From Henriciella sp. (GTDB lineage Bacteria > Pseudomonadota > Alphaproteobacteria > Caulobacterales > Hyphomonadaceae): a stretch of DNA of 64,000 bases. The stretch lies in assembly GCA_013213785.1 (NCBI GenBank), contig JABSPZ010000013.1, positions 1 through 64,000 of the forward strand, read 5' to 3'. The notes beneath the pieces were generated by a model. The model did not search any database, was not told the DNA's origin, and saw only the letters and a program-made list of their open reading frames with translations. Made by a program: the position numbers and the translations under genes. The first letter of the stretch is position 1; each line of letters opens with the position of its first letter. Shown piece by piece: positions 1 to 64,000 of the stretch.

Positions 1-225
1 GCGCCGCCGCGAAAAGAAACGCCCGTCCAGTTTGACTTGCCGCCGCTGGAAGGTGCGGCCGCAGCTGTTGCGGCGTTTCAGTCAATCTTAGGAGGAGTCG
101 CAAATGGCGATCTCATCCCATCGGAAGCTAGCAAACTCGCAGTTTTGGTTGAGGGGTATAGAAAGGCTTTAGAGACTGAAGAGTTCGAACGCCGACTGGA
201 TGCACTTGAAGCGAGCGAGACATGA
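1..225 (+). CDS. C-terminal end of a DUF5681-like protein, cut by the window edge
   Basis: The frame is open to base 1, so this is the 3' end of a longer gene; the TTG at 37 is internal and not a credible start. The 74 visible residues contain PVQFDLPPLEG, a stretch ending in GDLIPSEASKLAVLVEGYRK, and a C-terminal RRLDALEAS. That layout (FDLPP-, then AVAxG-L-P-EA-xL-xLVE-, then RLxALE) is how many alphaproteobacterial DUF5681-type proteins end. These proteins are common in phage-like and integrated elements and have no firmly known function. The stop overlaps the next start as ATGA, so the three small genes here form one transcription unit. The family call rests on recall of the C-terminal pattern only. 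Confidence 0.55.
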   Translation, partial: APPRKETPVQFDLPPLEGAAAAVAAFQSILGGVANGDLIPSEASKLAVLVEGYRKALETEEFERRLDALEASET

Positions 226-443
226 CCATGCACTTAAGGCTTCGGCGATTGGAAACACTGGAACGAAAGTGTGCGCCAGTGTTGAGCGTAGAGGAACGGA
301 AGGAGCGGCTTCGCGCGACGTTGGCGAGTGTCGGGATCAAATACCGTGGAGACTTCCCCAATATCGACAAACCTGCTGATCCAACCGACCAAAGAACCCC
401 AGCTGAGAAGTTACGAGACTTTCTAGATGCGAGAGGCGTATGA
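222..443 (+). CDS. Small hypothetical protein of the same unit
   Basis: A 73-residue charged protein with no signal peptide or membrane segment. It opens with LRLRRLETLERK, a short basic helix resembling the start of the next gene, and ends in a helical AEKLRDFLDARGV. The start overlaps the upstream stop (ATGA) and its own stop overlaps the next start (ATGA), which supports real translation despite the small size. Small proteins of the RLRxLE type often follow DUF5681 or terminase-like genes in integrated elements. No function is assigned. Confidence 0.45.
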   Translation: MTMHLRLRRLETLERKCAPVLSVEERKERLRATLASVGIKYRGDFPNIDKPADPTDQRTPAEKLRDFLDARGV

Positions 444-646
444 GTAACATCACACGTCGCCTGAGAGCCTTGGAGCGTAAATCGGGTGGTGATGATCCGT
501 TGATCGTTCTCGTCCACTCGTTTGCTGACGATGCGGCAAAATTTGCACTTGTCTTTGATGGGCGAAGCGCCGGTCTTCGTGTGGACAGGGAACTTCAAGA
601 AACCAGTGACTTATTCTTGCATCGTGTCTCCAAAATGGTGGGGTAG
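440..646 (+). CDS. Small hypothetical protein, last gene of the element unit
   Basis: A 68-residue protein starting TRRLRALERKSGG, like the N-terminus of the preceding gene, followed by a hydrophobic strand (LIVLVHSF) and an acidic/basic tail. It is coupled to the upstream gene by an ATGA overlap. Nothing coding follows until the tRNA on the other strand, so this is the end of the unit. Function unknown. The shared N-terminal helix with the upstream gene suggests a duplicated or commonly docked module, which is inference. Confidence 0.4.
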   Translation: MSNITRRLRALERKSGGDDPLIVLVHSFADDAAKFALVFDGRSAGLRVDRELQETSDLFLHRVSKMVG

Positions 647-769
647 ATCGAACGCCCCAACTTCCGAAAGCCGGTTAGTCGAGGCCTGTCTTTTGTGGGA
701 GCATTTGTGGGGGTAATTTTGCCCCCAAGCCCGGAAACGTAACGCTTTCAGTCGTTTATCGAAAGAAAG

Positions 770-846
770 TGGCGCTTCGGGGAGGATTCGAACCCCCGAC
801 CCCTTGGTTCGTAGCCAAGTACTCTATCCAACTGAGCTACCGAAGC
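770..846 (-). tRNA. tRNA-Arg (anticodon ACG)
   Basis: Read on the minus strand this folds as a full cloverleaf of 77 nt including an encoded CCA. Acceptor arms are GCTTCGG and CCGAAGC with discriminator G, the D arm contains TAGCTCAGTTGGATAGAG, the anticodon arm is CTTGG-CTACGAA-CCAAG, and the T loop contains GGTTCGAATCC. The anticodon is ACG, decoding CGU and, after A34 deamination, CGC/CGA. Its 3' end faces the element genes at 1-646, the usual side for tRNA-targeted integration. Confidence 0.97.
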
Positions 847-904
847 GCGGAAGCGGGACACATACTCTCGGGTCTAAGCGAAAGCAATACCGGATATCAG
901 GAAA

Positions 905-1885
905 TTACTGTGCTTCGTGCACGCCGCGTGCAACGGCGCGGGCGAGCGTGTTCGCTGCAAGCTCGCCAAGACGCGCTAAACTCAAGGCCTCAGGGCCTGG
1001 AAGAGGTATTTGTGCGGTTGAGATGACGAAGACGACATCACCATCAAAAGGCGCGAAAACAGGGCGAATGGCTCGCGCGAAGCCTGCCAGCGCCATCTGG
1101 GCGACGCGGTGCGCTTGGCCGGATGTGAGGGCGACATCGGTTGCGATACAGGCAATCGTGGTATTCTCGCCAAGCTGCGGGTTCTGCTTGGCCGGGCCCC
1201 AATCCTCAGCGCCTGCATTGTAATCGGACGGCGGGCGGGCGCCGCCAAACTCGCCGCCAATCTCATATGGCCACGCCCAATAAGCGTCGGTGCCCGGCAT
1301 GAACACGGATCCAAAACAATTCACCGCCGTGAGCGCACCAACACTCATGCCGTCATTTGTTACGATAGAGGCTGAGCCTAAGCCGCCGCGAAACTTTCCG
1401 GCTTGCGCACCAAACCCTGCGCCGGATTGGCCGAGCGCAAAAGGGCCCTCAGCCGCCGCTTCAAACGCTTTGCGACCAAGGGCTTGGTAAGGGGGCGTGT
1501 TCCCCCAATCTTTATCGCCGCCATTTGCGAGATCATACAGAATTGCCGCGGGAACGATGGGCGTTTTGGGCACGCTCGGGCGATCGACCAAGCCAAATCC
1601 GCGTCCGCGCGCGCCGAGCTCTGCGGCGACCCCGTCTCCGGCTGCGAGGCCATAAGCGCTGCCTCCAGATAAGACGACCGCGTCGACATGATCTACGAGT
1701 TTATCCGCGAGGAGCAGATCTGTTTCGCGCGTGCCCGGTCCGCCGCCAGCCACCGCGACAGCGCCCACGCTTGGGGTCTCACACAGAATGACTGAAGTGC
1801 CTGTTTTTGCGGCGATATCAAGCGCGTTGCCGATGCGAATCCCGGCAATATCCGTGATCAGGTTGTTTTTGCCCGGCTGAGACAT
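905..1885 (-). CDS. P1-family peptidase (DmpA/NylC-type N-terminal-nucleophile hydrolase)
   Basis: A 326-residue enzyme starting MSQPGKNNLITDIAGIRIG, the typical P1 opening. It carries SVGALTAVN (a strand of the fold) and NTTIACIATDVALT near residues 241-254. In this family the proenzyme cleaves itself before the Thr of the NTT motif, so Thr242 is the predicted nucleophile of the small subunit. Substrates in the family are N-terminal D- or L-amino acid amides, beta-peptides or nylon oligomers; the substrate here cannot be read. No signal peptide is visible, so it is probably cytoplasmic. The ATG at 1885 is chosen over the upstream in-frame start at 1969 because the family N-terminus begins there. 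It is divergent from ggt across about 70 bp. Confidence 0.85.
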   Translation of the reverse strand: MSQPGKNNLITDIAGIRIGNALDIAAKTGTSVILCETPSVGAVAVAGGGPGTRETDLLLADKLVDHVDAVVLSGGSAYGLAAGDGVAAELGARGRGFGLVDRPSVPKTPIVPAAILYDLANGGDKDWGNTPPYQALGRKAFEAAAEGPFALGQSGAGFGAQAGKFRGGLGSASIVTNDGMSVGALTAVNCFGSVFMPGTDAYWAWPYEIGGEFGGARPPSDYNAGAEDWGPAKQNPQLGENTTIACIATDVALTSGQAHRVAQMALAGFARAIRPVFAPFDGDVVFVISTAQIPLPGPEALSLARLGELAANTLARAVARGVHEAQ

Positions 1886-1958
1886 TGAAAAGTCTTTCCT
1901 GTGATTGGTAACCGCTCTACGGTGATGAAAAGAATTCGCCAAGTCGGAGCGTACCTGA

Positions 1959-3728
1959 ATGTCAGTCAAATCTATCCTTTTCGCCGGGGCGTCGGCGCTG
2001 TTTTTGGCCGCGTGCCAGCCTCAAGCTCCAACCGAAGACGTTGAGACACCTCCTGCGCCCCCAGTTGAAGAGGCCGAAGCGGCATGGACAAAAGGCGCGA
2101 TGGTCGCCGCTGCTGATGCGCGCGCGGTGGAAGCTGGATTAGCGGTTCTGCGTAATGGCGGTCATGCCGTCGATGCAGCGATTGCCGTGCATACGGTCTT
2201 AGGTCTTGTTGAGCCTCAATCCTCCGGCATTGGCGGCGGCGCGTTTATGGTCGTCTATGACCGCGTATCCGGCGAAACCGTTGTTTATGATGGACGCGAG
2301 ACGGCGCCGTCCGCAATCGACGAGAACCTATTTGTCGAAGATGGCGAAGTCCTTGGCTTTTTAGACGCTTGGCAGTCTGGCAAGTCAACCGGCGTTCCTG
2401 GTGCCATCGCGCTCTATAAAACAGCGCATGACGCCCATGGACGGATGGATTGGGCGAGCAATTTTGACGCCGCCATATCGCTTGCAGAAACAGGATTTGA
2501 AGTGAGCCCGCGTCTTGCCGGTATCCTTTCGAATGATCGCCTTCGCCAATTCACGCGCATTGATGATCATCCTGTGAGCGCCGCCTATTTCTATCCCGAC
2601 GGTGAACCGCTCGAGGTTGGCGATGTTCGCGACAATCCCGATTACGCCGAAACCCTTCGCCGCGTCGCAACTGAGGGCACCGACGCCTTCTATAAAGGCG
2701 AAATTCCTGAAGCGATTGTCGCAACGCTCGCAGAAGAGCCGCGGCCTGGTTCGCTGAGCGTCGAAGATATTGCAGCCTATGAAGTGAAAGTTCGTCCGCC
2801 TCTTTGCGGCGAGTGGCGCGACTATAAAATCTGTTCAGCCCCGCCGCCGAGTTCGGGTGGGGTCACCATGAATGCGATCACAGGTCTTTATGAGCGCATT
2901 CTGCCGCTCGATGCAGATTCATGGGAAGAGTTTGTAACTGCTTTTGTCGATGCTCAGAGATTGGCCTATGCTGATCGAGACCACTACGTTGCGGACGCTG
3001 ATTTCGTTCAGGTGCCGGCGGCAGACCTGATCAACCCGAAATACCTGGATGTCCGCGCGGGCGAAGTCTTTGCGCCAGATGCAATCCCAACACCGGGTGA
3101 CCCGGGTGTGGCGCTTGGCGGTAATCCAATGGTTGGTATGTGGGGCCAAGATCCAACGGAGGATGCGCCGGGCACAACCCATTTGTCGATTGTGGATGCC
3201 GAAGGAAACGCTGTCTCAATGACCGCGACCGTCGAAGCGGCCTTTGGGAATTCCCGCATGGTGAATGGGTTCTTGCTCAACAATGAGCTGACTGACTTTG
3301 CGCGAGAGCCGCGAAAGTCGAACCTGCCTGTTGCGAATGCGCCGGGGCCTGGCAAGCGACCCAGAAGTTCAATGTCACCGACCATCATTTTTGATGAGAA
3401 TGGTGATTTGAAAATGGTGACAGGATCGCCAGGCGGAAACTCGATCGTCGCTTATGTCGCAAAGTCTATTATCGCTGTCATCGATTGGGGCGACACGGCT
3501 TACGAAGCGATTGCGGCGCCAAACATTATCGCGCGCGGCGAATTTGTCGGTGTTGAAGTTGACGTGCCAGGCGGCATGGAAACCGCGACCATGTTGGCAG
3601 AAGCTGGCTATAAAGTCCAAGAACGCCGTGGAGAGAATAGCGGCCTCCACGTCATCATCGTCACGGACGAGGGATTAGATGGCGGGGCGGATCCGCGCCG
3701 CGAGGGCGTGGCTTTAGCGCTCGAGTAA
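1959..3728 (+). CDS. ggt: Gamma-glutamyltransferase, lipoprotein-type
   Basis: A 589-residue gamma-glutamyl hydrolase/transferase (glutathione breakdown, gamma-glutamyl peptide hydrolysis). The N-terminus ends in a lipobox (LFLAAC), so the protein should be lipid-anchored in the envelope. VRDNPDYAETL- and PPSSGGV-type family segments are present. The self-cleavage site is GTTHLSIVD, with the first Thr of TTH (about Thr406) as the new N-terminal nucleophile of the small subunit, followed by NNELTDF and SSMSPTI as in the family. A GGAG about 10 bases upstream supports the start. An imperfect hairpin follows the stop. Its neighbours are other peptidases, fitting extracellular peptide use. Confidence 0.93.
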   Translation: MSVKSILFAGASALFLAACQPQAPTEDVETPPAPPVEEAEAAWTKGAMVAAADARAVEAGLAVLRNGGHAVDAAIAVHTVLGLVEPQSSGIGGGAFMVVYDRVSGETVVYDGRETAPSAIDENLFVEDGEVLGFLDAWQSGKSTGVPGAIALYKTAHDAHGRMDWASNFDAAISLAETGFEVSPRLAGILSNDRLRQFTRIDDHPVSAAYFYPDGEPLEVGDVRDNPDYAETLRRVATEGTDAFYKGEIPEAIVATLAEEPRPGSLSVEDIAAYEVKVRPPLCGEWRDYKICSAPPPSSGGVTMNAITGLYERILPLDADSWEEFVTAFVDAQRLAYADRDHYVADADFVQVPAADLINPKYLDVRAGEVFAPDAIPTPGDPGVALGGNPMVGMWGQDPTEDAPGTTHLSIVDAEGNAVSMTATVEAAFGNSRMVNGFLLNNELTDFAREPRKSNLPVANAPGPGKRPRSSMSPTIIFDENGDLKMVTGSPGGNSIVAYVAKSIIAVIDWGDTAYEAIAAPNIIARGEFVGVEVDVPGGMETATMLAEAGYKVQERRGENSGLHVIIVTDEGLDGGADPRREGVALALE

Positions 3729-3737
3729 AAAAATCTG

Positions 3738-3772
3738 CGACGGAGTGAGCAAAAAGAAAAACTGCTCCGTCG
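3738..3772 (+). terminator. Inverted repeat after ggt
   Basis: Perfect 8-bp arms CGACGGAG and CTCCGTCG with a 19-base A-rich loop, just downstream of the ggt stop. There is no clear T-run after it, so it may be a weak or Rho-assisted terminator or an mRNA-stabilising hairpin. Confidence 0.4.
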
Positions 3773-3817
3773 TCTAAATGGCGAAAAGCCAAACGTGTTA
3801 AATGTAGGAGTATTGAG

Positions 3818-6451
3818 GTGGTGGTGAGACGTTTATTTGTGGCAGCCCTAACGGCTGTCGGCTTTTTGGGGGCCGCAAATGCGCAGGCCTATCCGGATGC
3901 TACATATGACCCTGCAGTCCCGACTTTGGTGGACGTGGTTGGGCATGAGCATGGTGATGCGATCACCACATCTGCGGACATCAATGTGTTCCTGGAAGCG
4001 CTTCAGAGCCATGCGCCGGACCGCATGAAAATCGAGACTTATGCTGAGTCTTGGCAGGGCCGCGATCTCACTTACGCGATGATCTCATCAGCCGCGAACA
4101 TGGCGCGCTTAGATGAAATTAAGGCTGAGCTAGCTGCGATCGGTAATGGTGAAACACCGTCTGGAGCGGCGCTTGAAGACACGCCGGCTGTCGTTTGGCT
4201 GAGTTATGGGGTCCACGGCAATGAGGTCACGCCATCCGATAGCGCCATCTTCATCGCTTACCATTTGCTGGCAGCCCAGAATAATGAGCTCGTAGACACA
4301 ATCCTCGACAACACGATCGTCGTGATTGATGCGAATGCAAACCCGGATGGACGCGAGCGCTTCTTGTTTCACTTCACCTCAGCGCTGGGCATGGCGCCGC
4401 GCGCCGATCGCTACGCTGCTGAGCATGATGAGCCGTGGCCGCGGGGACGCTTCAACCACTATATTTTCGATATGAACCGGGACTGGTTTGCGATCACACA
4501 ACCAGAATCCAAGGGTCGGGTTGAGGTGCTGCAGGACTGGCATCCGGTGGTCTATGTCGACAGTCACGAAATGGGCGGTGACGCGACTTACTATTTCCCA
4601 CCAGCTGCGCGTCCGTTTAACCCGAACATCACAGACACTCAGAAAGGCCGCCAATTCCAGCTTGGGCGAAATATGGCCAGCTGGTTCGACCGTTTCGGAG
4701 CGTCTTACTTCACGCGTGAAATCTTCGACGCCTTCTATCCTGGCTATGGCGATATGTGGCCAACATTGAACGGCGCGATTGCGATGACCTTTGAGCAAGG
4801 CTCACCCCGCGGTCTGATCTTCGGCCGCCGAAATGGGACATTGCTCACCTATAATGAAGGCGTGCGGAACAGTGTTCTGTCATCGATTGCAACGCTCGAA
4901 ACCGTTGCGCGTGACAAGAACTCCTATCTTTCTGACTATGCTGAGTACCGACGCACCGCGATTGATGACGGTTCAAGTTCAGACGGTCGCTATTTTGTCT
5001 TTGATCTTTCTGACGCGCGTTATGAAGCGGAAGCCTTAGCAAGACGTCTCGCCCTGCAGGGCATTGACGTCCAGCGCGTCCCAGCAGGCAGTTCGCAGTG
5101 TCGGCAAACCTATCCAGCAGGCGCATTGATCGTTGACCGGGCGCAACCAGAAGGGCGTTTGATCAATACGCTTCTAAGCCCAACCACGCCGCTTGCTCCG
5201 GACTTCATTGCCGAACAAGAGAGTCGCCGAGATCGTGGCCTCAATCACGAGCTCTATGACGTCACCGCTTGGTCGATGCCGCTTATGGATGGGGTCACCA
5301 TGCAGCAATGCCGCCGTGTGGATCTCAGCAATGCCACCGCAGTGTCTGCAGATGACCCAATCCCATCTATTGTCACGGGATCTGGGACCTATGGTCAGGT
5401 TGTGCCTTGGACCGATGGTGGGCAGGCCAAACTGGTCGTTGCAGCGCTTAAAGCAGGATTGAAGGGCAGCACAACCGATGCTGCGTTCACGCAAAATGGA
5501 CGGATCTTCCCGGCCGGTAGTGTTGTTTTCCCGCTCGCAGATAATGATGAGAGTTTGAACGCAGAGCTTACACGCCTGGCGCAAGAGATTGGCGCCGAGA
5601 CTGTGCCCATGACGTCTAGTTGGGTCGAAGATGGTCCTAACTTTGGAAGCTCTTCATTTGCGGCAATGACAATGCCGAAAGTGGCCATGGCCTGGGATGC
5701 GCCAACGAGCCCAACCTCGGCTGGCAATACGCGCTTTGTGCTCGAGCAAGAGCTTGGCATTCCTGTCGCGCCGATCCGTGTCTCCACGATGTCGCGAGCA
5801 GAACTGTCAAACTATGATGTTCTCGTCCTTCCGGACTCATTTGGTCTGGTGGATCAGCTCGGCTCTGCGAAGCCGCTGCAGGAATTCGTCCGCGGCGGCG
5901 GTGTGCTGGTTGCGATCGGCAATTCTGTTGGTCAATTGGCGGGCGAAGATGTTGGTCTGCTTTCAACTCAGCTGGAGTTGGCAACGACGGATGCTGACGG
6001 GGCCAAGGATGAAGCGGGTGCTCGTGTGCCGGGCGTGAACTTTGCCTCGCAAGAAGAGTACGAGGCTCACATTGAAAACGCTGGGTCGCGACCTGAAGAT
6101 ATTCCAGGAGTTCTTGTCAGAGCGATTGCAGACTCCAACCATTGGCTCTCGGCAGGCTATGACGAGGCTACGGCGTTGGTGTCGGGGCGTTCGATCTATC
6201 GCCCTCTAAATGCGAGTGACGGGACCAATGTGTTCCGGTTTGCCGATGCAGATAACCTGCTGAAGAGCGGATATCTCTGGGAAGAAAACCGTTTGCAACT
6301 GGCGTATAAGCCTTTTGTGATGGCGGAACGCCAAGGCGACGGGGTGGTCATTGGCTTTACGCAAAGCCCCACCACACGTGGTTATCTCAACGGGTTAAAC
6401 TTGCTGATCGCTAACGCGGTCGTCATCGGCCCTGCGCGCGTGGCGCAATAG
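3818..6451 (+). CDS. Secreted M14-family zinc peptidase with GATase-like C-terminal region
   Basis: An 877-residue exported protein with a cleavable signal peptide (ends near ANAQA). The M14 zinc site is visible as HGNE (His133, Glu136) and a third ligand in VDSHEMGG (His250). MTFEQGSP (Glu326) matches the catalytic Glu, and NPDGRERF and DMNRDW are also M14-like. The second half, after about residue 540, has an LVLPDSFG / RGGGVLVAIGN pattern like the glutamine-amidotransferase-like fold that follows M14 domains in large bacterial members. The start is one of three tandem GTG codons; an AGGAG seven bases upstream of the first supports 3818. It sits between ggt and the S9 peptidase with short gaps, so co-transcription is likely. 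Substrate unknown. Confidence 0.85.
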   Translation: MVVRRLFVAALTAVGFLGAANAQAYPDATYDPAVPTLVDVVGHEHGDAITTSADINVFLEALQSHAPDRMKIETYAESWQGRDLTYAMISSAANMARLDEIKAELAAIGNGETPSGAALEDTPAVVWLSYGVHGNEVTPSDSAIFIAYHLLAAQNNELVDTILDNTIVVIDANANPDGRERFLFHFTSALGMAPRADRYAAEHDEPWPRGRFNHYIFDMNRDWFAITQPESKGRVEVLQDWHPVVYVDSHEMGGDATYYFPPAARPFNPNITDTQKGRQFQLGRNMASWFDRFGASYFTREIFDAFYPGYGDMWPTLNGAIAMTFEQGSPRGLIFGRRNGTLLTYNEGVRNSVLSSIATLETVARDKNSYLSDYAEYRRTAIDDGSSSDGRYFVFDLSDARYEAEALARRLALQGIDVQRVPAGSSQCRQTYPAGALIVDRAQPEGRLINTLLSPTTPLAPDFIAEQESRRDRGLNHELYDVTAWSMPLMDGVTMQQCRRVDLSNATAVSADDPIPSIVTGSGTYGQVVPWTDGGQAKLVVAALKAGLKGSTTDAAFTQNGRIFPAGSVVFPLADNDESLNAELTRLAQEIGAETVPMTSSWVEDGPNFGSSSFAAMTMPKVAMAWDAPTSPTSAGNTRFVLEQELGIPVAPIRVSTMSRAELSNYDVLVLPDSFGLVDQLGSAKPLQEFVRGGGVLVAIGNSVGQLAGEDVGLLSTQLELATTDADGAKDEAGARVPGVNFASQEEYEAHIENAGSRPEDIPGVLVRAIADSNHWLSAGYDEATALVSGRSIYRPLNASDGTNVFRFADADNLLKSGYLWEENRLQLAYKPFVMAERQGDGVVIGFTQSPTTRGYLNGLNLLIANAVVIGPARVAQ

Positions 6452-6479
6452 CGCCTGCCCAATACAAAGGAGTTTCGCT

Positions 6480-8486
6480 ATGCTGCGGTCCACAATTTCA
6501 TCTATTGCTTTGGTCACTTTGCTCGGTGCGTGCGTGACCGCGCAGTCTGAAACTAAGCCGAACGCCCCCGAGATCGATCTTGTAGCAGAGGAAACAATTG
6601 GCGGTCCGGATTATGCGCTGGCGGCGACATCTCCGGAACCGGGGAAAGTGAATGTCGGTATGGCGGGGAGCGATCCGGCGGACATTGCGCGCTATCTTCT
6701 GGCGCGCGGTGCATCAGGGGCGCTGCTCGCGCCTGGGGGTGAACACGTTGCCTTCAGATACAGTGTCACCGGGGTCCCACAGCTTTGGGTCACCCGCGCA
6801 CCTGGCGGGGCACCTCAGCAACTCACCTTTGGTAATGGCGTGACCTTCTTTCGCTGGATGCCGGATGGCACGGGGCTGATTTATGGCGCCGACAATGATG
6901 GCAATGAGCAGGAATCGTATTTCTTCGTGTCAGCTGATGGCACGTCAGAAAGATTGCTGCTCCCTGCCGTGGATGGTGGGTTCCGGTCGTTCGGAGATAT
7001 CTCAGCCGACGGGTCTGTAGCTGTCTATTCGTCGACCGAACGCAATGGGCTGGACTTTGATATCTACAAAGCAGACCTAAACACGGGTGACACGGAGATG
7101 CTGTTCGAAGGCACTTTTGGCTATTACGCTAGAGCTCTTTCGCCAGACGGCAAACATTTGATTGTGACCGAAACCGTGGGCGAAGACTCCGACAATCTCT
7201 ATTTGCTCAATGTCGAGTCCAAAGAGATGACGACTGTCTCTGCGCCGAGCCCGCGGGGCAATCACAGCGATGGCGGCTTCGCCTGGAGCCCGGATGGGAC
7301 AGGCTTCTACTTCGCGAGTAATGTCGACCGCGAGTTCGCAGCGGTCCATTTCTATGATCTCGCGGCGGGTGAGTTTACTGTGGTCGCTGAAACTGATCGC
7401 GACGCCGCTAGAGTTGAAGTGTGTGGAAGCGAAGGCGGCTATCTCGCTTTTGCGGAGAACACGGACGGATTTCACAAGCTGCATGTCCGCGATTTGACCT
7501 CAGGCGATGCCGTCCAGACACCGCGATTGGCGGAAGGTGTTTATAGCGTCAGCTGCGCGCCAGGGTCAGACCGTATGGCGATCGGCGTAAATGGTTGGAA
7601 GACGCCCGGCGATATCAAAGTTTGGGATATGGCGCGCAATGCAACCAGCCCAACATTTAGTGCGACCAGTGCTGGCTTGGATCTCGACCGCTTTGTTCGA
7701 CCAGAGAGCGTGACGATCCCAGCGCGCGATGATGTGGACCTGCAGGGGCTTCTATATCTTCCAGATGCGAACTCACTTCCTGATGGCGAGCTGCCACCCG
7801 TTCTGTTCATTGTGCATGGCGGGCCAACGGCGCAGTCCATGGCCTCGTTCGATCCGATCGTCCAATATCATGTCGATCGCGGCATCGCGGTGTTTGAACC
7901 GAATGTTCGGGGCTCGACTGGCTTTGGCCGGACCTACGTTACGTTGGATGATCAGGAGAAACGCCGAGACAGTGTTCGCGACCTAATCGATATGGCGGAT
8001 TACCTGCGTGCAGACGGGCGCGTTGATATGGACCGGGCCGCCGTCGCAGGTGGCTCCTATGGCGGCTATATGGTGAATGCGGTTCTGGCGCTTTACCCAG
8101 ATACTTTCGCGGCGGGCGTTAGCCTGTACGGGGTGGCCGACTGGGTCACCGCGCTACAGATCGCATCGCCGGCGCTGCAGGCCTCGGATCGGATCGAATA
8201 TGGCGATATCCGTGAGCAAAAGTGGATCGACTATTATACAGAGAACTCCCCGATCCGACTGGCAGATCAGATCAAAGTTCCAGTCCTCTTCTCACATGGC
8301 GTCCAAGACCCGCGCATCGATATTTACGAGACCGAAGTGATGGTGAAGACGCTTCGCGCCAATGGCATTGATGCGCCTTACATCCGGATCGAAGACGAAG
8401 GACATGGCTGGCGGAAACTGTCGAACCGCTTGTTCTATTATCGCGCCCAAGCGGAATTCCTCGAAGAGGTCTTCGAACAAGAGTAA
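6480..8486 (+). CDS. S9-family serine peptidase (prolyl oligopeptidase / acylaminoacyl-peptidase type), lipoprotein
   Basis: A 668-residue lipoprotein (lipobox LGAC near residue 17). Residues about 85-400 hold WD-like repeats of the beta-propeller (DGTGLIYGADNDGNE, SPDGKHLIV, SPDGTGFYFASN). The C-terminal alpha/beta-hydrolase domain carries GGSYGGYM (Ser526), QDPRID (Asp610) and EGHGW (His642), a complete triad in family order. Predicted to cut short peptides, often after Pro or from acylated N-termini, in the periplasm or at the outer membrane. It follows the M14 gene by 28 bp and ends three bases from a convergent hydrolase gene. Confidence 0.92.
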   Translation: MLRSTISSIALVTLLGACVTAQSETKPNAPEIDLVAEETIGGPDYALAATSPEPGKVNVGMAGSDPADIARYLLARGASGALLAPGGEHVAFRYSVTGVPQLWVTRAPGGAPQQLTFGNGVTFFRWMPDGTGLIYGADNDGNEQESYFFVSADGTSERLLLPAVDGGFRSFGDISADGSVAVYSSTERNGLDFDIYKADLNTGDTEMLFEGTFGYYARALSPDGKHLIVTETVGEDSDNLYLLNVESKEMTTVSAPSPRGNHSDGGFAWSPDGTGFYFASNVDREFAAVHFYDLAAGEFTVVAETDRDAARVEVCGSEGGYLAFAENTDGFHKLHVRDLTSGDAVQTPRLAEGVYSVSCAPGSDRMAIGVNGWKTPGDIKVWDMARNATSPTFSATSAGLDLDRFVRPESVTIPARDDVDLQGLLYLPDANSLPDGELPPVLFIVHGGPTAQSMASFDPIVQYHVDRGIAVFEPNVRGSTGFGRTYVTLDDQEKRRDSVRDLIDMADYLRADGRVDMDRAAVAGGSYGGYMVNAVLALYPDTFAAGVSLYGVADWVTALQIASPALQASDRIEYGDIREQKWIDYYTENSPIRLADQIKVPVLFSHGVQDPRIDIYETEVMVKTLRANGIDAPYIRIEDEGHGWRKLSNRLFYYRAQAEFLEEVFEQE

Positions 8487-8489
8487 GAC

Positions 8490-9461
8490 TTACTCGCTGG
8501 ATGGAGGCGCGAGTAGATCTTGCGCTTCCATCCAGCGCATGAATTGGTCGAACCAATCATCGGCAGGGACTCCGCGCTTATAGCTGCCAAAGCCATGGCC
8601 GCCGGATTGGTAATAGTGCAGCTCAACCGGAATGCCTGCCGATTGCCAGGCTTCAACAATGCCAAACCCTTGGCCGGCAAACAGGCCATCATCCGCCGCC
8701 AAGGCCGCGAACATTGGCGGGGCTTGCTCTGGCACGTCAACAGCTGTCATCGGACCATAAATGTACCCGAGATAGTTTGGCTTTGGTGCGCCTTCGTCCT
8801 CCGATAGAGTCACGCCTAGGGCGGTAATGGCGCCCGCTGAAAAGCCGAGCATTCCGATCTTATCGGCATCGTAGCCCCATTCGTCCGATTTAGACTTAAC
8901 CAGTTCTAAGGCCGTCTGCGCGTCAGCGATGGCGAACGGAATACCTTGTGTCACATCGACCGGCGGTATCTCGGCGCCAGCAGCTTCCGGATCGTCGGAT
9001 GGTGGGCCCCAAAGCGCGCCCATATAAGCGCCAAACTCTGCTGCCTCATATGGAGTTTCCATCGTTCGGTACTTCAAAATAAAGGCGGCGACACCGCGCT
9101 CTGCCAGCCATTTCGCAATGGAGTAGCCTTCATTGTCCATTGAGACGAATTGAAAGCCGCCGCCTGGAATGACGATCACCGCAGCTCGGGTTGCTGCGGG
9201 GGCTTCGGGCAAGACCGGCAACAGCGTCGGCACCGTCACATTGGTGGCCCAGCGCTCGGTACCTGCATTGCGCCATACTTCTTGAAGTGTCGATCCTTCT
9301 GAGCCTGGAGCGGCGCCGTCATACAAACGGATGGCCCCAGCGTCTTCTGGAGCGGGCACTTCTGCGAAGGGGACGGGCTCAGGATTATCTTGAGCCATAA
9401 CCGAGACCGATATGAGGCAAGCAGCGGCCCCCAAGGCAAAGAACTTCTTTAGCATGGACAT
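8490..9461 (-). CDS. Exported alpha/beta hydrolase (esterase/lipase-like)
   Basis: 323 residues with a signal peptide (cut near SVMAQ) and the HSL/BD-FAE-like layout: oxyanion segment IPGGGFQF (residues 98-105), nucleophile elbow GFSAG (Ser208), acid around AADDG (Asp257/258) and SGGHGFG (His289). Such enzymes hydrolyse acyl or acetyl esters, often on sugars; the true substrate is unknown. It converges on the S9 peptidase with a 3-bp gap. The start is ATG at 9461; a second in-frame ATG two codons later is equally possible. Confidence 0.85.
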   Translation of the reverse strand: MSMLKKFFALGAAACLISVSVMAQDNPEPVPFAEVPAPEDAGAIRLYDGAAPGSEGSTLQEVWRNAGTERWATNVTVPTLLPVLPEAPAATRAAVIVIPGGGFQFVSMDNEGYSIAKWLAERGVAAFILKYRTMETPYEAAEFGAYMGALWGPPSDDPEAAGAEIPPVDVTQGIPFAIADAQTALELVKSKSDEWGYDADKIGMLGFSAGAITALGVTLSEDEGAPKPNYLGYIYGPMTAVDVPEQAPPMFAALAADDGLFAGQGFGIVEAWQSAGIPVELHYYQSGGHGFGSYKRGVPADDWFDQFMRWMEAQDLLAPPSSE

Positions 9462-9527
9462 GCGGCTCCTTCGTGTCTGACCGGAAGCTTAGAGCAAGTG
9501 TACGCATCGGAACAGAGACACCCAAAC

Positions 9528-10079
9528 CTATCCTGTGAACGCTTTCAAAACGTTGTCCACCGAGGTGACCTGCGCATATTCACTGCCCAGCACTGCCAAA
9601 GACAGATCGAACACATCTTGTGCGGGCCATGTCTTACCATTGCGATCGTTGACCGGAACGGCGGTCGTCGCATCTTCGGGAAGGAGGATTTCATATCCAA
9701 GCGCTTTTCCGGCGCGTATGGTTGCGTCCATGCTGTTATGGATGACGACGCCGGTGAGGATAATTTGCTCCGCGCCTAGCTCCTGTAGAACGCTGTGTAG
9801 ACCTGTGTCGACGAAAGCGCAGTTCTGAGATTTTGCAATGACCGGCTCATCACCGCGCGGCGCAACACGGGCCTGTATCGCATTCCAGGGGCCACGCGTA
9901 TGATAGCTCGAGTTTGGGTTGGCCTCGTTATGTTTGACGTGAAACACATTTGCGCCCCGTGCACGCCAAGCCGAGAGCAGGCGTTCGATCGCATCGAGAT
10001 AATTTGGATTGTTCTTCCCATCCCAGACAGGCTGATTGATCGCGTCTTGGACGTCTAGGATGATTAAAGGTGGAAGCAT
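9528..10079 (-). CDS. Isochorismatase-fold hydrolase with Ser in place of the catalytic Cys
   Basis: 183 residues of the isochorismatase-like fold. Asp9 (ILDVQD) and Lys83 (IAKSQNCAF) of the usual Asp-Lys-Cys triad are present. In the motif GVVIHNSMDATIRAG the position normally held by the nucleophilic Cys is Ser116. Members with an NSxxATxR version exist, so this may be an established subgroup and not a broken enzyme, but cysteine amidase chemistry (nicotinamidase-like) is not expected without change. No signal peptide. It stands alone, 84 bp from rimO on the same strand. Substrate unknown. Confidence 0.75.
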   Translation of the reverse strand: MLPPLIILDVQDAINQPVWDGKNNPNYLDAIERLLSAWRARGANVFHVKHNEANPNSSYHTRGPWNAIQARVAPRGDEPVIAKSQNCAFVDTGLHSVLQELGAEQIILTGVVIHNSMDATIRAGKALGYEILLPEDATTAVPVNDRNGKTWPAQDVFDLSLAVLGSEYAQVTSVDNVLKAFTG

Positions 10080-10163
10080 CGCCTCAAACCACTTTGCTGT
10101 ATGTCAGTCGTCTTCCTGTTTAGGCGCGGCGCATCTGTTTTTCAAAGCGAAGTTTGGCGGGAA

Positions 10164-11519
10164 TTAAACGGCGTTGCCGTATAAATCATAAGCGTCCGCA
10201 TCTGTGATGTTCGCAGAAACGATATCGCCAGGCTGAAGCGCGGTGTCAGACTTCAGGTACACGACCCCATCAATCTCCGGGGCATCAGCCTTTGAGCGCG
10301 CTAAGAATTCACCGGGTTCATCACTTGGCCCATCTACGATCACGTCTTGCGTGGTTCCGATTTGCGCAGCGGCGCGGGCGGCAGAGATTTCTGCTTGGGT
10401 TTCCATGAACCGGTGCCAGCGCTCTTCCTTAACCTCTTCCGGGATGTGGCCAGGCAGGTCGCGGCTGTCGGCGTGCGCGACATTCTCATATTTGAAGCAC
10501 CCAGCGCGATCGATCTTCGCCTCGCGAATGAAGTCGAGCAGGATTTGGAAGTCTTCCTCTGTTTCACCTGGGAAGCCGACAATAAAGGTCGAGCGGATGG
10601 CAAGATCTGGGACGTCTCTGCGCCATTGTTGGATACGCTCCAAGACCCGATCTTGTTTGGCAGGGCGTTTCATCGCCTTCAGAACGTTTGCGCTCGCATG
10701 CTGGAACGGAATGTCGAGATAGGGCGTGATGGCACCTTCCGCCATGAGTGGGATGAACTTGTCCACGTGCGGGTAGGGGTAGACATAGTGCATCCGCGTC
10801 CAAACCCCGAGGGAAGAGAGACCGCGCGCCAAGTCGAGAAAGCGGGTCTCGTACTCTTCGCCTTTCCAAGTTTGCGGCGCGTATTTGAGGTCGAGGCCGT
10901 AAGCGCTGGTATCCTGGCTGATCACCAAAAGCTCTTTGACGCCAGCGCGGACCAGCTGTTCCGCTTCAATCAGGACATGATGGATCGGCCGTGAGGCGAG
11001 GTCGCCCCGCAGTTTCGGGATGATGCAGAAGCTACAGCGATTGTTACAGCCTTCGGAAATCTTCAAATAGGCATAGTGGCGAGGGGTCAGTCGCAGGCCG
11101 CTTTCTGGAACAAGATCCGTATGCGGATTGTGCGGTGGTGTCAGGTTCTCGTGGACCGCGTCCATCACCTGCTCATATTGATGTGGCCCAGTCACCGCGA
11201 GCACCTTTGGATGCGCCTTTTCGATGACTTCTGGTTCGGCGCCAAGGCAGCCGGTCACGATCACTTTGCCATTGGCTTCAATCGCTTCGCCAATCGCGTC
11301 GAGACTCTCTTCTCGGGCGCTGTCCAAGAACCCACACGTGTTGACCAGGACCAAGTCTGCACCAGAATAATCCGGACTGATTTGATACCCTTCAGCGCGA
11401 AGCCGGGTCACGATGCGTTCGGAATCGACCAGGGCCTTGGGACACCCCAAAGAAACAATCCCAACTTTAGGGATGGCATTCGGCTTGATCGGAGCGGGGC
11501 GGTCGAGGGTGGTGGTCAT
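10164..11519 (-). CDS. rimO: Ribosomal protein S12 methylthiotransferase RimO
   Basis: 451 residues with all three domains of the methylthiotransferase family. The N-terminal MTTase domain has three cluster cysteines (Cys26 in SLGCPKAL, Cys62 in NTCGF, Cys91 in TGCLG). The radical-SAM domain has CNNRCSFC (Cys158, Cys162, Cys165). A C-terminal TRAM domain covers about residues 380-445. The sequence [12 protein letters not shown] is the RimO rather than MiaB form. It methylthiolates the conserved Asp of ribosomal protein S12 using two 4Fe-4S clusters and S-adenosylmethionine. Length is normal. It is divergent from the small membrane gene at 11568. Confidence 0.96.
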
Positions 11520-11567
11520 GGCCGCGCTGTTATACGCTGTAGGCGCATTTGAAAAGGAGCGCGGTTC

Positions 11568-11972
11568 ATGGGTGAGGATGCGCGGGATCCAAATACAACT
11601 CGGTTATGGCAAATTGCCTGCGGCGCTGGCTTAGTTGGGTTGGGGACAGGCTATGCGTTTTGGGACGTGATTGAAGCTGGCGGCGGCATGGGCTGGGTTG
11701 GGTGGCTCATCATCGTGATGCTCGGGATTATTGCCTATTCGATAAGCTTCTATTTCGGTCATCGATTTCTCGAAGATTCTCTCGATCAGTACATTGTCTC
11801 TGACACGTTCAGCAAAAAGCATGACTGGATCGATCTGGAGACGGAAACCCGCGAAAGCGGTGATGCCAAGGTCGATGCCTGGGTCGCGCATTACAAATTT
11901 ATCCGGATTATGTTCGCGATGGGCCTGCTGCCTCTGATCGCATGTATCTATCTGTTCTTTTTCGCGGTTTGA
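11568..11972 (+). CDS. Small inner-membrane protein, unknown function
   Basis: 134 residues with three clear hydrophobic spans (about 15-33, 42-64 and 110-132) and a soluble charged loop containing [19 protein letters not shown] between the second and third. AAGGAG lies before the ATG. It runs divergently from rimO and ends 4 bp from the convergent DUF427 gene. I do not recognise a family; it could be a conserved lineage-specific membrane protein. Confidence 0.65.
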
Positions 11973-11976
11973 GGGC

Positions 11977-12348
11977 TCAGCCGATCTCAATTGCATCCAC
12001 TTTGTTTGGATAGACCGCCAACGCATCCTTGATCGCCGCGACGGCAGGAAACGGGGTTTCATAGGTCCAAACCGCGTTCTCAATGACCTCGCCTTTGGCG
12101 CCGCGCACATGGAAGTAGGCCGCTTCGCCTTTGTATGGGCACCACGTCGTGTGATCCGAACGAATGAGGCGCGACAGATCTAAGGTCTCCCGTGGGATGT
12201 AGGCCACCGCTGGATAAGTCGCTTCTCGCAGCTCCACATACGTTTTGGACGCTAAAACAATATCGCCCGCCAGCTTAACACTGACGGGCGTATTTTTTTC
12301 TTCGATCGTGATCGGATGATCCGGACCAGGTTCGAGATGCCGCCGCAT
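11977..12348 (-). CDS. DUF427 family protein
   Basis: 123 residues with the DUF427 signature: DHPITIEE at the start, VELREATYPAVAYIPRE, then TTWCPYKGEAAYFHV and an AIKDALAVYPNKVDAIEI end. The fold is a small beta-barrel; biochemical function is not established. Its start overlaps the grxD stop by one base (TAATG), so the two are translated together. Confidence 0.88.
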   Translation of the reverse strand: MRRHLEPGPDHPITIEEKNTPVSVKLAGDIVLASKTYVELREATYPAVAYIPRETLDLSRLIRSDHTTWCPYKGEAAYFHVRGAKGEVIENAVWTYETPFPAVAAIKDALAVYPNKVDAIEIG

Positions 12349-12683
12349 TAGGCCGCTTCCATCTCGATGCCTTTTTCGTCGAGATATTCTTTCAGCTCAC
12401 CCGCTTCGAACATCTCTTTGATGATGTCACAGCCGCCGACGAATTCGCCTTTGACGTAAAGCTGCGGAATGGTTGGCCAATCTGAATAGGTTTTGATCCC
12501 TTCGCGAACATCTTGATTGTCCAGCACGTTCACGGCTTGGTACTCAACCCCAAGATAATCGAGGACCTGAACGACCACAGAGCTGAACCCGCATTGCGGG
12601 AAGGTTGGCGTTCCTTTCATGAAGAGCAATACGTCATTGCCCTTCACAGCATTATCGATGGAGGTTTGGACGTCGTCTGACAT
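12348..12683 (-). CDS. grxD: Monothiol glutaredoxin, Grx4/GrxD family
   Basis: 111 residues with the CGFS active site (Cys31) and the flanking FMKGTPTFPQ and YSDWPTIPQLYVKGEFVGG segments of monothiol glutaredoxins. The family binds a glutathione-coordinated 2Fe-2S cluster and delivers or stores Fe-S clusters, usually with BolA. A bolA gene often lies just upstream in alphaproteobacteria but is not next to it here. It is four bases downstream of the DUF1476 gene, and this trio (DUF1476, grxD, DUF427) forms one minus-strand operon. Confidence 0.96.
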   Translation of the reverse strand: MSDDVQTSIDNAVKGNDVLLFMKGTPTFPQCGFSSVVVQVLDYLGVEYQAVNVLDNQDVREGIKTYSDWPTIPQLYVKGEFVGGCDIIKEMFEAGELKEYLDEKGIEMEAA

Positions 12684-12686
12684 GGA

Positions 12687-13013
12687 TTACTCCGCTTCTT
12701 TCATCACCTGCTCGCGCGCAACCGGCAGAAGCTCCGCCATATGGTCACGAATACGCGTATCGGTGCGTTCAATACCTGCATTATCTAGGTCGCCGCGGAT
12801 TTTTCTGAAGACATCATCATCACCTGCTTCTTCAAGATCAGAAAGGACGACGGTTTTGGCGTAGGCTTCAGCGTCTGCCCCGTGCAGATCCATAAGCTCC
12901 GCGGCCCAAAGGCCGAGCAATTTATTTCGGCGCGCCATGACCTTAAATTCGGTCGCTTCGTCCATTGCGAATTTAGCTTCTTCGGCGCGTTCGCGATCGT
13001 CAAATGAAGACAT
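12687..13013 (-). CDS. DUF1476 protein, F1F0-ATPase inhibitor zeta-subunit family
   Basis: 108 residues beginning SSFDDRERAEEAKFA, the conserved N-terminus of the DUF1476/zeta family, then a four-helix bundle sequence with RRNKLLGLWAAELM. In Paracoccus the zeta subunit inserts its N-terminal helix into F1 and blocks ATP hydrolysis; other alphaproteobacterial members are weaker inhibitors. It heads the operon with grxD and is divergent from purC, an arrangement common in alphaproteobacteria. Confidence 0.92.
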   Translation of the reverse strand: MSSFDDRERAEEAKFAMDEATEFKVMARRNKLLGLWAAELMDLHGADAEAYAKTVVLSDLEEAGDDDVFRKIRGDLDNAGIERTDTRIRDHMAELLPVAREQVMKEAE

Positions 13014-13180
13014 ATGTATTCAACCTTATGCGAGATAATCAGTTTCCGCCGCTGATATAGGGGCGGTGGGGGTATTGGTGCAAGAAGCCTTTTGCCTAAA
13101 GGGCGGGTTTCGCGTAAGGGGAGCGCCTGATGATGCGGGTGGGTGAGTCGCCCACCACCACACGCTCGAGGGAAAGCGCG

Positions 13181-13951
13181 ATGTCACGCAAACGAATGAT
13201 TTATGAAGGCAAGGCCAAGATTCTGTATGAAGGGCCTGAGCCGAACACGCTGATCCAGTACTTCAAAGACGATGCAACCGCGTTCAACGCTGAGAAGAAA
13301 GCGGTTCTGGACGGCAAAGGCGTCCTGAACAATCGCATCTCCGAGTTCATGATGACCCGCCTGGGCGGTGTTGGGATTCCAAACCATTTCATCAAACGCC
13401 TCAACATGCGTGAGCAGCTGGTCAAAAAGGTCGAAATCATTCCGCTGGAAGTGATTGTTCGTAATGTCGCGGCGGGGAGCATGTCTAAGCGCCTCGGGAT
13501 TGCCGAAGGCACGCAATTGCCACGCGCGATCGTCGAGTTCTGCCTAAAGGATGATGCGCTGGGTGATCCGCTTGTATCTGAAGAGCACATCGCTGCCTTT
13601 AGCTGGGCACAGCCTCATGAGATGGATGAGTTGATTGCGCTCTCCCTCCGCGTAAATGATTTCATGTCCGGCCTGTTTGCCGGTGTCGGGATCAAGCTGG
13701 TCGATTTCAAACTCGAATTTGGCCGCTTCTTCGAAAATGACATGCAGCGCGTGATCCTCGCAGACGAGATTAGCCCAGATAGCTGCCGTCTCTGGGATCT
13801 CGAGACTAATGAGAAGCTGGACAAAGACCGCTTCCGCCGCGATCTCGGTGGTGTCACTGAGGCTTACTCAGAAGTCGCCCGGCGTCTCGGCATTATCAAA
13901 GAATCGCAGCAAGGCGCCAACGTCGTTGATATTTCAGGAGCGAGCAAATGA
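13181..13951 (+). CDS. purC: SAICAR synthetase (phosphoribosylaminoimidazole-succinocarboxamide synthase)
   Basis: 256 residues, the normal length, starting [21 protein letters not shown]-grasp-like family motifs are clear: [24 protein letters not shown] and [14 protein letters not shown]. It joins aspartate to CAIR in de novo purine synthesis. The ATG at 13181 has a GAGGGA just upstream and fits the family; the in-frame ATG at 13130 would add 17 residues without family support. purS overlaps its 3' end by ATGA. Confidence 0.97.
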
Positions 13952-14190
13952 AAGCCATTGTCCATGTCGGTCTAAAACCAGGCGTTCTCGACCCGCAAGG
14001 TAAAGCGGTCGCCGACTCGCTCGGACGTATGGGATTTGGCGAGGTCGCCAATGCCCGGATCGGGAAAGTGATTGAGCTTGATCTCGAAGGCGTCTCAGAA
14101 GCCGACGCAGAAGCCCGTGTTAAAGACATGTGCGAGAAGCTGCTCGCGAACACCGTGATCGAAAGCTACCGGATTGAACTGACCTCTTAA
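13948..14190 (+). CDS. purS: Phosphoribosylformylglycinamidine synthase subunit PurS
   Basis: 80 residues matching Pur[16 protein letters not shown] near the N-terminus and [13 protein letters not shown]. PurS bridges PurQ and small PurL in the three-part FGAM synthase. It is translationally coupled to purC (ATGA). The next gene is on the opposite strand, so purQ and purL, which usually follow, are not adjacent here. Its stop codon overlaps that of the convergent DUF1080 gene. Confidence 0.95.
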
Positions 14191-14972
14191 TTGAGACGCA
14201 TCAGTTCAATATTCCGAAACGCGACAGGGTGACTCTCGGCTTGCAGAGCGAAATAGCCGGTCTGGACCGGGCCCTCGAGCTGCAAGCGGGCAACATCAGG
14301 ATCGGTCGTATCGAATTGTGGATCGGTCAGGGCGAAGGCTTCGTCTCCATCGATGATGAGCCGCGTCAGGCGTGATCCGTGAACTTCAAGCTCGAATGAG
14401 ACCCATGCACCGGCCGGGGCCGCGAGCGTCTGCGAATTGACGCAGTGCTGCTTTGTAAGTTCACCCGCCAAAACAATATGCGTCCCCGGCGTGCAAATAT
14501 TCGCAGTGGTCCGTGCGGGAGTGTCTTCAGACGTGCCCAGCAACTGCGCTTCAATGGATATTGGAAAGGGTTGGTCCAGGCGCATGCTGCCTGGCGCCTG
14601 GGCATGATACATCACACCGCTATTCATGAAGGCCCATTTAGGGCCGCCTGATTTCTGGGTCTCAAAAAACCGATACTCAAATCGCAAGCGATAGTCGGAG
14701 ACCTCCTCATCGAAAAAGAGGTGTCCGAACGCATTGTCGAACTCTGTCATATCCCCGTAGGTGACGCGCAGCTCGCCCTCTTCGACCCGGAAAATCCGCG
14801 CCGGATCATCCCCGAGATTTTGATTGTTTAACTTCGGAGTCCACCCTGTCAGGCTCTGGCCGTCAAAGATGCTCACCCATTCGTTTGATGCTGGACCTTC
14901 AGTCGGTTGGGTGCTGGTGCAAGCGATGAGGCCTCCTGCCACCAAGATGCTGGCAATCGGTTTTAGAACCAT
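14187..14972 (-). CDS. DUF1080 (3-keto-disaccharide hydrolase-type) lipoprotein
   Basis: 261 residues. A lipoprotein signal (lipobox LIACTS near residue 17) is followed by the DUF1080 concanavalin-like fold: VSIFDGQSLTGW near the start, NSGVMYHAQ in the middle, and a closing FRNIELM strand, all typical. Members bind or cleave modified glucosides; some are 3-keto-glycoside hydrolases. The start at 14972 has a GAGGGAG nearby and gives a proper lipoprotein signal, whereas the longer frame to 15128 does not. It converges on purS with overlapping stops and is probably unrelated to purine synthesis. Confidence 0.85.
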   Translation of the reverse strand: MVLKPIASILVAGGLIACTSTQPTEGPASNEWVSIFDGQSLTGWTPKLNNQNLGDDPARIFRVEEGELRVTYGDMTEFDNAFGHLFFDEEVSDYRLRFEYRFFETQKSGGPKWAFMNSGVMYHAQAPGSMRLDQPFPISIEAQLLGTSEDTPARTTANICTPGTHIVLAGELTKQHCVNSQTLAAPAGAWVSFELEVHGSRLTRLIIDGDEAFALTDPQFDTTDPDVARLQLEGPVQTGYFALQAESHPVAFRNIELMRLN

Positions 14973-15151
14973 AACAATGCTCCCTCTTAATCCTCGTACA
15001 CCGTGAGCCAAAACCGGTCCGAGGTCGACCGCCTGTTCTTTGTTTGTTGAACCTGAACGCCTGTTCATTATTGATTTTATTGAATATTTTTCGACGGGAT
15101 CTGTTGCTAAGCCCGTTAGATCCTCCATGCGAACACGAAATGGAGGCCCGC

Positions 15152-15469
15152 ATGCTTAAACTGACAACACTCGCCATCGTAGCTGCACTGGCGGCGCCAA
15201 TTGCACTGGCTGGACCGGCTGAACGCTTTGAACGCCTAGACAATCGCTTAGACCGCTTGGAGCGTCAGGGCGTGATTGAGCAAGGGTCTTACTGGGACCG
15301 CGTCGAAGATCGTCTGGATCGGCGTGAGAACATCATCGACCGCCGCGAAGACCGACGAGACCGCGCCGTCAATAACGGTCCATTGGATCGATTGGAGGAC
15401 CGCGTCGACCGGTTGGAGAACATCCAAGACCGCCGTGAAGACCGACGGGATCGTCTAAACCTTTACTGA
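15152..15469 (+). CDS. Exported Arg/Asp-rich repeat protein, function unknown
   Basis: 105 residues. A signal peptide (ends near APIALAGPAE) precedes a mature part that is almost wholly Arg, Asp, Glu, Leu and Ile in near-repeats: RFERLDNRLDRLERQG, RVEDRLDRRENIIDRREDRR, then RLEDRVDRLENIQDRREDRR. The 7-residue phasing of LDRLE/VDRLE suggests a long charged helix or coiled coil in the periplasm. GGAGG five bases before the ATG at 15152 decides the start. A strong terminator follows. I do not recognise a named family. Confidence 0.75.
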   Translation: MLKLTTLAIVAALAAPIALAGPAERFERLDNRLDRLERQGVIEQGSYWDRVEDRLDRRENIIDRREDRRDRAVNNGPLDRLEDRVDRLENIQDRREDRRDRLNLY

Positions 15470-15485
15470 GCGCGTAGATACAAAG

Positions 15486-15515
15486 ACGGGCCAGAAGCAT
15501 CGCTCTGGCCCGTTT
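15486..15515 (+). terminator. Rho-independent terminator after the Arg/Asp-rich gene
   Basis: Perfect 10-bp stem ACGGGCCAGA / TCTGGCCCGT with an 8-base loop, then TTTCATTGTCTT. It can serve both the plus-strand gene before it and the convergent acetyltransferase gene. Confidence 0.85.
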
Positions 15516-15535
15516 CATTGTCTTGTTTTCAAGGC

Positions 15536-16075
15536 TTAAAGTGGTTTCGCCATGACGATGTCATCATAGACTTCGGCGCCCACTTGGAACTGGCGCGTTC
15601 CAACTTGGACATAGCCTTCGCGCTTATAGAAGGCGACAGCGCGGTGATTTTCTTCATAGGTGCCGAGATAGATCCGTGGGCAGTTCAATCTCTGACCGTG
15701 TGCATCTACTAAGCGGTTGAGCTCTTTGCCTGCGCCCGTTCCGTGAAAGCGGGAGAACACATAGATGCGTTTCAGCTCAATATCGTTCTCGTCTGTCTCT
15801 TGCGGCAAATCCGGCGGACATGCGACGGCATATCCAATCGGTGCACCGGTTGGGGCATATTCCGCAAGCCAGCAGGCATAGCGTGGGTCGCTGGCTTCGA
15901 GGTATCCGCGATAGACATCGGCATTATGCTGGGCGCGGCAGTGTGCAACCAAGGCCGGGCCTTTGATGTCGAATGTGAACGCCTCTAAAAATGTCGCCGC
16001 GCCGATGGCGGCAAGGGTGTCTTCTTCCCCTGCCTCGGCGCGGCGAATTCTTATGTCAGCTGCGTCGACTGACAT
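15536..16075 (-). CDS. GNAT-family N-acetyltransferase
   Basis: 179 residues from the ATG at 16075. The acetyl-CoA binding region reads LKRIYVFSRFHGTGAGKELN (the R/QxxGxG/A motif as FHGTGAGK), followed by YLGTYEENHRAVAFYKREGY, a standard GNAT end. The start codon overlaps the icd stop by one base (TAATG), so translation is coupled to icd. Substrate unknown; RimI-like protein acetylation and small-molecule acetylation are both possible. Confidence 0.85.
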   Translation of the reverse strand: MSVDAADIRIRRAEAGEEDTLAAIGAATFLEAFTFDIKGPALVAHCRAQHNADVYRGYLEASDPRYACWLAEYAPTGAPIGYAVACPPDLPQETDENDIELKRIYVFSRFHGTGAGKELNRLVDAHGQRLNCPRIYLGTYEENHRAVAFYKREGYVQVGTRQFQVGAEVYDDIVMAKPL

Positions 16076-17295
16076 TAGCCAGCAGACATCACTTTTTCGA
16101 AATTGTCGCCAACAGCGTTGAGGAAGCCTTCCGTGGTCAGCCACTCTTGCTCTGGCCCAACGAGAAGCGCGAGGTCTTTCGTCATCTGACCGCCTTCAAC
16201 GGTCTTAATGATGGTGTCTTCAAGCTTTTGAGCGAACGCTGTGACCTCTGGCGTGTTGTCCATACGGCCACGGTGCTGCAGACCGCGGGTCCAGGCAAAG
16301 ATCGACGCGATAGAGTTGGTCGATGTCGCTTCACCCTTCTGGTGGTTGCGGTAGTGACGGGTCACTGTGCCGTGTGCAGCTTCAGCTTCGACGGTCTTGC
16401 CATCTGGGGTCATCAGAACAGAGGTCATCAGGCCAAGTGATCCATAGCCCTGTGCGACGGTGTCAGACTGAACGTCGCCATCATAGTTCTTACACGCCCA
16501 AACATAGCCGCCAGACCATTTCATCGCGGCTGCAACCATGTCGTCGATCAGGCGGTGCTCGTAAGTGCCACCAAATTCAGCGAAAGCGTCTTTAAACTCA
16601 GTGTCGAAGACTTCCTGGAAGATATCTTTGAAACGACCATCATACTTTTTCATGATCGTGTTTTTGGTTGAGAGGTAGACAGGCCACTTGCGCTGCAGGC
16701 CATAGTTCATGCTGGCGCGTGCGAAATCGCGGATCGACTGATCCAGGTTGTACATCCCCATCGCGATACCGGCTTCTGGGAAGTCGAACACTTCATATTC
16801 TTGGCTGTCAGAACCGTCAGCGGCTTCCCATTTCATGGTCAGCTTACCGGCGCCGGGGACGAGGAAGTCTGTTGCTTTATACTGGTCGCCAAAAGCGTGA
16901 CGGCCAACGACGACTGGCTGGGTCCAACCTGGGACGAGACGTGGAACATTGTTGATGACGATTGGCTCACGGAACACAACACCGCCGAGAATGTTACGGA
17001 TTGTGCCGTTCGGGCTGCGCCACATTTTCTTGAGACCAAACTCTTCAACGCGCGCTTCGTCTGGCGTGATGGTCGCGCATTTAACGGCAACGCCATACTG
17101 CTTTGTCGCGTTCGCAGCGTCGATGGTGATTTGGTCGTCTGTTTCGTCCCGCGATTCGATCGAAAGGTCGTAATATTTCAGGTCAACATCGAGATATGGA
17201 TTAATGAGTTGGTCCTTGATCATCTGCCAGATGATGCGGGTCATTTCATCGCCGTCCATTTCGACGATTGGGTTTTCGACCTTGATCTTTGCCAT
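16075..17295 (-). CDS. icd: NADP-dependent isocitrate dehydrogenase
   Basis: 406 residues of the homodimeric type II (eukaryote-like) NADP-IDH. Visible motifs are [50 protein letters not shown]-like binding residues and [10 protein letters not shown]. It oxidatively decarboxylates isocitrate to 2-oxoglutarate in the TCA cycle and is a main NADPH source. It is followed without gap by the acetyltransferase gene and is divergent from trmJ. Confidence 0.97.
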
Positions 17296-17421
17296 GAGAG
17301 GAAGTCCTTTGCCTTTAACGGTTTGACGGGGCCTATAGCAGGTCTGCCAGCGGCGTCAAAAGGGGACCTGCGGCTTTCAATTGGTTGACCATTATCAATC
17401 GGATGAGGCAGGTGGGGCGCC

Positions 17422-18171
17422 ATGACTATTTCTCCTCCCATAATCATCCTGCATCGCCCTCAACTCGGAGAGAATATCGGGTCGGCTGCGCGCGTGATGT
17501 TGAACTTTGGTTTGACTGAAATGAGGTTGGTTTCGCCGCGCGACGGATGGCCCAATCCTGCAGCAGATACGCTGTCGGCAGGGGCATTTGAGGCGGGTGT
17601 AAGTGTGACGGTTTTCGAAACGGTGGAAGCGGCTCTAGCCGATCTTGGAACTGTTTTGGCAACGACAGCGCGGCCGCGCGGCATGGAGAAGGAGGTTGTC
17701 GATGCGGCGGGGGGGGTTCGCCTGATTGGTGACCGCGGACAAAAAACAGGAATTCTATTCGGTGCAGAGAATCACGGCCTCCCCAGTGATGTGGTGGGGC
17801 TCGCCGATGCGATTCTCACTTATCCAGTGAATCCCGGTTTTGCCTCGCTCAACCTCGCACAAGCGGTTGGTGTTTTCTGCGCGAGCTGGGGCGCAAACCA
17901 AGGCGCGGTTGGACGCTGGGAAGGCGAGAAAGCCGGGGTTGAACCTCCGGCCTCCAAAGACGATCTTATTCGGATGTTTGAGCATCTAGAAGATGAGCTT
18001 GAGCGCGCGGGTTATTTTTATCCCGCCGATAAAACCCCTTTGATGAAGACGAATATCCGAAACGCCTTCATTCGCGGCAATTGGACCACGCAAGAGGTGC
18101 GGACGTTTCGCGGCGCGATCAAAGCGCTCGCTCAAGGACGCGGCAAAGCCCGTATTGTCCGTGACGATTAG
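17422..18171 (+). CDS. trmJ: tRNA (cytidine/uridine-2'-O-)-methyltransferase, TrmJ type
   Basis: 249 residues of the SpoU/SPOUT class: motif 1 HRPQLGENIGSAARVMLNFG, motif 2 GILFGAENHGLP and motif 3 NPGFASLNLAQAVGVF form the knotted SAM site. The C-terminal helical extension matches TrmJ, which methylates the 2'-OH of residue 32 in the anticodon loop. Its 3' end overlaps the convergent TIGR02301 gene by four bases. The subtype (TrmJ against another SpoU enzyme) rests on length and context. Confidence 0.88.
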   Translation: MTISPPIIILHRPQLGENIGSAARVMLNFGLTEMRLVSPRDGWPNPAADTLSAGAFEAGVSVTVFETVEAALADLGTVLATTARPRGMEKEVVDAAGGVRLIGDRGQKTGILFGAENHGLPSDVVGLADAILTYPVNPGFASLNLAQAVGVFCASWGANQGAVGRWEGEKAGVEPPASKDDLIRMFEHLEDELERAGYFYPADKTPLMKTNIRNAFIRGNWTTQEVRTFRGAIKALAQGRGKARIVRDD

Positions 18172-18605
18172 CGCGGCCGAGGCGCAACTGGATTGGCGCC
18201 CGGAATATTGGATTGAACCAAGCGAGCCGAGAGGTCTTGGCCTTCGGCAGCATAAGTCTTTTCTGCACTGACGGCATTGCTGTCACAGGCCGGGTGCAAA
18301 TCGCTTCCCCATGAGAAGCCCGCATTAAACCCGTTGACCAAGGATCGGCGCAGGCCGCCTTGATACGGTGCTTCAAGCTCGAGCAAGCGAAGCATATAGC
18401 TTCGCCAATATTGATCGTTGCGACCATTGCAGGCCACCCGAATCGCATGCGCTTTGCCGAGCACCTCGGCCAACGCTGTGACATCGCGATAATAGTCCTG
18501 CGATTGCACGCCGGTCTGGCCTTGCGCTGGAAGAGCTGGCAACAGTGCAGCCAAGCCAAGAACCATCCCAGCTAGGAGACGACGATGCGGCACCTTTTGA
18601 TTCAT
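18168..18605 (-). CDS. TIGR02301-type exported protein of alphaproteobacteria
   Basis: 145 residues from the ATG at 18605, with a signal peptide (cut near PAQGQ). The mature part YYRDVTALAEVLGKAHAIRVACNG, RSYMLRLLELE and FNAGF fits the TIGR02301 family, which is conserved in alphaproteobacteria and uncharacterised. Conserved cysteines occur in VACNG and HPACD. AAGGA before 18605 supports that start. Its first 21 bases overlap, head to head, the start of the dehydrogenase gene at 18585. An alternative start lies inside at the GMVLG Met. Confidence 0.75.
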   Translation of the reverse strand: MNQKVPHRRLLAGMVLGLAALLPALPAQGQTGVQSQDYYRDVTALAEVLGKAHAIRVACNGRNDQYWRSYMLRLLELEAPYQGGLRRSLVNGFNAGFSWGSDLHPACDSNAVSAEKTYAAEGQDLSARLVQSNIPGANPVAPRPR

Positions 18606-19562
18606 GCGAAATCCTTTGCCCGGGTCGAGGACGCGTTGAAGAAATTCTCCAGCCAAATTTCACCCCTAGTCTTAGATGATGAAGGACATCTGAAGCATCC
18701 TTGGGGCGAGAGTGAGGCAAGCGGTGCAATCGCCTATGGAACTCAGGACGCTTATTTCAGTCCGGCGGTGATGACCTTTTTTCAAACTCTGATGGGATTT
18801 GAACGCCTAGATTGGTTCCAATCATCCGCCGCAGGTATTGAGCATCCATTGATCCAAGCGGTTGGGAAAAAGGCGGATCTATTTTCTGGCAGCCACGAAC
18901 AATCAGACGCCATCGCCGAATGGGTTCTTTGGGCCGGCTTAGACTATTTCCAAGACGGCGCAGGACGTCGCCAGTGGCAAAGCGATAAAGTCTGGGGCCG
19001 CTTGCCGTTTCGGGAGCTCTCAGGCAGCCGCTGGCTGGTCGTTGGCTTTGGTGCGATCGGACAGGCCTGCGGCCGCTGTCTTCGCGCTCTAGGCGTTGAT
19101 GTAACCGGCGTGCGGCGAAGCGCGGGATCTGATCCAGCGGCCGATCGCATCATCCATCCAGGTAACCTCGCCGACGCGTTGCCAGATGCAGACGCAGTCC
19201 TGCTCTGTCTCCCTTTGACAGACGCCACCGAAAGCATGGCGGATGAAGCCTTTTTCGCTGCGATGAAACCAGACAGCTTGTTTATCAATGTGGGGCGGGG
19301 CGGGCTGGTGGATGAGGCAGCGCTTTTAAGCGCGCTCGATAAGGGGGTTCCGGCCGGCGCTTATCTCGATGTTGTCAGAGAGGAGCCCTTGCCGCCAGAA
19401 AGCGTAATTTGGTCTCATCCCAAGATCACGTTGACCCCGCATATCTCCGCGTTGACGGAGGGATCAAAAGTTCGAACGGACGTCGTGTTTCTAGAAAATA
19501 TCGAAGCTTTTCTGGATCAAAAGCCTCTGCGCAATCCAGTCGGACCCGACGCGTTCGTCTGA
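18585..19562 (+). CDS. D-2-hydroxyacid dehydrogenase
   Basis: 325 residues of the NAD(P)-dependent 2-hydroxyacid dehydrogenase family, GhrA-like in size. The Rossmann motif GFGAIG (154-159) is present, and the catalytic set is complete: Arg238 (NVGRGGLVDE), Glu267 (REEPLP) and His286 (TPHISAL). It reduces a 2-oxoacid such as glyoxylate or hydroxypyruvate; the exact substrate is not readable. AGGAGA eight bases before 18585 gives a good ribosome site, and this site lies inside the opposing TIGR02301 gene. Confidence 0.88.
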   Translation: MRHLLIHAKSFARVEDALKKFSSQISPLVLDDEGHLKHPWGESEASGAIAYGTQDAYFSPAVMTFFQTLMGFERLDWFQSSAAGIEHPLIQAVGKKADLFSGSHEQSDAIAEWVLWAGLDYFQDGAGRRQWQSDKVWGRLPFRELSGSRWLVVGFGAIGQACGRCLRALGVDVTGVRRSAGSDPAADRIIHPGNLADALPDADAVLLCLPLTDATESMADEAFFAAMKPDSLFINVGRGGLVDEAALLSALDKGVPAGAYLDVVREEPLPPESVIWSHPKITLTPHISALTEGSKVRTDVVFLENIEAFLDQKPLRNPVGPDAFV

Positions 19563-19590
19563 GTCTGACTTTCTATGCTATACTTTCCAA

Positions 19591-20565
19591 ATGTCACAAC
19601 CAGTTGCCGAGACAAGACAGTCGGGCAGAGGTGTCATTCTAGTCCTCTGCGCGCTTCTGATATGGCCAGTGATGCTGATCGCGAGCGCCGCCGAACAACC
19701 GACGCTTTCATTTGCTGAAAGCTCGCGGATTGGTCCTGTTCTGGATGTGCAGATCAATGGTGTCGCAACAACGGCCTTGCTGGACACGGGCGCAACTGTG
19801 GCACTGATCGATGATCAGTACTTTGCAACGACTGAGGCCCCGAATTTTTTAGCGACTGAAGCGAGGATCCTTGGCCTTGGCGGAATGCGTCAGTATCCGA
19901 TGGCGTCTCTCGCGCATCTATCCGTCGGCACGAGCTCTTGGCGTGATCTTCGTGTTGCCGTAAACACCAATGAGAGTTTCCCGGTTGAACATAGTATTCT
20001 GCCGATTTCGTTATTTCCGACCTCCATTATCGACTTCGAATTCAATGAATCGCGCGTTCACCTGTATGATGGACGCCCCAAACGGGTCCGCAATGCACCA
20101 AAGTCGACGATCCGCTACACAGAGAACCAGCGCCTCATTTTCATGCCGATCAAAATCAATGGTGCGAAAGGCTTGGCCCTACTCGATACGGGCGCTGAGC
20201 GGAGTTTCGTGAATCACGCCTATGCACGCCGCGCAAAGTCCATCCCGGATGAATATGATGAGGAACGCATGCAAGGCAGCGACCTGTCGACCAAGACGGC
20301 GCACTTGCACACGTTCCGAAATTTTGAGGTTGGCGACTTCGAAATTCCGAAGTCCAGAATTCCCGTACTCCGTACGGATCTGTTCGAAGAGCTTGGCTAT
20401 GCCGACACGCCGATGATGGTTTTGGGAATGGATTTTCTGAAGCACTTCCGCGTGCAGATCGACCGCAGGCGAAAGCGAATTACCTTCGTCCAGCCACCCG
20501 AAGCGTCCGGGCGGCAGGGCATAGGTCAGCAATCGGCCAGGATTAGTGAGTATTTTGATCGCTAA
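19591..20565 (+). CDS. Retropepsin-like aspartyl protease with two DTGA motifs
   Basis: 324 residues. A single hydrophobic segment (about 14-33) serves as signal peptide or anchor. Two retropepsin-like halves follow, each with LLDTGA (Asp65 and Asp199), and each with the later hydrophobic-Gly strand (ILGLGG; MVLGMDFL). Bacterial retropepsin-like proteins usually have one such domain and dimerise; here the duplicated domain could form both halves of the active site in one chain. It lies in the same direction as the dehydrogenase, 28 bp downstream. Probable periplasmic protease, substrate unknown. Confidence 0.82.
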   Translation: MSQPVAETRQSGRGVILVLCALLIWPVMLIASAAEQPTLSFAESSRIGPVLDVQINGVATTALLDTGATVALIDDQYFATTEAPNFLATEARILGLGGMRQYPMASLAHLSVGTSSWRDLRVAVNTNESFPVEHSILPISLFPTSIIDFEFNESRVHLYDGRPKRVRNAPKSTIRYTENQRLIFMPIKINGAKGLALLDTGAERSFVNHAYARRAKSIPDEYDEERMQGSDLSTKTAHLHTFRNFEVGDFEIPKSRIPVLRTDLFEELGYADTPMMVLGMDFLKHFRVQIDRRRKRITFVQPPEASGRQGIGQQSARISEYFDR

Positions 20566-20633
20566 TTAGCGTTTGCTTTCCCTATGGTTACGCGCCCGAC
20601 TGAAGGTGCATAAGCAGTTTGGGAGTAAGATAA

Positions 20634-21419
20634 ATGGCATATGCGCCTTTTGATTTGACGGGAAAAGTTGCCCTCGTCACCGGCGGAAATCGCGGGATCG
20701 GGTATGGAATGGCAGAGGCGCTCGCGGCCTCAAATGCGAGTATCGCGGTCTGGGGGCGTAAAGACGCCGCGAACAAAGCCGCGGTCGAGTCACTTTCCAA
20801 GCTGGGCGCAGGCGAGGTGAAGGCCTGGACGGTTGACGTGTCGGACGAGCAAGCCGTGGTCGATGCAACAACTGACGTTGTTTCAAGCATGGGCCGGATC
20901 GATAGCTGTTTCGCAAATGCAGGCGTTGGCTTTGGCGCGCCAAGCTTCACAGAAATGACCACTGAGATCTGGCGCAAAAACATGGCCGTTAATTTGGACG
21001 GCGCGTTCTGGACCCTGCGCGAGAGCGTCAAGCACATGACGGAGCGCGCAAAAGCCGGCGATCCAGGTGGCTCCGTCGTCGGCGTTGCTTCGCTTGCTGG
21101 GATTGAGGGAGCGGCGCGTAATCAGGCTTACGCGGCCACCAAAGGCGGGCTTCCATCGATGATCCGAGGCATCGCCGCGGAATGCGGTCGCTATGGCATT
21201 CGTGCCAATTCCATTCTGCCGGGTTGGATTGCGACCGATATGACTGAGCTGGCGCAAGACAGTGATGTGTTCACAACCAAGGTCATCACGCGCGTCCCGA
21301 TCCGACGCTGGGGCGAACCAGAGGACTTTGGCGGCATGGCCGTCTATCTTGCGAGCGATGCGTCTCGCTATCACTCTGGAACAACCTGCATCATTGATGG
21401 CGGCTACGCGATTTTCTAG
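20634..21419 (+). CDS. Short-chain dehydrogenase/reductase (classical SDR)
   Basis: 261 residues with TGGNRGIG (16-23) for cofactor, NAG (about 95-97), catalytic Ser153, and YAATK (Tyr166, Lys170), then the PGWIATDM loop and a GTTCIIDGGY end. A classical NAD(P)-dependent alcohol/ketone oxidoreductase of the FabG type; substrate unknown. Its own terminator hairpin was split by the mobile cassette that begins about 47 bp after the stop. Confidence 0.9.
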   Translation: MAYAPFDLTGKVALVTGGNRGIGYGMAEALAASNASIAVWGRKDAANKAAVESLSKLGAGEVKAWTVDVSDEQAVVDATTDVVSSMGRIDSCFANAGVGFGAPSFTEMTTEIWRKNMAVNLDGAFWTLRESVKHMTERAKAGDPGGSVVGVASLAGIEGAARNQAYAATKGGLPSMIRGIAAECGRYGIRANSILPGWIATDMTELAQDSDVFTTKVITRVPIRRWGEPEDFGGMAVYLASDASRYHSGTTCIIDGGYAIF

Positions 21420-21445
21420 CCTGCCTTATTCAACCCATTAAAAAA

Positions 21446-21466
21446 GGCCCTGCGCATCTGGCAGGG
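21446..21466 (+). terminator. Left copy of the terminator hairpin, interrupted by the cassette
   Basis: The bases after an A-run read GGCCCTGC-GCATCTG-GCAGGG, then run into the cassette instead of completing GCAGGGCC plus T-run. Six of the eight stem pairs survive. The complete right half is at 24988-25010. Before insertion this was a single bidirectional terminator between the SDR gene and the convergent lipoprotein gene. Confidence 0.75.
21448..21466 (+). repeat. Direct repeat, left copy, flanking the mobile cassette
   Basis: CCCTGCGCATCTGGCAGGG, identical to the 19 bases at 24988-25006. Because the inverted repeats start with G and this repeat ends in GGG, the true target duplication can be read as 13 to 19 bp. 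Confidence 0.85.
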
Positions 21467-21490
21467 GGTATAGAAATATCTGAAATTAAA
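21464..21490 (+). repeat. Terminal inverted repeat, left
   Basis: Begins GGGGGTATAGAAATATC and continues TGAAATTAAA. The inverted copy at 24964-24990 differs at two positions only (CC for TG). Together they bound the cassette. Confidence 0.85.
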
Positions 21491-21496
21491 TACTCT

Positions 21497-21530
21497 AGCC
21501 CCGCTTGTAAAAAAGGCGGGGCTTTCTTTT
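21497..21530. terminator. Hairpin just inside the left end of the cassette
   Basis: Perfect 8-bp stem AGCCCCGC / GCGGGGCT with an 11-base loop, followed by TTCTTTTT. It reads as a terminator for plus-strand transcription entering from outside. A counterpart lies inside the other end. Confidence 0.75.
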
Positions 21531-21586
21531 TAGCTATGAGTTTGCTCGTCCCATCGCGGAGCTAGCAAACTTACAGCGCAGGACAA

Positions 21587-21769
21587 TCATCCATTCTCCT
21601 GCGAGACCAAGCTTTTCATCACGGTGTTTAGTGGCTCTAGAAGAGATCTGACATGGTTAGCGGACGCTTCATCATCGATGATCATGGTACGAACGGTATT
21701 CTCATACACTTGTGAAGACGTAAGCCCGAGCAAATTCGCAACCGCTTTTTTTACGCCAGTCTTCTTCAG
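21587..21769 (-). pseudogene. C-terminal fragment of an unknown protein
   Basis: An open frame of 60 codons to a TGA, starting abruptly beside the IS3 remnant. It has a good helical, charged composition (KKTGVKKAVANLLGLTSSQV, then NTVRTMIIDDEASANHVRSL) and no start codon of its own. It is most likely the tail of a gene whose front was removed when the IS3 copy or a deletion arrived. I do not recognise the family; a lost transposase or DNA-binding protein of the cassette is possible. Confidence 0.4.
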
Positions 21770-22286
21770 TGGGTATGATGCACAAAAACCAGCTGCATCA
21801 GATCAATGACGATAGCGAGGTAAAGCCAGCCCTCATGCGTGCGGATATAGGTGATGTCGGTGACCCAAATCTGATCCGGTTCCGCCACATCGAAATCCTG
21901 CCTCAACTGGTTTGCGGCAATGATGGATGGCGTGCTGCCATGCTTGCCAGGGCGGCGCTTATAGCCAATCTGTGCGCGCAAACCCTCAGTCCGCATGAGC
22001 CTGGCTACTGTGTTCTCGGCGCAGCGCTCACCAAGGCTGAGCAGATCATGATGGACCTTGCGATAGCCATACACACCCCCGCTCTCCAGCCATGACTGCT
22101 TGATCAGCCCGGTCAGGTGACGGCGGCGCCGGGCCTGCGGCTTTAGTTCAGCCTTCAGCCACGCATAGAACCCGCTGAAATGAACCCCGAGCACACGGCA
22201 CATCGCCCGCACCGAAAACTCAGCGCGGTGATCCTTAATGAAGGCGTACTTTAGCCGTGGTCCTTCGCGAAGTACGCCGTTGCCTT
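21766..22286 (-). pseudogene. IS3-family orfB, truncated (DDE transposase)
   Basis: In the -1 frame after the slippery site the sequence reads KYAFIKDHRAEFSVRAMCRV, then GVYGYRKVHHDL and DQIWVTDITYI, which holds the first catalytic Asp of the DDE triad. After WLYLAIVIDL the frame runs into unrelated sequence and stops within 10 codons. The second Asp and the Glu are missing, so the transposase cannot be active. Confidence 0.88.
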
Positions 22287-22520
22287 TTTTAGGATGTCAC
22301 GCTCCTCAGTCACCCGGCGCAGCTCAGCCTTCAACCGCTTGATCTCTGAGGCGTCCGCACTGGTGTCTGGCGCATCGCCGAACCGCTTTACCCAATCATA
22401 CAGCGACTTGCTGCTCACCCCGATCCGCTTGGCCACCGAAGTCACGCTGTGTCCTCGATCTGTGACCTGCGCCACGGCTTCGCGCTTAAACTCTTCTGTA
22501 TATCTAATCCGTCCCGACAT
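22251..22520 (-). CDS. IS3-family orfA (helix-turn-helix protein)
   Basis: 89 residues from an ATG with AAGGAG upstream. MSGRIRYTEEFKREAVAQV opens an IS3 OrfA, followed by the helix-turn-helix SVTSVAKRIGVSSKSLYDWV and a leucine-zipper-like segment (IKRLKAELRRVTEERDILKK). It ends YFAKDHG. On its own it binds IS ends and can repress; with the broken orfB it has no transposition role. Confidence 0.88.
   Translation of the reverse strand: MSGRIRYTEEFKREAVAQVTDRGHSVTSVAKRIGVSSKSLYDWVKRFGDAPDTSADASEIKRLKAELRRVTEERDILKKATAYFAKDHG
22284..22290 (-). other. Programmed -1 frameshift site between IS3 orfA and orfB
   Basis: The minus strand reads A-AAA-AAG within ILKKATAYF, the classical slippery heptamer of IS3 elements. 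Slipping back one base joins orfA to the orfB frame. Confidence 0.8.
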
Positions 22521-22583
22521 GGGCCCATACTCCTTGCTTCCAGTTTTACCTTGCAAGGCGTCTACCGTTCTAGGGGCACATCA

Positions 22584-22681
22584 GCCTCTGGATCTGCAAA
22601 GAAGCTCTCATATACCTTGAAATCGCCAGGTCTCAGCTCGCGAAGGATCAATCGTTCCGTTGTGATGGTTGGAATAGTCAT
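22584..22681 (-). pseudogene. N-terminal fragment of a GNAT acetyltransferase
   Basis: From the ATG at 22681 the frame reads TIPTITTERLILRELRPGDF and then YESFFADPEA, a standard RimJ/RimL-type acetyltransferase N-terminus. It breaks where the IS3 remnant begins. The rest of the gene is not on the far side of the IS, so the IS arrival was followed by a deletion. Confidence 0.65.
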
Positions 22682-22708
22682 TCGAGCGCTCAAAACATAT
22701 CTATACTA

Positions 22709-22725
22709 CAGACCCGTTTAGTACG
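22709..22725. promoter_or_regulatory. Inverted repeat between the kynureninase-like and acetyltransferase-fragment genes
   Basis: ACCCGT-TTAGT-ACGGGT, 6-bp arms with a 5-base centre. It could be an operator of the lost acetyltransferase gene or a short hairpin at the end of the upstream transcript. No T-run of note. Confidence 0.3.
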
Positions 22726-22827
22726 GGTGACTGAAACGATCTAGCACTTGATTGAGAGTCCATTTTAGGGCGGTCTAGGACGCTCCTGCGCTCAAACGGA
22801 GCCAGTCTGAACGCTCGAAAATCGGCT

Positions 22828-23928
22828 CTAAAACAATCGCGATGAAAAGGCGTCTATCAACAGCTCGATCTCCTCCTCATTCGTGTAAGCGTGCACCGAG
22901 AAACGGAAGCCTTCTTTGCGCTCGTCGCAGCGGATGTTTCGCTTAGATAGTTTCGCACGAAGCGGTTCCCGATCGAGTAGACTGATCACGAGTGCACCGC
23001 CGCGCGCACCTTTGGTGCGCGGTGACACCAGGGTCTCATGCGAAACAGCGGCGCACAGTCGGTCCAGGTGGGATTGAATGCGCGCGTGCACCTTCACCGA
23101 ACCGACCTTTCTCCATAGGTCCAGGGCTGCAGTCGCCACCACGAATGGCGCGGGCGACGGTGTCCCGCCGAAGAAGCGCATGGCTGAGTCGGCGTAGCGA
23201 AAACTCTGAATGTCCATCTCGAACGGTTGTTCGTGCGAGAACCAACCAACATCCACGGGGGTGCAAGTTTCGATCATCTCGTCGGAGGCATAGAGAAAGC
23301 AGGCGCCGGGTCCGAAACACAGGAACTTCACGCCCGTGCCGAGTGCAAAATCCGGCTGCCAGAGACTAAGATGCACGGGGATCGCCCCAGCTGATTGAGC
23401 AATGTCGACAATGCTGATCGCGCCTCGGTCGCGGGCAAGTGCGCAAAGCTCTGCGACAGGTGCCAGTTTCGACGTATTCGAATAAGCATGGGTGATGTGG
23501 ACCAGCCCAACACTGTCATCAAAGGCCTCCGCCCAAGCGTCCAGGTCAGACACGTCACCTTGCATGAACTTGACGCGGAACCCCATCCGTTCAGCTTGTT
23601 TGTATACGAAGCCTGTGGTCGGGAAGTCTTCCAGCGAACACAGGATTGTTGGCTTAATAGTTCGAGCCGGTAAGGAATAGAGCAACTTTGTCAGACCGCT
23701 CGAAATGTTGGTCTGCGGACAAAGATTACGCGCCGGGCTTCCTAGATATGCGCCAAGCTGGGCCCGAAATGTGTCGAGAACATCCAGCCATCCCGGCCAG
23801 GCGTTACCGCCATGGGTCTTCCATTGTTGGATATAATCCTGACCCAGCCGGTCAGGCGCTGTTTTCGGTAAGCAGCCTACCGAGTGGGATAAGAAATAAT
23901 TATTTGGAACGTGAAAGTGCTCACGCAT
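22828..23928 (-). CDS. Kynureninase-like PLP enzyme (aminotransferase class V fold)
   Basis: 366 residues from the ATG at 23928. The N-terminus NNYFLSHSVGCLPKTA and QWKTHGGNAWPGW resembles the kynureninase opening (a SxGxxP turn followed by a Trp-rich helix). Asp175 (SIVDIAQSAGAIPV) would hold the pyridine nitrogen of PLP, and Lys201 in GTGVKFLCFGPGACFLY matches the Schiff-base lysine in the kynureninase-like GGPG context. Kynureninase splits kynurenine to anthranilate and alanine. The start overlaps the dioxygenase gene by 8 bp, so the two are coupled; a start at 23964 is possible. The family is fairly sure, the exact substrate is not. Confidence 0.72.
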   Translation of the reverse strand: MREHFHVPNNYFLSHSVGCLPKTAPDRLGQDYIQQWKTHGGNAWPGWLDVLDTFRAQLGAYLGSPARNLCPQTNISSGLTKLLYSLPARTIKPTILCSLEDFPTTGFVYKQAERMGFRVKFMQGDVSDLDAWAEAFDDSVGLVHITHAYSNTSKLAPVAELCALARDRGAISIVDIAQSAGAIPVHLSLWQPDFALGTGVKFLCFGPGACFLYASDEMIETCTPVDVGWFSHEQPFEMDIQSFRYADSAMRFFGGTPSPAPFVVATAALDLWRKVGSVKVHARIQSHLDRLCAAVSHETLVSPRTKGARGGALVISLLDREPLRAKLSKRNIRCDERKEGFRFSVHAYTNEEEIELLIDAFSSRLF

Positions 23929-24667
23929 CCGTCTTGGGCTCGAGCTTGTCCCGCTTGACGCCATGAGACGCGCCCCAGCGATCAGTCATTTCTGCGCGGG
24001 CGCTCCATAAGTCCGGGAAAAATTTCTGCCGAACCCCGGCATCCAGGATTTCCACTGGACGGCCCTTCAGTGAATTCGCGGCCACTCCAATAGAGCGATA
24101 GATCAGCTGCATATGGGCGTTGCGAAATTTCTGAAATTGCTCGTCAAACTCCGCCAGTGCCTCAGCCACCATATAGGCTCCATCGTGCGAGTATTCGCTG
24201 TCATAGACCTGTTCGAGCGTCCGCTTTCCGCCCTCAAGGTAGATATCGACAAAAGTTTGCCAGAGGTCTTTAGGCATTTTCAAAAGCACTCGAAATCCGG
24301 GGCTCTCCTGGCCGCTGCCATTTCCGAGCAGAAGGCGGATTTCCTGATAATCCTTGGGTGACATGGTCTCTAGCAAGGCAAGCTGAGTGCTCATCATTTC
24401 CTGACACAGGTGGACACGGCGAAATAGCGTTAGCGCCTTCAAAGTCCGACCCGCACGCATCTCATCGTCAATGTCGAGGAGAGTTGTGCCCATCAGTTTC
24501 ATCCACAATTCTTCGACCTGGTGGACGATCATGAATTGTAACTCGTCCGGATTGCACAAGTCTTTTGGCTCTTTCTGACACGCCAGAAGTCGTTCGGTGT
24601 TCAAATAGATTTCGTAGTCGAGCTTGCCCGCGCCACGCATCATTTCGAGGTATTCTTTACGGTTCAT
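23921..24667 (-). CDS. Tryptophan 2,3-dioxygenase-like haem protein, divergent active-site loop
   Basis: 248 residues. Compared from memory with bacterial tryptophan 2,3-dioxygenase, the conserved indole-side His (His49 in FMIVHQVEELWMKL), Tyr107 and Arg111 (SPKDYQEIRLLLG, carboxylate binding) and the proximal haem His (His185 in RNAHMQLIYRSIG) are all present. So are SGQESPGFR and FFPDLW. The glycine-rich GTGGSSG loop expected after the haem His is absent; VAANSLKGRPVEILDAGVRQ stands in its place. Standard enzymes open tryptophan to N-formylkynurenine. The changed loop, which normally contacts the amino acid end of the substrate, suggests another substrate or product. The start at 24667 is chosen with a GA-rich ribosome site. 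Confidence 0.78.
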   Translation of the reverse strand: MNRKEYLEMMRGAGKLDYEIYLNTERLLACQKEPKDLCNPDELQFMIVHQVEELWMKLMGTTLLDIDDEMRAGRTLKALTLFRRVHLCQEMMSTQLALLETMSPKDYQEIRLLLGNGSGQESPGFRVLLKMPKDLWQTFVDIYLEGGKRTLEQVYDSEYSHDGAYMVAEALAEFDEQFQKFRNAHMQLIYRSIGVAANSLKGRPVEILDAGVRQKFFPDLWSARAEMTDRWGASHGVKRDKLEPKTDA

Positions 24668-24827
24668 GGTTTTCTCTCTCTTGAATTTTGTTGAATTCAA
24701 AAGACGAGGATCAGCCGTGGCCGGTCAGCCAGTCGCGAAGAACGTGTTGTGCTAATGGAATGATTGGGTCGCGATGCATGACACATCAATAACAATCATG
24801 AACTTAATCGTATACCCATTTGAAGGA

Positions 24828-24844
24828 GCGCTCTGCAGGAGCGC
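24828..24844. promoter_or_regulatory. Palindrome upstream of the dioxygenase-like gene
   Basis: GCGCTC-TGCAG-GAGCGC lies about 160 bp before the start at 24667, in a 300-bp non-coding stretch that should hold the promoter of the two-gene unit. It is a candidate operator. No regulator gene is present in the cassette. Confidence 0.35.
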
Positions 24845-24931
24845 GAAATTGCTTGGCAGCCAGCGTCCGGTTTAGGGCGTCTTAAGTCGCTCGCGAATGT
24901 CCGCTGAGACGCCGAAAGAGACCATGAGAAA

Positions 24932-24957
24932 AGGCCCGCAGAATAATCCACGGGCCT
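24932..24957. terminator. Hairpin just inside the right end of the cassette
   Basis: AGGCCCG / CGGGCCT arms with a 12-base loop, followed on the plus strand by CAACTTTTT and on the minus strand by TTTTC. Together with the left-end hairpin it insulates the cassette from outside transcription. Confidence 0.7.
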
Positions 24958-24963
24958 CAACTT

Positions 24964-24990
24964 TTTAATTTGGGATATTTCTATACCCCC
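24964..24990 (-). repeat. Terminal inverted repeat, right
   Basis: On the minus strand it begins GGGGGTATAGAAATATC and continues CCAAATTAAA, matching the left end with two differences. Confidence 0.85.
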
Positions 24991-25006
24991 TGCGCATCTG
25001 GCAGGG
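24988..25006 (+). repeat. Direct repeat, right copy, flanking the mobile cassette
   Basis: CCCTGCGCATCTGGCAGGG, identical to 21448-21466. It continues into GCCTTTTC, completing the right arm of the original terminator. Confidence 0.85.
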
Positions 25007-25036
25007 CCTTTTCTATGTCATTGAAAGTAAACAGCC

Positions 25037-25450
25037 TTACTCGGTTGTTTCTTCCTCAACAGCTTCTTCGGCGTCAGCGACAGCTTCTTCAACAGCTTCT
25101 TCAGCTGCGTCCATCATGTCACCGGCTGCATCAGCGACAGCGTCGCCGGCATCAGTCGCCATTTCAGTAGCGGCGTCGGCGGCTTCAGAAGCCGTTTCAG
25201 CAGCTGCGTCTACAGCGTCGCCTGCAGCTTCCATCGTCGCGTCAGCGGCGTCGCTTGCGGCTTCACCTGTTGCGTCGACAGCAGCTTCAACAGCATCGCC
25301 AGTTGCTTCGGCTGCATCACCTGCGGCTTCAACAGTAGCTTCTGCTGCGTCTTCTACGGCGTCTGCAGCGGAATCAGCGGCTTCCTCAGCAGCGGTACAC
25401 GCGACCAAACCAGCCGCAGCAACTGCTGCAATCCAGAGTTTCATACTCAT
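25037..25450 (-). CDS. Ala/Glu/Asp-rich repeat lipoprotein
   Basis: 137 residues. A lipoprotein signal (AGLVACTAAE) is followed by a mature chain made almost only of Ala, Glu, Asp, Thr, Val and Met, in repeats such as DAVEAAVDATGEAASDAADA and EAVEEAVADAEEAVEEETTE. Spacing of about 7 or 11 residues suggests an amphipathic, very acidic helix or coiled coil, LEA-like in composition. There are no catalytic motifs. GGAAGAG upstream supports the start at 25450. Before the cassette arrived it shared a bidirectional terminator with the SDR gene. Probable envelope structural or stress protein, by inference. Confidence 0.75.
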   Translation of the reverse strand: MSMKLWIAAVAAAGLVACTAAEEAADSAADAVEDAAEATVEAAGDAAEATGDAVEAAVDATGEAASDAADATMEAAGDAVDAAAETASEAADAATEMATDAGDAVADAAGDMMDAAEEAVEEAVADAEEAVEEETTE

Positions 25451-25624
25451 TGTCTCTTCCCCTCTAGAAGATACGCCACAATTGGCGTGACGGGATAATA
25501 CGGGAATCGCGTATAAATTGCAGGGGGAAACTGCAGAGGGGGATTTTGGCCCAGATTTCCGCATGGGAATGCCTTGTCTTACCGCAAGGTTGCCCTCCTA
25601 TCAGGCAGGAAACAGGAGGCACTT

Positions 25625-26608
25625 ATGGCGATACATACCCCGCTTTGCGATTTTCTCGGCACCAAGCACCCGATCATGTTGGCTGGGATGGGCGGCGTTT
25701 CATACGCTGAACTGGCCGCCGCGATGTGTAATGCCGGTGGGTATGGCGTATTGGGCATGGCCGGAACATCTCCAGACTTCATCGCCAGCCAGATGGCCCG
25801 CGTCAAAGAGTTGACCGACAAACCGTTCGGCGTGGACTTGCTCGCAGCCGATCCGACCAGTCTCGAAAAGAGTGTAGATGTGATCATTGAGGGCGGTGCT
25901 GACAGCTTCGTGGCAGGTCTCGGTGTTCCGATGCCGATCATGAAGAAGCTCAAAGATGCTGGCGTGAAAGTCATGGTTGTTGGCGGCGCGGTGAAGCACG
26001 CCATCAAAGCCGAGCAAGCCGGATGCGACGCTGTTATCCTGCAAGGCGGTGAAGGCGGAGGCCATACGGGTCTTGTTGGAACCCTGCCTCTGGTCGCGCA
26101 AGCGGTGGAAGCGGTGGACATTCCTGTTGTCGCCGCGGGCGGGATCTATGATGGTCGCGGCCTCGCAGCAGCGCTTTCGCTCGGCGCTATCGGCGTTTGG
26201 ATGGGAACGCGCTTTATCGCATCTGCTGAGGCGCACGCCGCGCAATCCTATAAAGAAACCGTCGTCGGGGCCGGGGACACCGACACAACCCGCACGCGCT
26301 GCTATTCCGGGAAACCGATGCGGTGCCGGACGAATGAGTACATCAAAGACTGGGAAAGCCGCCCGGGCGATATTCAGCCTTTCCCGATGCAAGCGGCTTT
26401 GTCCGTCCAGACCGACGTCATTGGCGGCATCGGCGGCGTCACGGACGAGGCTCGTCTCGATGGAAGCAAGTCTTGCTTCGCGATGGGCCAATCGGCCGGC
26501 GGCGTGAAGGACATCCTGCCCGTCAAAGAGATTGTTGATCGGATTATGGACGAGGCCGAAGCTTCGATCGCCCGCGTCTCAGCGCTCCGGGTTTCTGAAA
26601 CCGCTTAA
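25625..26608 (+). CDS. Nitronate monooxygenase family flavoprotein
   Basis: 327 residues of the NMO/2-nitropropane dioxygenase TIM barrel: MLAGMGGVSYAELAAAMCNA at the N-terminus, LQGGEGGGHTG (FMN phosphate region), VVAAGGIYDGRGLAAAL and GVWMGTRFIAS. It would oxidise alkyl nitronates such as propionate-3-nitronate with FMN. An AGGAGG six bases before 25625 decides the start over the longer frame. Divergent from the lipoprotein gene. Confidence 0.88.
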   Translation: MAIHTPLCDFLGTKHPIMLAGMGGVSYAELAAAMCNAGGYGVLGMAGTSPDFIASQMARVKELTDKPFGVDLLAADPTSLEKSVDVIIEGGADSFVAGLGVPMPIMKKLKDAGVKVMVVGGAVKHAIKAEQAGCDAVILQGGEGGGHTGLVGTLPLVAQAVEAVDIPVVAAGGIYDGRGLAAALSLGAIGVWMGTRFIASAEAHAAQSYKETVVGAGDTDTTRTRCYSGKPMRCRTNEYIKDWESRPGDIQPFPMQAALSVQTDVIGGIGGVTDEARLDGSKSCFAMGQSAGGVKDILPVKEIVDRIMDEAEASIARVSALRVSETA

Positions 26609-26630
26609 AGCGTTTCTCGTCCGGTCGGTT

Positions 26631-27317
26631 TTAATCGACGCGAAGGGAGTATCCGGCAGATCGTACGGTGCGGATCGGATTATTCCCGCCTTCGCTCATC
26701 AAGGCTTTGCGTAGTCGGCCAATATGAACGTCGACCGTGCGCGCTTCGACATAAACGTCTGAGCCCCAGACCCCATCCAGCAATTGTTCGCGAGAGAACA
26801 CGCGTCCTGGATGCTGTGCGAAATATTCGAGCAAGCGGAACTCGGTTGGTCCGAGGTGAATGTCCTTGCCACCGCGCGTGACACTATGGGTGGAGCGATC
26901 GATTTGAATATCCCCAATCTTGATTTGATCATCCATCAAAGCGGGGCGAATTCGGCGTAAAACCGCCTTTACCCGCGCCATCAATTCATTGGTGGAAAAC
27001 GGTTTGGTGACATAGTCGTCAGCGCCCGTTTCCAGGCCTCTAATCCGGTCAGCTTCTTCGGTACGAGCTGTGAGCATGATGATCGGAAGGTTGGCCGTCT
27101 CTTGCCGCGCGCGGACCCGGCGACAAATTTCAATTCCCGAGATCTTTGGCAGCATCCAATCGAGCAGCATCAAATCCGGTATGCGCTCATCAATCAGCAG
27201 CATCGCTTCGTCGCCATCATTAGCGATCGCGGTTTCATACCCTTCGGCCTCTAAATTGTAACGCAGCAGTTCAGAAACGGATTGTTCGTCCTCGGCGATG
27301 ACAATGAACGGTTTCAT
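26631..27317 (-). CDS. phoB: Phosphate regulon response regulator PhoB
   Basis: 228 residues: receiver domain with acidic pocket near EDE (10-12), phospho-acceptor Asp53 (LLDWMLP) and Lys105 (TKPF), then an OmpR-type winged helix (FRLLEYFAQHPGRVFSREQL, RTVDVHIGRLRKAL). It binds Pho boxes when phosphate is low. It overlaps phoU by four bases at the end of the pst unit, and phoR lies at the other end of the locus. Confidence 0.95.
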   Translation of the reverse strand: MKPFIVIAEDEQSVSELLRYNLEAEGYETAIANDGDEAMLLIDERIPDLMLLDWMLPKISGIEICRRVRARQETANLPIIMLTARTEEADRIRGLETGADDYVTKPFSTNELMARVKAVLRRIRPALMDDQIKIGDIQIDRSTHSVTRGGKDIHLGPTEFRLLEYFAQHPGRVFSREQLLDGVWGSDVYVEARTVDVHIGRLRKALMSEGGNNPIRTVRSAGYSLRVD

Positions 27318-28024
27318 GATTGAGCTTCCTGGGTTTGGCTCGAAATGGTGCTAGCCTCAGCTTCTGTAATCTGTTGGCCGGTGGCGATGAAGTGGACGAC
27401 TTTAGCAATATTGGTGCAGTGATCACCGATACGTTCCAAATTCTTCACGATGAATAGGAAATTGGCGCGGGCATTAATTTGCTCGGGCGCTTCCGCCATA
27501 AAAACGAGCATAGATCGCAGGAGCGCGTTGTACCGGCTATCGATATCGTCGTCTTGATGAAGCACTTTAATCGCCGAGACGGGATCGCGCCGCGCATAAG
27601 CGTCCAGCGCCACCTGCAACATGCGCGAAACAGCTTGGCCCATCCGTTCAATCCCCTTCAGGGCCGCCCGATCATCCTCGTCGACGACAGCAAGACTGCG
27701 CCGGGCGATGTTCTTGGCAAGATCTCCAATCCGCTCAATGCCGCCTGCCAGCTTAATCGCGCCTATCACGTTTCGCAGATCCGCGGCCATTGGCTGGCGA
27801 AGGGCCAACATGCGAACGGCTTGTCGTTCGATATCTTTTTCCAGGCGATCCATTTCGAGATCGCGCTCGATGACGAGCTCGGCCAACTGAGCGTCTCTGG
27901 CGACGACGGCTCTTGAGGCGTCTCTAATCATGGCCTCCGCCAAGCCGCCCATCCGCAAGATATCGGCTGAGAGCCGATCGAGCTCTTCCGTATAGGCGCT
28001 GACAATGTGTTGTGGTCCTGCCAC
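27314..28024 (-). CDS. phoU: Phosphate signalling protein PhoU
   Basis: 236 residues forming two three-helix bundles, with the repeated metal-binding-like segments of PhoU (VIERDLEMDRLEKDIERQ and VLHQDDDIDSRYNALLR). IGDLAKNIARR and IGDHCTNIAKVV are typical. It links the Pst transporter to PhoR and keeps the regulon off when phosphate is plentiful. It lies 11 bp after pstB and overlaps phoB. Confidence 0.96.
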   Translation of the reverse strand: MAGPQHIVSAYTEELDRLSADILRMGGLAEAMIRDASRAVVARDAQLAELVIERDLEMDRLEKDIERQAVRMLALRQPMAADLRNVIGAIKLAGGIERIGDLAKNIARRSLAVVDEDDRAALKGIERMGQAVSRMLQVALDAYARRDPVSAIKVLHQDDDIDSRYNALLRSMLVFMAEAPEQINARANFLFIVKNLERIGDHCTNIAKVVHFIATGQQITEAEASTISSQTQEAQS

Positions 28025-28035
28025 GTATATCTCCT

Positions 28036-28848
28036 TTAGCCGAACCGGCCTGTAATATAGTCCTGCGTACGCTGCTTCGCTGGATTAGTGAAAATCATTT
28101 CGGTGTCGCCAACTTCCACGAGTTCTCCGAGATTGAAGAAGGCCGTTCTTTGCGACACGCGTGCCGCTTGTTGCATGGAATGGGTCACGATGATGATGCA
28201 GTAACGAAGTCGCAAATCATCGATCAGTTCTTCGATCCTCGCCGTCGCGATCGGATCGAGCGCCGAGCATGGCTCGTCCATGAGAATGACTTCCGGACTG
28301 ATCGCAATCGCTCGTGCGATACAAAGTCTCTGTTGTTGGCCGCCAGAAAGGCTGGTGCCGATCGCGTTCAGACGGTCTTTGACTTCGTCCCAAAGCCCGG
28401 CTTTCTGAAGCGAAACTTCGACAATTTGATCGAGTTCGGCTTTCGATCCGGCCAGCCCATGAATGCGGGGGCCGTAGGCGATATTGTCATAGACAGATTT
28501 CGGGAATGGGTTTGGTTTCTGAAACACCATCCCGACCTTTGAACGAAGCGTCACCGGGTCGAGGCTCGGCGCATTGATATTCTCGCCGTCCATAATGATC
28601 TCACCGTCAACGATGGCGCCCTCAATCGTGTCATTCATACGGTTAAGGCAGCGCAAGAAAGTCGATTTCCCACACCCGGAAGGCCCGATCAGTGAGGTCA
28701 CGGATTTATCTTGAATCTTCAGGGAGATGTTCTGAATCGCGACTTTGTCATGATAGCGGACATTGATGCCGCGACATTCGATCTTAGCCCCGCCAATGCC
28801 AAACCCGGCTGGGGAGAAACCGCTCTGAGATGTGTTCGTATCCGCCAT
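28036..28848 (-). CDS. pstB: Phosphate ABC transporter ATP-binding protein PstB
   Basis: 270 residues with Walker [10 protein letters not shown], the PstB-typical RCLNRMND after it, signature [14 protein letters not shown], Walker [14 protein letters not shown] and the switch His ([15 protein letters not shown]). It powers high-affinity phosphate uptake. The ATG at 28848 has a GGAG at proper distance; an ATG three codons upstream overlaps pstA. Confidence 0.97.
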
Positions 28849-28850
28849 AA

Positions 28851-30395
28851 TTACCATCTCCGCTCAAAGCGACGCCGAAGCAAAATTGCGACCAAGTTCA
28901 TGCCTACCAAAATCGTAAGCAGCATAATGATTACGGCGGCTGTCATCGGCTCCCACGCGCGTTCCGCGCCAGAGAACCACTTATAGATTAAAACGGGCAA
29001 AACGGTTGCCTCATCACTTGGCGAACGCGGCACTTCGCTGATGAAGGCCACCATCCCAATTAATAGAAGCGGCGCCGTTTCGCCGAGGGCGCGCGCCATC
29101 GCGATGATCGCGCCTGTGAAAATGCCGGGCGCGGCGAGCGGCAATACGTGGTGGAACACCGCCTGAGAATGCGAAGCGCCAAGCCCGAGCGCGGCATCCC
29201 GGACGGACGGTGGAACCGACTGAAGCGCGGCGCGAGAGGCAATGATAATGGTCGGTAGAACGAGCAAACCAAGCACCAGTCCCCCGACGAGCGGAACAGA
29301 ACGCGGCATCCCGAACGTATTCAGGAACACCGCCGCGCCAAGGAGCCCGAAAATGATGGAAGGGACGGCCGCGAGATTATTGATATTGACCTCGATCACG
29401 TTCGTTAGAAGCGATTTCTTGGCAAACTCCTCGAGATAAACGGCGGCCAATATACCTACCGGGATCGCGAACAGAGCAGTGATCAGCATCGTAAATAGCG
29501 ATCCGACGAGCGCTGCAGCGGCGCCTGCAAGTTCCGGATAGGTGCTGTCTGAGTTGGAGAACAGGCTTTGATTGAAGCGATATTGAATCTTGCCGCGCTC
29601 CTGCAGCATCATCCCAAAGACGATTTGCCGGTTGCTGACTTTGCGGTTCTCGCTCGAACTCGGAAGAATAATGGCTTCGATCCGGCCAGCGTTTTGCTCG
29701 CCCAGATCGGGGAGTGCGCCGGCCATATGTTTTAGCTCAAGCGCCGCGCCCGCGACATCAAGCAGTTCGAACCATGCGCCTGAGAGCGAAATCAAAATGT
29801 CGGTATTTGGGGCCGGTAGTGCCTCCACGAATTCCTGGAAATCGACGAACCCGTCAGGATCAGCATCTGTGAGACGGAACATGCCAGATGTGTCGGCGGC
29901 AAATCTGCCCGCGCGTCCAACCTCTCGGGATTCATGATCCTTGATGTTGTTTTTGAGATAAAGGTCGAGATCGTCCGACAGCGCTAAGCGCGTCTCAACC
30001 GGACCTTCGAATAGGTTGGGATCGTCTTGTGCCTCTTCGGTCAATGGCAATACCGCCAAACGAGTCGTCAGACCAAAGAGTTCGATCCGCGCTTGCCTGT
30101 CGGCGGCGATCTCTGGAAACTCCTCCAGCAGGGCGTCCCGGACGGCGAGGTTAAGATCGGAAACTGTCAATTCAGGGCGTTGAGACAGCTCTGATTGATC
30201 AATCGTCACAACCAGCATGTGCCGGGAAAACGCGCCAAGCGCTTTACTTGAAATCGAGACCAGCAGGATGGCCAAGAAGCTGATCGCAATCCCGATCGCA
30301 AGCTGACCGTACAGCTTGAACCGGCGCTCGGCCGCATGCCGTTTTTTCAAGCGTTGCTCAGCAAACGCTTCCGGGGAGAGCGCTGGTTTACTCAT
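28851..30395 (-). CDS. pstA: Phosphate ABC transporter permease PstA with large N-terminal domain
   Basis: 514 residues, longer than E. coli PstA because of a periplasmic N-terminal region (about 60-290, DUF3333 type in alphaproteobacteria) after the first membrane span. The permease core follows, with six hydrophobic segments and the EAA-like loop [20 protein letters not shown] contacting PstB. The start overlaps the end of pstC by eight bases. Confidence 0.94.
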
Positions 30396-31809
30396 AAGCT
30401 TCCCGGTATCGTTGCACCACCCGAAGGGCGATGATGTTGAAGAGCAAAGTCACGCCGAAAAGAACGAATCCGAGAGCGAAGGCAGATACGGTGCGTGCGC
30501 TATCGAACGCTGTGTCCCCGGTGAGGAGGGCAACAATCTGATAGGTAACCGTGGTGATATCTGACGTGGGATCCAGCGTGATTAAAGCGCGCCCACCGGC
30601 GGCCATCACAACAATCATGGTTTCCCCGATCGCTCGGGAAACACCGAGTAAGATCGCGGCAATGATGCCGGGCAACGCCGCGGGCAGAATGACTTGCTTG
30701 ATCATTTCAGATTTGGTCGCGCCCATCGCGAGGGCGCCGTCGCGCAAAGACTGCGGAACCGCATTGATCACATCATCAGACAGAGAACTGATAAAAGGAA
30801 TAATCATGACGCCCATAACGAGACCGGCCGCCAGCGCGCTCGTGGGTTGCGCGGCAAGGAGGGTGTCGGGCGTGAACGGAAGTGCGTTCACCCACTGCGC
30901 GAAATCGCGCACCAGAGGCGCGATCAACGTCGCGGCGAAGAAGCCGAAAACGACCGTCGGTATTCCGGCGAGCAACTCTAGGATGGGTTTGACCCAGGCG
31001 CGAAATTGAGGGCTCGCATATTCGGAGAGATAGATCGCAGAGAACAATCCAACCGGTACCGCAACGAGCATCGCCAAAAACGCGATCATCAGGGTTCCAA
31101 AGAACAAAGGTACGGCGCCAAAATTCGCGCCTGTTTGCGCATTCCAATCTGTTCCAAACAAAAACTCAAAAATGCTCGGACCATCTGGAAGACTGAAAAA
31201 CCGAACGGTTTCGAACACAAGCGATAGCACAATGCCTGCAGTCGTAAGGACGGCGATTGCTGCGCAAACAAACAAAGCCGACGTGATGCCAAGCTCTACA
31301 TATGAACGTGCTGGAAAGCGACGGCTCAGTTGATGGCGCCCGAAGAAGAAACCGGCTGCCCCGGCAAGCGTGGCAAGGAAGATCGCCGTTAAGCGCGCTG
31401 AGCCTTTTAGGGTGGAGAAGCGCTCCACACTGGCGTCAAATAGCAAGTTTCCTGTCGTACTGGCCCGTTTGCTTTGCGCATACTCGACCACGCGATTGAC
31501 GAAGAAATCAACTTGTTCAGGGCCGCGCGCGATGAGGTAATCTGGTAGTTCGCTGACAAAGGTGCTGCGCACGAAACCATCTGAAAATAGCAGATACATC
31601 AACAGCACAAAGGCCGCCGGCAAAACAGTTGCGATGGCGAGGAAATAGCCGTGGAAATTTGGCTGTGAATTGAGCCGCGCACCGAAGGTCGGTCCAATGG
31701 TCAAGGCGCCCACGCGTTGCCGCCCAAAATAGAATGCAAAAAAGGCCGCGGCCGCCAATGGGGCGATCACCAACCATCCGATGGGAAGGTATCCTATTGT
31801 TTGCAGCAT
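30388..31809 (-). CDS. pstC: Phosphate ABC transporter permease PstC
   Basis: 473 residues, enlarged at the N-terminus compared with the E. coli protein. It has several transmembrane segments, the family segment FEFLFGTDWNA, ELLAGIPTVVFGFFA in the core, and the coupling loop DGALAMGATKSEMIKQVILP. First gene of the pstC-pstA-pstB-phoU-phoB unit. A Pho-box-like sequence lies about 43 bp before the start. No pstS lies on either side. Confidence 0.95.
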   Translation of the reverse strand: MLQTIGYLPIGWLVIAPLAAAAFFAFYFGRQRVGALTIGPTFGARLNSQPNFHGYFLAIATVLPAAFVLLMYLLFSDGFVRSTFVSELPDYLIARGPEQVDFFVNRVVEYAQSKRASTTGNLLFDASVERFSTLKGSARLTAIFLATLAGAAGFFFGRHQLSRRFPARSYVELGITSALFVCAAIAVLTTAGIVLSLVFETVRFFSLPDGPSIFEFLFGTDWNAQTGANFGAVPLFFGTLMIAFLAMLVAVPVGLFSAIYLSEYASPQFRAWVKPILELLAGIPTVVFGFFAATLIAPLVRDFAQWVNALPFTPDTLLAAQPTSALAAGLVMGVMIIPFISSLSDDVINAVPQSLRDGALAMGATKSEMIKQVILPAALPGIIAAILLGVSRAIGETMIVVMAAGGRALITLDPTSDITTVTYQIVALLTGDTAFDSARTVSAFALGFVLFGVTLLFNIIALRVVQRYREAYE

Positions 31810-31851
31810 AAAATGGTCGTTCGCTCAGGTCGGGCGCTCTTACATCGCGTT

Positions 31852-31870
31852 CTTAACACGTTTGTGACAC
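31852..31870 (-). promoter_or_regulatory. Putative Pho box upstream of pstC
   Basis: Minus strand GTGTCACAAACGTGTTAAG contains TGTCA and TGTTA spaced 11 bases, the direct-repeat spacing of PhoB sites (consensus halves CTGTCAT). Its location 43-61 bp before pstC fits a PhoB-activated promoter. Confidence 0.5.
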
Positions 31871-31901
31871 TGGAAAGCGCGAGGTGCGCTTCGGTCTTTC
31901 T

Positions 31902-32549
31902 CTAGAATGGTATCGGCGCAGAGAAACGCATGCGCGCAGCTGTATCAGGATGGTCTATTTCAAGTGTTTCTGCGTGAAGACACAGCCGCGGATACCGCGT
32001 CTTATCGCCATAGAACACGTCGCCCAAAATGGGGTGTCCCATGCTTGCCAAATGCAGTCGCAACTGATGAGACCGCCCGGTTTCAGGATGCAGCTGTAAA
32101 CGAGATTGGTCTGCGGTGCGCTCAATAACATGCCAGTGCGTAATCGCGGCCTGACCGTCAGGGTCCAAATGCCGGAGCGGGCGATCGAGGGAGTATTTCG
32201 CGATTGCTTTATCAATCGTGCCCGTGTCGCCAGAGACCGAGCCCTCGACCAAGGCTTGATACGTCTTGTTGACAGTCCGTTTCTCAAACTGCCGGGACAG
32301 CGCGCGTTGCGCCTCCTTGGTTCGAGCGAAGAGCATCAATCCGGATGTGTCCATATCCAGCCGATGCACGGTCAAAACAGGGCCGTAGCGATCACTCGCG
32401 ACGCTTTGCGCGCAGAACGCTTTTTCCGGGCCTCTGCCAGGTACGCTGAGCAGGCCGCTCGGTTTGTCGATAAGAACGATCTCATCATCGCAATGGATCG
32501 TGACAACGGACTCTGCGGGTGGCGGACAATAAGGACTAGGCGCTGGCAT
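31902..32549 (-). CDS. RluA-family pseudouridine synthase
   Basis: 215 residues with the RluA catalytic loop VHRLDMDTSGLML (Asp65), VLIDKPSGLLSVPGRG near the N-terminus, ETGRSHQLRLHLASMGHPI and GDVFYG. It isomerises uridine in rRNA or tRNA; there is no S4 domain, as in the short RluA/TruC-like members. The start at 32549 overlaps the phoR 3' end by 14 bases. It sits between phoR and the pst genes, where pstS is often found. Confidence 0.88.
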   Translation of the reverse strand: MPAPSPYCPPPAESVVTIHCDDEIVLIDKPSGLLSVPGRGPEKAFCAQSVASDRYGPVLTVHRLDMDTSGLMLFARTKEAQRALSRQFEKRTVNKTYQALVEGSVSGDTGTIDKAIAKYSLDRPLRHLDPDGQAAITHWHVIERTADQSRLQLHPETGRSHQLRLHLASMGHPILGDVFYGDKTRYPRLCLHAETLEIDHPDTAARMRFSAPIPF

Positions 32550-33906
32550 CGTCTTTGAGGCGCGGCATCCAAACACCGAATGCCGTTCCGTGGCCTTCCA
32601 AACTTTCCACCGCTAAGCCACCGCGATGACGCGCCATAATGTGCTTCACAATCGCGAGGCCAAGACCCGTACCTTCAATCTTTCCGCCGCGGCTTTCATC
32701 GACGCGATAGAAACGTTCGCCGAGGCGGGGCAGGTGCTCTTCCGAGATACCTTCGCCATCATCCGTTACCCGTACCCAAAGGGCCGGCGCGCCAGACGCG
32801 GCATAGGGCTGTAAGAGCAGCGACCTCTTCGCGTCCACTGACTGGCGGCTGCAAGCTGTGGCGGCGTCGGCCATGGTTGGGGCCGAGCCGACTAAAATTT
32901 GTACCTCGCCGCCGCGCCGCGCATATTTGATTGCATTGCTCGCTAGGTTTTGGATGACCTGAGCGATTTCATCATCGTCCGCGATCGCGCGAATGAGGTG
33001 ATCTGGCGCATCAAAATGGAGCTTGATCCCGGCGTCTTCTGCGATTGGGATGAGGCCAGAGCTGGTCGCGCGGGCTAAATCAACCAACTCGATCTCGGTG
33101 CTAGGCGCTCTGTGCTCGCTAAACTCAATTCGAGACAGCGATAAAAGATCGGCCACAAGCCGTTTCATCCGCTCTGTTTGCTGGGCCATGATATCCAGGA
33201 ACCCGTCCCACGCATCTTTGTCGTCCTTCGCAGGGCCGCGCATGGTTTCAATGAAACCACCAATGGCCGTAAGCGGTGTGCGCAATTCATGACTCGCGTT
33301 TGCGAGAAAATCGGCGCGCGCTTTCTCGGCGCGGCGAACGGCAGTGAGGTCCTCAAAAACAGATAAGACGGACCCGGACTCGGGTCCTGGACGGACATGC
33401 GCCATCCAGACTTCAGCATCTCCATGCTGCGTGAATTCAACGCGCTCATTGGCGCCGTCCGCCGACACGCGTTCTATCGCAGCCAACAAATCTGGTTGCC
33501 GGAGCAATGCTGCGGGTACGCTGGTAGCGGTTTCATCAAGGCGAAACAGGCGACGGGCATGCCTATTCACCGAAGAAAGTTGCCCGGCGGGTGAGACCAA
33601 TAAGGCCGGTAAGGGCAGGGCTGCGATAAACGATTCGATCGCTGTATCTTCACCCTCGGTGGTCTTCGACTGCGGTGGATCCAAAACCTCCGCCGTGCGA
33701 ATTTTTTGAGCCGCTGGTGCGGAGCCGACATAAAAGGCGAGTGCCCCGGCCGTCATAACGACTGCCGCCGTCATCCATTCCACCAAGCCAATGGCGCCTG
33801 TGACCAGTAATAGCGCAAGCACAGCGACACCGCCGGAGGTTAGGACAAAAAAGTCCCGAAACCGTTTTGGTGGATCTGGTTCGATCTCTGGTTTACTCTG
33901 CGACAT
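32536..33906 (-). CDS. phoR: Phosphate regulon sensor histidine kinase PhoR
   Basis: 456 residues: two N-terminal membrane spans (about 22-40 and 45-62), a PAS-like domain (about 90-190), HisKA with ANASHELRTPLTAIGGFIET (phospho-His206), then HATPase with NLASNAIKYA, VTDDGEGI and GTGLGLAIVKHI. Architecture and context (same strand as pst genes and phoB) mark it as PhoR. It is separated from pst by the pseudouridine synthase gene. Confidence 0.92.
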   Translation of the reverse strand: MSQSKPEIEPDPPKRFRDFFVLTSGGVAVLALLLVTGAIGLVEWMTAAVVMTAGALAFYVGSAPAAQKIRTAEVLDPPQSKTTEGEDTAIESFIAALPLPALLVSPAGQLSSVNRHARRLFRLDETATSVPAALLRQPDLLAAIERVSADGANERVEFTQHGDAEVWMAHVRPGPESGSVLSVFEDLTAVRRAEKARADFLANASHELRTPLTAIGGFIETMRGPAKDDKDAWDGFLDIMAQQTERMKRLVADLLSLSRIEFSEHRAPSTEIELVDLARATSSGLIPIAEDAGIKLHFDAPDHLIRAIADDDEIAQVIQNLASNAIKYARRGGEVQILVGSAPTMADAATACSRQSVDAKRSLLLQPYAASGAPALWVRVTDDGEGISEEHLPRLGERFYRVDESRGGKIEGTGLGLAIVKHIMARHRGGLAVESLEGHGTAFGVWMPRLKDDASA

Positions 33907-34025
33907 GGTCGCTCAACTTCCGGTTAGCATATGGTCCGTTATGTGCCTTCCGGCGTATAAACAGGTGATGCTGATCGGCAAGAGCGAATGCATTTTGCTG
34001 ATTATTGAAAAACGATAATTATTTG

Positions 34026-34054
34026 TTGACAGTCGAATAGTCCGGGCGTAAAGC
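34026..34054 (+). promoter_or_regulatory. Candidate sigma-70-type promoter of the RND operon
   Basis: TTGACA, 17 bases, TAAAGC, ending 26 bp before the first ATG at 34080. The -35 is perfect, the -10 weak. An AT-rich palindrome (ATAATTAT) lies just upstream. Confidence 0.45.
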
Positions 34055-34079
34055 GACGATCCTAGGTTAAGAGGTTTCT

Positions 34080-35537
34080 ATGAAACAAGCGGGTATAGTA
34101 TTGGGGTTTCTGGCATTGGGCGCGTGTTCTAGCGTTCCGAGTGTGCCAAGCCTGGCCGGACAACCAGAAGCAATATTCCCGGTCGCACCGGATGCGCCTG
34201 AAGTTTGGGCGGCGTCGGGTGTTGCGGGCGAAATGCCGACGTCCGATTGGTTGAGCCAGTTCAATGACGAGACTCTCATCGACTTGGTCAATGAAGCTCT
34301 GTCGGCCAACCCCTCCATTCGCTCGCAATTCTACGCTGTCGAAGCCACGCGCGCTCAGGCCCGCAGCACTTACGGACGGACACTCCCTAATTTGTCTGCG
34401 TCTGCGTCCGCAGGCGGCACCAGCAACTATATCGCATCGATCGATAGCCGGGTTGATGATCCAACCTTTGGCGTCGGGTTGGATTTAAGCTGGGACATCG
34501 ATCTCTGGGGCCGCCTCCGTGCCGGCATCAATGCTGCCGAAGCAGATCTCGTTGCGAGTGAAGCCGATCTTGCCTCCGCGCGATTGGCGCTCGCCGCTCA
34601 AACCGCGTCTGCTTGGTTCGATCTGAATGCCGCGCTTGGCCAAGAGCGGGTGGCGGTTGAAACGTTTGAAGCGCGATCTCGCGCGCTTGAGCTGACCGAA
34701 CGCCGCCTCTCGCGTGGGCTCGCATCAGCGCTTGATGTTCGGACCGCGCGCACGACACAGGCTTCGGCTGAAGCGTCGATTGCAGCGCAACGCCAGGCCA
34801 GCCAAAACGCCACCCGCCGCCTCGAAATCTTGCTCGGTCGCTATCCGAGCGCTGAACTCGAAGCTCTGGCTGTTCTACCTGAGCTGAGCGCGATTCCTCC
34901 CTCCGGAAATCCGACTTTGTTGCTAACGCGCCGCCCAGATATTGCGGCGGCAGAAGCCCGATTGACCGCTGCTGGATTGCGGGCGGAGCAGGCACGTCTC
35001 GCGATGCTTCCTGGTTTGCGGATCACAGGGTCAGTTTCGACGACTGAGACCGATATTTCCGACGCGTTGGACCCAACGCGCGTTGCAGCACGTTTGATTG
35101 CAGGCCTGGCAGCGCCGATCTTCAATGGCGGCTCACTCGACGCAGATCGCGACGCAGCAGTCGCCAGCGCGCGTGCGGCCGTTGAAAATTATGCTGCGAC
35201 CACGCTAACCGCCTGGCGCGAAGTCGAAGACGCGCTCGCCGCCGATACGCTTCTCGCCTTGCAAGAAGATGCGCAATTCCGAGCCTTGGAAGAAGCGCGC
35301 CTCGCCGAAGAATTGGCGACCCGGCAGTATACCAACGGTTTGGTCTCGATCTTTAACCTGATCGATTCGCAAACGCGTCGTTTGAGCGCCGAGAGCAGTT
35401 TGATCTCTGCGCGCTCAGCCCGCGCATCAAACCGCGTCAGTTTCCACCTCGCTCTTGGCGGAGGGTTGCCGGTTCCAAATCCGGCCGCTCCCACCGCCGA
35501 TAGCAATAACAGCCCCGAAGAGGCAGTCCTCCCATGA
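34080..35537 (+). CDS. RND efflux outer-membrane lipoprotein, NodT/OprM family
   Basis: 485 residues. A lipobox (LGACSS, Cys near 17) is followed by the TolC-type duplicated fold: the NodT-family signature WLSQFNDETLIDLVNEAL, then AAEADLVASEADLASARLAL and the second repeat LTRRPDIAAAEARLTAAG. It forms the outer-membrane channel of the tripartite pump encoded by the next two genes. The next start overlaps its stop by four bases. Confidence 0.93.
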   Translation: MKQAGIVLGFLALGACSSVPSVPSLAGQPEAIFPVAPDAPEVWAASGVAGEMPTSDWLSQFNDETLIDLVNEALSANPSIRSQFYAVEATRAQARSTYGRTLPNLSASASAGGTSNYIASIDSRVDDPTFGVGLDLSWDIDLWGRLRAGINAAEADLVASEADLASARLALAAQTASAWFDLNAALGQERVAVETFEARSRALELTERRLSRGLASALDVRTARTTQASAEASIAAQRQASQNATRRLEILLGRYPSAELEALAVLPELSAIPPSGNPTLLLTRRPDIAAAEARLTAAGLRAEQARLAMLPGLRITGSVSTTETDISDALDPTRVAARLIAGLAAPIFNGGSLDADRDAAVASARAAVENYAATTLTAWREVEDALAADTLLALQEDAQFRALEEARLAEELATRQYTNGLVSIFNLIDSQTRRLSAESSLISARSARASNRVSFHLALGGGLPVPNPAAPTADSNNSPEEAVLP

Positions 35538-36823
35538 GCCGTATTATCTCAATCTTTATAACAATCGCAGTGTTGGCTGGTATGGCCGTCGTGGCGTTCA
35601 TGACGGTTCAAATGCTGAAGCCGGAGCCAGAGCAGGCCGAAGAGAAGTTTGCAGGCCTCTCTGTCTTCTCTGAAGAAGTTCGCCAGGAAGACTTGGATTT
35701 CCATGTCACTGCGCAGGGCGAGGTTCGTCCTCAGCGCGAGATCGTCGTGGCGCCTCAAATCGCTGGACGTATTTCTTACGTTTCGCCCGACTTTATCGAT
35801 GGCGGCTTCATCCGCCGTGGCCAAGTCTTGGTGCGTTTAGAGGTTGCTGATTACGAGCTCGCGGTTGTCCGCGCTCAATCTGGCGTGGCGAGCGCTGAGC
35901 AGCGCCTCGCTCGCGAACAGGCTGAAGCCGAGATTGCCCAACAAGACCTGATTAATCTCGGGATCACAGATTCTAGTCCGCTTGCGCGCCGTGAGCCTCA
36001 ATTGGCAGAAGCCCGTGCGGCTTTGGAATCGGCAAAGGCTCAGCTTGCGGATGCAAACCTTGCGCTGGGTCGAACAGCCGTTGTGGCCCCATTTGACGGC
36101 CGTGTCCGCGAAGAGAATGTTGATGTCGGGCAATTTGCGTCGCCAGGTCAGTCTCTGGGCCGCGTGTTCGCGACGGACATTGTTGAAGTTGCCTTGCCGA
36201 TTACGGATGATGAGCTTGGACGGTTGGGTCTCCCGCTGGCCTTCGCAGAATCTGCGAGTGCGCCTGGACCAGAGGTTACATTCTCTGCCGCTGTTGCTGG
36301 CCAAATCCGCCAATGGACGGGCCGGATTACGCGAACATCGGCATCGGTGAATCCGCAAACGCGATTGATCAATGTCATTGCTGAACTCAACGATCCGTAT
36401 GGCGCCGGCGCTGATGATGGCGCACCGATGGCACCTGGCCTGTTCGTCAATGCAGACATCGCGGGCACCAAAATCGAAGATCTGCTGGTTGCGCCTCGCT
36501 CTGCGATCCGTGGCGGTGAGAACATCTTCATTGGCGACCCTAAAGAAGGCGCGCTACGGATCTATGAAGTCGATCTGGTGTTCAGCTCCCCAGATGGCGC
36601 TTGGTTCCGCAGCCCTGATGTTGCACCCGGTGATCTTGCCATCACGAGCCCAATCCGCGGTTCAAATGACGGTATGAGCATCACCATCCTGCAGCGCATG
36701 GAAGACGGCTCGATCAAAAATCACAATGAAGAAGCGAACGCTGATGACGACGAAGATGGCTCCACCGGTATGGCGGACGTTTCGACGGAACTCGTCTCAG
36801 CCGCTGAAGACGGAGACCTGTAA
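35534..36823 (+). CDS. RND efflux periplasmic adaptor (membrane fusion protein)
   Basis: 429 residues with an N-terminal membrane anchor (about 4-24), a lipoyl/barrel-sandwich half VVAPQIAGRISYVS, an alpha-hairpin of about 110-180 (EQRLAREQAEAEIAQQDL), the returning half VVAPFDGRVREENVDVGQFA, and a C-terminal beta-barrel/membrane-proximal domain. It connects the RND pump to the outer-membrane channel. Overlaps both neighbours (ATGA, TAATG). Confidence 0.92.
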   Translation: MSRIISIFITIAVLAGMAVVAFMTVQMLKPEPEQAEEKFAGLSVFSEEVRQEDLDFHVTAQGEVRPQREIVVAPQIAGRISYVSPDFIDGGFIRRGQVLVRLEVADYELAVVRAQSGVASAEQRLAREQAEAEIAQQDLINLGITDSSPLARREPQLAEARAALESAKAQLADANLALGRTAVVAPFDGRVREENVDVGQFASPGQSLGRVFATDIVEVALPITDDELGRLGLPLAFAESASAPGPEVTFSAAVAGQIRQWTGRITRTSASVNPQTRLINVIAELNDPYGAGADDGAPMAPGLFVNADIAGTKIEDLLVAPRSAIRGGENIFIGDPKEGALRIYEVDLVFSSPDGAWFRSPDVAPGDLAITSPIRGSNDGMSITILQRMEDGSIKNHNEEANADDDEDGSTGMADVSTELVSAAEDGDL

Positions 36824-39800
36824 TGCTCGGAATGGTATCCTGGTTCGCGCGGAACGCGGTTGCCGCTAACCTTCTGATGGTTGTCGCCTTTGTTGGCGGT
36901 GTGCTCGGGTTCAACCAGATGGAACGCGAAATGTTCCCGGTGGTGCCCGTTGCTGGTGCGTCTGTGACCATGTCTTGGCAAGGCGCGTCGCCCCAGGATG
37001 TCGAAGAGCAAATCATCACGCGTATCGAAGAGGCGGTTGCCGATATTGACGGTTTGGATCGCATCACTTCGATCGCGCGTGAGAGTTTCGCGGTCGTCAA
37101 TATTCGCGGCCGTGATGATATCGACATGCAAGTCTTCATCGACGAGATCAAACTGCGTGTCGATCAGATTAATAACCTTCCACAAGCGGCGTTCCAGCCG
37201 CAAGTGACCCGCTGGGAGCAGCGAGATTGGTACTTCGGCATGGCCATTTATGGCGAGGTCGATTCTCGAACTCTAAAACGCGTCGCCGATGATGTGCGCG
37301 ATGATATTGCGGAGATTAGCGGCGGTGAGCTGGCGGTCCTGCAAGGTGTGCTCGACGAAGAAGTTTCGATTGAGATTTCAGAAGATGCGCTGCGCCGTTA
37401 CAATCTCAGTTTCTCTGAAGTTGCGCAGGCGATCCGGCAGTCCTCTCTAAACTCTTCCGGCGGTCAGATCCGGTCAAATGTTGGCGACGTCTCCATGACG
37501 GCGCGCGCCTTGGCGGATACTCAAGAGCAATTTGAAAAGATCATTGTTCGCCAATCCAATGATCAAGGAACAATCCGCGTCGGGGACGTGGCGGAGGTAA
37601 TCGATGGGTTCATCGATGCCGATTTGGACGCCACCCATAATGGCAGCCCAACCGCCTTTGTTATGGTCGTTCAGCCAGACCGAATGGATATCGTGAATTA
37701 TGCCGACAGTTTCCGCGACTATATTGACCGCGCGAACAATCCGGCGACGGGCATCCTGCCTGATGGGATGCAAATCGAAATCCTGTGGGACAATTCTCAA
37801 CCCTTCCAAGCGCGGATGCAGCTGATCTCTGAATCGGCTCTGCTGGGCGCTGTGTTGGTGATGTTGGTTTTGATCCTGTTCCTCCGCCCAATTGTGGCGT
37901 TCTGGGTGACGATCGGGATTATTACAGCGTTCGCTGGTGGGATCATGCTGATGCCGCTCTTTGGAGTGTCCTGGAACGTTCTCTCGACCTTTGCGGTTCT
38001 GCTTGTGATCGGGGTGATCGTTGATGACGCCATTGTTGTGGGCGAGAATATTCACCGAGAGGTCGAAAGTGGCCGGCGCGAAGGTCTCGATGCCGCTGTC
38101 GTCGGCACACAGCTTGTCTTCAAGCCTGTCGTGTTCGGCGTTATCACAACGATTATCGCGTTTGCGCCGTGGGCGATGCTGACCGGTCCGACCCGGGCCT
38201 TTACCCAGCAGATTACGTTCGTTGTGATCGCGTCACTGATCTTCTCGATCATCGAATGTATGTTCATTCTTCCGGCGCACCTGTCGCACATGAAGAAAGA
38301 GGACAAGACCAAGCAAAACGCGCTCGCGCGCTTCCAACAGCGCATCGCTGACAGTCTGCTTTGGTTTGCCCAGCATATTTACAAGCCTGTACTCGAGTTC
38401 GCTTTGCGCATGCGTTACGCGACCATCGTCTTCTTCTTTATCGTGTTCGCGTTCGCGATCATGTTGGTGGCGAACCGTGTCGTGCCGTTCAAGTTCATGC
38501 CTGAGATTGAGAGTGATCTCGTCCAGGTCACGATCGATATGCCAGAGGGCACGCCTTTCTCGCGAACCCTGCAAGTGCGCGACCAGCTGCAAGCTGGAAT
38601 CAATGCGGCGGAAGCAGAGCTCAATGCGAAATGGAACAGCGAGATTATTCGTTCTGATGGCGGCTATGAAGGCGGTGTCTTGAACGGTGCGTCTGTGGTT
38701 GCATCAAACAGTCAGATCCAATCTTGGATTGGATTGGTGCCACCGGAAAACCGTCCGGAGCTTCTTTCAACGCGTGAAATTTCGGAGAAGATCCGAGAAC
38801 TCGTTGGCCCAGTTCAAGATGCCGAAGAAGTGAGTTTCGACTTCACGGATAATGAGAACGATACCGGCGTACGGTTCGCGCTGAACCACCCGGATCTGGA
38901 TCGTCTTCGTGAAGCGTCTGCTGTCGTGCAAGAGCAGCTGGCGACCTATGCGGCGGCCTACGATATTGGTGACAACCTGACTGCGGCTGCAGATGAGCTT
39001 CGCATTGAATTGAAGCCAGGGGCTGAAGCCCTGGGTGTCTCCCTCGCGGATGTATCACGGCAAATTCGCCAAGCTTATTTCGGTGAAGAAGTGCAGCGTC
39101 TACCGCGTGACGGTGAGGATGTCCGTGTGATGGTTCGCTTGCCGAAATCAGCGCGGACAGATCTCGATAGTATCGACAATCTGCGGATCCGTACGGCGGA
39201 TGGACGTGAGTTGCCGCTGACACAGGTCGCTGAGTTCACTTACGCGCCAGGGATCAACCGCATCCTGCGCCGGAACCGGACACGATCAGTATCTGTCTTC
39301 GCTGACGTGCTCGGCGATGGCGGACGCGGCCAAATCATGGCAGACATGAATGTCAATTTCTGGCCTGATTTTGAGAAGCAATTCCCTGACATTGAGCGCG
39401 GTGCTGCTGGTGGGTTCGAAGAAGAACAGCGCTTCTTCAACGAGCTTCAGATGCTAGCGGCGGGTGCGATCATCTGTATGTATATCGTCCTGGCAATCGC
39501 GTTCCGCTCTTATGCGCAGCCATTGCTCTTGATGACGGCGATCCCATTTGCCGTGACGGGCGCGATCCTTGGCCATGCGATCACAGGAACGTCCATGGCG
39601 ATGTTCTCAATCTTCGGGATTGCAGCGGCGGCGGGGGTCGTGATCAATGACAACTTGGTTTTGGTCGATTTCGTGAACCGAAAACGGGCTGAAGGAGTCG
39701 GGGCTGTTCAAGCCCTGGTCGATGCGGGTGTCTCGCGTTTCCGTCCAATCTTGCTGACCTCGGTGACGACTTTTGTCGGGATCCTACCTTTGATCGCAGA

Positions 39801-40059
39801 ACGCTCCATGCAGGCGCAATTCCTCAAGCCTATGGTGATTTCACTCGGTTATGCGGTGGCATTCGCGATCTTCGTGTCGCTCTTCTTGGTGCCAACCCTT
39901 TACGCTGTCGGCGTTGAAATTGGCCGCGTCTTCCGGTGGAGCTGGGGCGGTCGCCCTTATCGCAAAATCGGCGAGTCCTATACGGGCGAGGTGACCATCG
40001 ATAGCGAAGAGTTGATCGGAACGAGTGTGGAAACACCGCGACCACTCCCCGCTGAATAG
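36823..40059 (+). CDS. RND-family inner-membrane efflux pump (AcrB/CzcA-like)
   Basis: 1078 residues with two sixfold membrane repeats and two large periplasmic loops. Proton-relay acidic pair in VIGVIVDDAIVVGENIHREVE (Asp-Asp of TM4); FGIAAAAGVVINDNLVLVDFVNRKR in the second half. N-terminus WFARNAVAANLLMVV and NQMEREMFP resemble HAE-type pumps of this subfamily. It exports hydrophobic or amphiphilic compounds using proton motive force; substrate unknown. Third gene of the operon. No regulator gene is adjacent. Confidence 0.94.
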   Translation: MLGMVSWFARNAVAANLLMVVAFVGGVLGFNQMEREMFPVVPVAGASVTMSWQGASPQDVEEQIITRIEEAVADIDGLDRITSIARESFAVVNIRGRDDIDMQVFIDEIKLRVDQINNLPQAAFQPQVTRWEQRDWYFGMAIYGEVDSRTLKRVADDVRDDIAEISGGELAVLQGVLDEEVSIEISEDALRRYNLSFSEVAQAIRQSSLNSSGGQIRSNVGDVSMTARALADTQEQFEKIIVRQSNDQGTIRVGDVAEVIDGFIDADLDATHNGSPTAFVMVVQPDRMDIVNYADSFRDYIDRANNPATGILPDGMQIEILWDNSQPFQARMQLISESALLGAVLVMLVLILFLRPIVAFWVTIGIITAFAGGIMLMPLFGVSWNVLSTFAVLLVIGVIVDDAIVVGENIHREVESGRREGLDAAVVGTQLVFKPVVFGVITTIIAFAPWAMLTGPTRAFTQQITFVVIASLIFSIIECMFILPAHLSHMKKEDKTKQNALARFQQRIADSLLWFAQHIYKPVLEFALRMRYATIVFFFIVFAFAIMLVANRVVPFKFMPEIESDLVQVTIDMPEGTPFSRTLQVRDQLQAGINAAEAELNAKWNSEIIRSDGGYEGGVLNGASVVASNSQIQSWIGLVPPENRPELLSTREISEKIRELVGPVQDAEEVSFDFTDNENDTGVRFALNHPDLDRLREASAVVQEQLATYAAAYDIGDNLTAAADELRIELKPGAEALGVSLADVSRQIRQAYFGEEVQRLPRDGEDVRVMVRLPKSARTDLDSIDNLRIRTADGRELPLTQVAEFTYAPGINRILRRNRTRSVSVFADVLGDGGRGQIMADMNVNFWPDFEKQFPDIERGAAGGFEEEQRFFNELQMLAAGAIICMYIVLAIAFRSYAQPLLLMTAIPFAVTGAILGHAITGTSMAMFSIFGIAAAAGVVINDNLVLVDFVNRKRAEGVGAVQALVDAGVSRFRPILLTSVTTFVGILPLIAERSMQAQFLKPMVISLGYAVAFAIFVSLFLVPTLYAVGVEIGRVFRWSWGGRPYRKIGESYTGEVTIDSEELIGTSVETPRPLPAE

Positions 40060-40104
40060 GGCATATAATTAAAATCCAAACTTCAAACGTTCCGGGAGAG
40101 ACGA

Positions 40105-42282
40105 ATGAAAAACCTATTGCTAGCGAGCGCGGCGGCGCTCGCTTTAGCGGCTTGTGGGGCAGACTATACTTCACAAACGCCGACCGATGGCGATGCGGCC
40201 ACAGCGACAGAGCGTGTGGTCGAAACCACGTCGCGCGATGATTGGGGCGAATTTGGCCTCGATCTCGATTCGGTGAAGTCAGAGGTTCACCCTGGGGATG
40301 ACTTTTTCAACCATGTAAACGGAACGTGGTATGATGAGTTTGAAATCCCAAGTGATCAGACGCGCTATGGCTCTTTCACGCTGTTGCGCGAAAAGTCTGA
40401 GCAGCGGGTCAAATTCATCATTGATGATCTCGCGGCTGCAAAGCCAGATCCGGCTACGCTCGAAGGCAAAGTCGCAGCATTTTATAATGCCTTTGTCGAC
40501 ACAAATGCGATCGAAGCAGCCGGTATGGCGCCCGTGCAACCCTACCTTGACCGGATCGACGCGATTGAAACCAAGGAAGATCTTGCGCGAGCTTTTGCAA
40601 GCGTCGGCTTTTCAAGCCCAATCGGTGGCGGCGTCAGCATTGATGCGAAGAAAACCGATGAGAATATTTTCTATATTTCTCAATCTGGCCTCGGGCTTGG
40701 GGATCGGTCTTACTACATCAACGATGATGAAAAGAACCAAGAGATCCGCGATGGCTATGTCGCGTTCCTGACCACTGTGCTCGAAGCGGCAGGGTCAGAG
40801 GATGCCGCAGGCGGCGCTGCGCGTATTCTCGCCTTGGAAACCCAGATTGCGGAAGCGCATTGGGATCGCACGATGAACCGCAATCGCGACCTCACCTACA
40901 ACAAGCTGAGCAAAGACGACTTGCTTGCGCTTGGCGGTGAGTTCCCAATTGATGCGATGTTGGATGAGATCGGCGTGGCTGATCAAGCCTTCTTCGTTGT
41001 TAGCCAGGTGATGCCATCTGCAGAAGAAATCGAAGAGCTAGGCCTGCACGAGGATCAGCTTGAAAAGATCTCTGGTGGCGGGATCGCTGCAATTGCCGAG
41101 GTTATGAATTCCGCGAATCTAGAGGACTGGAAAACCTACTTGAAGGCGCGCTTCGTTGCGTCGAACGCCAGTGTTCTGCCGAGCCAGATTGATGAGGCCA
41201 GCTTTGCGTTCTTTAATCAGCAATTGCGGGGCCAGGAAGAACAACGTCCTCGTTGGAAACGCGGCGTTTCTGCCGTTGAAGGCGCCCTTGGGGAAGCTGT
41301 CGGTAAAGTCTATGCGGACCGCTATTTCCCTGCTGAAAACAAAGCGGCCATGGATGAGCTTGTCGCGAACCTTCGCCTGGCGATGGCAGACAATCTGAAT
41401 GAAATCGATTGGATGGGCGAGGACACCAAGGTCCAAGCGCGCGATAAACTGTCTAAGTTCACGCCAAAAATTGGTTTCACCGAAAAATTCGAGACCTACG
41501 ACGCTTTGAACGTGTCCAATAGCGCCTTCGAAAATGCTCACGCTGCAGATCGCTGGGCGTTCGAAGACAATATCGCGAAACTTGGCCAGCCGATCGATAA
41601 GACCGAGTGGTTCATGCTGCCGCAGACGGTGAACGCTTACTATTCGCCAACGCGGAATGAAATTGTCTTTCCCGCCGCGATCCTACAGCCGCCGTTCTTC
41701 AACATCGATGCCGATCCGGCGCTCAATTATGGCGCGATTGGCGGTGTGATTGGGCATGAGATCGGTCATGGGTTTGACGACCAAGGCTCCAAATCTGATG
41801 GCGATGGCGTTCTGCGCAACTGGTGGACCCCCGAAGACAAAAACGCCTTTGTCGCGCGGACCGATGCACTCGTCGGGCAGTATAACGGTTTCTGCCCCCT
41901 CGATGATGGCGAGACATGCGTGAATGGACGTCTGGGTCTCGGCGAAAATACAGGCGATCTCGGCGGCCTCTCTATGGCTTATAAGGCTTATAAGATGAGC
42001 CTCGACACAAATGGCGATGGCGAGCTCAGCGCCGACGAAGAAGCCCCAATTCTCGGCGGCCTCACCGGCGATCAACGCTTCTTCATGGCCTGGGCGCAGG
42101 TCTGGCGAAACAAGTATCGCGAAGAAGCTTTGCGCCAGCAGCTGGTACGCGGACCACACAGCCCGCCTTATTACCGGGTCAATGGTATCGTCCGTAATTT
42201 CGACGAATGGTACGAAGCGTTTGATGTCGGGCCTGAGCATGAGCTGTACCTGCCGCCAGAAGACCGAATTCGGATCTGGTAA
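40105..42282 (+). CDS. M13-family zinc endopeptidase (PepO/neprilysin-like) lipoprotein
   Basis: 725 residues. Lipobox LAACGAD after a short signal. The M13 N-terminal domain opens GDDFFNHVNGTWYDEFEIP, and the catalytic domain has HEIGH (His551, Glu552, His555), the third ligand Glu614 with Asp618 in ENTGDLGG, and NAYYSPTRNEIVFPA, all M13 hallmarks. VRGPHSPPYYRVNG is the usual C-terminal segment. It cuts oligopeptides at the cell envelope. It follows the RND operon by 45 bp with its own GGGAGA site and is followed by a strong terminator. Confidence 0.96.
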   Translation: MKNLLLASAAALALAACGADYTSQTPTDGDAATATERVVETTSRDDWGEFGLDLDSVKSEVHPGDDFFNHVNGTWYDEFEIPSDQTRYGSFTLLREKSEQRVKFIIDDLAAAKPDPATLEGKVAAFYNAFVDTNAIEAAGMAPVQPYLDRIDAIETKEDLARAFASVGFSSPIGGGVSIDAKKTDENIFYISQSGLGLGDRSYYINDDEKNQEIRDGYVAFLTTVLEAAGSEDAAGGAARILALETQIAEAHWDRTMNRNRDLTYNKLSKDDLLALGGEFPIDAMLDEIGVADQAFFVVSQVMPSAEEIEELGLHEDQLEKISGGGIAAIAEVMNSANLEDWKTYLKARFVASNASVLPSQIDEASFAFFNQQLRGQEEQRPRWKRGVSAVEGALGEAVGKVYADRYFPAENKAAMDELVANLRLAMADNLNEIDWMGEDTKVQARDKLSKFTPKIGFTEKFETYDALNVSNSAFENAHAADRWAFEDNIAKLGQPIDKTEWFMLPQTVNAYYSPTRNEIVFPAAILQPPFFNIDADPALNYGAIGGVIGHEIGHGFDDQGSKSDGDGVLRNWWTPEDKNAFVARTDALVGQYNGFCPLDDGETCVNGRLGLGENTGDLGGLSMAYKAYKMSLDTNGDGELSADEEAPILGGLTGDQRFFMAWAQVWRNKYREEALRQQLVRGPHSPPYYRVNGIVRNFDEWYEAFDVGPEHELYLPPEDRIRIW

Positions 42283-42303
42283 AGCGAGAAAACTTTCCAT
42301 TTC

Positions 42304-42335
42304 AAAAGGGCGAGCCTCGGTTCGCCCTTTTTCTG
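42304..42335 (+). terminator. Rho-independent terminator after the M13 peptidase gene
   Basis: AAAGGGCGA / TCGCCCTTT stem of 9 bp with an 8-base loop, then TTCTGTCT, 22 bases after the stop. Confidence 0.85.
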
Positions 42336-42421
42336 TCTGCAGAATATTCCTGTTTTCCTATGGTTTGTGCGGCGCACATTGGGGTATAGATCATTTCTGG
42401 GGCGAAATGATGGGGTGAGCA

Positions 42422-42790
42422 GTGCCGAAACCAAAGACTGTAAGCGCATATTTTAATGGGCTTGAACCGCACCAATCCGCGATCGCGATCGCGTTGGAGG
42501 ATGTCATCAAAAAGCAGTGGCCGCATCTCACGGTGAAGCTGGCATGGGGCTTTCCGTGCTGGAGTGGCAATGAGCGTGTATTCTCGATCATCGCGCACGC
42601 GGATCGCTGCAATCTGCAGCTTTGGCAGGGCGCGCGCTTGGCCGATGATTACTTCGACCGCATTGAAGGCACGGGCAAAGCGCTGCGGCATGTCAAAGTT
42701 TACTCTGCCGATCAGATCAATGACGAGCTGATCGACATCATGGACCGAGCCGTTGCGCTCGACACGACTGCACCGCAGAGGGTGCGATAA
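42422..42790 (+). CDS. DUF1801 family protein
   Basis: 122 residues starting at GTG with GGGGTGA upstream. The pattern KLAWGFPCWSGNERVFSIIAH and NLQLWQGARL is that of DUF1801 (YdhG/YjhX-like fold), small cytoplasmic proteins of unknown role, some with iron-chaperone-like frataxin folds. It is a single gene between the M13 peptidase and the thiolase. Confidence 0.8.
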   Translation: MPKPKTVSAYFNGLEPHQSAIAIALEDVIKKQWPHLTVKLAWGFPCWSGNERVFSIIAHADRCNLQLWQGARLADDYFDRIEGTGKALRHVKVYSADQINDELIDIMDRAVALDTTAPQRVR

Positions 42791-42903
42791 ACGCGCGTGG
42801 CATTTTTCCGTCCCCGGGTGACTTGACGATCATAGGTGTTCGCCTCCATTTGTTCGCAGGTGCACAATAAGCATGAGATAGAAAGCTTGTAGGAGGGCTT
42901 ACA

Positions 42904-44085
42904 ATGACCGCGACGGATCCTGTTGTAATTGTTGGAATGGCGCGCACGCCGATGGGTGGCTTGCTCGGCGACTTGTCAGGCATGTCTGCGAACGAGCTCG
43001 GCGCCATTGCTGTTAAAGCGGCTGTCGAAGAGGCAGGTCTCGGGGCGGACGAAGCCGATGAGATCATCATGGGCAACTGTCTTCCTGCGGGCCAAGGACA
43101 AGCCCCAGCGCGTCAGGCGGGCTTCAAAGCGGGTATGGATAAAGGTCTCGAAGCGACGACGATCAACAAGATGTGCGGATCAGGTCTTCAAGCTGCAGTC
43201 ATGGGACGCCAATCGATTGCGTCAGGTGACGCAGACATCGTGATCGTCGGCGGCATGGAGAGCATGACAAACGCGCCGCATCTTTTGGATGTCCGTAAAG
43301 GCCACAAATACGGCGACATGGGCGCCAAGGATCATATGGCACTTGACGGTTTGACTGATGCCTATGCTGGCGGCCCTATGGGCGCCTTTGCTGATATGAT
43401 TGCGGAGAAGTATCAGTTTACGCGCGAACAACAGGATGCTTATGCGCTCGAGACGTTAAAGCGCGCGCAAGAGGCGACCGAAGGTGGTAAGTTCAAGCGC
43501 GAAATCGCGCCCGTGACTATCAAAAGCCGCAAGGGCGAAACGACTGTCGAGACCGATGAGCTGCCGCGCACCGCGCGTCCTGATAAGATCCCGTCTCTGC
43601 GTCCAGCGTTTAACAAAGACGGCACCGTAACGGCGGCGAACGCATCAGCGATTTCTGATGGCGCCGCTGCGCTTGTGTTGATGAAAGAGTCAGAAGCTGC
43701 GTCACGCGGCCTGACACCGATTGCGAAAATCGTTTCGTCCTCCAGCCATGCGCATGAGCCAGAGAATTTCACGACCGCGCCGGTTCCAGCCATGGAAAAA
43801 GCGCTGTCCAAAGCGGGGTGGTCAAAAGACGAAGTTGGTCTTTGGGAGATCAATGAGGCGTTTGCCGTTGTCCCGATGATCGCGATGAAGGAACTCGGCA
43901 TCAGCCATGACATCGTCAATGTGAATGGCGGTGCTTGTGCCATGGGACACCCAATTGGGGCGTCGGGGGCTCGGATCTTGATTACGCTCTTGGCAGCTAT
44001 GGAAGACCGTGACGTGAAAAAAGGCGTCGCATCGCTTTGCATTGGGGGCGGTGAGGGTATCGCCATGTGTGTCGAGCGGGCTTAG
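42904..44085 (+). CDS. Acetyl-CoA C-acetyltransferase (thiolase)
   Basis: 393 residues with the full thiolase triad: Cys91 (NKMCGSGLQA), His349 (GHPIGASGAR) and Cys379 (CIGGGEG). NEAFAVVP is also present. The length and N-terminal ARTPMGGLLG fit biosynthetic/ketolytic thiolases (AtoB/PhaA type) more than FadA. It interconverts two acetyl-CoA and acetoacetyl-CoA, for PHB, ketogenic amino-acid use or fatty-acid breakdown. AGGAGG lies 8 bases upstream. The DUF2332 gene starts within its 3' end. Confidence 0.93.
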   Translation: MTATDPVVIVGMARTPMGGLLGDLSGMSANELGAIAVKAAVEEAGLGADEADEIIMGNCLPAGQGQAPARQAGFKAGMDKGLEATTINKMCGSGLQAAVMGRQSIASGDADIVIVGGMESMTNAPHLLDVRKGHKYGDMGAKDHMALDGLTDAYAGGPMGAFADMIAEKYQFTREQQDAYALETLKRAQEATEGGKFKREIAPVTIKSRKGETTVETDELPRTARPDKIPSLRPAFNKDGTVTAANASAISDGAAALVLMKESEAASRGLTPIAKIVSSSSHAHEPENFTTAPVPAMEKALSKAGWSKDEVGLWEINEAFAVVPMIAMKELGISHDIVNVNGGACAMGHPIGASGARILITLLAAMEDRDVKKGVASLCIGGGEGIAMCVERA

Positions 44086-45169
44086 GCGCGCTTTGCTAGG
44101 TGAAACGAAAATCGTTGATCACTTCGTCGAGCAGGCGAAGTGGTGCGACGCGCTAGGGTCTCCCTTCACTGCGGCCCTGCAAAACAAGTTCGCTGCAGAT
44201 TATGAAGCCGGTGGTCCGATTGCTGTCATTTGCAAGGACTGGACGACCAATCCGCGAAAAGATGCGTTGGGGTTGCGCCTGGCTGGGGCGCTGCATCATG
44301 CCGTCTTGTCTGGGACCTCGCCGGAACTCGCTGATGTCTACCCGAAAGGGGACGGTGTCTGGCACATAGACGCTATCTGGCCCCGCGCTGTGGCTTGGCT
44401 TTCTGGCAACATCGAAGCGGTTCGAGCCTTTATTCAGAGCCCGCCTCAAACCAATGAAACACGGCGTGCAATCATTTTTCTGCCGGGGTTTTTGAAATTG
44501 GCGGCGCGGTTTCAGATGCCGCTACACCTTTTGGAAATGGGCGCGAGTGCGGGGCTCAACCAGAATTGGGATTGCTTCAATTATGAAACCGAAACTTGGT
44601 CTCGCTCAGGAAGCAGCGATGTAACAGTTCGGTCAGACTGGCGCGCGCCTGTGCCGGATGACCTCGATGCGCAAGTTCAAATCGCGAGCCGTGCTGCATG
44701 CGATTTGAAGCCAATTGATCTGTCTGACCCCGAACAAGTGCTGCGCCTGAAATGCTATACATGGGCGGATCAGCAAGAACGTTTGACCCGTTTGGATGCG
44801 GCGATCCGTTTGGCCGAAGCGCAGAAAACCAAAGTGGAGCAAGCAGATGCGCTTGCTTGGTTGAAACACCGCCTTGCAAATCGGTCTCAGTCCGGTGTCA
44901 CGGTGATCTATCACTCTGCCTTTTTGGTCTACCCGCCGCGCGATGTGATCGCACAAATCATGGAAACCATTCGCGCTGAGGGAGAGCAGGCGACGCCAGA
45001 TGCGCCATTAGCTTGGCTCAGCTATGAGGCTGAGGCGCTCTTTGGTGGGGATCCCAATAGTGGGAATATGCACGCCAGGCTACAAACTTGGCCGGGCGGT
45101 GATGTGGAGGTCTACGGCCAGTCAGATGGCCACGTGACGTATGTGGATCCTTACCCCGCAGGGATGTAG
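44069..45169 (+). CDS. DUF2332 family protein
   Basis: 366 residues if it starts at the GTG at 44069, overlapping the thiolase by 17 bases; TTG 44093 is an alternative, and no ATG is available. Family features are LHHAVLSGTSPELADVYP, LLEMGASAGLNQNWDCF (a methyltransferase-like motif I), WRAPVPDDL and VYHSAFLVYPP. The function of DUF2332 is not established; the LLExGxSAGLN segment hints at a SAM-binding-like fold. It converges on the Lrp gene with a 19-bp overlap. Confidence 0.82.
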   Translation: MSSGLRRALLGETKIVDHFVEQAKWCDALGSPFTAALQNKFAADYEAGGPIAVICKDWTTNPRKDALGLRLAGALHHAVLSGTSPELADVYPKGDGVWHIDAIWPRAVAWLSGNIEAVRAFIQSPPQTNETRRAIIFLPGFLKLAARFQMPLHLLEMGASAGLNQNWDCFNYETETWSRSGSSDVTVRSDWRAPVPDDLDAQVQIASRAACDLKPIDLSDPEQVLRLKCYTWADQQERLTRLDAAIRLAEAQKTKVEQADALAWLKHRLANRSQSGVTVIYHSAFLVYPPRDVIAQIMETIRAEGEQATPDAPLAWLSYEAEALFGGDPNSGNMHARLQTWPGGDVEVYGQSDGHVTYVDPYPAGM

Positions 45170-45645
45170 TCGCTGACCAATCCGAGAGGCACCGCGGTGG
45201 TCCGCTTCGCAACATTGATAATGATGCGAGACTGCACGTCTGAGACTAAAGCTGAGCCCAGCAGCTTATCGCGCAGAAACTTATCATACGCATACATATC
45301 CGTCGTGGTGACGCGAATGATATAGTCCACGGCGCCGGTCACAGTCATACATTCCATGACCTCAGGCCACTTGCGGACCAGTTCTTCAAACGCTTCCAAA
45401 TTCTCTTTGCTCGGCAGCGCGAGTTTGACGTTCGCAACCACTTCAAATCCGAGGCCGAGGCTTTGGCGATCCAACAGCGTGACCCGCCCCTGGATGATGC
45501 CGGCCTCTTCCATCCGTTTGATCCGTCGCCAGCAGGGAGAGGAGGATAGGCCAACACGTTCCGCGATATCCGCAACAGAAAGCGACGCGTCTTTTTGAAT
45601 CAGATCGAGAATCTTGGCATCAATGGTGTCGAGCTGCTCGGACAA
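45151..45645 (-). CDS. Lrp/AsnC-family transcriptional regulator
   Basis: 164 residues from the TTG at 45645 (GGGGGAAG just upstream); TTG 45657 would add four residues. N-terminal winged helix DTIDAKILDLIQKDASLSVA and RVGLSSSPCWRRIKRMEEAG, then the RAM ligand-binding domain with VMECMTVTGAVDYIIRVTTTD. These proteins sense amino acids. It is divergent from the indolepyruvate oxidoreductase gene, so it probably controls it. Confidence 0.92.
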   Translation of the reverse strand: MSEQLDTIDAKILDLIQKDASLSVADIAERVGLSSSPCWRRIKRMEEAGIIQGRVTLLDRQSLGLGFEVVANVKLALPSKENLEAFEELVRKWPEVMECMTVTGAVDYIIRVTTTDMYAYDKFLRDKLLGSALVSDVQSRIIINVAKRTTAVPLGLVSDYIPAG

Positions 45646-45774
45646 TTCTTCCCCCAAATGGCGTGTTATTTGGTTATTTATTGCTTGTAATAGCCCTCAA
45701 GTCGCAAACAAGGCAAGTATTTTCGGCAGTTTGTTGGGATATATGACCTAAACGCAACACTGGAGGACGGCGCT

Positions 45775-48700
45775 TTGGAACATCGTGAAGTCACGCTGGA
45801 CGACAAATATGATCTTGTCGAGGGCAAAGCTTACATGACCGGGATACAGGCACTCGTCCGCCTGCCTCTTGATCAAAAGCGGCTTGATCTTCAGGCAGGT
45901 CATAACACAGCGGGTTTCATTTCCGGGTATCGCGGATCTCCCCTGGGCGGTTATGATCAGCAGCTGCGAGCGGCACAGAAGTGGCTCGATGCGCATGACG
46001 TGAAGTTCTGGGAAGGCTTGAATGAAGACCTTGGAGCGACCGCCGTTTGGGGGAGTCAACAACTTGGTCTCTTCCCAGGCGCACAGCGCGACGGACTGTT
46101 CGGCATCTGGTATGGTAAGGCCCCAGGGGTCGATCGGACGGGCGATGTTTTCAAACATGCGAATGCCGCTGGAACCTCTCCACATGGCGGCGTGCTAGCC
46201 GTCTTGGGCGACGACCATATGTGCAAGTCTTCGACGCTGCCGTCGCAATCGGAATTTGCGATGCAGGATGCTGAGATCCCGGTCCTTAATCCGGCATCGA
46301 TTCAAGATGTGCTCGACTATGGTCTTCATGGGTGGGCGATGAGCCGCTTCACGGGCGGTTGGAGCGCAATGATCGCGCTTGCTGATACGATGGATAGTGG
46401 GTCCGTCGTCGATGTCTCGCTCAACCGTATGAACTTCGTGACACCGGACTTCGTGTTCCCTGAGGATGGTGTGCATATGCGCCGCGCTGATCCTCCACTC
46501 GAAAAAGAACGCCGGCTGCGCGAGTATAAATTGCCAGCGGCGCAAGCCTGGGCGCGCGCGAACCAGCTTGATCATGTCATTCTTCCGAGCGCGAAACCGC
46601 GGGTAGGTTTGATCGTAACAGGCCAAGCTGCGCGCGATGTGTTTGAGGCTCTGGCCGCGCTCGGCCTCACGCCGGAAGAAGCGTCGAAGCTCGGGGTCAC
46701 GATCTATAAAGTGGCGATGCCTTGGCCGCTGGAGCCGGAAGGTATTAAAGCCTTCTGCGCCGGTCTGGAGCGGGTCTTAGTCATTGAGCACAAGCGTCCC
46801 CTGATCGAAGATCAGTTGCGCGCTGCGCTTTATCCTTTACCCGAGAAACAACGCCCTATGCTTGAGGGCAAGCAAACCGTTGATGGACAGCCTTTGCTCA
46901 GCCAGATCGGATCTATCGCGATCCCAGAAATGGCGGTGGCGCTTCGCGGTGTGCTGCCAAAGGGGTGGAACACCGAAAAAGCAGACGCCTATTTCGCTCG
47001 CGTCGGACGCTCGGGTGAGGCCGCACGAACGAATGCCACCCCAACCGTCCGGACACCCCACTATTGTTCAGGATGCCCGCACAATACATCGACCGTGGTT
47101 CCGGAAGGCTCACGAGCACTGGCTGGGATCGGCTGCCATTATATGGCGAACTTCATGCCAGACCGAAACACGGATATGACCAGCCAAATGGGCGGCGAGG
47201 GCATTGCTTGGGTCGGCCAGCATTTTGCAACCGACGAAGACCATATGTTTGTCAATCTTGGCGACGGGACTTATTCCCATTCAGGGTCTCTTGCCATCCG
47301 TGCAGCTGTCACTTCTGGCGCGAATATTACCTACAAAATTCTCTACAATGACGCCGTCGCAATGACGGGTGGGCAAACGGTCGAGTCCGGCCAGACACCG
47401 CAGCAGATCGCCACTCAGGTAAAAGGGGAGGGCGTCGAGACAATCGTCATCGTCACCGAAGATCCTGTTCGATATGCGAACGTAAAAGGCCTGCCACGGC
47501 GGGTGCGAATTTACGAACGCAGCGAGCTCGACAAAGTCCAAAAGCAATTGCGTGAGACACCTGGGGTCTCCGTCCTGATCTATGATCAGATTTGTGCGAC
47601 CGAGAAACGTCGCCGGTCTAAGCGCGGATTGCGCGCACCGGACCGCACGCGTGTTCTGATCAATACCGAGGTTTGTGAGGGCTGCGGCGATTGCTCAATC
47701 AAGTCGAATTGTCTCTCCGTCGAGCCCGTTGAAACCGAGCTCGGCCGCAAACGCCGGATCAATCAATCGACCTGCAATACCGATATCTCTTGTGTGAAAG
47801 GGTTCTGCCCGAGCTTTATCACGGTCACGGATGCGGAGTTCACGGCGAAAGATCAGCTGCGCCCAGATATTGACGCGGACAATATCCCACTGCCGGAGAC
47901 GCCAAGCCTAGAGAATGTCTGGAACGTTCTGTTTACCGGTGTTGGCGGGACGGGCGTCACCACAGTCGCTGCGATCCTTGCCATGGCGGCGCATGTTGAC
48001 GGGCATGCTGCGTCGAGCCTGGATATGACCGGCCTCGCGCAAAAGGGCGGGCCTGTCCTCAGTCACCTTCGCTTTGCCCGCGAGCCCGACATGATTTCGA
48101 CCGGCCGCGTACCGCCAGCAAGCACCGATTGCATGATCGCCTGTGATCTTGTGGTCGCGGCAGGCGGTGATGCGCTTAACCTTATGGATGCCGATCGTAC
48201 GGCGGCTTACGCCAATAGCGATGTGACGCCGACGAGCGAGTTTATCCGAGATCGGTCGCAGAAATTTGAGAGCGATTTGCTCGCCGCGCGCGTGAAGCGC
48301 CAGGCGACAGATTTCGCTGCTTTCGATGCTGAAGCCTTGGCGATCCTCTACTTCAATGAGGCGATCTATACCAATATGATCATGGCAGGATATGCTTGGC
48401 AGAAGGGGCAATTGCCGATCTCATTGCGCGGCATCTATCGTGCGATTAAACTAAATGGTGTGAAGGCTGACGACAATATGGCGGCCTTTGATCTTGGTCG
48501 TATCGCTGCCTATGATCCAGAGCGCCTCGAGCCGGCTAAAGATCCACGCGGTCATATCACGCCGATGAGCTTGGATGAGTTGATTGAGAATCGTGCTTTC
48601 CGTCTGACGGACTATCAAAACAAGACCTATGCGCAGACCTATCGTGACTTCGTCGAGCGGGTCCGCGCTGCCGAAAAGGCTGCTGGCCTAGACGAGCGTC

Positions 48701-49233
48701 TAACAGAAGCGGTGGCTCGGTTTGGTTATAAACTGATGGCCTACAAAGACGAGTATGAAGTGGCTCGGCTTTGGACAGATGGAAAATTCGACTCCTATTT
48801 GGCGAAGAAATTCAAGGGTGGGAAAGTCGCTTATCACTTGGCGCCGCCGCTCAACTCCAAAAAAGATGAGAACGGTCATCTGATCAAAAAACAGTTTGGG
48901 CCATGGATGAAGACGGGTTTCAAATTGATGAAGCGTTTCAAATTCCTCCGCGGCACGAAATTCGATCCCTTTGGTTGGACGGAAGAGCGCAAGCTTGAAC
49001 GCCAATTGCGGGATCAGTATTTAGACAATGTCGAGCGGATGCTGAGTGACCTCAATGAGAAGAATCTCGAACTTGCGGTGGCGATCGCTGAAATCCCTGA
49101 CGAAATAAGAGGCTATGGCCACGTGAAAGAAGCGGCGATTGCAAAAGCGGCCGCACACGAGGCTGAGCTCTGGCAGCACTGGCCTCATAGTACGCTGCCT
49201 AAAGCGAAGACCACTTTGATCGCGGCGGAATAA
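45775..49233 (+). CDS. Indolepyruvate ferredoxin oxidoreductase, fused alpha-beta subunits
   Basis: 1152 residues starting at TTG with GGAGG eight bases upstream. The N-terminal half is the IorA-like pyrimidine and TPP-binding region (NTAGFISGYRGSPLGGYDQQL, then GDGTYSHSGSLAIRAA and YNDAVAMTGGQ). The Fe-S segment CEGCGDCSIKSNC and CNTDISCVKGFCPSF follows near residues 635-680, and the C-terminal IorB-like gamma domain begins VLFTGVGGTGVTTVAAIL. It oxidatively decarboxylates aryl or branched 2-oxoacids to acyl-CoA. The large fused aerobic form is common in proteobacteria. The terminator behind it serves the convergent gene too. Confidence 0.93.
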   Translation: MEHREVTLDDKYDLVEGKAYMTGIQALVRLPLDQKRLDLQAGHNTAGFISGYRGSPLGGYDQQLRAAQKWLDAHDVKFWEGLNEDLGATAVWGSQQLGLFPGAQRDGLFGIWYGKAPGVDRTGDVFKHANAAGTSPHGGVLAVLGDDHMCKSSTLPSQSEFAMQDAEIPVLNPASIQDVLDYGLHGWAMSRFTGGWSAMIALADTMDSGSVVDVSLNRMNFVTPDFVFPEDGVHMRRADPPLEKERRLREYKLPAAQAWARANQLDHVILPSAKPRVGLIVTGQAARDVFEALAALGLTPEEASKLGVTIYKVAMPWPLEPEGIKAFCAGLERVLVIEHKRPLIEDQLRAALYPLPEKQRPMLEGKQTVDGQPLLSQIGSIAIPEMAVALRGVLPKGWNTEKADAYFARVGRSGEAARTNATPTVRTPHYCSGCPHNTSTVVPEGSRALAGIGCHYMANFMPDRNTDMTSQMGGEGIAWVGQHFATDEDHMFVNLGDGTYSHSGSLAIRAAVTSGANITYKILYNDAVAMTGGQTVESGQTPQQIATQVKGEGVETIVIVTEDPVRYANVKGLPRRVRIYERSELDKVQKQLRETPGVSVLIYDQICATEKRRRSKRGLRAPDRTRVLINTEVCEGCGDCSIKSNCLSVEPVETELGRKRRINQSTCNTDISCVKGFCPSFITVTDAEFTAKDQLRPDIDADNIPLPETPSLENVWNVLFTGVGGTGVTTVAAILAMAAHVDGHAASSLDMTGLAQKGGPVLSHLRFAREPDMISTGRVPPASTDCMIACDLVVAAGGDALNLMDADRTAAYANSDVTPTSEFIRDRSQKFESDLLAARVKRQATDFAAFDAEALAILYFNEAIYTNMIMAGYAWQKGQLPISLRGIYRAIKLNGVKADDNMAAFDLGRIAAYDPERLEPAKDPRGHITPMSLDELIENRAFRLTDYQNKTYAQTYRDFVERVRAAEKAAGLDERLTEAVARFGYKLMAYKDEYEVARLWTDGKFDSYLAKKFKGGKVAYHLAPPLNSKKDENGHLIKKQFGPWMKTGFKLMKRFKFLRGTKFDPFGWTEERKLERQLRDQYLDNVERMLSDLNEKNLELAVAIAEIPDEIRGYGHVKEAAIAKAAAHEAELWQHWPHSTLPKAKTTLIAAE

Positions 49234-49265
49234 AAAAATGGCGATGCGTGGAGAAACGCATCGCC
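49234..49265 (-). terminator. Strong terminator between ior and the vWA gene
   Basis: Perfect 10-bp stem GGCGATGCGT / ACGCATCGCC with a 6-base loop. On the minus strand it is followed by TTTTTTT, so it chiefly ends the vWA gene transcript; it may also stop the ior message. Confidence 0.9.
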
Positions 49266-49290
49266 GGATTTCCCGAAGTTTAGATGGGGT

Positions 49291-51048
49291 CTACTTCGAG
49301 ATTCTTAGGTCAGAGATCGACACAGCGATCTGACGATAGGCATCCTTCAATTCCGCGCCTGTCTCCGGCTCGAAATAATAGCCTGGACCGGTGGCACAGT
49401 ATTCCAAGACGGCCTTGCCCGAGTTTGGAGCGTTCAGAGCAACTGCATACACCTTAACGTCCTTCAGCTTGATATTGTCGCAAACATCGCGCGCTTGAGC
49501 GTCAGAGCTGCCTTGGCCGGGGAAAATCTCCGTGTTGAAGGCGCCATCTGTCATCAAGATGACGATTTTCGCGGAATCTGGCTCGGTATAATCGAGGGGC
49601 TTCGCATCGCCGGTGAAAATCGTGTTCCACTCTTCAGATACGAGGTACCAAGTCCATGCAATTCCGAGATGTCCCGCTGTCCATCCGCCCGCGGTGAGCG
49701 AGTTGACGTAATTGTTCAGCGTCGTGCGATTATTGGTTAGTTCAACCGGTTCGATATCCCGGCACTCATCACCATCATACTTGCTGTCATATGGACGGCT
49801 TGGATGACCGACTTCCCAATACCCACCATCGCTGTAATTATCGTCTTCGATGAACCAAGCTTGTTGGTGCGCGAGATAACCGCCTACGTCCGGATGCAGA
49901 TCGGTGAAACGGAATGGTCCGTCACGTTCCCAGACACAAGTCGAGGTCAACGTACGCGTCTTTGTTTCTGGCTCAGAGCCACCTTCTGGTACAAGCGTGA
50001 AGTCAAAGGTCTCATCGAACAGCTTTGTGCCCTTGCGGTTGTTCTTTGAGTAAGCTCGCAGACGCAGCGTGAATTCGCCCATATCCCAGGCTTGACCGGT
50101 CATGTTGCTGAGACCGCTATCGCCATACAAAGCATAGGGTTCAGCGTTTTCGTTCTTGATCTTGTACTCAGTGCCTGAGAGCTCCAAACGCATACTCTCG
50201 ACCTGACCATATAGGTCATGAGACGGGTTCATCGTGATGGCAATCGTTAAGTCATCATCCTGATGATCCTGGACCTCGATCACGGCATCTTCGCCAATTT
50301 CAGAGATCAGTTCGCCGGTATCGGTATCATAAAGACCGATCAGGAAATCGTCGAATGTGGATCCTGTTGTGAGATCGCCTGCTCCGTAACCTGCAGCAAT
50401 TGTGTGCGTATAGGTTCGTGTTGCTGGAACACCCGCAACATCTTCAAAGAAATCGCCAGCGTCGACCATGCCATTATAAGACACCATTGCGAGGCGCGTT
50501 TTCTCAATCACATCTGGCGAAGCATCGATTGGAAGAAGAATATCAACCGCGTCTTTCGCTGCGACTTTCAGGTTAGACAGCCGGTTAGAGCTGTTCATCG
50601 AACCTGAGACGTCAAACATGAAGGCAACGTCGATTTTGTCGATTCCGTATTCAGACCCGGACTTAACTGTGAAGGGCATGCTGTCATGTCCCACAACCTT
50701 CATAAGCGAGGTGGTTTGTTGACAGCGCATTTGCGCATCGATTTCTTCGTCTGTCGTCGACACGGTGACAATCGCTGCATTACACGCCAATCCGCCTAAA
50801 TTGTTCAGCTGTGCGTCCATATATTGTTGGACCGCGAGCTTCACCTCAGTATCTGAAGCCCCCGTCTGCTTGACTTTCGCAGCTGCAAGCACGGCTGAAT
50901 CCATGATCAGCTGGGCTTTCGCCTTACGTTTTACGGTTTGTTGGAAATCAATCGCAAAGCCTGCGACCGCGACTAACGGGATAAGAACCAATCCGAATAG
51001 AATTGCCACCTGCCCGCCTTCATTCTTGAAAAGCTCAGTGTGTCTCAT
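49291..51048 (-). CDS. TadG-like pilus-assembly protein with vWA domain
   Basis: 585 residues. The N-terminus EGGQVAILFGLVLIPLVAVA is a TadE/TadG-type membrane segment (about 10-32). VAFMFDVSGSMNSSNRLSNL near residue 140 is the MIDAS site of a von Willebrand A domain, and VILMTDGAFNTE is its later metal-loop. A central insert (about 215-420) splits the vWA fold. TadG proteins belong to tight-adherence pilus machinery; no other tad/cpa gene is in the window. Exported, anchored by one helix. Confidence 0.85.
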   Translation of the reverse strand: MRHTELFKNEGGQVAILFGLVLIPLVAVAGFAIDFQQTVKRKAKAQLIMDSAVLAAAKVKQTGASDTEVKLAVQQYMDAQLNNLGGLACNAAIVTVSTTDEEIDAQMRCQQTTSLMKVVGHDSMPFTVKSGSEYGIDKIDVAFMFDVSGSMNSSNRLSNLKVAAKDAVDILLPIDASPDVIEKTRLAMVSYNGMVDAGDFFEDVAGVPATRTYTHTIAAGYGAGDLTTGSTFDDFLIGLYDTDTGELISEIGEDAVIEVQDHQDDDLTIAITMNPSHDLYGQVESMRLELSGTEYKIKNENAEPYALYGDSGLSNMTGQAWDMGEFTLRLRAYSKNNRKGTKLFDETFDFTLVPEGGSEPETKTRTLTSTCVWERDGPFRFTDLHPDVGGYLAHQQAWFIEDDNYSDGGYWEVGHPSRPYDSKYDGDECRDIEPVELTNNRTTLNNYVNSLTAGGWTAGHLGIAWTWYLVSEEWNTIFTGDAKPLDYTEPDSAKIVILMTDGAFNTEIFPGQGSSDAQARDVCDNIKLKDVKVYAVALNAPNSGKAVLEYCATGPGYYFEPETGAELKDAYRQIAVSISDLRISK

Positions 51049-51225
51049 TTTTTTTTTAACGCTTCTGCGTCCTAACGCCCAATTTATGAGACACAGAGAT
51101 AACGAACCTTGATTGAGGTCCGATTAGGTTTTGTGTGTGGATTATCGCGCCGTCGCAGAGGATTTGTTTACCATGTCTGCGGGTTCGGACTGGAACGTAA
51201 AAGCGAGTCGTGTTTTGCAGAGGGC

Positions 51226-52020
51226 ATGCGACAATATCTGAACCTACTTCAAGACATTCTCGACAATGGCGTCGAGCGCGGCGACCGCACCGGCACCGGA
51301 ACGTTCGGCGTCTTCGGGCGACAATTGAGATTCGACCTGTCGGAGTCTTTCCCGATGGTGACGACAAAGAAGCTGCATCTGCGATCGATCATTGTAGAGC
51401 TGCTTTGGTTCCTGCGCGGGGATACCAATGTCCGCTGGCTTCAAGATCGCAAAGTGTCGATCTGGGATGAGTGGGCTGATGAGAATGGCGACCTTGGACC
51501 TGTTTACGGTAAGCAATGGCGTAGTTGGGCGGCCCCAGATGGTCGTGTCATCGATCAGATCCAATGGGTGCTCGACGAAATCCGGACCAATCCGAACTCG
51601 CGGCGGATGGTTGTTTCTGCCTGGAACCCAGCGGATGTCCCCTCGATGGCGTTACCGCCATGTCATTGCCTGTTTCAGTTCAATGTCATGGACGGTCGAC
51701 TAAACTGCCAACTGTATCAGCGCTCCGCAGATGTTTTTCTGGGCGTTCCGTTCAACATCGCGTCTTACGCGTTGCTGACCATAATGATGGCGCGTGCGAC
51801 GGGACTTAAGCCAGGCGAGTTCGTGCATACATTTGGGGATGCTCATCTTTACTCGAATCACATTGAGCAGGCGCGGCTTCAGCTGACGCGAGAGCCATAT
51901 CCAGAACCAAAAATGATCCTCAATCCGGACAAAACGGACCTGTTTGGTTGGGAATATGAAGATTTCACATTGGTGGATTATCAATCGCATCCACACATCA
52001 AGGCTCCCGTCGCCGTTTAG
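51226..52020 (+). CDS. thyA: Thymidylate synthase
   Basis: 264 residues, the E. coli length, starting [20 protein letters not shown]. Arg in [36 protein letters not shown], the nucleophile Cys146 (PPCHCLFQF) and [20 protein letters not shown] are all present. It methylates dUMP with methylenetetrahydrofolate. The ATG at 51226 has AGAGGG upstream; the longer frame from 51109 has no family support. Confidence 0.97.
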
Positions 52021-52084
52021 CGCCCGATTGCCCATGGCCTCCCCGATAGACCTTTGCTAGAAGGTTAACAAAGGGGAGACGGAC

Positions 52085-53032
52085 ATGTCGAACACGACCT
52101 TTGAAACCTTTTTGGTCTCGGGATTACTCATTCTCATCATCGCCATCGGCTACCTAGCTTGGTCGGCATGGCGGTGGGTGGATCGCGAGCGTGACATGGA
52201 GAAGCGCTCATTAGATGGCATTCGCCACGAGATGCGCTTGAACCTGAAGCGGCTTCTGGATGAGCTTCGAGGAATTTCCGATGGGACGCTGGCAAGCGAA
52301 ATCGACGTCATTCCTGTCGTGCACCCGCAGCTCGATGCATTGCTGACCCGTCCGAATGAAGCCGATCGCCGGGGCCTCACGATCATCCGCGGGAACTATA
52401 ATGAGCTCAGCGCGCACAAGCAGTCCTTGCGAACCGCGTTGGCGAGCGCTGGCGGTGTTGAGCTCCCTGCCAACCGCGCAGTCCAAGCGCTCATTGGGTC
52501 GATCGCGACCCTATATTTATGGGAAGAGCATAAAGGGAGCTCGCCCGAGCGTGCCCGTTCCACGAGAACTTGGGATGTCCGCGATTGGATGAAGGCGACC
52601 CCGTTTGACGCGCACGCGCTGCCCGGGTTGCATTTGCGCGATGAGGTTGTCGCCTATTTGCGCGCGGAGGGCATGACTCTGACCCCGAAACCGCTCACCC
52701 ACACAGCGCATGAATTCTATTCGATGCAGTATGATCGAAAAGCCGATCCGAACGCGCCATTCTGGAAGCGCAAGCCGAAGAAAGACACCGCGGAGCAAGT
52801 TGCTGAGGACGCAGAAGAGCCGGTCGTTGAGACATCCAGCGAGCCGGTGGAAGCCCCAGTAGAGCAGGTTGTAGAGCCTGATCCGGTGCAGGAGACGCCT
52901 GTCGAGCGAGCTGAGGCGCCTCAAGCTGAGGCAACCGATACAAATCCACAGATGAGCGAAGCGGAACCAATTGAACCCGCAGCCGAAGCGATGCCAGAAT
53001 CAAAGCCTCCTAGTCCAGGCTCAGTTCACTAA
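52085..53032 (+). CDS. Membrane-anchored protein with Glu/Pro-rich tail, unknown function
   Basis: 315 residues with one N-terminal transmembrane helix (about 10-30), a helical cytoplasmic region (RHEMRLNLKRLLDELRGISD, QLDALLTRPNEADRRGL), a middle domain to about 230, and a 75-residue tail rich in Glu, Pro, Val and Ala (EDAEEPVVETSSEPVEAPVE). GGGGAGA before the ATG. Four bases separate it from apt, so they are probably co-transcribed. Family not recognised. Confidence 0.75.
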   Translation: MSNTTFETFLVSGLLILIIAIGYLAWSAWRWVDRERDMEKRSLDGIRHEMRLNLKRLLDELRGISDGTLASEIDVIPVVHPQLDALLTRPNEADRRGLTIIRGNYNELSAHKQSLRTALASAGGVELPANRAVQALIGSIATLYLWEEHKGSSPERARSTRTWDVRDWMKATPFDAHALPGLHLRDEVVAYLRAEGMTLTPKPLTHTAHEFYSMQYDRKADPNAPFWKRKPKKDTAEQVAEDAEEPVVETSSEPVEAPVEQVVEPDPVQETPVERAEAPQAEATDTNPQMSEAEPIEPAAEAMPESKPPSPGSVH

Positions 53033-53036
53033 CCGT

Positions 53037-53564
53037 ATGGATCTCAAGCAGTATATTCGCACCATCCCTGACCATCCGAAGCCAGGGATTATGTTTCGAG
53101 ACGTCACGACGCTGATGGCCGATGCGTCTGCATTTCGGCAAGCTATGCAGGACATGGCGCGCCCTTTTCGCGACCAAGGGATCGATCAGGTCGCCGGTAT
53201 CGACGCCCGGGGTTTTATTCTCGGCGGTGCGTTGGCGATAGAGCTTGGCGCTGGATTTACCGCGCTGCGCAAGCCAGGAAAGCTCCCTTGGACGACGTTT
53301 AGCGAGACCTACGATCTCGAATACGGTACTGATGAGTTACATATGCACACCGACGCGCTGAAGGCCGGCGACAAAGTCTTACTGGTCGACGATTTGATTG
53401 CGACGGGCGGAACTGCGGAAGCGGGGCTTAAGCTCCTGCGAGCGGCGAACGCAAACGTTTTGGGCGCAACCTTTTTGGTAGACCTCCCCGAACTCGGGGG
53501 CGCCGCGCGGCTGCGTGAGCATGGAATTTCGATACACGCCCTCATTGAATTTGACGGGCACTGA
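53037..53564 (+). CDS. apt: Adenine phosphoribosyltransferase
   Basis: 175 residues: IRTIPDHPKPGIMFRDVTTL at the start, AGIDARGFILGGALA, and the PRPP-binding motif VLLVDDLIATGGTAEA. Converts adenine and PRPP to AMP (purine salvage). The start at 53037 lies four bases after the preceding stop with no clear ribosome site, implying translational coupling. Confidence 0.96.
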   Translation: MDLKQYIRTIPDHPKPGIMFRDVTTLMADASAFRQAMQDMARPFRDQGIDQVAGIDARGFILGGALAIELGAGFTALRKPGKLPWTTFSETYDLEYGTDELHMHTDALKAGDKVLLVDDLIATGGTAEAGLKLLRAANANVLGATFLVDLPELGGAARLREHGISIHALIEFDGH

Positions 53565-53581
53565 GGAATGGAGACTGAGGG

Positions 53582-55521
53582 ATGAACCTGAAGAATTGGA
53601 CTGCTGGATTGGTTTGGCTGCAGGAATTGTTGGATGCGCGCCGGCGGAAGCCCCGACTGATCCAACTGCGGCCGCGGGGGACGCTGCTTCATCGAGCACC
53701 GGTGCTACAGGCTATTTGGCTTACGCAAACGATGCGTTCACTGTGGCGGGGGCGAGCGAAGCAGACTTGTCTGGTCTCGCCGCGAGCCTTCCGTCTTATG
53801 CAAGTCTGACCTGGGATGCGAAAACCTTTGATGCGGCTTCTGGCGCCACAGTTTTTGAGGGATTGGCGCTTGGATTTGGCGGTGAAGAAAAGTTTGGGAT
53901 CCAGTTCGAAACCGCAAAGCTTTGGGGTTACGAAGATGAGCTTCTCCTATCCCGCATGGCGGGCGAACGACTCGCTGAGACGGGGACGCTGTTCACCCGT
54001 TTGGAAGGCACGAATGTTTCCTATTTCGGAGTTGCTCCGGTTCTGAACTCCGTTTTTGAAGAGACACTGGAACAATTAGACGCCGAGCTGCCCGAGGGTT
54101 TTGAGTTCGGGTTTGATCGGTTCGACAGCAATACTGAGCGCTTTGTGATGTCCGGCGTGTCCCTGCGCCCTTGGGAACTAACATTGTTGGCGCCCGAAAA
54201 AATCACTGATCTCGACGAAGACATTCCCTCGGAAGTGATTGATGTTGTTCATGGCGGGCAGCGCTTGATCGCGGTTTCGCGGTCGCTCTCAATTGAGAAA
54301 ACGGTCTCACTCGACACGGATTTCACATTTGAAATGCGCCAGCCTGGTGCGGAAACCAATGTATCTGTCTCCATCGAGCTTGCCGCCGCCGAAGGCATTC
54401 AAGGCTTTGATATCGAGAAAAACATCGCACGCGGCTATAGCGGGTCGCAAACGAACGTCTATTCTGACGAGCTTGTACCGGGCGAAGTCGTCACCTTCTC
54501 TGGCTTCCCGGCTGGTTTAACCCTGGCGCAGCAAGAGAGCTACGAATCCTAAGAGATGAAGAACTTCAAGCTGGACAAGCTGATGGGCTTTCTGGCGCGG
54601 TCCGAGCTGCGAATGATGGATGAACGTGATCTGTTGAGCCTCGGAACCTGGGAAGTCTCAGAATATGTTTCCCAGCTCAACGACAAAACCATCCTCACCG
54701 CGGAGCGCGGGTACTTTAATGGCGAGAATTTTGAGTGGATCATCCCGAGCGATCTAAGTTTTGGCCTGTCTGGTGCGCAACTCAATACCGGAGAGCTCGG
54801 CGAGTTTTTATTCGTGTTCTTCGAAACCTTCATGGCTGGCATGAATGAAGAGGACCTGCCTGAATCAGAACGCGAGCAAATGGCGATGGTGCGTGAGGGC
54901 GTTGAAAAGGCGATGGAATTACTTCCTGAGCATGGCTTAGACATTCTGCCATTTGATATGTCGGTATCCGCCAAATGGGGTGCCGATACAGGCCCAACCG
55001 ATTTTGCTTTTGAATGGGACGCCGATGGATACGGTCGCACTGAACTGTCAGCCGGGATTTCGCTGCCAACTTATGAAGCGCTGCAAGCTGCGTTCGAGTC
55101 TGAAGATCGCGAGGATGCTTTTGAAACCGCTTTCCAGGAAGCTTTCTCATTCCGGGGCGCTCGATGGTTCGAGCAGGATAAGGGTGTCTATGACAAACTG
55201 TTCGGCTTCGCTCATGCCTTAGGCAAGTAATATCCGAACGAGGGGTGGGGCGCGGTGCTGGGCAGCATGGAACCCGCACAGATGCGATCCTACCTCGGAA
55301 CCATGGCGCGAATGGGTAAAGCCAGCGCCGGGGCCGAGTTTCCGCCAGCGGCAGATTGGATTGAGGCGATGGCAACTTACCTGGAAACCGGTGGCTCGCT
55401 TGAGATCGCGTCCAACCCACCGCGTCCGATCGATGAGGAATTGATTGACAGTTATGAGGATGATCCAGAGCCAGAAGAGATCGTAGAAATCTTCGGGTTA
55501 ACGGTTACCCACACAAAATAG
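53582..55521 (+). pseudogene. Decayed lipoprotein gene with one frameshift and two in-frame stops
   Basis: From the ATG at 53582 (GAGGG upstream) the frame gives MNLKNWTAG, then shifts; the other frame continues GLAAGIVGCAPAEAP, a textbook lipobox. One missing base near 53612 would join them. That second frame then runs to a TAA at 54550, continues in the same frame to a TAA at 55228 and again to 55521, with good protein-like sequence (DEDIPSEVIDVVHGGQRLIA; TWEVSEYVSQLNDKTILTAE; GKASAGAEFPPAADWIEAMA). So about 645 codons of one former exported protein carry three lesions. Family not recognised. Confidence 0.75.
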
Positions 55522-55589
55522 GCATCTTCCTGCTTGACCCGGCGCCCCGCGCACATCAAATCTCAGGCCAAGAGAATTGCGGAGACTGC

Positions 55590-56180
55590 ATGACACGCCT
55601 TGATGACGATAACGAAGCGAAACCGATGAGCGAGCCGAACGCGTTTCTTGAAGAAGCGCTGTTCAATGCCCGCACCATCATGCTGACCGGTGGCGTCGAT
55701 GATAAACTCGCGCGCCGCGTCTGTGAGCGCTTATTGGCGCTCGCATCGGATAGTTCTGATCCGATCCTGCTGGTGATTTCATCGCCAGGCGGGCACGTCG
55801 AATCTGGTGATATGATCCACGACATGATCAAGTTCGTGGGCGCGCCGGTGAAAGTGTTGGGCTCAGGCTGGGTCGCGAGCGCAGGTGCGTTGATCTACTC
55901 GGCTGCGAAGAAAGAGAATCGCTTCGCACTGCCGAACACACGCTTCCTCCTTCACGAGCCACGCGGCGGTGTTGGCGGGCAAGCATCTGACGTGGAAATC
56001 CAGGTTCGTGAGATCGTTCGGATGCGCGAGCGCTTGAACAAAATCTTTGCGGAAGCCACTGGGCAGCCACTCAAAAAGATTGTCGAAGACACCGATCGTG
56101 ACCACTGGATGAGTGCGGAAGAGGCTGTGAAATATGGTCTCGTCAGCAAAATCGTTTCTCACCATAGCGACATTAAATAG
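55590..56180 (+). CDS. ClpP-like serine protease subunit
   Basis: 196 residues of the ClpP/crotonase fold. The catalytic triad is intact: Ser98 (GWVASAGALI), His122 (FLLHEPRGG) and Asp171 (DTDRDHWMSAEEAVKYGL). ISSPGGHVESGDMIHDMI is the oxyanion/strand region. The N-terminal axial loop differs from canonical ClpP and no clpX or tig gene is adjacent, so it is probably a second, specialised ClpP-like protein and not the main Clp protease. Confidence 0.85.
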   Translation: MTRLDDDNEAKPMSEPNAFLEEALFNARTIMLTGGVDDKLARRVCERLLALASDSSDPILLVISSPGGHVESGDMIHDMIKFVGAPVKVLGSGWVASAGALIYSAAKKENRFALPNTRFLLHEPRGGVGGQASDVEIQVREIVRMRERLNKIFAEATGQPLKKIVEDTDRDHWMSAEEAVKYGLVSKIVSHHSDIK

Positions 56181-56263
56181 AAAAAATTGCTTGGTGATTT
56201 GCAAGCCGTAAAGGAATTGCGGTCACTTTCTCATACTCTGTAGTAGAGTTTGAGGGGCGTGTT

Positions 56264-57877
56264 ATGCCTGTTTGTCTGGGCGATTTCGTCGAAACCGCGA
56301 AACCAATATCCGCGTCGACGCCCCTCTCACGAGTCGTTGAATTGTTTCAGAACGACCCGGGTGCGAACTATTACATCCTCGTTCGAGACAAACGCCCGGC
56401 GGGCTTGATTAGCCGCACGATTGCATTCGAATTCGCAGTCAGCGCTGGCGCGAACCATCAGTCCAATCTATCGATCGGCGACCTGGTTTCCGCGCGCGCC
56501 CTGATTTTGAAGTCCAGTACGACCGTTCGCGAATTCATCGGTAAAATTGGATCGAAGATTGATGACGTGATGTCCCGCGGGTGCATCGTCGTCGAGGATC
56601 GACGCTTTAAAGGCGTGCTAAGCCCGGCGAAATTCCGCAATGCGCTTATGTCCGCGTTTGCTGAAAGTCCACGAGAGGCGCCTGCCGCGAGTCCACATCC
56701 TTCAAACACACGGGAGCCGGCAACACCTTTGCTAGGAACCCTGGCGCACGAAATTCGAACACCGCTGACAGCGATTATGGGCCTTTCGGACATGCTCGCG
56801 TCTCGGATCAAAGACGATTATGAAAAAGATATCGCGCAAACCATCGTCCGCTCGAGCGAAACACTCGACCGCATTTTGACCGACACGCTCGACTTCGCGC
56901 GCCTCGAAGCCGGTAAACTATCTGTCCGGGCCGAAGCGACCGATATTGGAGAGGTCGCGGCTGATCTGCGCCGTTTGTGGGGGAATGAAGCCTCCCGGCG
57001 AGGACTCAGTCTTCGCGTCGGTGTTATCCCTGATGGACCAGGGCACGTCATCGCAGATCATGGTCGCATCCGTCAGATCGCGAACAATCTCGTGTCCAAC
57101 GCCATTAAGTTTACCCGGGAAGGGCAGGTCGAGGTCACCTTGTTGACGCAGTCCGTTGGGCAGACTTTAATGTTGATTCTCTCGGTCGCGGACACCGGGC
57201 GCGGTCTCTCTGCGGAGCAGCGTGATCGGTTCATGCAGGTCTTTGAAAAAGGACCGGAGATCGATGGCGTGAAGGGATGGGGCCTCGGACTGACGATTTC
57301 CCGCGCGCTCGCAAAGGCGCTTGGCGGCGGTCTCTCTCACGCAGATAACCCGAACGGCGGCAGCATCTTTACGCTCAATGTGCCCGTGGAACGCGCGACG
57401 ACCAAAGAGACCGGAAACTGGCTCAACAAGTCTGCACCGCGCAAGGGCAAGTTCGAACTCGGTGATATTCTCTTAGTCGAAGATCACGAAGCATCCGCAA
57501 TGGTTGTGATCAATGCGCTGGAGCAAGCCGGATGGACGGTCCACCACGCAGGTACTCTGCATATGGCAGAGTCTTATCTGTCGCTCAAACAGTTCCAAGC
57601 CGTATTGACCGATCTGCATCTGCCGGATGGCTCAGCGATGAGTCTGATCGATAAGATAAGACGGCGCGGCGGTCTGAATGGATCCGTACCCATTGTCGCG
57701 CTGACGGCGGATATCGCAGATCAACGTCGACAAGATTGTATCGCAATGGGCGCAGACCGTGCCCTTAAGAAGCCAATTGCGGGGCCAGAACTCGTAGCGA
57801 CGATTGCTGACGCTCTCATGTCACGTGCTGCTGGGCATGTCTCGGCCGTTGAATTGCGCGGTCGCCTTGCCGGTTAA
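56264..57877 (+). CDS. Hybrid histidine kinase: CBS pair, HisKA, HATPase, receiver
   Basis: 537 residues without transmembrane segments. Residues about 1-135 look like a CBS-domain pair (DFVETAKPISASTPLSRVVE; DLVSARALILKSSTTVREFI). Next come HisKA with GTLAHEIRTPLTAIMGLSD (His162), HATPase with NNLVSNAIKFTREG, VADTGRGLS and WGLGLTIS, and a C-terminal receiver with Asp450 (AVLTDLHLPDGS) and KKPIAG. A cytoplasmic sensor that likely reads a nucleotide through CBS domains is my inference. No output regulator is adjacent. Confidence 0.85.
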   Translation: MPVCLGDFVETAKPISASTPLSRVVELFQNDPGANYYILVRDKRPAGLISRTIAFEFAVSAGANHQSNLSIGDLVSARALILKSSTTVREFIGKIGSKIDDVMSRGCIVVEDRRFKGVLSPAKFRNALMSAFAESPREAPAASPHPSNTREPATPLLGTLAHEIRTPLTAIMGLSDMLASRIKDDYEKDIAQTIVRSSETLDRILTDTLDFARLEAGKLSVRAEATDIGEVAADLRRLWGNEASRRGLSLRVGVIPDGPGHVIADHGRIRQIANNLVSNAIKFTREGQVEVTLLTQSVGQTLMLILSVADTGRGLSAEQRDRFMQVFEKGPEIDGVKGWGLGLTISRALAKALGGGLSHADNPNGGSIFTLNVPVERATTKETGNWLNKSAPRKGKFELGDILLVEDHEASAMVVINALEQAGWTVHHAGTLHMAESYLSLKQFQAVLTDLHLPDGSAMSLIDKIRRRGGLNGSVPIVALTADIADQRRQDCIAMGADRALKKPIAGPELVATIADALMSRAAGHVSAVELRGRLAG

Positions 57878-57984
57878 GGTAAGAGGCTAACAACTTAAAA
57901 AATGACCTTCGGACAAGGCTTGCTTTGCCGGCCTGAATGCGCGATCTCACCTGCATATAATCAGACAGGTTCGGGAGAAGCGCG

Positions 57985-59481
57985 ATGCGCGAAGTAACTC
58001 ATTTCATCGGTGGCCAGCAGGTGGCTGGGACATCGGGCCGGTTCAGCGATATTTATGATCCAAATGTGGGCGAGGTTCAGGCGCGCGTTGCACTGGCAAC
58101 GGAGGCTGAGGTCGCCGCGGCGGTTGAGAATGCGAACGCAGCATTGCCCGTCTGGGCCGCGACCAACCCGCAGCGCCGGGCGCGTGTCATGTTTGAGTTT
58201 AAGCGCTTGCTCGAGGCCAATATGGATGAGCTGGCTGAGCTCCTCTCATCTGAGCACGGTAAAGTCGTGGCAGACTCGCGCGGTGACGTGCAGCGCGGCA
58301 TCGATGTGGTCGAGTTTGCCTGCGGGATCCCGCATCTTCAAAAGGGCGAATATACCGAAGGCGCGGGCCCAGGTATTGATGTCTATTCGATGCGTCAGCC
58401 GCTGGGAGTGGTTGCCGGGATTACGCCGTTTAACTTCCCAGCGATGATTCCATGCTGGATGTTCGCAGTCGCAATTGCTTGCGGGAATACATTTATTCTC
58501 AAGCCGTCCGAGAAAGATCCGAGTGTCCCGCTCCGCATGGTGGAACTGTTCATGGAAGCTGGCGCTCCAGCGGGCGTCCTCAACATGATCAATGGCGATA
58601 AGACCGCGGTCGACGCCATCCTCACCCATCCGGACATCAAAGCCGTTAGCTTTGTCGGGTCGTCCGATATTGCTCAATATGTTTACGCCACTGGCACAGC
58701 GCATGGAAAGCGCGTCCAGGCTATGGGCGGCGCGAAGAACCACGGCATCATCCTGCCGGATGCGAATATGGAACAAGCCGTCAAAGACATTGTCGGCGCG
58801 GCTTATGGTTCGGCGGGCGAACGCTGCATGGCGCTGCCGGTCGCCGTTACGGTTGGTCAAAAGACTGGGGATGAGTTTGTTGAGCGGATGATGGAAGCCG
58901 CCCAAGGCCTAAAAGTCGGTGTGTCCACGGATGCCGAGGCTCACTACGGTCCCGTCGTCTCTGCCGCGCACAAAGCGAAAGTCGAGAGCTACATCCAGAT
59001 GGGCGTCGATGAAGGTGCAGATCTTAAGCTTGATGGGCGCGGCCACACGCTTCAAGGCCATGAGAATGGCTACTTCATTGGCCCCTCTCTCTTCGACAAT
59101 GTGAAGCCTGGCATGCGGTCGTATGAGGAAGAGATTTTCGGACCGGTCCTCCAAGTGGTTCGTGCAGAGAGCCTTGAAGAAGCAGCCGCTTTGCCAAGCA
59201 ATCACCAATACGGAAACGGCGTTGCCATCTTCACCTCAAATGGCCGTGCGGCACGCGAATTTGCAGCGCAAGTGAATGTCGGCATGGTTGGCATTAATGT
59301 GCCGATCCCGGTGCCAGTGAGCTATCATACGTTTGGTGGGTGGAAGCGGTCTGCTTTCGGCGATACCAATCAGCACGGCCCTGAAGGCGTGCGCTTCTGG
59401 ACCAAGATCAAGACGGTGACCTCCCGCTGGCCGGAAGGCGATATTGGCGATCAAGCTTTCATCATTCCGACGATGGGCTAG
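57985..59481 (+). CDS. mmsA: CoA-acylating methylmalonate-semialdehyde dehydrogenase
   Basis: 498 residues of the ALDH superfamily, MMSDH subgroup: GVVAGITPFNFPAMIPCWMF, KPSEKDPSVPLRM, FVGSSDIAQYVYATG, nucleophile Cys281 (GSAGERCMALP) and NVPIPVPVSYHTFGGWK. It makes propionyl-CoA or acetyl-CoA in valine, thymine or inositol breakdown. No accompanying mmsB or valine-pathway genes lie next to it. GGGAGAAG precedes the start. Confidence 0.93.
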   Translation: MREVTHFIGGQQVAGTSGRFSDIYDPNVGEVQARVALATEAEVAAAVENANAALPVWAATNPQRRARVMFEFKRLLEANMDELAELLSSEHGKVVADSRGDVQRGIDVVEFACGIPHLQKGEYTEGAGPGIDVYSMRQPLGVVAGITPFNFPAMIPCWMFAVAIACGNTFILKPSEKDPSVPLRMVELFMEAGAPAGVLNMINGDKTAVDAILTHPDIKAVSFVGSSDIAQYVYATGTAHGKRVQAMGGAKNHGIILPDANMEQAVKDIVGAAYGSAGERCMALPVAVTVGQKTGDEFVERMMEAAQGLKVGVSTDAEAHYGPVVSAAHKAKVESYIQMGVDEGADLKLDGRGHTLQGHENGYFIGPSLFDNVKPGMRSYEEEIFGPVLQVVRAESLEEAAALPSNHQYGNGVAIFTSNGRAAREFAAQVNVGMVGINVPIPVPVSYHTFGGWKRSAFGDTNQHGPEGVRFWTKIKTVTSRWPEGDIGDQAFIIPTMG

Positions 59482-59484
59482 GCT

Positions 59485-60372
59485 TTATTCCGGTGCCTTG
59501 CGCACCGGAACTTCAAATCCGCAAATATCGAGCATCTCAGGGGGCTTGCGATAGAAGAAGTCTTCTTCGCGCACCCGCTTGGCCGTTTTGGCATCTTCAA
59601 AGGCCTGCGTCGGCATCGCCTGAACTCGATAGGCCGGGCGGATGGCGGCCGCCATGTCCGCAGCAACGGTCATCGACATTATTTCATCGCCCTGCTCAGG
59701 AGCTTGGATCACACCGCTTTCGATCGCTCTGACGCCGCGCTTCAGCTTCTGAACGTATTGCATGCCATCGATAACGCGGCCGAAAACGGTGAGATTGCGA
59801 TCGAGATATCTCTGGGCATCGAGTACGATGTAAAACTCCGTGCTGCCGCTATCGGGATCATTGTCTCGCGCCATGGCGAGGGCGCCAGGGCAATGCAGGA
59901 GCCATTCGCTGCCCAAGGTTTCGCTGCGCCCTACGGCGAACCCGTCAATGTGCCCGACAACCGGCGCAAACAAGTCGGCATTTCCAAGCGGAACGAAGGC
60001 AGCGTCTGAGATCGGGCGATCGTTCTCATTCTCGAGGGTCGGGTATGGTTCGATGAGCTCGTCTTCTTGCAGGCCACCTTGTGCAACAAAGGCATCGATG
60101 ACGCGATAGAAGCGGGTTCCATTATAGACATCGTCTCGGACCAGTTGGCGGAATTGATTGGCGTGATTGGGGGCGAAATCTGCATTCAGTTCAATGACGA
60201 TATCGCCATAGACTGTTTCCACGAGGATCAGGTTTTCCGGTGAAACATCCCGCCAATCGGGCGCAAGTGCTGAAGCGATTTCATCCTCGGTCAGTTGAAC
60301 CTCGATCGCTTCCTGTGCCTGACAGGCTGACATGATCGACAAGGCAAGTGCGCCGAAAACCAAAGACCGCAT
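59485..60372 (-). CDS. Cyclophilin-type peptidyl-prolyl isomerase, lipoprotein
   Basis: 295 residues. Signal with lipobox (IMSACQAQ), then a cyclophilin domain: VETVYGDIVIELNADFAPNH, YNGTRFYRVIDAFVAQGG, SEFYIVLD-type segment (STEFYIVLDAQ) and LTVFGRVIDGMQYVQ. A C-terminal extension of about 60 residues is not typical. It would help protein folding in the periplasm. Three bases separate its stop from that of mmsA (convergent). Confidence 0.9.
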   Translation of the reverse strand: MRSLVFGALALSIMSACQAQEAIEVQLTEDEIASALAPDWRDVSPENLILVETVYGDIVIELNADFAPNHANQFRQLVRDDVYNGTRFYRVIDAFVAQGGLQEDELIEPYPTLENENDRPISDAAFVPLGNADLFAPVVGHIDGFAVGRSETLGSEWLLHCPGALAMARDNDPDSGSTEFYIVLDAQRYLDRNLTVFGRVIDGMQYVQKLKRGVRAIESGVIQAPEQGDEIMSMTVAADMAAAIRPAYRVQAMPTQAFEDAKTAKRVREEDFFYRKPPEMLDICGFEVPVRKAPE

Positions 60373-60489
60373 GAGGAAGCTCCAAATATCTGTTCTGGCG
60401 CGAGCCTAGCTAGGGCGACCTGCTTTGGCCAGTGCGCTTGCCTCAAGGTCATTCTTGCGACAGCGGAACCGCGCCGTTACCACAAGGCC

Positions 60490-61434
60490 ATGACGAAAAC
60501 CGGCTATGAACCTCTAACCTCGATTGATGCGATTACGGCTGGATTGGCCTCTGTTGGCTACATCTCGACCCGCGAAATCTCTACGGCGATCTATCTCGCG
60601 CACAATCTGCGCAAGCCTATTCTAATTGAAGGCCCGGCTGGGGTTGGCAAAACCGATCTCGCCGCCTCAATGGCGCGCTATCTCGATGTCTCTTTGAACC
60701 GCTTGCAGTGCTATGAAGGGCTCGATGAGGGTAAAGCTTTGTATGAGTGGAAGTATGGCAAGCAGCTGCTCTACACTCAGCTGTTGAAAGAAAAGCTAGG
60801 TGAGGTGATGGACGGCGCCGGAACGCTGAATGCCGCGTTCGACAAGCTGACCTCGTTTGAAGATCTGTTCTATTCGGAAACTTTCCTGGAACCGCGTCCG
60901 CTTCTTACTGCGATGAAGCAAGACAGGGGCTCTGTCTTGTTGATCGATGAGATCGATAAGTCTGACGAGGAGTTCGAGGCCTACCTACTTGAGGTGCTCT
61001 CAGACTATCAGGTGACCGTGCCTGAGATCGGTACGATCCGCGCGCAGGTTCCGCCGCTGGTGATCCTAACCTCCAACAATATTCGAGAGCTTGGCGATGC
61101 GTTGAAGCGTCGTTGTCTGCATCTCCACATTGATTTCCCGGAAGCGGAACGCGAGCAGGCGATTGTCCGCGCGCGCGTGCCGGATGTCTCCGATGCCTTG
61201 CTGAAGCAGCTCGTAGAGTTCGTTCAAGGTCTAAGAGATCTCGATATTCGCAAGCGGCCATCTATTTCGGAGACCGTCGATTGGGCGCGGACGCTGCTAC
61301 TGATGCACGCGACAAAGCTGGATGAAGAGATGGTGCGCTCGACCTTGAATGTCCTGCTTAAGCATGAAAGCGACATTCAGGCCGTCGACAAAGACGTTCG
61401 CACATTGGCCAGAGCTGATGCATCGGCGACCTAA
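60490..61434 (+). CDS. MoxR-family AAA+ ATPase
   Basis: 314 residues with Walker A EGPAGVGKTD (47-56), Walker B VLLIDEIDKSDEEFEAYLLE, sensor-1 LTSNNIRELGDALKRRCLH and an arginine-finger region. Immediately followed by a vWA gene (TAA-ATG with no spacer), the classical MoxR plus vWA pair that acts as a chaperone or cofactor-insertion machine. Confidence 0.92.
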   Translation: MTKTGYEPLTSIDAITAGLASVGYISTREISTAIYLAHNLRKPILIEGPAGVGKTDLAASMARYLDVSLNRLQCYEGLDEGKALYEWKYGKQLLYTQLLKEKLGEVMDGAGTLNAAFDKLTSFEDLFYSETFLEPRPLLTAMKQDRGSVLLIDEIDKSDEEFEAYLLEVLSDYQVTVPEIGTIRAQVPPLVILTSNNIRELGDALKRRCLHLHIDFPEAEREQAIVRARVPDVSDALLKQLVEFVQGLRDLDIRKRPSISETVDWARTLLLMHATKLDEEMVRSTLNVLLKHESDIQAVDKDVRTLARADASAT

Positions 61435-62778
61435 ATGGCAGAACAGGTCCTCACTGACTTTATTCGCGCACTCCGTTCTGCGGATGTGCGTGTGTCGACC
61501 GGTGAGGCGATTGATGCGGCCGAGGCGGTAAAACTGATTGGATATGCCGATCGGCAACGCCTGCTCGATACGCTGCGTTGCGTCCTGGCGAAATCTCCGA
61601 CTGAGAAAGAAGCCCATGATCGATTGTTCGATCTCTATTTCTCACGCCAGCCGGTGCCGCAAAGCGAGCCACCTGCGGAGGAAGAGTCTTCTGAAACATC
61701 ATCGGAGGGCGAGGGACCGGGAGATCTCCTTGACCTGTTAGAGAACGGAGACGAGACCGCAATCGCCATGGCGATGGAGCGGGCCGGACAAGAGGCTGGG
61801 CTACAAGAGATCCGTTTTTCGACGCAAGTCTCTTACTACGCGCAGCAAATGATGAAGTCGCTTGGGATTGAGCGCCTTGAAGGCGAGATGATGCAAGCCT
61901 TCAGAGAGCGCACGGAAGAAGGGCAGGCTTACGCGGAAGAGCTGATTGAAGGGCGCAAAGAGATGTTCTCGCGTGCCCGTGAACACGCCAAACAGGCCTT
62001 TGAAACTTATGGCGCTGGCGCGACGCTTGCGTTCCGGGAAGACGTCCTCGCAGAGACCGCTTTGACGGCTTTGGATGTCCGCGATTTGGGACGCATGCAG
62101 GTTCTGGTTCAGAAGATCGCCAAACGCCTCGCTGTGAAACACTCGCGGCGTCGCCGCAAAAAGAACCGCGGCCAGCTCGATGTCCGAAAGACCCTGCGCG
62201 CGAATGCGGGCTTTGATGGCGTCCCGTTCGATTTGGCCTGGAAACAGACCAAGCGAGATCGCGCGAAAATCGTTGCTGTCTGTGATGTGTCCGGATCGGT
62301 AGCGCGGGTTGTTCGTTTCTTCTTGATGCTGCTCTACAGTTTGAATGAGGTGGTTCCAGACATCGAGTCGTTCGCATTTTCGGGGCGTTTGGAGGATGTT
62401 GGGGATACTCTGGAGACAGACGATTTCGCGGCGGCGATGGACAAGATCGTCAATTCGATTGGCATGAGTTCAACTGATTATGGACAGTCGCTTTCCGACC
62501 TAAAGATGAACCATTGGAATGCCCTCGATCGCCGAACCACTTTGATCGTGCTCGGGGACGGGCGATCCAACTATGGCGATCCGCGCTTGGACTTGTTCCG
62601 GGAAGCAGCCGCGCGCGTGAAACGTGTCATTTGGCTAACGCCGGAAGGCGAGAGCATGTGGGGCAGCGGTGACAGCGAGTTACCGCGCTACCGCCCGCAT
62701 TGTCATACGATGAAGCAGGTAACGACGATCAAAGACCTGGAACGCATCCTGGACGAAGCTTTGTCGCGGTATCAATAG
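61435..62778 (+). CDS. vWA-domain protein, CoxE-like
   Basis: 447 residues. The N-terminal 200 residues are helical and acidic. The vWA domain begins KIVAVCDVSGSVARVVRFFL (MIDAS DxSxS), with FAFSGRLEDV and TTLIVLGDGRSNYGD later. It matches the CoxE-type vWA partners of MoxR ATPases, which act in metal-cofactor insertion such as CO dehydrogenase; the client here is unknown. It overlaps hemW by seven bases, tail to tail. Confidence 0.9.
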   Translation: MAEQVLTDFIRALRSADVRVSTGEAIDAAEAVKLIGYADRQRLLDTLRCVLAKSPTEKEAHDRLFDLYFSRQPVPQSEPPAEEESSETSSEGEGPGDLLDLLENGDETAIAMAMERAGQEAGLQEIRFSTQVSYYAQQMMKSLGIERLEGEMMQAFRERTEEGQAYAEELIEGRKEMFSRAREHAKQAFETYGAGATLAFREDVLAETALTALDVRDLGRMQVLVQKIAKRLAVKHSRRRRKKNRGQLDVRKTLRANAGFDGVPFDLAWKQTKRDRAKIVAVCDVSGSVARVVRFFLMLLYSLNEVVPDIESFAFSGRLEDVGDTLETDDFAAAMDKIVNSIGMSSTDYGQSLSDLKMNHWNALDRRTTLIVLGDGRSNYGDPRLDLFREAAARVKRVIWLTPEGESMWGSGDSELPRYRPHCHTMKQVTTIKDLERILDEALSRYQ

Positions 62779-63917
62779 GGTACAAGCAAGCTAGCGATAT
62801 AGTCTGCCATCAGGCGACCTGATTGGGTTAAATGAAGCTTTTGGCCTTCCTGTCGCGCGAGCTTTTGCTCGCTCAGGTTTGAGAGGACATCAGTGTCGAC
62901 TGGCACGCCGAACAGCGTTTCAAATCGCTCTAAGTCGACCCCGCTCGTTGGCCGCAAGGCCATGGCGAGAAACTCAGTCGCCGTATCGTGTTGAGAGAGC
63001 TTATTCTGATCCGGCTTTTGCACCTCTAGGTAATCAGCTGGCCGCTTTTTCGCTTCCGTTGCCATCCGATGGCCGTTGATTGTCAGGCGGCCATGCGCGC
63101 CTGGACCAACCCCAATCCAATCGCCGCTCGCCCAATAAATATGGTTGTGCCGCGACTGAAAGGCGTCCGTTCGCGCGTGGTTTGAGACCTCATAAGCAGG
63201 AAGCCCATGCGCCTCGCAGACCTCCTGTGTGAGGTCATAGAGGTCGGCCTGGTCATCATCTTCCATGGGGACCAAATCGCCACGTGCCGCGCGTTTCCCG
63301 AATGCGGTGCGTTCTTCGATGGTCAGCTCGTAGAGAGAGAGATGCGGGGCACCTAGAGCCAGCGTATCGGTCAGCTCTTGTTGCCAGGCCTCAGCGGTCT
63401 GTCCAGGGCGGGCATAGATTAGGTCGACGGAGTGATTGTCGAAGTGCTTTTGTGTGCGTTCCACCGCGGCACGGGCATCCTTCCCATTGTGATCACGGCC
63501 AAGGAAGGCAAGCGCTTGATCGTCCAGGCTCTGGATCCCCAAGGACAGACGATTTATTCCGGCGAGCGCCCAATCTGACGGAGCGCCGCTCAGAACATCG
63601 TTCGGATTGGCTTCGAGTGAGATTTCAGCGTCTGTTTTAAGACCGAAGCTCGCTTGTGCAGCGGTCAGTATGCGCTCCATTTGTGCAGGCGAGAGTAAAG
63701 AGGGAGTGCCGCCGCCAAAAAAGACGGAATCGAGCGGAGGATGTTCTGGCAGCGTGCTTCGATGCGCGCGAATATCGTCGACAATCGCCTGAACCAGAGG
63801 GTCACTCTCTCGATCCTTCGCGGCGTAGACATTGAAATCGCAATAGGGGCAGATCCGGGCGCAATAGGGCCAGTGGATATAGAGTCCAAACCCAAATTCT
63901 GGCCCGACCGCGTTCAT
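62772..63917 (-). CDS. hemW: Radical-SAM haem chaperone HemW
   Basis: 381 residues, with CARICPYCDF (Cys19, Cys23, Cys26) and an extra Cys-poor context typical of HemW, FGGGTPSLL, SLEANPN, GINRLSLGIQSLDD and YARPGQ. Formerly annotated as oxygen-independent coproporphyrinogen oxidase; HemW binds haem and delivers it to membrane proteins. It overlaps the rdgB stop (TAATG), the standard rdgB-hemW pairing. Confidence 0.95.
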   Translation of the reverse strand: MNAVGPEFGFGLYIHWPYCARICPYCDFNVYAAKDRESDPLVQAIVDDIRAHRSTLPEHPPLDSVFFGGGTPSLLSPAQMERILTAAQASFGLKTDAEISLEANPNDVLSGAPSDWALAGINRLSLGIQSLDDQALAFLGRDHNGKDARAAVERTQKHFDNHSVDLIYARPGQTAEAWQQELTDTLALGAPHLSLYELTIEERTAFGKRAARGDLVPMEDDDQADLYDLTQEVCEAHGLPAYEVSNHARTDAFQSRHNHIYWASGDWIGVGPGAHGRLTINGHRMATEAKKRPADYLEVQKPDQNKLSQHDTATEFLAMALRPTSGVDLERFETLFGVPVDTDVLSNLSEQKLARQEGQKLHLTQSGRLMADYIASLLVPY

Positions 63918-64000
63918 TAGAGCAGCGCCGCTTTTAGCTTCTCGAAGGCAACCGCTCGGTGGCTCATCGCATGTTTCTGAGCCGGTTCGAGTTCTGCAAA
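63917..64000 (-). CDS. rdgB: C-terminal end of RdgB/HAM1 inosine-triphosphate pyrophosphatase
   Basis: 27 codons are visible, ending FAELEPAQKHAMSHRAVAFE and KLKAALL. The motif KHAMSHRAxAF is the conserved RdgB C-terminus, which contacts the purine base. The enzyme removes ITP and XTP from the nucleotide pool. The gene continues beyond the window and is coupled to hemW by TAATG. Confidence 0.88.
   Translation of the reverse strand, partial: FAELEPAQKHAMSHRAVAFEKLKAALL

Follow-up and report, generated by a model that had tools for sequence, protein, structure and literature searches.

Mobile insertion cassettes (MICs), such as MIC231, have terminal inverted repeats around passenger genes, contain no transposase and are presumed to be mobilised in trans. 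They are reportedly also known from plasmids of the Proteeae. Genomic islands bounded by attL and attR carry a direct repeat at their borders. According to excerpts of the papers that describe it, the IS1272/TnSha1 system targets hairpins, terminators among them, without a primary-sequence consensus (PMC4923244, PMC5678879), and carries a metabolic gene from the chromosome of another species (PMC4923244).

Here we describe a 3.5-kb unit (element 1, positions 21467-24987) of Henriciella sp. contig JABSPZ010000013.1, within a window that is the whole analysed stretch of 64,000 nucleotides. We read it, with a probability of roughly 0.7, as a non-autonomous, cargo-carrying transposon of the MIC type that is moved in trans and duplicates its target hairpin. 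Its features and those of its surroundings are as follows.

20634..21419, plus strand, host SDR gene, left of element 1 and directed towards the terminator (open reading frame list, profile search)
21448..21466, no strand, left copy of the 19-bp target duplication, the terminator hairpin CCCTGCGCATCTGGCAGGG (repeat comparison; empty site in five congeners)
21467..21490, plus strand, 24-nt terminal inverted repeat of the left end, differing from the right one at two positions (repeat comparison)
21497..21523, plus strand, inward-facing terminator behind the left end (terminator scan; fold -19.0 kcal/mol, z -3.4, 1/200 shuffles equal)
21587..21765, minus strand, C-terminal gene fragment adjoining the IS3 remnant, without a family match above cut-off (best Pfam E value 0.023)
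21766..22212, minus strand, truncated IS3-family orfB that covers 103-243 of the 369 model positions (profile search)
22251..22556, minus strand, IS3-family orfA (profile search)
22562..22681, minus strand, N-terminal gene fragment without Pfam or NCBIfam match
22755..22785, no strand, internal 74% copy of a motif near the right end (24862-24892)
22828..23964, minus strand, kynureninase-like PLP enzyme, 378 aa (profile search)
22865..24794, minus strand, putatively captured segment, with 87% identity across 1931 bp to congener G024 (nucleotide comparison)
23921..24667, minus strand, tryptophan dioxygenase (TDO)-like protein, 248 aa, overlapping the kynureninase-like gene (profile search)
24933..24956, minus strand, inward-facing terminator behind the right end (terminator scan, fold)
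24964..24987, minus strand, right terminal inverted repeat (repeat comparison)
24988..25006, no strand, right copy of the 19-bp target duplication (exact match to the left copy; empty site in five congeners)
25037..25564, minus strand, host alanine-rich gene, lipoprotein-like by eye, converging from the right (open reading frame list, profile search)

The outermost 17 nt of the two inverted repeats are identical (GGGGGTATAGAAATATC). A first-pass annotation, made from the sequence alone, had described inverted repeats of about 27 bp with two mismatches, and these are indeed found at 21464-21490 and 24964-24990, a count that takes in three G of the target hairpin. The identical flanking repeat, put at up to 19 bp, is exact at both borders and constitutes the stem-loop of a terminator. 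The claim that removing the block restores one terminator also holds: the joined flanks fold into a single hairpin (-22.3 kcal/mol, z -5.98) that none of 200 shuffles equalled. The comparison with a relative lacking the insert, which the same annotation had proposed, gave an uninterrupted terminator in 5 of 40 other relatives, all five of them congeners, with a partial match in 23 and no match in 12 of the 40.

The end of element 1 recurs twice in the same genome, on contigs C14 and C17, so that the proposed search for other copies with different cargo did yield a second locus with the same repeats. Both of these ends adjoin an identical 20-bp terminator hairpin and lie beside genes that differ from the TDO/kynureninase pair. 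Because the hairpin is the same on both contigs, we infer that the two ends belong to one second element (element 2), probably split by an assembly gap at an insertion sequence (IS), which would place it between a thiolase gene and a GST gene. This IS, which we take to be of the IS3 family from its first open reading frame, has no matching target duplication. The left end of element 2 has 84% identity to about 100 bp of the right end of element 1. A hairpin terminator is present 3' of the thiolase gene in all eight congeners examined for the element 2 site, and in the three congeners with a long match to both flanks (G011, G021 and G024) these lie on different contigs. Near matches to the hairpin of element 2 also occur elsewhere in the genus, and it is therefore conceivable that its flanks are two separate terminators. 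The annotation had also considered that there might be neither a second locus nor an empty site; both exist.

All four ends carry the exact 17-nt repeat, and each lies directly against a terminator hairpin that is repeated exactly and sits between convergent genes; the target is a hairpin at both loci. The two hairpins are different, with CATCTGGC in common, and each is duplicated exactly, including a G-T mismatch in the second; the duplication is 19 bp long at element 1 and 18-20 bp at element 2. Just behind the inverted repeat, all four ends have an inward-facing terminator (folds with z from -3.4 to -4.6). A strict scan of both strands gave 17 terminators in 147 kb, three of them at element ends; the fourth end terminator comes from a looser scan, which gave 6 in that region versus 3.9 in shuffles. 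No further ends were found at one mismatch or fewer in the readable part of the genome.

The arrangement is more than a chance one: in 194 fetched sequences (1.0 Mb, each of at least 2.5 kb, overlapping loci counted in), direct repeats of 16-40 bp that immediately enclose inverted repeats occur once. With the direct repeat relaxed to 14-40 bp, element 1 is the one case in 762 kb of its own genome, and a further 321 kb, which overlaps the former set in the window and in contig C17 (some bases masked in both), gave element 1 again and nothing else. Element 2 is invisible to these scans because it is split over two contigs; no third element turned up in the 762 kb and the partly overlapping 321 kb of the genome.

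Inside element 1, the reading frames of both metabolic genes are open. The TDO-like gene matches PF03301 (7e-24) and the kynureninase-like gene Aminotran_5 (PF00266, 4e-20), and both products score under the curated cut-offs of the corresponding equivalogs (117 versus 391 bits for TIGR03036, tryptophan 2,3-dioxygenase; 80.6 versus 246 bits for TIGR01814). The earlier description of two metabolic genes without an intact transposase needs one correction, an IS3 remnant: open reading frames and profile search gave no transposase in element 1 other than IS3 orfA and the truncated orfB. The fragment at 22562..22681 presumably resembles the start of a GNAT acetyltransferase, and the motif copy at 22755..22785 is possibly a remnant of an older end.

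The gene pair itself also occurs without repeats in relatives, as the first-pass annotation had allowed for as a counter-finding, but at another, source-like locus: it lies behind parA-parB-P450 in four congeners. In G024, the segment corresponding to the captured one starts just 3' of the P450 gene and reaches close to the end of the kynureninase gene. No direct or inverted repeats longer than 14 bp were found within 6 kb either side of the homologous TDO loci (8 informative of 9, because one contig breaks off within the kynureninase gene). Nucleotide identity to G024 is 92% for TDO and 84% for kynureninase, whereas it is 74-78% for parA, parB, P450 and SDR, and therefore the pair most likely arrived horizontally. 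The dS values against G024 are 0.40 for TDO and 0.64 for kynureninase, versus 2.0, 2.5 and two saturated values for the four other genes, and the dN/dS ratios of TDO and kynureninase are 0.04 and 0.12. The parA-parB-P450 locus looks like the source of the pair. That the pair had merely been relocated within its own genome was considered, and dropped after the divergence test against G024.

The first-pass annotation had suggested a non-autonomous transposon that depends on a transposase from another place in the genome. A repeat-bounded unit without a transposase of its own is what we find, but no transposase with matching ends was detected in the readable part of the genome, and the full-length, transposase-encoding element that had been envisaged did not turn up. 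A 14-mer of the end was absent from 60 other relatives. Of 385 genomes in the class, 12 besides its own matched the end when one mismatch was allowed (these matches judged by eye only), and 15 matched a reversed control. Among plasmids, searches with the ends gave one 27-bp match (E 0.03) in one case and none in the other. The exact 17-mer had 11 matches in genome contigs and 18 viral ones; apart from that in L043, presumably a Chloroflexota-type MAG, none of the 28 (10 genome, 18 viral) has a stem of more than 4 bp at the hairpin position. The L043 match does have a hairpin at the right place. However, the L043 genome contains a repeat, GGTGAAGAAATATCCCAAATGTCAACACAACCTA, that was matched 23 times when as many as three mismatches were allowed, against 0 for the reversed control, and a nearly identical hairpin precedes 16 of the 23 copies, so that the hairpin belongs to that repeat. 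We therefore rejected it, as unrelated, as a cross-phylum relative of the end, although the right end of element 1 agrees with it in 18 of 20 letters.

For the transposon reading, we infer an insertion mechanism in which a DDE-type transposase, acting in trans, would join the ends to the 5' side of the target stem on each strand. With the two joints about 19 bp apart, repair would duplicate the hairpin. Insertion would part each hairpin copy from one U-tract, and the element's own end terminators would substitute for both neighbouring genes. The cargo may be a chromosomal segment that was fused illegitimately between an end and old element DNA. With only two insertions, whose duplications measure 19 and 18-20 bp, a cut of fixed length that does not recognise hairpins could still be at work. 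More tentatively, these elements may represent a class of cassettes living in bidirectional terminators, whose transposase would cut the 5' feet of the cruciform and duplicate the stem-loop, and which would acquire pairs of chromosomal genes and carry them from one species to another; with a replacement terminator on every end, the neighbouring transcription units would stay intact.

Of the other explanations, a site-specific island fares best, and we consider it unlikely. In this reading, terminator hairpins would be the integration sites for a circle that a tyrosine recombinase inserts, with the direct repeat as att core and the inverted repeats as the arms of a symmetric attP. The joined ends and hairpin would make a long dyad, and the two hairpins share a motif; however, two loci have two cores, each exactly duplicated down to the G-T mismatch, for which target duplication accounts directly, and neither the proteins of element 1 nor the three scanned from the readable parts of element 2 matched a recombinase or integrase family. 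Slightly less probable still is transposition by an IS1182-family enzyme, as IS1272 mobilises TnSha1. An intact gene of this family lies on contig C25 of the same genome, and IS1272 and TnSha1 target terminator hairpins, but the excerpts describe IS1272 as replacing the hairpin without duplicating it (PMC4923244, PMC5678879). We rejected the C25 copy as the mover, since its inverted repeat, ATACTGTTGAAAAACTC, is unlike the element ends; a comparison with IS1182 as found in G000 and G019 gave neither an IS1182 transposase nor matching inverted repeats in the element. Homologous recombination at shared terminators, moving the pair without transposition, might draw on the near matches to the second hairpin at several congener sites, but it is very improbable, as it does not yield inverted repeats at all four ends and repeats longer than 14 bp flank none of the eight informative loci that carry the pair in relatives. 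Debris of an IS3 composite transposon with accidental outer repeats can be dismissed, despite the remnant in element 1 and the IS3-looking interruption of element 2, since the IS3 copy in element 1, also rejected as a mover, is single, internal and truncated, with no two border copies, and the outer repeats recur exactly elsewhere, next to other content.

If element 2 is confirmed, the transposon reading provides a natural two-copy case of an insertion that duplicates a terminator hairpin, and this puts a model of transposition by cruciform attack within reach of a direct test. Ends that bear terminators suggest a way in which a transposon can leave its neighbours unaffected, and for one chromosomal gene pair, the likely donor locus, the empty target and the mobile form are all visible.

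Like MICs, element 1 has matched terminal inverted repeats around non-transposase genes (plus the truncated IS3 remnant), with a target duplication and an empty site; unlike them, it has no parent IS with these ends that we could find, the duplicated target is a hairpin of 18-20 bp, and there are terminators at its ends. It shares with attL/attR islands the direct repeat at the borders, but differs in that no integrase was found (element 2 read in part), in the inverted repeats at the ends and in having a different repeat at each locus. Among the literature matches listed (titles and abstract starts, few subscription journals), there was no report of a hairpin-duplicating terminator cassette. 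As far as the excerpts go, the likeness to IS1272/TnSha1 lies in the hairpin target and in metabolic cargo from the chromosome of another species, and the difference in that IS1272 deletes or replaces the stem-loop, whereas here it is duplicated, there is no transposase inside and the genome's own IS1182 copy has other inverted repeats. Stem-loop duplication corresponds to pathway b of the IS1272 model of Wan et al. 2017, which the excerpt of that paper draws as a hypothetical alternative with no observed case (PMC5678879).

The window lies within contig C9 of a genome of 3.36 Mb in 50 contigs, and it contains a genuine transposon-like cassette (element 1) that has clear boundaries, lacks its own transposase and carries a gene pair that was most likely acquired horizontally. 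This block of 3521 bp is located between two convergent genes and interrupts what would otherwise be a single terminator:

20634-21419, + strand, SDR gene, converging with the alanine-rich gene
21467-24987, element 1
22828-23964, - strand, kynureninase-like gene
23921-24667, - strand, TDO-like gene
25037-25564, - strand, alanine-rich gene, converging with the SDR gene

The ends of element 1 are inverted repeats of 27 nt with two mismatches, a length that includes three G of the target; their first 17 nt are identical. An exact 19-bp direct repeat on either side, CCCTGCGCATCTGGCAGGG, corresponds to the loop and the inner portion of the terminator stem, and the joined flanks fold at -22.3 kcal/mol (z -5.98). 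The gene for the alanine-rich protein repeats its codons strongly, and the protein matches no Pfam family. When the joined flanks were searched against 40 other relatives, a match spanning the join was found in five, all congeners (G002, G005, G007, G015 and G024); 23 had a partial match only, mostly to the coding part of the SDR gene, and 12 had none. The five aligned sites read AAAAAAGGCCC...GGGCCTT without an insert, which provides the comparison with a relative lacking the block that the first-pass annotation had proposed.

The same annotation had proposed a search for copies of these repeats with other cargo, and such copies were found. In the unmasked sequence of the own genome, the 13-mer GGTATAGAAATAT (up to one mismatch allowed) occurs four times, always exactly: at both ends of element 1, at C14:69938 and at C17:1739. 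An identical 20-bp hairpin, CCCCGGCCAGATGGTCGGGG, lies outside both the C14 and C17 ends, which are flanked by convergent thiolase and GST genes. Contig C14 stops 743 bp past its end copy, within an IS also present at several other contig ends, and C17 starts with the opposite end of the same IS, as judged by its inverted repeat. From the shared hairpin we infer that C14 and C17 are the two sides of one element (element 2); the left and right flanks of the interrupting IS show no matching duplication. This IS, which by eye resembles IS3, is present in multiple copies at which the assembly breaks (left ends C14, C7, C25, C28, C36 and C40; right ends C17, C18, C24 and C31), and among the copies listed no duplication of 3-4 bp matches between left and right flanks. 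In the three congeners in which both element 2 flanks had long matches (G011, G021 and G024), these matches are on different contigs. Because the thiolase gene has a hairpin terminator behind it in each of the eight congeners inspected, at least the left site is an old terminator. None of three proteins from the readable interior reached a curated family cut-off. Identical ends thus enclose different cargo in a target of the same kind. AT-rich sequence (45-46% GC, versus 56% for the window) makes up the left part of the cargo in element 1 and each portion of element 2 that could be read.

All four repeats have an inward-facing GC-rich hairpin followed by T just behind them (-18.2 to -21.0 kcal/mol, z -3.4 to -4.6). 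A strict terminator scan of both strands of 147 kb of own-genome sequence gave 17 in total, three of them at element ends; the fourth appeared only in a looser scan, whose total of 6 is a small excess over 3.9 in shuffles. The flanking hairpin copies have lost the T-tract on the element side, for which the element's end terminators may stand in, serving both neighbour genes.

The TDO-like and kynureninase-like genes are open, overlapping reading frames. Both proteins are under their equivalog cut-offs (117 vs 391 and 80.6 vs 246 bits, respectively) and among solved sequences the closest to them are, in the same order, a TDO (5e-18) and a kynureninase (7e-22), so that the substrates are not settled. 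At E 0.001, 16 of 61 genomes (own included) have a TDO match, with at least 62% identity in nine others; the kynureninase gene adjoins it in eight of these nine loci, and in one locus it is cut by a contig end. The pair follows parA-parB-P450 in four congeners (G024, G010, G007 and G028), the P450 gene being directly behind parA-parB in loci L052, L053, L054 and L055, and no flanking repeats >14 bp were found at the pair in the eight loci with both flanks. The own genome has parA-parB-P450 without the pair at that place; its P450 (L074, G000:C19, 2488-3816), likewise directly behind parA-parB, reaches 434 bits with the SolI model, whose cut-off is 850. Relative to G024, the pair shows 92% and 84% DNA identity, versus 74-78% for parA, parB, P450 and SDR, and dS of 0.40 and 0.64, versus 2.5, 2.0 and two saturated values; relative to G007 there is no such excess (83% and 69%, versus 74-82%). 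Judging from these comparisons, the most likely source of the pair is a lineage close to G024 rather than the own genome. The dN/dS values versus G024 (0.04 and 0.12) indicate constraint on both genes. Homology to G024 spans 22865-24794, and the kynureninase tail beyond it diverges, which may reflect fusion of the captured segment into older element DNA; a motif of 31 nt close to the right end has a 74% copy at 22755-22785, perhaps left over from an older end.

A transposase elsewhere in the genome may move the cassette, as the first-pass annotation proposed. No intact transposase is present inside element 1, whose IS3 copy has a truncated orfB spanning model positions 103-243 of 369, and none for either element was found in the readable own-genome sequence. 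Since part of the genome is unread or masked, the transposase may reside there or in the element 2 gap. An intact IS1182-family gene on C25 was rejected as mover, its repeats (ATACTGTTGAAAAACTC) differing from the element ends. No third element of this architecture was found in the own-genome parts scanned. Among 61 genomes the 14-mer end occurred in the own genome alone; when the scan was widened to the class and one mismatch allowed, 13 of 385 genomes matched, counting the own one, versus 15 for the reversed control. One comparison with plasmids gave a single 27-bp match (E 0.03) and another gave none. Elsewhere, genome G019 has three IS1182-family copies (C11, C27 and C35; L181-L183), identical over 1565 bp and all ending at contig ends. 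Genome G471 (that of L043) has a MITE-like repeat with GGTGAAGAAATATCCCAAATGTCAACACAACCTA (L208-L230; 23 matches at up to three mismatches, control 0), of which 16 of 23 copies lie behind a CCCCGCATTTTAATGCGGGG-like hairpin.

According to PMC4923244 and PMC5678879, IS1272 and TnSha1 target hairpins, including terminators, which are removed or replaced without leaving a duplication, whereas the hairpins of elements 1 and 2 are duplicated. PMC5678879 also draws a pathway that starts with joining at the 5' feet of the cruciform and leaves the entire stem-loop duplicated, and from their sequences both insertions look like its products, although the duplicated part here ends 1 or 2 bp short of the G-C stem foot. 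A plain staggered cut of ~19 bp, made in each strand at a favoured G^CCC step, would yield the same sequences as the hairpin-duplicating pathway; integrase-mediated insertion retains a small probability. Cassettes mobilised in trans are of a known kind, and hairpin duplication together with terminator-bearing ends is a new variation on it.
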